This document shows positions 1 through 22,310 of a stretch of DNA of 22,310 bases, piece by piece. Within the stretch, counting starts at the first letter, position 1. Each line of letters starts with the position of its first letter. The position numbers and the translations under genes are program-made. The stretch spans positions 1 to 22,310 of the forward strand of contig JAUSPT010000067.1 of assembly GCA_030652805.1 (NCBI GenBank), given 5' to 3'. The notes beneath the pieces were generated by a model that was not told the DNA's origin, ran no database searches, and worked only from the letters and a program-made list of their open reading frames with translations. The stretch comes from a bacterium (GTDB lineage Bacteria; JAHJDO01).

Positions 1-167
1 CTGGCGATTTCAGGCTTGGATATTTTCCCTGTCCAAAACTTCCTTACTTCCTCAGTTTTACTCATCGCTGTCTTAGATCTGCCCAGAACTTTTCCTTTTT
101 GTTTGGCTTGTTCCAAGCAATCGTTAATTCTTTTCCATGGGTCGAAACCTGCCAGTTTCTGAAATGA
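1..167 (-). pseudogene. Serine recombinase (resolvase/invertase) C-terminal fragment, cut by window edge
   Basis: Reading the minus strand from 167 down to 1 gives 55 codons without a stop. The translation contains KRINDCLEQAKQKGKVLGRS and ends ISKPEIA. This matches the junction of serine recombinases, where the long E helix (LA.F....RI...LE.AK..GK.LGR) leads into the DNA-binding helix-turn-helix. A TAA lies directly upstream in frame (168-170) and there is no start codon or ribosome-binding site, so the N-terminal catalytic domain is missing in this frame. The gene is therefore truncated or frameshifted, and it continues beyond position 1. Family knowledge: such proteins invert, resolve or integrate DNA through a serine nucleophile, which is not present in this fragment. 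The family call rests on a short stretch. Confidence 0.45.
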
Positions 168-170
168 TTA

Positions 171-830
171 AGGCCATAATAGTATCCATGTATTGTCGCA
201 GGAGAAAGATTTTCAGATTTTATATATATCCTTATCTTTTATCCATAGGCTTTTTGGCGTGTGTTCTGCACGCATAATCAATACCCTCGTTAATGTCCCA
301 TATTATGCGTGCAGAATAGTCTTTTTCAGAAAAATGTCAGGGCAAGTATTTTCTCCTGCACGCATAATGTAGGGAAAATGATGGTTTTTGGAGAAAAATA
401 TGTCTTTTAATATCTTTTTTGAAAATATTTGCTGACTTCTGCACGCATAATGTAACAGATTATTGATAGTCTGTTATATTAAATAAAACCTTGTCGCTAA
501 CCGATTCGTGTCTTAATATTTATGCGTGCAGGACGCTAACGCCCTAATTTGGTGTTTTGTGCCGTGTACGCCAACTTCAAAATCTTCTGTCTTATCGTTA
601 TATTTTCTCCGATTCGTTTACGTCTAACAATATTTCTAATGTGATAATAGCACTTCATAACTTATTTTGTCAAAAAATCTCTATACCGATATAAAATGCA
701 CGAATCCCCCTGCGACCCCCATTATCCTTTTTGGGTCGTTTTAGATTATTCCCTACAACTTTGTATTAAAATTTGGTTTTTGAAAGATTTTGTTAGATTT
801 AAAAAAGAAAAAGCGGTATTATTCTTATAA
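171..830. other. Long intergenic region without a convincing gene
   Basis: No reading frame with a ribosome-binding site is visible on either strand. It holds five copies of a short motif, listed separately. It also holds a weak hairpin at 713-718/733-738 (CGACCC/GGGTCG, 14-base loop) followed by GTTTTAG. The loop is long and the T-run poor, so I do not call a terminator. The rest is AT-rich with no feature I recognise. Confidence 0.6.
264..532. repeat. Five copies of CTGCACGCATAAT-like motif, mixed orientation
   Basis: Consensus YCTGCACGCATAAT. Plus-orientation copies are at 264-278, 356-370 and 437-453. Inverted copies are at 302-316 and about 520-532; the last has an extra T. Copies 1 and 2 form a perfect 15-bp inverted repeat (TTCTGCACGCATAAT) around a 23-base loop. 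Copies 3 and 4 both extend to ATAATGT. Spacing between copies is irregular (about 24, 39, 66 and 66 bases). They could be protein-binding sites, recombination sites linked to the adjacent recombinase remnant, or a small dispersed repeat. I found no other full copy in the window. Confidence 0.75.
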
Positions 831-980
831 ATTTATGAGCAAGGTGTCCAAATCCATAGATCAGGTAATGCCTTCACGGATCCAGGAGATATTAGACTTA
901 TGCTAGACCAAATATCAAATAAGATAAAGAAAGAAGAACAAAGCAAAATTAGGTTCTTTGAAAAAAGGTATGAAAAGTAA
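831..980 (+). pseudogene. Orphan C-terminal coding remnant, unknown family
   Basis: The frame following the TAA at 828-830 is open to the TAA at 978-980. It encodes about 49 residues containing QIHRSGNAFTDPGDIRLMLD and ending FFEKRYEK. The composition is protein-like: a mixed loop region followed by a charged amphipathic helix. There is no in-frame ATG, GTG or TTG with a ribosome-binding site; the only ATG is deep inside. It therefore looks like the tail of a gene that lost its 5' part, perhaps through insertion events here. I do not recognise the family, and a chance open frame remains possible. Confidence 0.35.
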
Positions 981-1130
981 AGCCTCCGAGGAGTAAATAT
1001 AGCAAAAGGATAAGAAAAAGCAAAGAATTTTTTTAATAAAAGGAAACTAGAAAGAGGCAAAAGGCAGAGAAAGACATAGGTATAGCTAAGAGGAAAGATG
1101 ATAACAGATAAAAGGATTTTGAAAGATAAA

Positions 1131-2459
1131 TTAAGTCGGGGAAGCTTTTTTAATAATAGAGAGCCAGTTTTTAATAGCGTTGTCATCAGGATTAATACTA
1201 TCAATAGAAGCAGGAGTATTATTAGCGAGTGATAGATGAGGTCTAAAGAAATTGTAATAAATAAAGAAGAGAGTAAAGTGAGCGACAGAGGCGTCAAAGT
1301 CTTTAAATCCGTGGTGAGATTTATAGGATTCATGAAGAGGCGACCAGAGTTTTTCGATCATGTTTTTAAAACAACGTCTGGGATGAGGATCATAGAGTCC
1401 GATAATAATATCATGAGAGAAATGAGTTTTAAGTACAAGGTTGGAGCAGGCAATGGCAGCAGGATAGAAAGGAGCGCCATCGGTAACGATCCGGACATTT
1501 ACGGAGGGGTCAAGAGCCCTAGCGTGGATAAGCTGAAAGAGATTAAAAGCAGCATTCCCGTTTCTTTTAGGAGAGAAGAAGAAAGCAATAACTTGCTTAG
1601 AAGCGGGATCAAGGGCGGCATAAAGATAATGATGTTTACCAAGAACATTGATATAGGTTTCGTCGATAACAATAGTAGAAGGAAGATTGATTTTGGAAGC
1701 AAAGAAAAATTTGTAGAGGATAGAAGCGGTAGAATACTTCCAGTTGTCGATAGACTTATGAGAGATATTGATATTAAAGAGAGTTTTAAGAGCGATAACG
1801 ATAGAAGTAGAGGCGAGGTGAAGATTAATAGCGAAGAAAAGAGCGGTAGCGAGGATATGATGAGGGAGATGAATACGGGAGAGGGAGACAGAGTCGGGGC
1901 AGTTTTGGATAGGGAGTTTGTCCCCTACGAGGAAGAGTCTCCAAGTATATCTGGTATTATGTTTAAGTTTATGAGGGCATGCAGAGTTGATACATTTATA
2001 GACCACAAAAAAGGAACGTTCTTTTTTCCAGCTCAAGGCAAATCCACAAAAAGGACAGAAAAGAGACATATATTTTTGAGGTCTAATTTTTTTAGCAGCT
2101 TTTTTAACCTGTCTGCCGCAGAGAGAGCAGAGAAAAGAATATCCATTGGCATAGATGTATTGATAAGGTGCGCCGCAATCAGGGCAATGAAAAGACTTAA
2201 GGATATTTGCGCGATGTTTGATAGGCTTAACTTTGATGCTGGCTTTTTGCCGAGCAGATATAATTTGCTGCCAGGTTAGATTGGATTTGCCGGGTTTGGT
2301 AAGCATAGGTGGTGGAATATCAGGCTCGGATTTAGCAGAAGGATGGGAATAGTTAGGGTTCTTTTTGAAATAAGGAACCTGGACTAAGAGAAGCAATTTA
2401 AAGAAAGAAGTAACTAAAAGGTAGAAAGATTTGGTTAAAGCAGATTTAACTTTATGCAT
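1131..2459 (-). CDS. DDE transposase (IS6/IS240-like rve fold) with N-terminal zinc ribbons
   Basis: A 442-residue protein starting at the ATG 2459-2457. AAGGAGG lies at 2472-2466, six bases upstream, which decides against the longer TTG start at 2486. After a hydrophobic N-terminus come two Cys-rich zinc-ribbon motifs: CPDC..C.LC at about 92-114 and CPFC..C....C at about 135-161. A helix-turn-helix-like segment sits near 215-245. The catalytic core has D266 (VIDETYI), D327 (VTDGAPFY) and E369 (NMIEKLW), with the family's YLYAALD and GFKDF blocks. The triad is intact, so it is probably functional. Known role: DDE transposases cut and join element ends. The coding strand is strongly pyrimidine-rich at third positions, unlike neighbouring genes. 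IS6/IS240 placement is by motif only. Confidence 0.82.
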   Translation of the reverse strand: MHKVKSALTKSFYLLVTSFFKLLLLVQVPYFKKNPNYSHPSAKSEPDIPPPMLTKPGKSNLTWQQIISARQKASIKVKPIKHRANILKSFHCPDCGAPYQYIYANGYSFLCSLCGRQVKKAAKKIRPQKYMSLFCPFCGFALSWKKERSFFVVYKCINSACPHKLKHNTRYTWRLFLVGDKLPIQNCPDSVSLSRIHLPHHILATALFFAINLHLASTSIVIALKTLFNINISHKSIDNWKYSTASILYKFFFASKINLPSTIVIDETYINVLGKHHYLYAALDPASKQVIAFFFSPKRNGNAAFNLFQLIHARALDPSVNVRIVTDGAPFYPAAIACSNLVLKTHFSHDIIIGLYDPHPRRCFKNMIEKLWSPLHESYKSHHGFKDFDASVAHFTLFFIYYNFFRPHLSLANNTPASIDSINPDDNAIKNWLSIIKKASPT

Positions 2460-2461
2460 GT

Positions 2462-2540
2462 TTGGCCTCCTTGTGGTTAACCCCAAGGATATAATCCAAG
2501 GGGAGGTTGATAATAAATGTTATAACCTCTTGGAGGCCAA
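2462..2540 (-). promoter_or_regulatory. Inverted repeat sequestering the transposase ribosome-binding site, overlapping its likely promoter
   Basis: TTGGCCTCC (2462-2470) is a perfect 9-bp inverted partner of GGAGGCCAA (2532-2540). The stem extends imperfectly through GGTTA/TAACC. An inner hairpin is CCCC-TT-GGAT / ATCC-TT-GGGG. On minus-strand RNA the 3' arm contains the AAGGAGG of the transposase. A TATAAC-like -10 (plus 2519-2524) lies next to the 5' arm, so RNA starting near 2512 would lack that arm and leave the site free. Read-through RNA from outside would fold and hide it. Such protection is known for IS10 and IS50; applying it here is inference. Confidence 0.5.
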
Positions 2541-2575
2541 CACAAAACTGTTAGATCTTTAACCAAAATTTCAAA

Positions 2576-2583
2576 GAACGTTC
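2576..2583. promoter_or_regulatory. Candidate LacI-type operator half-palindrome
   Basis: GAACGTTC is an 8-bp palindrome with a central CG, about 20 bases upstream of the first operon gene and just before its ribosome-binding site. LacI-family operators commonly have a central CG, and a LacI-family gene lies in the locus. The palindrome is short and I see only one copy, so support is weak. Confidence 0.22.
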
Positions 2584-2605
2584 AGTTTCAGGAGGGGTAA
2601 AAGAG

Positions 2606-5600
2606 ATGAAAATTATGATAAAGAAGAGTATCTTGATTATTAGCGTGTTATTCATGGTTCTGGGGGTGGTCAAATCGCAGGTAGGGGCAGAAAAGATTTT
2701 CTCGGATAAGGACGTGGTGATCCAAGCCAACTACACCAAAACACCACCTAAGATTGACGGCAAGCTGGATGATGCTTGCTGGAAGGCGGCCAAGCCGGCC
2801 ACAAATTTTACTGTTTATCAGACAATACGAACTTCGGATTTAAGGACTTTTGGCTATTTAGCTTATGATAATTCACATATTTATATTGCCGTGAACTGCC
2901 TGGATCCGGAACCAGAGAATATCAAAGCCTTAGTCTCCGAACATGGGGAGAAGGTCTTTAAAGACGACAGTATTGAAATTATGATAGATCCAGGTCGCAC
3001 ATTAGAGCGATACTTCCAATTCGTGGTGAGTGCTGGGGGTGGAACTTTTGAAGTAAGACGTGCCCGGGGTGGCGCAGGCGAAGACGATGATTGGAGGGCT
3101 GACTGGCAGGCAGCAACGATGGTCAATGCAGATGGGTGGTCTGTAGAACTTGCCATTCCCTATCATGCATTGCAAATTACACAGAATCCTGGTAGAGAAT
3201 GGGGTATAAATTTTTGTCGTAACAAGAAGTTCCCGAGAGAGATGTCAGCTACAGCAGAGAAAGGAATCTATAACCATGCCCCGGGTTTCCTGGTAGCAAA
3301 AGGGATTAAGACGGACTTCTCAAAGTTTCAACTTGAAGTCGGAGAGGGTGAGTCACGTTTTTTTCTGCGTGACGGTAAACCTTTGGCGACAGTAATGATT
3401 CCGGTGATTAACAGGACCGGCAAAACCGCTAGCCTAAAGATAGATTATCAATCCATCAACAAATGGCGCGAGCAGAACGTACATTCAAGAACGATCCGTC
3501 TTAAACCCAATGGATTTGTTAAACTCAAACTCGAACCGCAAAGGCTGCAGCAAATGATTATTGGTCAGAGTGATCGCTATTTCATTTTTGATCCCCCGGC
3601 CGTTGAGATGATTACGATATCCGATGCGGTTAGCGGTGAGATGTTAACACGGATTAATGCCAATCTGCCCCTTATGTGCACGGCTGTGCACGTTCAGGTT
3701 AAACAATTAAAGTCGCGTCTTGTCTTGGAAATTAAGCAGAACATTGAAGAATCACTTTTGGAAAAGGGTACACTGCGAGTTTGTATCAGCAAACGTGGTT
3801 CGCTTCAACCTATCTTTTCCATGGATCTTACAAAGCCATATGGGGGAAAAATAGAGGCGGTTTTTACTAAAAAATTGCCTCCAGGCGCCTATCTGGCCAG
3901 CGCAGTATTTCTGAATGGAGATGGTCAGGTGGTGGCCGAAAGCATACGGCCTGTTACTGTTCAGCCATCAGGAGCCAAAGTTTTGAACAACTTTGTTACA
4001 CAACTTCTGGATATGAAAGGAGTCCAAGCTCTTACTCGGGAAGAGTTCAAGTTTTTTAATCCGCGTACAGGCTGGATATTTGTTCGATCTACTTCTGAAC
4101 TCAGCAAAAGTGATATTCGACTTGTGTTGAACAACGGCCCAAAAAATGAGGCCATTATTGTTCACAAGGCTGACACTGAATCAACACTTGAGGCAAAACG
4201 TTTCCTGGCTGTGGGAGAGCACAGCATTCAGGTCCATGGTGGCAAGTTATCGCATTTGGTAGTTCGTACCATTCCTGAAATAATTTATCCCGGTGGAGGA
4301 AGAGCAAAGATTCAGGCCTTTGGTACATATGATTGGAAGTTTATGAAAAAATATATACACAAAAACATTACAACAATTCGCGCCGGACATGACTATGGGC
4401 CCAAACACCCCTTTGGATTGTTGTCAGAAGCTAAGGAGTGGAAGAAAGCAGGTGGACATTGGTTGTTTCATACCGGTGTTCCTATTCCCAGCAAGAGGTG
4501 GAACAAAGAACTGACTGCAGAAAATGCGTACGAGTACTGGACTGATAATTTTGCTTTCCGTGAACCTGCTATTGACGGACACATGGCTGATGAAATCAAT
4601 GGCGGCACAGCAGAGATGTTCAAGGCATGGGCAGAGGCAGTGCGCTGGTTCTCTGCGGATGCGAAATACAAATATAAGGTCTTTATTCCGTGGGTTGCCC
4701 AGATCTACGGATCTGAAGCTGGACGCCTTTTTATGAACGTGCTCCTTGGTTCAGGCCGACATCGCTATGCTTACAAGCGTTATCTGGCAGACCAACCCAC
4801 CCTGGCTGAGACCAAAACATACCTTCGCCAGACGCTCATTGATGATGTTATAGGGTGGACACAGGGCATCGAAGGCGGTATGGAAGGACTAATTGTTTGC
4901 TTTGGGATTTTTAGTATGCCTAATGAGACATGCAACACAAACCCTGGTACTAATTTTAAAGTGTTTCAGGATATGGAATGGAACATGGTTGCCAACAATC
5001 CCATTTATAAAGGAGTGGGGGGTATTCAAACATATACTGCTCCCTATTGCGATCCGGAGACTCATCGTTGGTTGAGCAAGCTGATACGCCATTACTGTAT
5101 TGAAGGGAATACTGAAATGTGCTCGGATGATCCATATGAACTTACACATATCAAACATCCTGACTATCCGGATCCGACAAAAGGCTGGACCGTTATCGAA
5201 GCTGAACCGGGCGCTACCTCAGTCGGACGTCTTCCCCGATATAATTTCCTGATCGGAGCTTACCAAGAACGTGCAGAACTGGATTATTTCCTGCGCATGA
5301 AACGTAGCGCTAAAGGGCCGAATTCTTTCAGTCAGGAGATTAATGACCTAGAACCGGGACGGTCTTACTCAATGAAGATGATCGTGGCAGACTATAATGA
5401 CATTGACAAATGTGTATCCAAACCCCTTAAGCCTACATTCACCGTGAATCTTGAAGACGTCGATTTGCTCCCAAGTCAGTGTTTCGATTCACCATTTGTA
5501 AACAACTATGGTCACAGTTGGCGCAAATTTAATCGTGAGAATCGTGCACATTTTATCTATGTCTGGCGCGTATTCCGGGCAAAAGGAAAAACATCAAAAC

Positions 5601-5701
5601 TCACCGTCTCCGACTGGAAAACCGATACTGAACCCGGCGGTCCTATCGGTCAAGAGTTGATGTTTAACTTTATCGAAATTCAGCCATATTTCGGGGAATA
5701 A
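2606..5701 (+). CDS. Secreted CBM9-domain protein with glycosidase-like central region
   Basis: A 1031-residue protein with ribosome-binding site AGGAGGG (2590-2596). The N-terminus is basic then hydrophobic (about 1-28), a signal peptide, so it is exported. Residues about 37-235 match the CBM9-like domain that opens many secreted PVC proteins: PPKIDGKLDDACWKAA, a middle DDSIEIMID block, and GINFCRNKK. A linker or beta-sandwich region follows. From about 562 to 850 a TIM-barrel-like segment has an acidic block DGHMADEINGG (D662, E663) and GIEGGMEGL, as in glycoside hydrolases. I cannot assign a known family. The C-terminal part (about 858-1031) looks like another beta-rich module. It heads the operon, with only 2 bases to the CE4-like gene. 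Likely role: glycan binding or hydrolysis outside the cytoplasm; substrate unknown. Confidence 0.75.
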   Translation: MKIMIKKSILIISVLFMVLGVVKSQVGAEKIFSDKDVVIQANYTKTPPKIDGKLDDACWKAAKPATNFTVYQTIRTSDLRTFGYLAYDNSHIYIAVNCLDPEPENIKALVSEHGEKVFKDDSIEIMIDPGRTLERYFQFVVSAGGGTFEVRRARGGAGEDDDWRADWQAATMVNADGWSVELAIPYHALQITQNPGREWGINFCRNKKFPREMSATAEKGIYNHAPGFLVAKGIKTDFSKFQLEVGEGESRFFLRDGKPLATVMIPVINRTGKTASLKIDYQSINKWREQNVHSRTIRLKPNGFVKLKLEPQRLQQMIIGQSDRYFIFDPPAVEMITISDAVSGEMLTRINANLPLMCTAVHVQVKQLKSRLVLEIKQNIEESLLEKGTLRVCISKRGSLQPIFSMDLTKPYGGKIEAVFTKKLPPGAYLASAVFLNGDGQVVAESIRPVTVQPSGAKVLNNFVTQLLDMKGVQALTREEFKFFNPRTGWIFVRSTSELSKSDIRLVLNNGPKNEAIIVHKADTESTLEAKRFLAVGEHSIQVHGGKLSHLVVRTIPEIIYPGGGRAKIQAFGTYDWKFMKKYIHKNITTIRAGHDYGPKHPFGLLSEAKEWKKAGGHWLFHTGVPIPSKRWNKELTAENAYEYWTDNFAFREPAIDGHMADEINGGTAEMFKAWAEAVRWFSADAKYKYKVFIPWVAQIYGSEAGRLFMNVLLGSGRHRYAYKRYLADQPTLAETKTYLRQTLIDDVIGWTQGIEGGMEGLIVCFGIFSMPNETCNTNPGTNFKVFQDMEWNMVANNPIYKGVGGIQTYTAPYCDPETHRWLSKLIRHYCIEGNTEMCSDDPYELTHIKHPDYPDPTKGWTVIEAEPGATSVGRLPRYNFLIGAYQERAELDYFLRMKRSAKGPNSFSQEINDLEPGRSYSMKMIVADYNDIDKCVSKPLKPTFTVNLEDVDLLPSQCFDSPFVNNYGHSWRKFNRENRAHFIYVWRVFRAKGKTSKLTVSDWKTDTEPGGPIGQELMFNFIEIQPYFGE

Positions 5702-5703
5702 AA

Positions 5704-6591
5704 ATGGAAGATAATAAAAAAGACAATTTATATTTTATTTTTACAATGGATTGTGAAAGAGTAAAAACAGAGTCATGGATGAATGATGGTGCACCATCGT
5801 GGAGTATCAGTGAAAAAGCAATTTTGGGTATGGCAGAGATATTAAGAAAGGAAAAAGTAGCAGGAGGATTTTATTCTACGCCAGCTACAGCAAAGAAACA
5901 CAGGAAAATATTTATTGAACTTGCAAAGGAAGGGTTTGAGTTAGGATTACAATTTCATTGTGATAGTTTTCGAGATCTTAGATATAGAAAGCATTTGGGA
6001 CAGTACGGTTATAAAGAACAAAAAGAGATACTAAAGTTAGCAAAACAGGATTGGGAAGATGCTATAGGACAAGAAGTGACAACTTTTAGATGTGGTTATG
6101 CTTCAGCTAATGATTATACTTTTATTATATTGAATGAACTTGGGTTCAAGCAAAGTAGTTCAAGTATGTCTGAAAGGTATACGCCTGATGTAGCATCAAG
6201 TTGGCAGGGGGCTTTTCCTTATGCGCATCATGCCAGTTCAAAAAGTAGACTTATATGTGGAAATCTTGAATTGTATGAAGTGCCAATAACTGTTGCCAAT
6301 TTTAAAAGAAGAGGAACTTTATGTCCTGATTGGTATGTATTACGTAGTAGTTATAGCAAGATAAATAAGGAATATATTCAAAATATAATAAAACAGAGTC
6401 CTCCCATAAAAACACTAGTGGCTATTACTCATAATACAACTAATTATTTAGATAAAAATGATGTGCGAACGCAGCTCATGGGATACATAATAGATAGTGC
6501 CCGTGAAACAGCAAAAAAATATGGATTAAATTTTGTTCCAGCAACACTTGAAAAGATTCATCAGGAAGCAGATAAAATAGGTGCTTTTTAA
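5704..6591 (+). CDS. CE4/NodB-like polysaccharide deacetylase homologue (copy 1), cytosolic
   Basis: A 295-residue protein without signal peptide, starting 2 bases after the CBM9 gene, so probably translationally coupled. The fold is that of CE4 deacetylases: motif 1 is FTMDCE (D16, E18) in place of TFDDG, motif 2 is FHCDSF (H85, D87, F89) in place of HxxxH, motif 3 is TFRCGY (R129), and a late His lies in ITHNTTNYL (H243). The EEQ/KEI.KLAKQDWE helix and NELGF match the family. The second zinc His of motif 2 is Phe. Known family role: metal-dependent removal of acetyl groups from N-acetyl sugars. Here the ligand set is changed, so the substrate or chemistry may differ. Roughly half the residues match the copy at 11266, including the closing HQEADKI-x-AF. 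Confidence 0.75.
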   Translation: MEDNKKDNLYFIFTMDCERVKTESWMNDGAPSWSISEKAILGMAEILRKEKVAGGFYSTPATAKKHRKIFIELAKEGFELGLQFHCDSFRDLRYRKHLGQYGYKEQKEILKLAKQDWEDAIGQEVTTFRCGYASANDYTFIILNELGFKQSSSSMSERYTPDVASSWQGAFPYAHHASSKSRLICGNLELYEVPITVANFKRRGTLCPDWYVLRSSYSKINKEYIQNIIKQSPPIKTLVAITHNTTNYLDKNDVRTQLMGYIIDSARETAKKYGLNFVPATLEKIHQEADKIGAF

Positions 6592-6594
6592 AAA

Positions 6595-7413
6595 ATGGAA
6601 TTAGGTACAATAGTTTCAGTTTCAGGAGAAATAAAAGAAGTTGAAAAAGCATTTTATAAAGTAAAGAAATTAGGTTTAAATACATGTCAGTTATCCTGTA
6701 CTGCTGAATCCATGATTGACAAACTAAATCCAAAAGAGATAAAAAAACTGATAAATTCTATTGATATAAGAGTAGATTCTTTCTTTTTGCTTTTTAGAGG
6801 GCAAGTATGGGATCGGGATAGCGGACCACAAACAATGGGTTTTATTCCTAAAGAGTATCGTATGAAACGACTAGACTTAGCTAAAAAATTTTCTGATATA
6901 ATTGCTGAAATGGGAATAAAAAAGATAGTATCACATGTTGGTTTTATACCTGATGATTCCGAGAATCCTTTATATACTGGATTTTTGCCAGTTATGAGAA
7001 ACTTTACTGAATATTGTAAAAAGAATAAACAGATATTTTGTTTTGAAACAGGGCAAGAATTACCATCTACATTAAAGAGAACGATTATTGATTTAGATAT
7101 GGATAATATAGGTATAAATCTTGATCCAGCAAATTTGATACTTTATGGCATGGCTCATCCTATTGATGCTGTAGAGATATTTGGTGAATATATAAAAAGT
7201 ATGCATGCGAAAGATGCTCTTTTCCCTAATAGAGGTGAAGGTTTAGGCATAGAAGTTCCAGTAGGTGAAGGAAAAGTAAATTTCCCTTTACTTATATGAA
7301 GACTTAAAGAAAAGGGATTTAAAGGACCCATAATTATAGAGCGTGAAATAAGTGGTGAACAACAAGAGAAAGATATTTTAAAAGCTAAAAAGTTTCTACA
7401 ACAGTATTTATGA
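6595..7413 (+). pseudogene. Xylose-isomerase-like TIM barrel (sugar isomerase/epimerase) with in-frame TGA
   Basis: The ATG at 6595 opens a frame of 234 residues ending at TGA 7297-7299. The same frame continues for 37 more sense codons to TGA 7411-7413, reading RLKEKGFKGPIIIEREISGE. That is the standard C-terminus of this family and carries its last conserved Glu (IERE). Upstream blocks include FCFETG, INLDPANL and MHAKDA, matching the Glu, Asp and His metal ligands; VGEGKVNFP precedes the break. Without the tail the barrel loses its last strand and one ligand, so the product is probably inactive unless the TGA is read through. It starts 3 bases after the CE4-like gene, with no strong ribosome-binding site, so it is probably coupled. 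A sequencing error is possible. TGA recoding is unlikely, since other genes here stop at TGA. Confidence 0.8.
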
Positions 7414-7540
7414 ATAATAAAAAAGTAAATTTTTTAAGATTTAGAAGAAAAATGGGGGAGGTGAGTTTTAATAGAATTTAGCAAGGAGAATGTGACAAAG
7501 AGTTAAAACTATAACTTCAATCAATTCGGAGGTGTGAATA

Positions 7541-8275
7541 ATGAGTATCAGAGTAATAGTGGGAGTGGTTTTGACCGTGATGATGTTTGGTGTGGCGTCT
7601 GCCCAGGAAGAAATCGGTCCTGTAGGCATGTGGCAATTTGAGGAGGAATCAGGGCTTGCTGTCATGGATACCAGCGGCAACGGCCTGGACGGAAAACTTT
7701 ACAACCCTGAAAACGTAAAGCGTGTCGAGGGAAAAGTCGGCAAGGCTCTGGAGTTTTCAGGGACCGAGCGGTACAAGGGTGGGTGCGTGCTGGTGCCGGG
7801 TATGAAGAAACTCGATCTGTCGAAGGGCTTTACCTTTGAGACATGGATCCGGTTCAATGATAAGCATGTCCGTCAAGACACGTGCTACATCGCTAGTGAC
7901 GGCGCATGGAAGGGGCCGGGCTGGCGATTCATTATCTACTACAACACCCTGGCCATCCAGTCCGGAGACGGGAAGGACGGATGGGGCGCAAACAGCAAGG
8001 CAGCGGAACACGGAGGATTTGAGAACAATCGCTGGTATCACGTTGCAGCGACATACGACGGCTCAGTCTACAAAGTCTACCTTGATGGAGTGGAAGCCGG
8101 CTCAAGCAAGCCGAATCTCAAGCTCACAAAAGGAAGCGACACCCTTACGATTGGCAGCTACAGCGGCGGCATGACGTCTGTTTTCAAGGGGACGATTGAT
8201 GAGATAAGGTTGTACAACCAGGCAAAATCCGCCCTGGAGATAGCCAAAGACGCACGTATTGATGTTCTTTTGTAG
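7541..8275 (+). CDS. Secreted LamG (concanavalin A-like) domain protein
   Basis: A 244-residue protein with GGAGGTG at 7528-7534. Residues 1-21 form a signal peptide ending ASA-QEE. Nearly all of the rest is one LamG/Laminin_G_3 jelly roll: GMWQFEEESG, DTSGNGLDGKL, GKALEFSG, FTFETWIRF, NNRWYHVAATYDGSVYKVYL, TLTIGSY and GTIDEIRLYNQA at the end, in family order. Such domains usually bind carbohydrate or protein ligands in secreted proteins. There is no catalytic domain, so it probably acts as a stand-alone binding protein alongside the CBM9 proteins on either side. Base composition is GC-rich compared with the gene before it. The 127-base gap upstream holds nothing I can call. Confidence 0.85.
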   Translation: MSIRVIVGVVLTVMMFGVASAQEEIGPVGMWQFEEESGLAVMDTSGNGLDGKLYNPENVKRVEGKVGKALEFSGTERYKGGCVLVPGMKKLDLSKGFTFETWIRFNDKHVRQDTCYIASDGAWKGPGWRFIIYYNTLAIQSGDGKDGWGANSKAAEHGGFENNRWYHVAATYDGSVYKVYLDGVEAGSSKPNLKLTKGSDTLTIGSYSGGMTSVFKGTIDEIRLYNQAKSALEIAKDARIDVLL

Positions 8276-8317
8276 AATAAAGATAGACGTTAAATATAAT
8301 AAAAGGGAGATAATAAG

Positions 8318-11236
8318 ATGACTAAGATACCAGATCAAAGCCGTAACATGATGGCAAAGATTGCGGCATTGGGATTAATCTTGTTGCTCGTAGGAGCGCT
8401 CACCGCATCAGCCTTTTGTGACGAACTACGGGCAGTCCGGGCTGACTCGCCACCCAGAATCGACGGCAACCTAGATGATGCCTGCTGGAAGGCGGCAGCG
8501 CCCGCAGACGGCTTTACCATCAAGGACACGAACAAACCGTCGCCTTTAAAAACCAATGTTTGGTTCGTTTATGACGATGACACGCTTTACGTTGCCGCGA
8601 AGTGTTTTACACCCGATTTCTCTCTGGTAAAGGCAAAGAAGGTTGCGAGAGACGGCCGCATCATTAGCTATGACTCTGTTGAGATCATGATCGATGCCGA
8701 TCGAGACAAGGGCACGTACGTTCATCTGATGACCAATGCCAGCGGCTCTCAATTCGATCGATGGGTTACGCAGAACGGTTGGGTCGGGGACAAGGCTTGG
8801 GATGGTGAGTGGAAGACGGCGTCAAAGATCGGGACAGATTCATACACGGTTGAGTTTGCGATCCCATTCTACACCCTGGACATCGGACGAAACACCTCAA
8901 GTACCTGGAATATCAACGTTTGCAGGAACGTCCGCACGTCCGAGCGCAGTGCCTACACCTCGCTTGCTCCCGGCGGGGCGTACAACACGCCCACCAAGTT
9001 CCCTGCGCTGGGCGGCATTGACGTGGATTTTGGCAGGTACATGCTTGCCGTCAGTTCTGTGCGCACGACATCTCAGTTTGCGGACAAAAAGACGCACATT
9101 ACCGTAGTGGCGAACGTGACCAATGAAGCAAGCGCTACACGAACAGTGCGTGCAGAGAATTGGTTGATCGATTCGACGGGAAAGGTGCTCGTCAAGACAA
9201 TGGGCGCTATGGAGTTGGCAACCGGAAAAAAACAACCGCTGAGTTTCGGACCTTACATTCTTGACAAGAGCGGCACGTACAAGAACTGGCTGCTTGTGGT
9301 TGATGCCAAGACCCGGCGTACGCTAGCAATATCGAAGTCGCCTGTGGATATCGAATGTGTGCCGATCGCCCTTCGCATTGTTGACCCGTTTTACCGCAAC
9401 ACCATCTTTGTAACGCAAAAGCTGAAGACTGTTCAATTAGAAGTTGATGTCGGTTTGCAGAAAGCAGAAATGGGCAAGGCCCGGCTCGATCTCGAAGTCG
9501 TTCCAGCAGAGGGAGGCGAAGCTCTTGTCAAGAAGTCGCTGAAAGGACTGTCTCCGGTCAGCCGCTTTGAGTTCCAGAACTCTGCGCTGCCGGAAGTGGG
9601 GAAGTTTATCGTTCAGGTGGCGCTGACGGACGGCGCCGGCGAAAAGCTTGCGGATACACAACAGATGTTGCTCAAGCTCCCCTATAAGAAGGGGGAGGTG
9701 TGGTACGGTCGCGACCTGGTTTTTCGGCGCGACGGTAAGCCGATTTTTCCGAACGGCAGTTGGGGCACACTGACTCCGGCACGGAACTTTCTGCTGTACG
9801 GCATATTCAAGAACCGAACTGTTACACCTGTCATTCCCGGAAAGTACAAGGTTTGGTACACGACCAGTTCGGCTGACAATGCGGAACTTAAGAGCACAAA
9901 GCCATTCAGTGAGGCGTTTATCGCAGATTTCAGGGAGCGCATCCGGTTTTATCGTGACGATAGCGATATCCTGGCGTGGGTGCAGCCGGATGAGCCTGAG
10001 TGTAGCAGTTACCCGCCAAAGAAGCTGGAGCAGTTGTATGAAATCACCCGGGAAGAGGATCCGTATCATCCGGTCTGGATTTCGAACAACAGCATTGAGG
10101 GGGTAAAAACATACGCACGTTGCGCGGACGCCTCTGTGCCGCATCCGTATCCGCCGGCGCTGCCGGAGAAGCGTATCAACGATCTGTTTAAGTTGTTGAA
10201 GGTTCAGCGTGCCTTCCTGGAGTATACCGACTTCACCAAGCCCGTCGGTTTCATGCATCAGGGATTTAACTACGGAGAATATGTTCCCGGCAGTCGCATG
10301 CCCACATATTACGAGACGCGCAATCAGAACGTGCTTTCCCTGGCCGATGGCGGGACGTTCCTCATGGGATTCGAATCGAGCGTTCTTCAGAACTGGTATC
10401 CGGAAGTGGCCATTGGTTTGGACTATCTTACGCAGGAGTTGGCCTATCTTAGCAAAGCGGTTACCGCGCCAAAGGCTACAAACAAGGTCACGTGCGCGAA
10501 CAAGGATGTTGTCACACTTCTGAAAGACGCGGACGGCGACCTTTTCCTCTTCGTGTCCAACGCCTCCAATGATCCTCGCAAACTTGCCGTTACGGTCGAG
10601 GGTCTTGAGTCGCGCAAACTGAACGTTATCTCTGAGGGGCGCAGCGTGCAGTCGAAGGGAGATGTTATCAACGATTCTTTCGACACGTGGGAGACTCACA
10701 TCTACACGACGTCCGCGGAAGACCCTGGCCTGAAGACAGTGCAGGAAATCACCGCAATCATTGAGGTCGAGTACGTCAAGCGACAAAAACCGGGCAACCT
10801 GGCCTTCCAGAGATGGAGCAACCAAGCAGTGGATATTACCTCTTCTTCCAGGGATGGTATTTATCCGCCCGAGCCATGGCATGCCTGTGACGGCATCACG
10901 GATATCAGTAAGATTGCGATTAGATTCGCAAGCCAGCATTCGTGGACCGACGGTACGCCGAACAAATCGCCGGACTGGCTGGCGCTGAAGTTCAAGAAGC
11001 CGCACAGCATCAAGCGAGTTGTCGTGTACACGGGCAAGGAGAGCATCAAGGACTACAAGATACAGGCGAGAAAGGGAGATAACTGGATTGATGTCGCCAG
11101 TGGCAGCAATAACCAAGACAATAAAATCGAACACTTCTTTGACCCGGTTGTTACAGACCAGGTTCGCCTCTATATTACCGCGACCAATGGTTCCCATGCT
11201 ATTGTCACCGAAATGGAAGTCTATGAGAAAAAGTAA
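8318..11236 (+). CDS. Secreted CBM9 - glycosidase-like barrel - F5/8C (discoidin) protein
   Basis: A 972-residue protein with GGGAG about 10 bases before the ATG. A signal peptide spans about 1-36 (hydrophobic core ending TASAFC; a lipoprotein-like Cys is possible). Residues about 37-230 form a CBM9-like domain (PPRIDGNLDDACWKAA, YDSVEIMID, WNINVCRN). Beta-rich linkers run to about 455. From about 460 to 720 is a TIM-barrel-like segment opening with RRDGKPIFPNGSW and containing WVQPDEPE (D558, E559, E561) and GFESS. Such DEPE blocks occur in glycoside-hydrolase-like barrels, but I cannot name a family. Residues about 826-972 match an F5/8 type C domain (GNLAF, ITDI, SPDWLALKF, KRVVVYTG, VRLYI, VTEMEVYEK). 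Likely a cell-surface or extracellular glycan-active enzyme. The N-terminal domain is paralogous to that of the protein at 2606. Confidence 0.77.
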   Translation: MTKIPDQSRNMMAKIAALGLILLLVGALTASAFCDELRAVRADSPPRIDGNLDDACWKAAAPADGFTIKDTNKPSPLKTNVWFVYDDDTLYVAAKCFTPDFSLVKAKKVARDGRIISYDSVEIMIDADRDKGTYVHLMTNASGSQFDRWVTQNGWVGDKAWDGEWKTASKIGTDSYTVEFAIPFYTLDIGRNTSSTWNINVCRNVRTSERSAYTSLAPGGAYNTPTKFPALGGIDVDFGRYMLAVSSVRTTSQFADKKTHITVVANVTNEASATRTVRAENWLIDSTGKVLVKTMGAMELATGKKQPLSFGPYILDKSGTYKNWLLVVDAKTRRTLAISKSPVDIECVPIALRIVDPFYRNTIFVTQKLKTVQLEVDVGLQKAEMGKARLDLEVVPAEGGEALVKKSLKGLSPVSRFEFQNSALPEVGKFIVQVALTDGAGEKLADTQQMLLKLPYKKGEVWYGRDLVFRRDGKPIFPNGSWGTLTPARNFLLYGIFKNRTVTPVIPGKYKVWYTTSSADNAELKSTKPFSEAFIADFRERIRFYRDDSDILAWVQPDEPECSSYPPKKLEQLYEITREEDPYHPVWISNNSIEGVKTYARCADASVPHPYPPALPEKRINDLFKLLKVQRAFLEYTDFTKPVGFMHQGFNYGEYVPGSRMPTYYETRNQNVLSLADGGTFLMGFESSVLQNWYPEVAIGLDYLTQELAYLSKAVTAPKATNKVTCANKDVVTLLKDADGDLFLFVSNASNDPRKLAVTVEGLESRKLNVISEGRSVQSKGDVINDSFDTWETHIYTTSAEDPGLKTVQEITAIIEVEYVKRQKPGNLAFQRWSNQAVDITSSSRDGIYPPEPWHACDGITDISKIAIRFASQHSWTDGTPNKSPDWLALKFKKPHSIKRVVVYTGKESIKDYKIQARKGDNWIDVASGSNNQDNKIEHFFDPVVTDQVRLYITATNGSHAIVTEMEVYEKK

Positions 11237-11265
11237 ACAAGAACAGATAAACTAAGGAGGTTGTT

Positions 11266-12177
11266 ATGGAAGAAAACAAAAAAGACATATTTTTTCTGTT
11301 TAATATGGATTGCGAAAGGATAAAAACAGAGTCATGGATGAATGATGGTTGTACCTCTTGGGAGATAAGTGAGAAAGCTATAAGAGGAATGGCAGAAGTG
11401 CTTGAAAGTAAAGGGGTTATTGGTGAATTCATGCCGACTTCTGATGTTGCCAAAAAACAAAAAAATGTATTTTTAGAGATGAAAAAAAGAGGTCATGGGC
11501 TTGCTCTTCAATTTCATGCTGATAGTTTCAGAGATTTGAAATATACCAAACACCTGGGATTTTATAACTATGAAGAACAAAAAGAGATTATATCTTTGGC
11601 AAAACAAGATTGGGAGGACGCCTTAGGAATACCTGTAACTACATTTCGTACAGGATACAATACTGCTAATGATCATACTATGCCGGTAGTAGCAGAAATA
11701 GGATTTAATCAAATATCCAGCGGTTCTCCTGGTGAGTATTATAAAGATGTTGCCAGGAATTGGGTTGGTCTTTATCCTTATCCACATCATTGTAGTTCAA
11801 AAAGTCGACTTATATGTGGAGATTTAGAGCTTTATAATTTACTGACACCTAGTGTTCACCCTACAAAATATATGCACAAAGGTAGAAGTTTTATGAAGCA
11901 AAGATTGGTTGTAGATAGAATGTTTTCAGAAGAAATTTATAAAGATATAATTATTTCTTGTATTGAAGAACAGTTGCTAATGGGACAACCAATAAAGGTA
12001 ATTCAAGCTGCTACACATAATACTTTTGATTATCTTGATAAGAATTTGCCCCAACGTAAAGTAATGGAGTTTATAATTGACTATACAAAACAAGTATGCA
12101 AAGAAAAAGGATTAAATTTTGTACCTTCAACTTATGATAGGGTTCATCAAGAAGCGGATAAAATAGATGCTTTTTAA
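11266..12177 (+). CDS. CE4/NodB-like polysaccharide deacetylase homologue (copy 2), cytosolic
   Basis: A 303-residue protein with AAGGAGG at 11254-11260 and no signal peptide. It is a clear paralogue of the protein at 5704: the same opening (MEENKKD, MDCERIKTESWMNDG), the same motif 2 variant FHADSF (H84, D86, then Phe), motif 3 TFRTGY, a late THNTFDYLD, and the same closing HQEADKI-x-AF. It too follows a secreted CBM9 protein, so a two-gene cassette appears twice. The AT-rich composition contrasts sharply with the GC-rich gene ending 29 bases upstream. The Phe in place of the second motif 2 His in both copies shows that the altered metal site is a subfamily trait, not a chance mutation. Substrate unknown. 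Confidence 0.75.
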   Translation: MEENKKDIFFLFNMDCERIKTESWMNDGCTSWEISEKAIRGMAEVLESKGVIGEFMPTSDVAKKQKNVFLEMKKRGHGLALQFHADSFRDLKYTKHLGFYNYEEQKEIISLAKQDWEDALGIPVTTFRTGYNTANDHTMPVVAEIGFNQISSGSPGEYYKDVARNWVGLYPYPHHCSSKSRLICGDLELYNLLTPSVHPTKYMHKGRSFMKQRLVVDRMFSEEIYKDIIISCIEEQLLMGQPIKVIQAATHNTFDYLDKNLPQRKVMEFIIDYTKQVCKEKGLNFVPSTYDRVHQEADKIDAF

Positions 12178-12209
12178 AAATTTAATAATACATTAGGAGG
12201 GTCTCTAAA

Positions 12210-13049
12210 ATGTCTACAATAATGGTTATTAGTACGTATGTTGATGAAATTCCTTTACACGCTGGCGGATTGATAGCAAATCATAGTGAATCAGGTGATA
12301 AGGTAATAGTTGTTGTAATGTGTTATCCTGCACGTCCATCAAAACTAGTATATCCTGAAGCTGGAACTAAAGAATCACTTTATGGTCGTTTTAAAACAAA
12401 AGAAAATTGGATTGAATCTGTAGCAAGTAGGGAAATAAAAGATATTAAAAAAATATTGGGCATTGAAGAAGTAGTCACACTTGATTATGAATCGTGTAGT
12501 GATGATTTATTTGAGAAAGAGATTATCGACAAAATTACTACATTGTTTAATGAATATGAACCAGATGTTGTTGTAACGCATTGGCCTATTGGTGATTATA
12601 TGGATTTTGTTGCTGCTGGAAGTAGTGTTATGAGAGTATTAATTACTAGAAAATTGGAAAAGATACCACAGGTATATTTTTCAGAAACTCTTACAGGTAA
12701 ACATACAGTTTGTTTTTCTCCAAACGTATATGTGGATATTAGCAAAAGTATAGAAAAAAAGCAGGAAGCATGCAAACATATATGGGAAGGTAAAAACGAG
12801 GAGTATTTCTTTTATCCATATGCGTTACCAATAGCAGAATTTCGTGGCAGAGAGTGTTGTGTGCAGTATGCTGAAGCTTATGTCCAGCTTTATGGAAATT
12901 TTGGACACGTGCAGTATCCAAGATACAAATTAGATAAATCATCCAGGAATGCAAAAGTAATGAATATGAATAGAACAGTTAATTTGCTGAAAAGAGGGAA
13001 GTTTGGAGAAGGAACTGGTCCGACTTATCCTGCAAAAAAGCAAAAGTAA
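12210..13049 (+). CDS. LmbE/PIG-L-like deacetylase homologue with altered metal site
   Basis: A 279-residue protein, ribosome-binding site AGGAGGG at 12194-12200, cytosolic. The fold signature of the LmbE/PIG-L family is present: the opening VISTYVDEIPLHAGG stands where AHPDDE..GCGG is usual, then VVVMCYP, ASREIKDIKKILGI (usual R..E...A...LG), and VVVTHWP...DFVAAG where THWP..HPDH.AAG is usual. Family zinc ligands are the His and second Asp of HPDD and the last His of HPDH. Here T9 replaces the first His, D12 and E13 remain, and Y130 and F133 replace the two His of HPDH. Two of three expected ligands are missing. Family members deacetylate N-acetyl-glucosaminyl compounds; this one may be inactive, may use another metal site, or may bind a sugar. 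Confidence 0.72.
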   Translation: MSTIMVISTYVDEIPLHAGGLIANHSESGDKVIVVVMCYPARPSKLVYPEAGTKESLYGRFKTKENWIESVASREIKDIKKILGIEEVVTLDYESCSDDLFEKEIIDKITTLFNEYEPDVVVTHWPIGDYMDFVAAGSSVMRVLITRKLEKIPQVYFSETLTGKHTVCFSPNVYVDISKSIEKKQEACKHIWEGKNEEYFFYPYALPIAEFRGRECCVQYAEAYVQLYGNFGHVQYPRYKLDKSSRNAKVMNMNRTVNLLKRGKFGEGTGPTYPAKKQK

Positions 13050-13088
13050 TAAGGATAAAATAAAAGCATACATAAAGAGGGGAAAGCT

Positions 13089-14081
13089 ATGAAAGTAAAA
13101 TGGGGAATTATTGGATGTGGAGTAATAGTTAACAAAAGAAGTGGGGAGGCAATCAAGTCAGCAGAAAATAGTGAAATTGTGGCATTGATGGATAAAGATA
13201 TCAATCGAGTAAACGACACTGCAAGCAAACTTAATGTAAGTAAATGTTATGATAATTTAGACAAATTTTTAGATGATAAAGAAATCGATGCTGTTTATAT
13301 AGCTACTCCAGGTAATACGCATTGTGAATTAACAATAGCTGCGGCAAAGAAAGGCAAGCATGTATTATGTGAAAAACCGATGGCTTTAAATTATGCCCAA
13401 TGCAGAAAAATGATAGATGTTTGTAAAGAAAATAATGTTAAATTAGGAGTTGCTTATTATCGTCGTTGTTTTCCTAAATCAAAAAAAATAAAACAACTAA
13501 TAACTGAAAACAAAATTGGCAAAATAGTTTTTGCACATATAGTTTACAGCTCTACAATGAAGGCGTATTTAGAAAATATTGACAAATGGATTGCTAAGGC
13601 TGAATTCGGCGGTGGTTTACTGCTGAATGAGGGATGTCATCTTCTGGACTTGCTGAGTTATTTCATGGGAGAACCGACAAAAGTTTGCGGATTTTCTGAC
13701 CGTTTAACATTTGATACCGGTGCTGCTGATTCCGTACAAATACTTCTTCAGTATAATAAAACAGCTCATGCATCAATATGTTTTAATACCAATATTGCTT
13801 ACCCAAAGACCTATACAGAAACAATATTTGGTACTGAAGGGACAATTTCAGGACCTGTTCTTTCACCAAGGTCTGAAATTACTGTTGAAACAAAAAATGG
13901 TATAGAAGCAGTTAAATTTGAATCATTATCCAATCACCATTTACCAATAGTACAAGATTTTGTAGATAGTATCATTGATAATCGAACTCCATTTGTCTCG
14001 GGAGAAGAAGGAGCCAAGACATCAAAAATAATGGATGCAGTATTAGAGTCTTCCAAAACAGGAAAAGTAATTCATATTTAA
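13089..14081 (+). CDS. Gfo/Idh/MocA-family NAD(P)-dependent oxidoreductase
   Basis: A 330-residue protein, the usual length, preceded by GAGGGG. The N-terminal Rossmann domain begins WGIIGCGVIV (G9, G11). Then come ALMDKD, DAVYIATPGNTH and the family hallmark CEKPMA (E95, K96, P97). The C-terminal substrate domain has FGGGLLLNEGCHLLDLL with H184 and D187 in the catalytic positions, and GTEGTI. The family oxidises or reduces sugars, cyclitols and their derivatives at a ring hydroxyl. Next to two DegT aminotransferases it could supply the keto group that is then aminated, as in inositol dehydrogenase-aminotransferase pairs; this pairing is inference. It lies 39 bases after the LmbE-like gene and 11 bases before the regulator. 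Confidence 0.9.
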   Translation: MKVKWGIIGCGVIVNKRSGEAIKSAENSEIVALMDKDINRVNDTASKLNVSKCYDNLDKFLDDKEIDAVYIATPGNTHCELTIAAAKKGKHVLCEKPMALNYAQCRKMIDVCKENNVKLGVAYYRRCFPKSKKIKQLITENKIGKIVFAHIVYSSTMKAYLENIDKWIAKAEFGGGLLLNEGCHLLDLLSYFMGEPTKVCGFSDRLTFDTGAADSVQILLQYNKTAHASICFNTNIAYPKTYTETIFGTEGTISGPVLSPRSEITVETKNGIEAVKFESLSNHHLPIVQDFVDSIIDNRTPFVSGEEGAKTSKIMDAVLESSKTGKVIHI

Positions 14082-14092
14082 TAAATAAGATT

Positions 14093-15175
14093 ATGAGAAA
14101 ACCAAAAAAAGTAACTATATCTGAAATTGCGAAAAAAGCTGGTACATCAGTTACTGCTGTTTCTTTTGTATTAAACAATAAAGCTGATAAAAAAATAAAA
14201 CCAGAGATACAAAAACGCATATTACGTATTATAGATAAGCATGGATATAAACCAAATATTGCTGCTCAGGGATTGGCTCGCAGAAAGACATTAACTGTAA
14301 ATTTATGTATTCTTGGTTCATTAACAAAGTATGATTATCTTACTTATCATCAACATTACGACGCTCTGCGAGGTTTTTCAGAAGAACTTAATAATTTAGG
14401 ATATGTAGTGAAAATAGTCCAAATACCTGAAAATTTGAATAGTGGTGAAATAGAAGAACAGATTCTAAAGCGAGAAAAATCAGATGGCGCTGCTTTTTTG
14501 ATGAATTGGCCATCTCAATTAATAAGCAGTCTGGTAGATCAATTTAAAAAGCATAGATATCCGTATGTTTGTATGAATATTCATTTCAGGGAAGCAAAAA
14601 TAAACTGTGTTTATGCAAATGATGAACAAGGTATGTATAAAGCAACTTCTCATTTAATTAAATTAGGGCATAAACTGGTTGGGATTATTGGGTATGCAAG
14701 TGGAGGTTCTATGTTTGAAGGATATAAGAAGGGACTAAAAGATAATGGGATAGATTTTACACAAGAATTAGTGGGCGTTGATACTTCCAGAAAAAAAATG
14801 GACCCATTCAAAATAGGTTATTTTCAAGTTAAAAAATTATTGAACGCATCAATCCCGCCTACAGGAATAGTTTGTCAAGATGATATAACTGCTTTTGGTG
14901 TGTTATATGCTTTAGCTGAACATGGAATTAAGGTTCCAGAACAAATAGCAGTAGTTGGATTTGGTGATGATGAATATTCAAAAATCACTATTCCCAAACT
15001 TACTACTGTAAGAAAATCCGGAGTAGATATTGGTAGGGAATCAGCTAAAATGTTGGTTGGAAAAATTTCTGATAGTGATTTTAATAAAACACCAACACAA
15101 AAAGTATTAGAAGAAGAGTTAATAATTCGAGAATCCTGCGGAGCGTCAAGATTAAAAAAAGGAATAACATCATGA
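14093..15175 (+). CDS. LacI-family transcriptional regulator
   Basis: A 360-residue protein. The N-terminal helix-turn-helix reads VTISEIAKKAGTS-VTAVSFVLNN, followed by the hinge helix region YKPNIAAQGLARRKT. A periplasmic-binding-protein-like sugar-binding domain follows, with GFSEELNNLGY, CVYANDEQGMYKATSHLIKL, VGIIGY, PPTGIVCQDDITAFGVLYAL and VAVVGFGDDE, all in family order. It most likely represses this locus and is released by a sugar or sugar derivative. It sits inside the operon, so it would control its own level. The start at 14093 has only a weak ribosome-binding site and is probably coupled to the preceding gene 11 bases away. Its stop overlaps the next start by four bases (ATGA). 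Confidence 0.92.
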   Translation: MRKPKKVTISEIAKKAGTSVTAVSFVLNNKADKKIKPEIQKRILRIIDKHGYKPNIAAQGLARRKTLTVNLCILGSLTKYDYLTYHQHYDALRGFSEELNNLGYVVKIVQIPENLNSGEIEEQILKREKSDGAAFLMNWPSQLISSLVDQFKKHRYPYVCMNIHFREAKINCVYANDEQGMYKATSHLIKLGHKLVGIIGYASGGSMFEGYKKGLKDNGIDFTQELVGVDTSRKKMDPFKIGYFQVKKLLNASIPPTGIVCQDDITAFGVLYALAEHGIKVPEQIAVVGFGDDEYSKITIPKLTTVRKSGVDIGRESAKMLVGKISDSDFNKTPTQKVLEEELIIRESCGASRLKKGITS

Positions 15176-16407
15176 GAAAGAAAATTCTTGCAATTAATGG
15201 CGGAAAACCAGTTAGGAAAAAACCCTTCCCATCATGGCCAATTCATGATCATCGTGAGAAAAAGGCTGTACTTGAAGTACTGGAAACCGGGAAATGGTTT
15301 TTTAGAGGAAAAGTAGAAGAATTTGAACAGAAGTTTGCTCAATATCAAGACGCCAAATTTGGTATTACTACTGTTAATGGAACAGTAGCATTAGAAGTAG
15401 CATTAGCTTGTTCTGGGATTGGAGTTGGGGATGAAGTTATTCTGCCCCCATATACTTTTATAGCTACTGCAACTGCTGTGATAAGAGTCGGAGCTATTCC
15501 AGTATTTGTAGATATTACTCCTGATACGTTGACAATAAATCCAGAAAAAATCGAGAAAGCTATTACTAAAAAAACAAAGGCTATTATACCGGTGCATGTT
15601 GCCGGTCATCCAGCAGACCTTGACCGTATTAAAAAAATTGCTAAAAAACACAATTTGATCATTATTGAAGATGCGTGTCATGCGTGGGGAACAGAATGGA
15701 GAGGTAAAAAAGTTGGTGCAACTGGTAATTTGGGTTGTTTTAGTTTTCAATATGGGAAAAACATGACTGCTGGTGAAGGAGGGATTATTCTTACAAATAA
15801 TTCTCGGTTAGCTGAGTTATGCTGGAGCTATAGGCATTGTGGAAGAAAGAAAGGAAAACCTTGGTACGAACACTATATTTTTGGTGGTAATTATCGGTTA
15901 ACTGAATTCCAAGCAGCAATACTGTTGGCACAGTTAACAAGATTGGACAAACAGACAACTTTAAGGCAGAAAAATGCCAGTTATTTAGATAAAAAGTTTT
16001 CACAAATTGATGGTATTGAGCCTTTGCCATTACATAAAGATGCACGAGTAACAAGAAGGTCTTATCATATGTATATGTTTAGATACAATGCAAAAGATTT
16101 CTGCGGAGTATCAAAGAAACGTTTTATTAGAGCTCTTATTGCTGAAGGAATACCTTGCAGTCCGGGATATTCTATTATGTATAAGAACCCTTGTTTTTTG
16201 AATAAAAAGTCACCGATAAAGAGTTATCTATTTTCAAACTTTTGCGAAAATATAGATTACGCAAAAGTTAGATGTCCTGAAACAGAGAAAGCAGCAAAAG
16301 AAGTAATCTGGTTTTCTCAAAATATGCTTTTAGGAACTAAAAAGGATATGGATGATATCTGTAAAACAATAATCAAAATTAAAGAAAATATAGGAGAATT
16401 AGGTTAA
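15172..16407 (+). CDS. DegT/DnrJ/EryC1/StrS-family PLP aminotransferase (copy 1)
   Basis: A 411-residue protein, slightly longer than usual. It opens INGGKPVRKKPFPSWP, typical of AHBA-synthase-like or cyclitol-type members. Fold type I features: NGTVALEVAL, GDEVILPPYTF, KTKAIIPVHVAGHPADLD, EDACHAWG (PLP-binding Asp) and FSFQYGKNMTAGEGG, with the Schiff-base lysine K196. NYRLTEFQAAI is also intact. The enzyme should transfer an amino group (usually from glutamate or glutamine) to a keto-sugar or keto-cyclitol, or could act as a related dehydratase, although the lysine is present. The start overlaps the LacI stop (ATGA), so the two are translationally coupled. The C-terminus has an insert rich in Cys and aromatic residues (about 325-365). 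Substrate unknown. Confidence 0.9.
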   Translation: MRKKILAINGGKPVRKKPFPSWPIHDHREKKAVLEVLETGKWFFRGKVEEFEQKFAQYQDAKFGITTVNGTVALEVALACSGIGVGDEVILPPYTFIATATAVIRVGAIPVFVDITPDTLTINPEKIEKAITKKTKAIIPVHVAGHPADLDRIKKIAKKHNLIIIEDACHAWGTEWRGKKVGATGNLGCFSFQYGKNMTAGEGGIILTNNSRLAELCWSYRHCGRKKGKPWYEHYIFGGNYRLTEFQAAILLAQLTRLDKQTTLRQKNASYLDKKFSQIDGIEPLPLHKDARVTRRSYHMYMFRYNAKDFCGVSKKRFIRALIAEGIPCSPGYSIMYKNPCFLNKKSPIKSYLFSNFCENIDYAKVRCPETEKAAKEVIWFSQNMLLGTKKDMDDICKTIIKIKENIGELG

Positions 16408-16425
16408 CTAGAAAAGGGGGATGAT

Positions 16426-17583
16426 ATGGAAATAAAATGGTCTAAAACAGGAACTATTTATGACAAGAAAGAACTGGATGCCTTATTAAATACGACTAAA
16501 GCAATGTTTGTATTTAAAGGCAAAATGCCAAAAAAGTATTATTCAAGAAGTGAATTTCAAAGAAAATTTGCTGAATATACTGGAGCGAAATATGCTGTTG
16601 CAGTTACTTCCTGTGGAACTGCACTAGATACAGCAACAAAAGTTCTTGGAATTAAAGAAGGAGACGAGGTTATTACTACTCCTCAAACTTTTGCAGCTAC
16701 TTCTCTTAGTGTTCTAAGAGAAGGAGGTAGAGTTGTTTTTTCTGATATTGATCCCAGAACGTTCAATCTTGATCCATCAAAAATAGAAGAAAAAATTACG
16801 CCCAGGACAAAAGCAATATATGTTGTGCATTATGCTGGGTTATCTGTTGATATGGATCCTATTATGGAAATCGCTAAACGACATAATCTGTATGTTGTTG
16901 ATGATGCCGCCCATGCAATCGGTGCTGAATACAAAGGTAGAAAGATAGGATCAATAGGAGATATGACGTGTTTTAGTTTTCAATACTCAAAAAATATGAC
17001 TACTCTTGGAGAAGGAGGTATGCTTACTACTAACAATGATGAATTTGCTAAAAAAATTGAGGAATTTATCAGTTTTGGGTATGACCGTACAAATCCTTCT
17101 GTATTGAGTTCTTATGATATCGTTGAGATGGGTTCAAATTATCGAATGTCCCCTGGCCAAGCTGCTGTAGGGTATATGCAATTAGATAAAGTCGATAAAT
17201 TAAGTAATCAACGTAGAAAGATTGCTTATTATTTGAACAAGAAACTTGAAAAAATTAGAGGAGTAATCCCACCTTATGAACCCAAAGATTGCAAACATGT
17301 ATATTACAACTATACAGTACTATTTGAACATGACAAGATTGGATTAAAAGCATATCAAGTAAAAAAGATATTGATGGAAAAATATAAAATTTCAACAGTA
17401 ATTATGTATCAACCATTGTATCATTTTACGTTATTTAAAAAACTGGGATATAACGGAGATAATACACCAATTACTGAGAATATTTGTTGTAATCAGTTAT
17501 TGAATTTACCTATTCATCCTACAATGAAAAAGAATGAATTGGATTATATGGTTAGTGCTATAAAAAAGATATGTCATACCTGA
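16426..17583 (+). CDS. DegT/DnrJ/EryC1/StrS-family PLP aminotransferase (copy 2)
   Basis: A 385-residue protein preceded by AAGGGGG. Same fold and motifs as its neighbour but clearly diverged: TSCGTALDTATKVLG, GDEVITTPQTFAAT, VVHYAGLSVDMDP, VDDAAHAIGAEYKG and FSFQYSKNMTTLGEGG, with the Schiff-base lysine K189. It lacks the GGKP opening of copy 1 and starts IKWSKTGTIYDKKELDAL. SNYRMSPGQAA is present. Both copies keep all PLP residues I can check, so they probably aminate two positions or two intermediates, or form a heteromer; that is inference. It ends in TGA, which supports ordinary use of TGA as a stop in this organism. Confidence 0.9.
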   Translation: MEIKWSKTGTIYDKKELDALLNTTKAMFVFKGKMPKKYYSRSEFQRKFAEYTGAKYAVAVTSCGTALDTATKVLGIKEGDEVITTPQTFAATSLSVLREGGRVVFSDIDPRTFNLDPSKIEEKITPRTKAIYVVHYAGLSVDMDPIMEIAKRHNLYVVDDAAHAIGAEYKGRKIGSIGDMTCFSFQYSKNMTTLGEGGMLTTNNDEFAKKIEEFISFGYDRTNPSVLSSYDIVEMGSNYRMSPGQAAVGYMQLDKVDKLSNQRRKIAYYLNKKLEKIRGVIPPYEPKDCKHVYYNYTVLFEHDKIGLKAYQVKKILMEKYKISTVIMYQPLYHFTLFKKLGYNGDNTPITENICCNQLLNLPIHPTMKKNELDYMVSAIKKICHT

Positions 17584-17611
17584 ATTACAGGCAGTCAAGA
17601 GGGAGGTTGAT

Positions 17612-18511
17612 ATGAGTATTGAAGAACAAATAGGAATTTCAACCATTTCATTACCAGCTATTAATACTGAAGAAGCTATTGATGCAGTAGCAGAGGCGGG
17701 TTTTAAAGCTATAGAATTAATACTTAGTATAGGTAATCAATGTGCAATAGGATATCCCGATAGGGTATCGCCTTCACCGGGTATATGGCCCAGGACATGT
17801 AGCAAAGAGAGAAGAAAGAAGATAAAGGAAAAATTAAAACCATTTTTGTATGTTACAACACATGTCCAATTAGAAGGGACAAATATTGCTTCTCCAAATC
17901 CGGGAATTAGAGAAGAAACTGTAAAACAATATATAGAGTGCATAGAGTTTACCCATGATATTGGAGTTTCCATGGTGACTTTTCATCCTCGAGGTGGTTG
18001 TAGGCATAGTCAGTATGAACATATGTACAAAGAAGATGGGGATAGATATAATCTTGATTTTGCAAAAAAGGCACTTAAATATGCCCATAAATATGATTTA
18101 CAGATGGGTTATGAAGGAACTCATGGTGCGGGTTGGCCGGTTCGTGATTTGATACTAAAAATTAAGGATAAGCGATTTGGGATATTAATTGATCCTACTC
18201 AATCATGTTTAAGAAGTGTCCCAGTTTCATATCTAATAGAGTCAATACGTAAATGTAAAGGTAGGATTTGCGAAATACACGTTCATGGAGCTTTATGCAG
18301 GACAATAAATATAACTTCACACCTTCCTTTGAGGCTTAATAATATTGTAGATTGGAAGCAGGTTCTATCTGTGCTTACAGATGTGAATTTCAAAGGCCCT
18401 TTCATGTTTGAAATCACTTCTTCTGAAGATTATAGAACTGTAATTAAAGATTGTCAGGAGTCAAAAGATTTGCTTATTAAGTGGCAAAGAGAAATAGATG
18501 GTAAAAGATGA
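17612..18511 (+). CDS. Xylose-isomerase-like TIM-barrel sugar isomerase/epimerase
   Basis: A 299-residue protein with GGGAGGT just upstream. The AP-endonuclease-2 type barrel is recognisable: GISTISLPA, AIDAVAEAGFKAIELIL, VTTHVQLEGTNIASPNP, VTFHPRGG, MGYEGTHGAG (Glu), ILIDPTQSCLRS (Asp), CEIHVHGAL (His) and FMFEITSSEDY (last Glu). Thus the set of metal-ligand positions looks complete, unlike the broken homologue at 6595. The family isomerises or epimerises sugars and cyclitols or dehydrates inosose. In this cluster it could handle the keto or amino intermediate. The stop overlaps the next start by four bases (ATGA), so the two are coupled. Confidence 0.85.
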   Translation: MSIEEQIGISTISLPAINTEEAIDAVAEAGFKAIELILSIGNQCAIGYPDRVSPSPGIWPRTCSKERRKKIKEKLKPFLYVTTHVQLEGTNIASPNPGIREETVKQYIECIEFTHDIGVSMVTFHPRGGCRHSQYEHMYKEDGDRYNLDFAKKALKYAHKYDLQMGYEGTHGAGWPVRDLILKIKDKRFGILIDPTQSCLRSVPVSYLIESIRKCKGRICEIHVHGALCRTINITSHLPLRLNNIVDWKQVLSVLTDVNFKGPFMFEITSSEDYRTVIKDCQESKDLLIKWQREIDGKR

Positions 18512-19620
18512 AGAAAAAAGTAGTTAAAGCCCTGAGCATTGTAGAATATGATAACCCACCTATAGTAAGAGGTAAACACAAGTTTTTATATGAAGAGTTT
18601 AACAACAAAAAAATGCATTCTTTGAGGGGAAAATATAAATTAGATAAAGTTATTGCTTCAGGTAAAACAGAATTTAAAAAAATGTTGCTTCTTCGAGACT
18701 GGGTAAGTTCAAGATTTAATCACGGTTATTGCAAAAGATACAAGGGAGAGACGGCTCTTGATGTGTTGAAACGGGCAGAAAAAGGTGAATGTTTTACATG
18801 TGCAACCTTTGCTTCTGTGCTGGTAAGTTGTCTTACAAGTTTAGGTTTTGTAGCAAGAAACCTTACAATTGCACAAGATGAGACCGATTTTATAGGAAAT
18901 AATACAAATATTGGTCATTGTGTAGCTGAAGTATGGTCAAACCAGTTTAGAAAATGGATAGTGCTTGATGCTGATACAAAAGCACATTTCGAAAAAGATG
19001 AAATGCCTCTCAGTGCCTATGAAGTTAGAAAATACTGGCTTGAGGGAAAATGGAAGGAAGTTGATTTTATTCAAGCCAAAAATCCTCCTAAAGTTGTAAC
19101 AATGGGAAGCGATTTTAAAGAGGAGCAGCTTGAGAAAAATATAAAAAACTTCATGAAACATAACACCATGAATTATTATCATCATATAATGGTAAATATG
19201 GGAAATAATAGATTTAGTAAAAAGAAATATCCTATTACATTAAACTGGGTTGATGAATATTGTTGTCCACAGATCGTCAGACAGAATGTTGCAGTGGATC
19301 CCAGTAAGAGAAAACACACAGATAATATTAAGGATATTTACTACACGTTGAATCAGGCGCATATAAGTCTTTCTTGCCATAGAGCGAGTAAAGGGATTCC
19401 AGTTCCTGTACTTGAAGTTAACATTGAAACCGAGACTCCATGGTTTGATTATTTCATGGTATGTATTGATAAGGACAATTGGAGAAAAAGACCAGAGAGA
19501 TTTACATGGAGACTAAAAGAGGGAAAAAACACAATAGAAGCAAAGCCGGTTAACAAGTTCTGTAGAGAGGGCGTAATAAGTAAGATATCAGTTATTTTGC
19601 GTGAGGGGGATGATGAATAA
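18508..19620 (+). CDS. Transglutaminase-like (papain-fold) protein, cytosolic
   Basis: A 370-residue protein without signal peptide. The central region (about 50-175) carries the transglutaminase core: LLLRDWVSSRF, GECFTCATFASVLVSCL (nucleophile C95), a GHCVAEVWS block (H137) and KWIVLDADT (D154), so Cys, His and Asp are all present with normal order and spacing. The C-terminal 190 residues look beta-rich and I do not recognise them; the end reads like an immunoglobulin-like wing (WRLKEGKNTIEAKPVN). The family makes or cuts amide bonds. Next to aminotransferases and deacetylases, it could form or break an amide on an amino sugar; that is inference. Most bacterial relatives are exported, so a cytosolic copy in a sugar operon is unusual. 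Confidence 0.82.
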   Translation: MKKKVVKALSIVEYDNPPIVRGKHKFLYEEFNNKKMHSLRGKYKLDKVIASGKTEFKKMLLLRDWVSSRFNHGYCKRYKGETALDVLKRAEKGECFTCATFASVLVSCLTSLGFVARNLTIAQDETDFIGNNTNIGHCVAEVWSNQFRKWIVLDADTKAHFEKDEMPLSAYEVRKYWLEGKWKEVDFIQAKNPPKVVTMGSDFKEEQLEKNIKNFMKHNTMNYYHHIMVNMGNNRFSKKKYPITLNWVDEYCCPQIVRQNVAVDPSKRKHTDNIKDIYYTLNQAHISLSCHRASKGIPVPVLEVNIETETPWFDYFMVCIDKDNWRKRPERFTWRLKEGKNTIEAKPVNKFCREGVISKISVILREGDDE

Positions 19621-20617
19621 ACAAAGAGCCTATCAATGGATAAAGGTAACAGACAATGCTCCCTTTGCACCACGTGACGGAGCAGGAGCTCTTGTGTATA
19701 AAGACAAAATGTGGCTTTTAGGAGGATGGAATCCGGGTGATAAAACTCACTTCCCGTTGATCTGCAACAACGAGGTGTGGAGTTCAAAAGACGGGGCTGC
19801 GTGGACCCTTGAAAAGCCGAACACTTTTATATCGAAGGACTTTAATTCCGGAACGGACTGGGAAGGGCGGCACACGGCCGGCTACGTTGTTTTCAATGAC
19901 CGGATGTGGATCGTGGGCGGCGACCTTAATCAGGGGCATCACCAGAATGATGTCTGGGCTTCGGCCGACGGCAAAAAGTGGGAATGCATTACTGATAATG
20001 TTACCTGGGCACCGCGCATTCTGCATTACACTTTGGTATTCAAGGATAAAATATGGGTCATGGGCGGGCAGACAATAGCTGCAAAGTTTGCACACTTGAA
20101 GGTAAAGACGCATTTTTACGACGATGTGTGGGCAAGCACCGATGGTATGACCTGGGAAAAAGTGGATGTACAGCGTCCCGCTTGGCCCGCTCGCGGAATG
20201 ATCGGAGGCAGTGTCGTCTTTAAAGATAGGATGTGGATCCTGGGAGGCGGCACCTATGACACGCCGGATGTGCCGATGCGGAAGTTTTACAATGATGTCT
20301 GGAGTTCCCGTGATGGAGTTCACTGGGAACTGCATGTTGAACACGCCCCATGGTATCCCCGGCAGTATCATGATGTGGCTGTTTTCGACGATAAAATGTG
20401 GGTGATGGAAGGGGGATATTGGGACGTTACTAAGCCTCGTCAAGGCTCGCCAAATAGGAACGATGTCTGGTACTCGGATGACGGCATAAATTGGCATGAA
20501 TTGCCGGATACACCATGGAAACCACGCCATGCAGCCAGCGTGTTTGTGCACGACAACGCGTTATGGATGGTTGCCGGTAACAATATGGAAAGCGATGTGT
20601 GGAAATTAGTAAAATGA
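19613..20617 (+). CDS. Six-bladed kelch-like beta-propeller protein
   Basis: About 334 residues from the ATG at 19613; another ATG at 19610 and a GTG at 19601 are in frame, and the GAGGGGG at 19603-19609 fits the 19613 start best. It overlaps the transglutaminase-like gene by 8 bases. Six repeats of about 50 residues follow one plan: P/APR....A..V.KDKMW..GG.......NDVW.S.DG..WE. The DVWASADG, DVWASTDG, DVWSSRDG and DVWYSDDG blocks mark blades, and the last strand DVWKLVK closes the ring. This resembles kelch/galactose-oxidase-type and sialate mutarotase-like (NanM) propellers, but no catalytic residues are evident. There is no signal peptide. The first 100 bases are AT-rich like the gene before; the rest is GC-rich. 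Possible roles: sugar mutarotation or a binding scaffold. Confidence 0.8.
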   Translation: MNKQRAYQWIKVTDNAPFAPRDGAGALVYKDKMWLLGGWNPGDKTHFPLICNNEVWSSKDGAAWTLEKPNTFISKDFNSGTDWEGRHTAGYVVFNDRMWIVGGDLNQGHHQNDVWASADGKKWECITDNVTWAPRILHYTLVFKDKIWVMGGQTIAAKFAHLKVKTHFYDDVWASTDGMTWEKVDVQRPAWPARGMIGGSVVFKDRMWILGGGTYDTPDVPMRKFYNDVWSSRDGVHWELHVEHAPWYPRQYHDVAVFDDKMWVMEGGYWDVTKPRQGSPNRNDVWYSDDGINWHELPDTPWKPRHAASVFVHDNALWMVAGNNMESDVWKLVK

Positions 20618-20648
20618 AAAACTCGATTTTTAGATGAGGGGAAAAGCC

Positions 20649-20684
20649 ATGATGATAAGGTTATCCAGAAGACTGAACGGATTT
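20649..20684 (+). pseudogene. 5' end of a prepilin-like gene, split by the IS110-family element
   Basis: GAGGGG (20636-20641) precedes ATG 20649 by seven bases. The frame encodes MMIRLSRRLNGF, a basic leader ending in the Gly-Phe that in prepilin-type proteins precedes TLIELLVV. At this exact point the sequence runs into the element's end (ATCTTTGTAGGGACAT). The continuation, FTLIELLVV, is found on the other side of the element at 22167. The intact gene would follow the kelch gene by about 30 bases in the same direction. Confidence 0.72.
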
Positions 20685-20699
20685 ATCTTTGTAGGGACA

Positions 20700-20705
20700 T
20701 GTCAA
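20700..20705 (-). promoter_or_regulatory. Outward-facing -35 box (TTGACA) at the IS left end
   Basis: On the minus strand TTGACA lies immediately inside the left inverted repeat and points out of the element. In several IS families that form circles, joining the ends puts an outward -35 from one end next to a -10 at the other, driving the transposase only in the circle. A fair -10 (AAGAAT, just outside the right inverted repeat on the minus strand) would fall at about the right spacing. The -10 match and junction are inferred. Confidence 0.35.
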
Positions 20706-20966
20706 ATGAAGAATATATTTTTATCTATTTATCATAAGTACTCCTTTCTTTTCTCTGGCAAAAAACCTCTAAGGGTGTATTCATCTTTTCGCGATCACCG
20801 CCAGACCGAGAACTTATTCCCAGCCACTTATAGGCGGGCCAGCATGAAAGTCCTATTCACGTCGTCTGAGCCGCATTCACACTCTCGAGTTCATCCTGTG
20901 GTATCCACAGGAGACATCACAAACCATTGTCGCGGTCATCAGTACGACGTATATCACCAGAGGCGA
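20701..20966 (-). ncRNA. Candidate bridge/seekRNA region of the IS110-family element
   Basis: Non-coding DNA between the transposase stop and the left end, where IS1111-type elements encode their guide RNA. It contains a strong hairpin, TCCTGTGG (20894-20901), 3-base loop, CCACAGGA (20905-20912), and several GC-rich palindromic stretches. The plus-strand stretch at about 20855-20870 (TTCACGTCGTCTGAG) matches the target side TTCACGCTTATTGAG at both ends (6 plus 4 bases) but not in the middle, so a guide role is only a suggestion. Exact RNA ends cannot be seen. Confidence 0.35.
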
Positions 20967-22082
20967 CTAACAGGCGATAGCCAAGCCATTATGGAGCTTG
21001 GCTATGAGTCTGGCCTGCCTAGCCTTGTTAGCATTCCTGTTATGGTTAGTAGATCCTCCTCTTCTAAAAGCTTCTCTTGTTTGATGCATCTTCCAAAGCC
21101 ATCTAATAAGTTTCTGAGCAATAGCAACTTTAGCTTTTCCTCTAATCTTAGTGGAGCTGAGAATACGATTATACATAGCCTTATAGGCTGGGTCAGAACG
21201 AATCAAGGTATTAGCAGCCTCACACAATACCCATCTAAGAGTAGCAGAGCCAGCTTTGGAGATATTGCTGCTAGAGACTTTTCCAGCGCTTTCTTCAGTT
21301 CTTTGAGTAAGTCCGGTATAGGAAGCAATAGCATCGGCAGAATAGAACCTCGGAAAGCCGGCTACTTCTGCAAGGATGATAGCTGCAGTGATATCAGCAA
21401 TACCGGGGACAGTTTTAAGCAGCGCAACATCTTCCTTAAACTGTTCCATATCGCAAAATTCAAGAATATGACGTCTGATAACAATTCGTTGTCTTTCCAG
21501 ATGTTCAATAGATTCAAGAAATTGAGAGAAAGAAAACAAAGCGTTTGGAGAGAGCTTATCTCCACGAGCAAGAAGCCATTTCTGGGCAGAATCTCCTGTG
21601 ATACTTCCGGGTCCAGGGAAATTATGCTGCATGAGTATCCAGCGCATTCTGATTTTGAGAGTAGACATCATATGAGTGATACTATGCCAGTGTCTTCCAA
21701 GTCTTCTGAGTTCTCTGGTGGTTTTATCAGGGACAAAAGCCTGTGGGACTTCGTTCCTGAAAACAAGAAGAGAGATAAATTTGGCGTCGATTTTATCGGT
21801 TTTGGCATGCCTTTTGCCGGCTCTATATCTAAGTTCAACAGCATCGGCAAGCATGAGTTTGTCAACTCTTGTCTCAAGGAGTTCCCAGAGCCATTCATAC
21901 ATGCCAACCGACTCGATGGCGCAATGAACAGGTGTGGGAAGGAGGGAAAATAAATGAGTAATTTTATTAACGCATTTCGTAGACATAGATGTAACGTTAG
22001 TAAGGTACCCACTACTATCTCTAACACCGATAGTGAGGCTAGCTTTGTGAAGGTCGATACCAACAGAGGTTTTTGGGGTCAT
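20967..22082 (-). CDS. IS110-family DEDD transposase
   Basis: A 371-residue protein starting at ATG 22082-22080, with AAGGAG (22095-22090) seven bases upstream. The N-terminal RuvC-like DEDD domain has D10 (VGIDLHK), E57 ([10 protein letters not shown]), and D96 and D99 ([10 protein letters not shown]). After a coiled linker the C-terminal Transposase_20 domain has [32 protein letters not shown] and [11 protein letters not shown], with the catalytic serine in the GSA block. The motifs are complete, so the enzyme is probably functional. Family knowledge: IS110 transposases excise a circular intermediate and insert at sites chosen by an RNA encoded in the element. The large plus-strand frame over this gene is an antisense shadow. 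Confidence 0.93.
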
Positions 22083-22112
22083 TTTGTTTCTCCTTTTAAA
22101 TTAATTGTTAAT

Positions 22113-22128
22113 TGGTTCAAAGGAACCA
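22113..22128. other. Small hairpin near the IS right end
   Basis: TGGTTC (22113-22118) and GAACCA (22123-22128) form a 6-bp stem with loop AAAG. It lies in the short leader between the right inverted repeat and the transposase ribosome-binding site. It could be part of the transposase leader or a recognition structure of the element end. Confidence 0.4.
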
Positions 22129-22151
22129 CCCGCAGTGTAACACACCACTTA

Positions 22152-22310
22152 ATGTCCCTACATTCTTTCACGCTTATTGAGTTGCTTGTTGTAATAGCCG
22201 TTATAGCCCTGCTTGCATCACTCTTACTACCAGCTTTGGCTAAAGCAAGAGAAATGGCAAGGAGCATAAAATGTATGAGTAACCTGAAGCAGATTGGACT
22301 AATAGCAACT
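22152..22310 (+). pseudogene. 3' part of the split prepilin-like gene, continuing past the window
   Basis: The frame reads MSLHS and then [30 protein letters not shown] and [13 protein letters not shown] to the edge. This is the prepilin-type N-terminal helix of type II/IV pseudopilins, in the form found in the large DUF1559-like (H-X9-DG) families of PVC bacteria. The natural leader (MMIRLSRRLNG) is 1.5 kb away on the other side of the element. The ATG at 22152 and the MSLH codons come from the element's inverted repeat, so a chimeric protein could be made, but there is no clear ribosome-binding site and the usual Gly before Phe is now Ser. The protein continues beyond 22310. Confidence 0.75.

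What the first reader, a model, noticed from the sequence alone, without database searches (positions are those of the whole stretch)
20649..22190. IS110-family element sits exactly at the prepilin leader-helix junction
The left flank encodes MMIRLSRRLNGF after a good ribosome-binding site, and the right flank resumes with FTLIELLVV. The break is at the GF/TLIELL codons, the most conserved DNA of a gene family that can exist in tens to hundreds of copies in Lentisphaerota and Planctomycetota genomes. IS110 elements choose sites with an encoded guide RNA. A guide matched to this shared signature would give the element a multi-copy, renewable target without hitting essential genes. I do not know of a description of this target.
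Basis: partly seen in the sequence, partly recalled or inferred. Interest (0 to 1): 0.75.

Follow-up and report, generated by a model that had tools for sequence, protein, structure and literature searches.

The report
RNA-guided transposon targeting pilin-gene signature
A small bacterial jumping gene appears to carry its own guide RNA aimed at the DNA that encodes the nearly invariant start of pilin-like proteins, and its relatives in at least three phyla sit at that same spot (31 of 32 readable insertions), using a gene family with dozens of copies per genome as a landing pad.

Summary
Confirmed and extended. The window holds an intact IS1111-type element of the IS110 family (20684-22168; transposase 20967-22082, minus) inside a prepilin (N_methyl/DUF1559) gene, at a TT core in the Phe+1 codon: [20 protein letters not shown]. 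Loci fetched by transposase similarity alone show that this is the rule for its clade: 31 of 32 insertions with a readable flank, in 22 genomes (window phylum, Planctomycetota, Verrucomicrobiota, one doubtful bin), lie at the prepilin [G/A]F|T codons, always antisense. None of 14 sites of other IS110 elements does. Rebuilt empty sites are in frame, with TT on both sides in 19 of 21. The 3' non-coding region encodes a bridge/seekRNA-like RNA: an internal loop found by folding holds guides matching both target halves, and a second loop matches the element's own end. The one clade member elsewhere (L113, RRRW|FQFSVAE) is a natural retargeting: both guides changed with the site. No description was found in the held open-access library. 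Family and mechanism are known; new is a lineage-wide, cross-phylum target in the conserved coding signature of a multicopy gene family. RNA expression and transposition are untested.

The parts
20649..20683 (+). 5' part of the interrupted prepilin gene: MMIRLSRRLNG plus the TT of the Phe codon
20684..22168 (-). IS1111-type insertion element including one copy of the TT core (other copy 20682-20683)
   Evidence: second copies with the same ends
20690..20700 (.). Subterminal inverted repeat TGTAGGGACAT (tnp right end)
22152..22162 (.). Subterminal inverted repeat ATGTCCCTACA (tnp left end)
20967..22082 (-). DEDD/Ser transposase, 371 aa
   Evidence: Pfam PF01548 and PF02371, NCBIfam NF033542, IS621 fold, catalytic residues aligned
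20856..20953 (-). Predicted target-binding stem-internal loop of the guide RNA
   Evidence: single-sequence fold of the window; consensus fold of eight relatives
20922..20928 (-). Left target guide AAUGGUU; CAGGAUU in the two sister copies, which fits GGA-TT better
20876..20884 (-). Right target guide GAGUGUGAA (complementary to the prepilin coding strand TTCACRCTY, with wobble)
20780..20788 (-). Donor guide AAAGAUGAA, matching the element's own right end AAAGATAAA
22167..22310 (+). 3' part of the interrupted prepilin gene, FTLIELLVV..., cut by the contig end; continued by contig C40 (100% over 141 bp)

Best explanation
The element belongs to a clade of IS1111-type, RNA-guided insertion sequences whose guide RNA is set to the DNA encoding the prepilin cleavage/methylation signature ([G/A]F|TLIELL). 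A bridge-like RNA from the 3' non-coding region (seen as sequence and predicted fold; expression inferred) pairs with the two target halves around a TT core in the Phe+1 codon, and through a second loop with the element's own end. The DEDD/Ser recombinase then inserts the circular element in one orientation (inferred from IS621 and ISEc11). The genomes examined have 15-94 prepilin genes with this signature, so the target is multicopy, conserved by protein function, and any one copy is probably dispensable (inferred).
For: 31 of 32 readable insertions in 22 genomes at the same codons, register and orientation, with loci chosen by transposase only. In-frame empty sites with TT on both sides in 19 of 21 and an intact paralogue. 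One supported clade, 100/100, against 10 outgroup transposases without prepilin flanks. Internal-loop guides with covarying stems. Right guides fit own targets better than permuted ones, p=0.001 (0.03 without L113); left guides track Gly/Ala at -1, Fisher p=0.014; donor guide 130 of 140 matches against 109 permuted. Natural retargeting L113: right guide 9 of 9 and left guide 6 of 6 to the new site.
Against: No single element's guide match is significant against shuffled sequence. Loops outside the main clade were assigned partly by eye, and the elements are related, so permutation p-values are optimistic. Left-guide tests over 5 nt are weak (p 0.06-0.09). The window copy's own left guide fits its target less well than those of its sisters. 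L042 and L046 lack the expected left core, L110's donor guide does not match its end. No RNA or transposition data.
Confidence: 0.9

Rival explanations
1. One ancestral insertion into a prepilin gene was later spread by duplication or horizontal transfer of the interrupted gene, so the flanks are inherited and not repeatedly chosen.
For: Right flanks are alike, because the prepilin signature is conserved.
Against: Leaders on the other side differ from site to site (MMIRLSRRLNG, MTKCALTPKRPG, MRGRAAVSNG, MSHIYLRQERRSFDHG and others); codon choice in the right flank differs; six insertions of two subclades occupy different prepilin genes in one genome; transposases as distant as 35-39% share the site.
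Confidence: 0.02
2. The target is chosen by the transposase protein, or by homology between the element ends and the target, and the RNA guides are not decisive.
For: In the main clade the element end itself restores CACGGT-TT, which resembles the target half GGN-TT.
Against: L113 has a near relative's transposase (L111 neighbour in the tree) but a new site matching its changed guides in both halves; guide-target covariation; precedent in ISEc11, ISXne4 and IS621 (PMC11187229, PMC11208160).
Confidence: 0.06
3. The element is domesticated as a reversible switch of pilin genes (insertion off, precise excision on), like Piv inversion in Moraxella.
For: Insertion separates leader from mature part at a precisely restorable point; Piv is a relative of these transposases (PMC11187229) and acts on type 4 pilin sequences (title of a reference in PMC11208160).
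Against: Targets are scattered paralogues with no fixed locus; one member sits in a non-pilin gene; nothing in the element restores a start codon in a conserved way.
Confidence: 0.04

Closest known systems
IS1111 family of insertion sequences (ISEc11, ISKpn4, ISPst6, ISPa11, IS4321/IS5075), seekRNA-guided
   Same: Subterminal inverted repeats, long non-coding region downstream of tnp, top-strand guide before bottom-strand guide, single orientation, one target per group of elements (PMC11187229)
   Different: Known targets named there are attC sites, REP sequences, transposon ends or short linear sites; here the target is a protein-coding signature, kept by divergent members across phyla. Terminal extensions differ from 7/3 bp, and the SG motif reads SA in the window
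IS621 / IS110 group with bridge RNA
   Same: Transposase fold and catalytic residues; target-binding internal loop with two guides meeting at a core dinucleotide; donor-binding loop (PMC11208160)
   Different: About 20% identical; guide RNA 3' of tnp and not 5'; TT core and not CT
Piv invertase of Moraxella
   Same: DEDD recombinase related to IS110/IS1111 transposases that acts on type 4 pilin gene sequences
   Different: Inverts a fixed DNA segment and groups with IS492/IS621 (PMC11187229); here a mobile element with its own predicted guide RNA inserts into many dispersed prepilin genes

Membership tests
IS110 superfamily (RNA-guided DEDD transposases) | DEDD RuvC-like domain plus Transposase_20 domain with catalytic Ser | tested here: met
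   D9, E56, D95, D98 and S264 invariant in 11 relatives
IS110 superfamily (RNA-guided DEDD transposases) | Non-coding RNA expressed, bound to the transposase and required for movement | not testable with these tools
   only sequence, fold and covariation; no Rfam match
IS1111 family | Subterminal inverted repeats (11-13 bp usual; 7-17 bp reported) | tested here: met
   11 bp in the window, 7-11 bp exact in relatives where both ends are readable (L024 by inspection)
IS1111 family | Longer non-coding region downstream of tnp | tested here: met
   266 bp downstream against 84 bp upstream in the window
IS1111 family | Top-strand guide precedes bottom-strand guide | tested here: met
   order of the two guides
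IS1111 family | Terminal extensions of 7 bp (left) and 3 bp (right) | tested here: not met
   6 bp (including core) and 6 bp before the core in the window and main clade; the 7/3 rule would break the reading frame. End conventions may differ
IS1111 family | GL-P----S(t)G motif in the C-terminal domain | tested here: inconclusive
   GLTPRVFQSG in L024 fits; the window has [10 protein letters not shown]
IS1111 family | Transposase groups with IS1111 transposases in a tree with ISfinder members | not tested
   no named IS1111 transposase was placed in the tree; I therefore write 'IS1111-type'

The most novel reading that the evidence does not exclude
A multi-phylum lineage of RNA-guided transposable elements has settled on a protein-coding signature as landing site. 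Guide positions facing degenerate codon positions tolerate synonymous change by wobble; the element's own end restores the Gly(-1)-TT half-site, so an occupied site remains a target (possible tandem copies, L039); and retargeting leads to another N-terminal signature shared by paralogues (RRRWFQF).
Probability: 0.4. Interest if true: 0.8.

Novelty: new variant of a known kind. Interest (0 to 1): 0.68.

Why it matters
The IS1111/IS110 targets named in the papers read here are mostly non-coding repeats (REP, attC, transposon ends). A lineage that tracks a coding signature, kept constant by protein function across phyla, links guide-RNA evolution to codon degeneracy and to gene-family size. It gives a natural set of guide-target pairs, including one retargeted pair, from recombinases far from IS621, useful for reading the programming rules. 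It also explains recurrent disruption of prepilin genes in these genomes.

Tried and rejected
Single-element shuffle test of guide complementarity: not significant; replaced by fixed-position loops compared across elements. Idea that the element end supplies a new start codon and leader ([12 protein letters not shown] in the window): not conserved in relatives and without a ribosome-binding site. The 7/3-bp extension rule of IS1111 would give a frame-shifted empty site; rejected for the TT core, which also fits the other elements. Alternative target GGATTTACG with the C contributed by the element: rejected because the base after TT varies between insertions of one subclade. Viral-contig scan and plasmid search at 1e-40: no relatives; nearest plasmid-borne IS110 about 30% identical. 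Sample of 387 Verrucomicrobiota genomes: only the known member.

Full report
Observation. The window (contig C67, to its end) holds at 20649-22310 a prepilin gene split by an IS110-family element. The left part encodes MMIRLSRRLNG after GAGGGGA, the right part [29 protein letters not shown]. The transposase (20967-22082, minus) has DEDD_Tnp_IS110 and Transposase_20 domains and is named 'IS110 family RNA-guided transposase' by NCBIfam. An AlphaFold model (mean pLDDT 86) matches IS621 and ISCro4 best (TM about 0.6-0.7), and the catalytic residues align.

Ends. An 11-bp inverted repeat lies at 20690-20700 and 22152-22162. Joining the flanks at a TT core gives an in-frame gene, gaagactgaacggaTTcacgcttattgagt = RRLNGFTLIE. 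The same genome carries an uninterrupted paralogue on C66, which matches the window's right flank at 99% over 144 bp and its leader at 89%. The pilin body (leader from C66, body from C40, joined by me) has N_methyl and DUF1559 domains.

Other copies. In the same genome a second copy (97% identical protein) is split over contigs C72 and C66 and sits at LNG|FTLIEL of another prepilin; that the two halves are one copy is inferred. In a congener (G001) the two halves sit at RAG| and |FTLIEL. A 37%-identical element in the window genome sits at KKG|FTLIEL of another prepilin, and a 39%-identical one in another phylum (G061) at G|FTLVEL. A scan of 84,980 species genomes by transposase, plus whole-genome searches in the hosts and in samples of Planctomycetota and Verrucomicrobiota, gave 32 distinct clade insertions with a readable right flank, in 23 genomes. 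Thirty-one, in 22 genomes, lie at the codons [G/A]F|T[LM][IVM]E of a prepilin gene, always with the transposase antisense. L036 and L038 show only the leader side, which fits (MRKG|, MAINRTAAQSG|). G386 has six insertions of two subclades, each in a different prepilin gene. Of 14 sites of other, more distant IS110 elements, including one in the window genome (C22), none is in a prepilin. A tree groups the clade members with 100/100 support. Loci were chosen by transposase only, so the flank result is not a selection effect. A chance hit on the right codon of one of 15-94 prepilin genes in 2-7 Mb is of order 1e-5 per insertion (my estimate).

Guide RNA. The long non-coding region lies downstream of tnp, as in IS1111 (PMC11187229). 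Alignment and folding of eight main-clade regions give a long stem, an internal loop and an apical stem, then a second stem-loop; 22 of 61 pairs show a change on both sides that keeps the pair. The internal loop, found without use of the target, carries on its 5' strand CCNGGCTTCATT (gene-sense, left target half plus core) and on its 3' strand ACAGCGTGAATT (antisense, right half plus core). This order is that of IS1111 seekRNAs. In the window the guides are AAUGGUU (20922-20928) and GAGUGUGAA (20876-20884; 7.5 of 8 with wobble at half weight). The second loop carries AAAGAUGAA, like the element's own right end AAAGATAAA; across the clade this donor guide and the right ends vary together (AGATG, AGCTG, AGTTG, AGCGG; 130 of 140 matches against 109 for permuted pairs). 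Right target guides fit their own targets better than permuted ones (p=0.001; 0.03 without L113), and left guides track whether residue -1 is Gly or Ala (Fisher p=0.014; codon -1 p=0.001-0.004, but 5 nt p=0.06-0.09). Limits: loops outside the main clade were assigned partly by eye, elements are related, and single elements do not stand out against shuffles.

Natural retargeting. L113 (G1206) is nested in the clade but sits in MSSPAKPPRRRW|FQFSVAEILVLV, in frame, with the TT core (AA in transposase sense) on both sides. Its right guide is GAACUGGAA, identical to its new target half (9 of 9), and its left guide contains CUGGUU, identical to the other half (6 of 6), one base off the register used for the other elements. 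The motif TGGTTYCARTTYWS occurs three times in that genome and in none of four others; two of the three, and a neighbouring gene, encode proteins with RRRWFQF or KRWFQF followed by a hydrophobic stretch. So the new target is again an N-terminal signature shared by paralogues.

Mechanism. Shown: recurrence, register, orientation, RNA anatomy by prediction, guide-target and guide-donor covariation. Inferred from IS621 and ISEc11 (PMC11208160, PMC11187229): RNA expression, circular intermediate, recombination at the core. Inferred: low cost through redundancy of prepilin genes. Nothing in the element restores a leader in a conserved way, so each hit gene is probably inactivated.

Known or new. 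It belongs to the IS110 superfamily and works like IS1111, but the terminal extensions differ, the SG motif reads SA in the window, and no named IS1111 member was placed in the tree, so I call it IS1111-type. Searches of the held open-access library found no account of IS110/IS1111 elements aimed at prepilin genes (the seekRNA paper does not mention pilin). Rfam has no match. Piv of Moraxella is the nearest parallel for a DEDD recombinase acting on pilin genes, but it is an invertase from another branch (PMC11187229). Subscription papers, ISfinder and preprints could not be searched, so an earlier description cannot be excluded.

Noticed in passing
L039 (JAJZNX010000155.1), right end of the element: The element's right end (CCCCTACAGAGATA-AA) abuts a second left end (ATCG-TGTAGGGG), as if two copies lie head to tail. 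Since the left end restores CACGGT-TT next to the pilin codons, an occupied site may remain a target.
   Followed up: partly
L110 (G1412:C138): The right end reads CATAGCTA while the donor guide reads AGAGATG, unlike its closest relatives: possible hybrid element with swapped end.
   Followed up: no
window 20700-20705 and the right ends of L031, L034, L035, L111, L112, L115: A TTGACA (-35-like) box lies just inside the right end, pointing outwards, where a circle junction could form a promoter for tnp.
   Followed up: partly
L029/L041 (JAUYMQ010000537.1, G061): Contig is labelled Deltaproteobacteria and has 3.8 kb only, but its element belongs to the Planctomycetota subclade: possible binning error.
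   Followed up: no
window 1131-2486, minus: Second transposase in the window, DDE/IS240-like (PF13610).
   Followed up: no
G000 C22:22798-23754 (L025): Another IS110-type transposase (23% identical) with a long upstream non-coding region, not in a prepilin gene.
   Followed up: partly
window 22167-22310, C66:1-144, C40:8057-8197: Three contigs end in the same 141-144 bp prepilin repeat (99-100%), so near-identical prepilin paralogues break the assembly here.
   Followed up: partly
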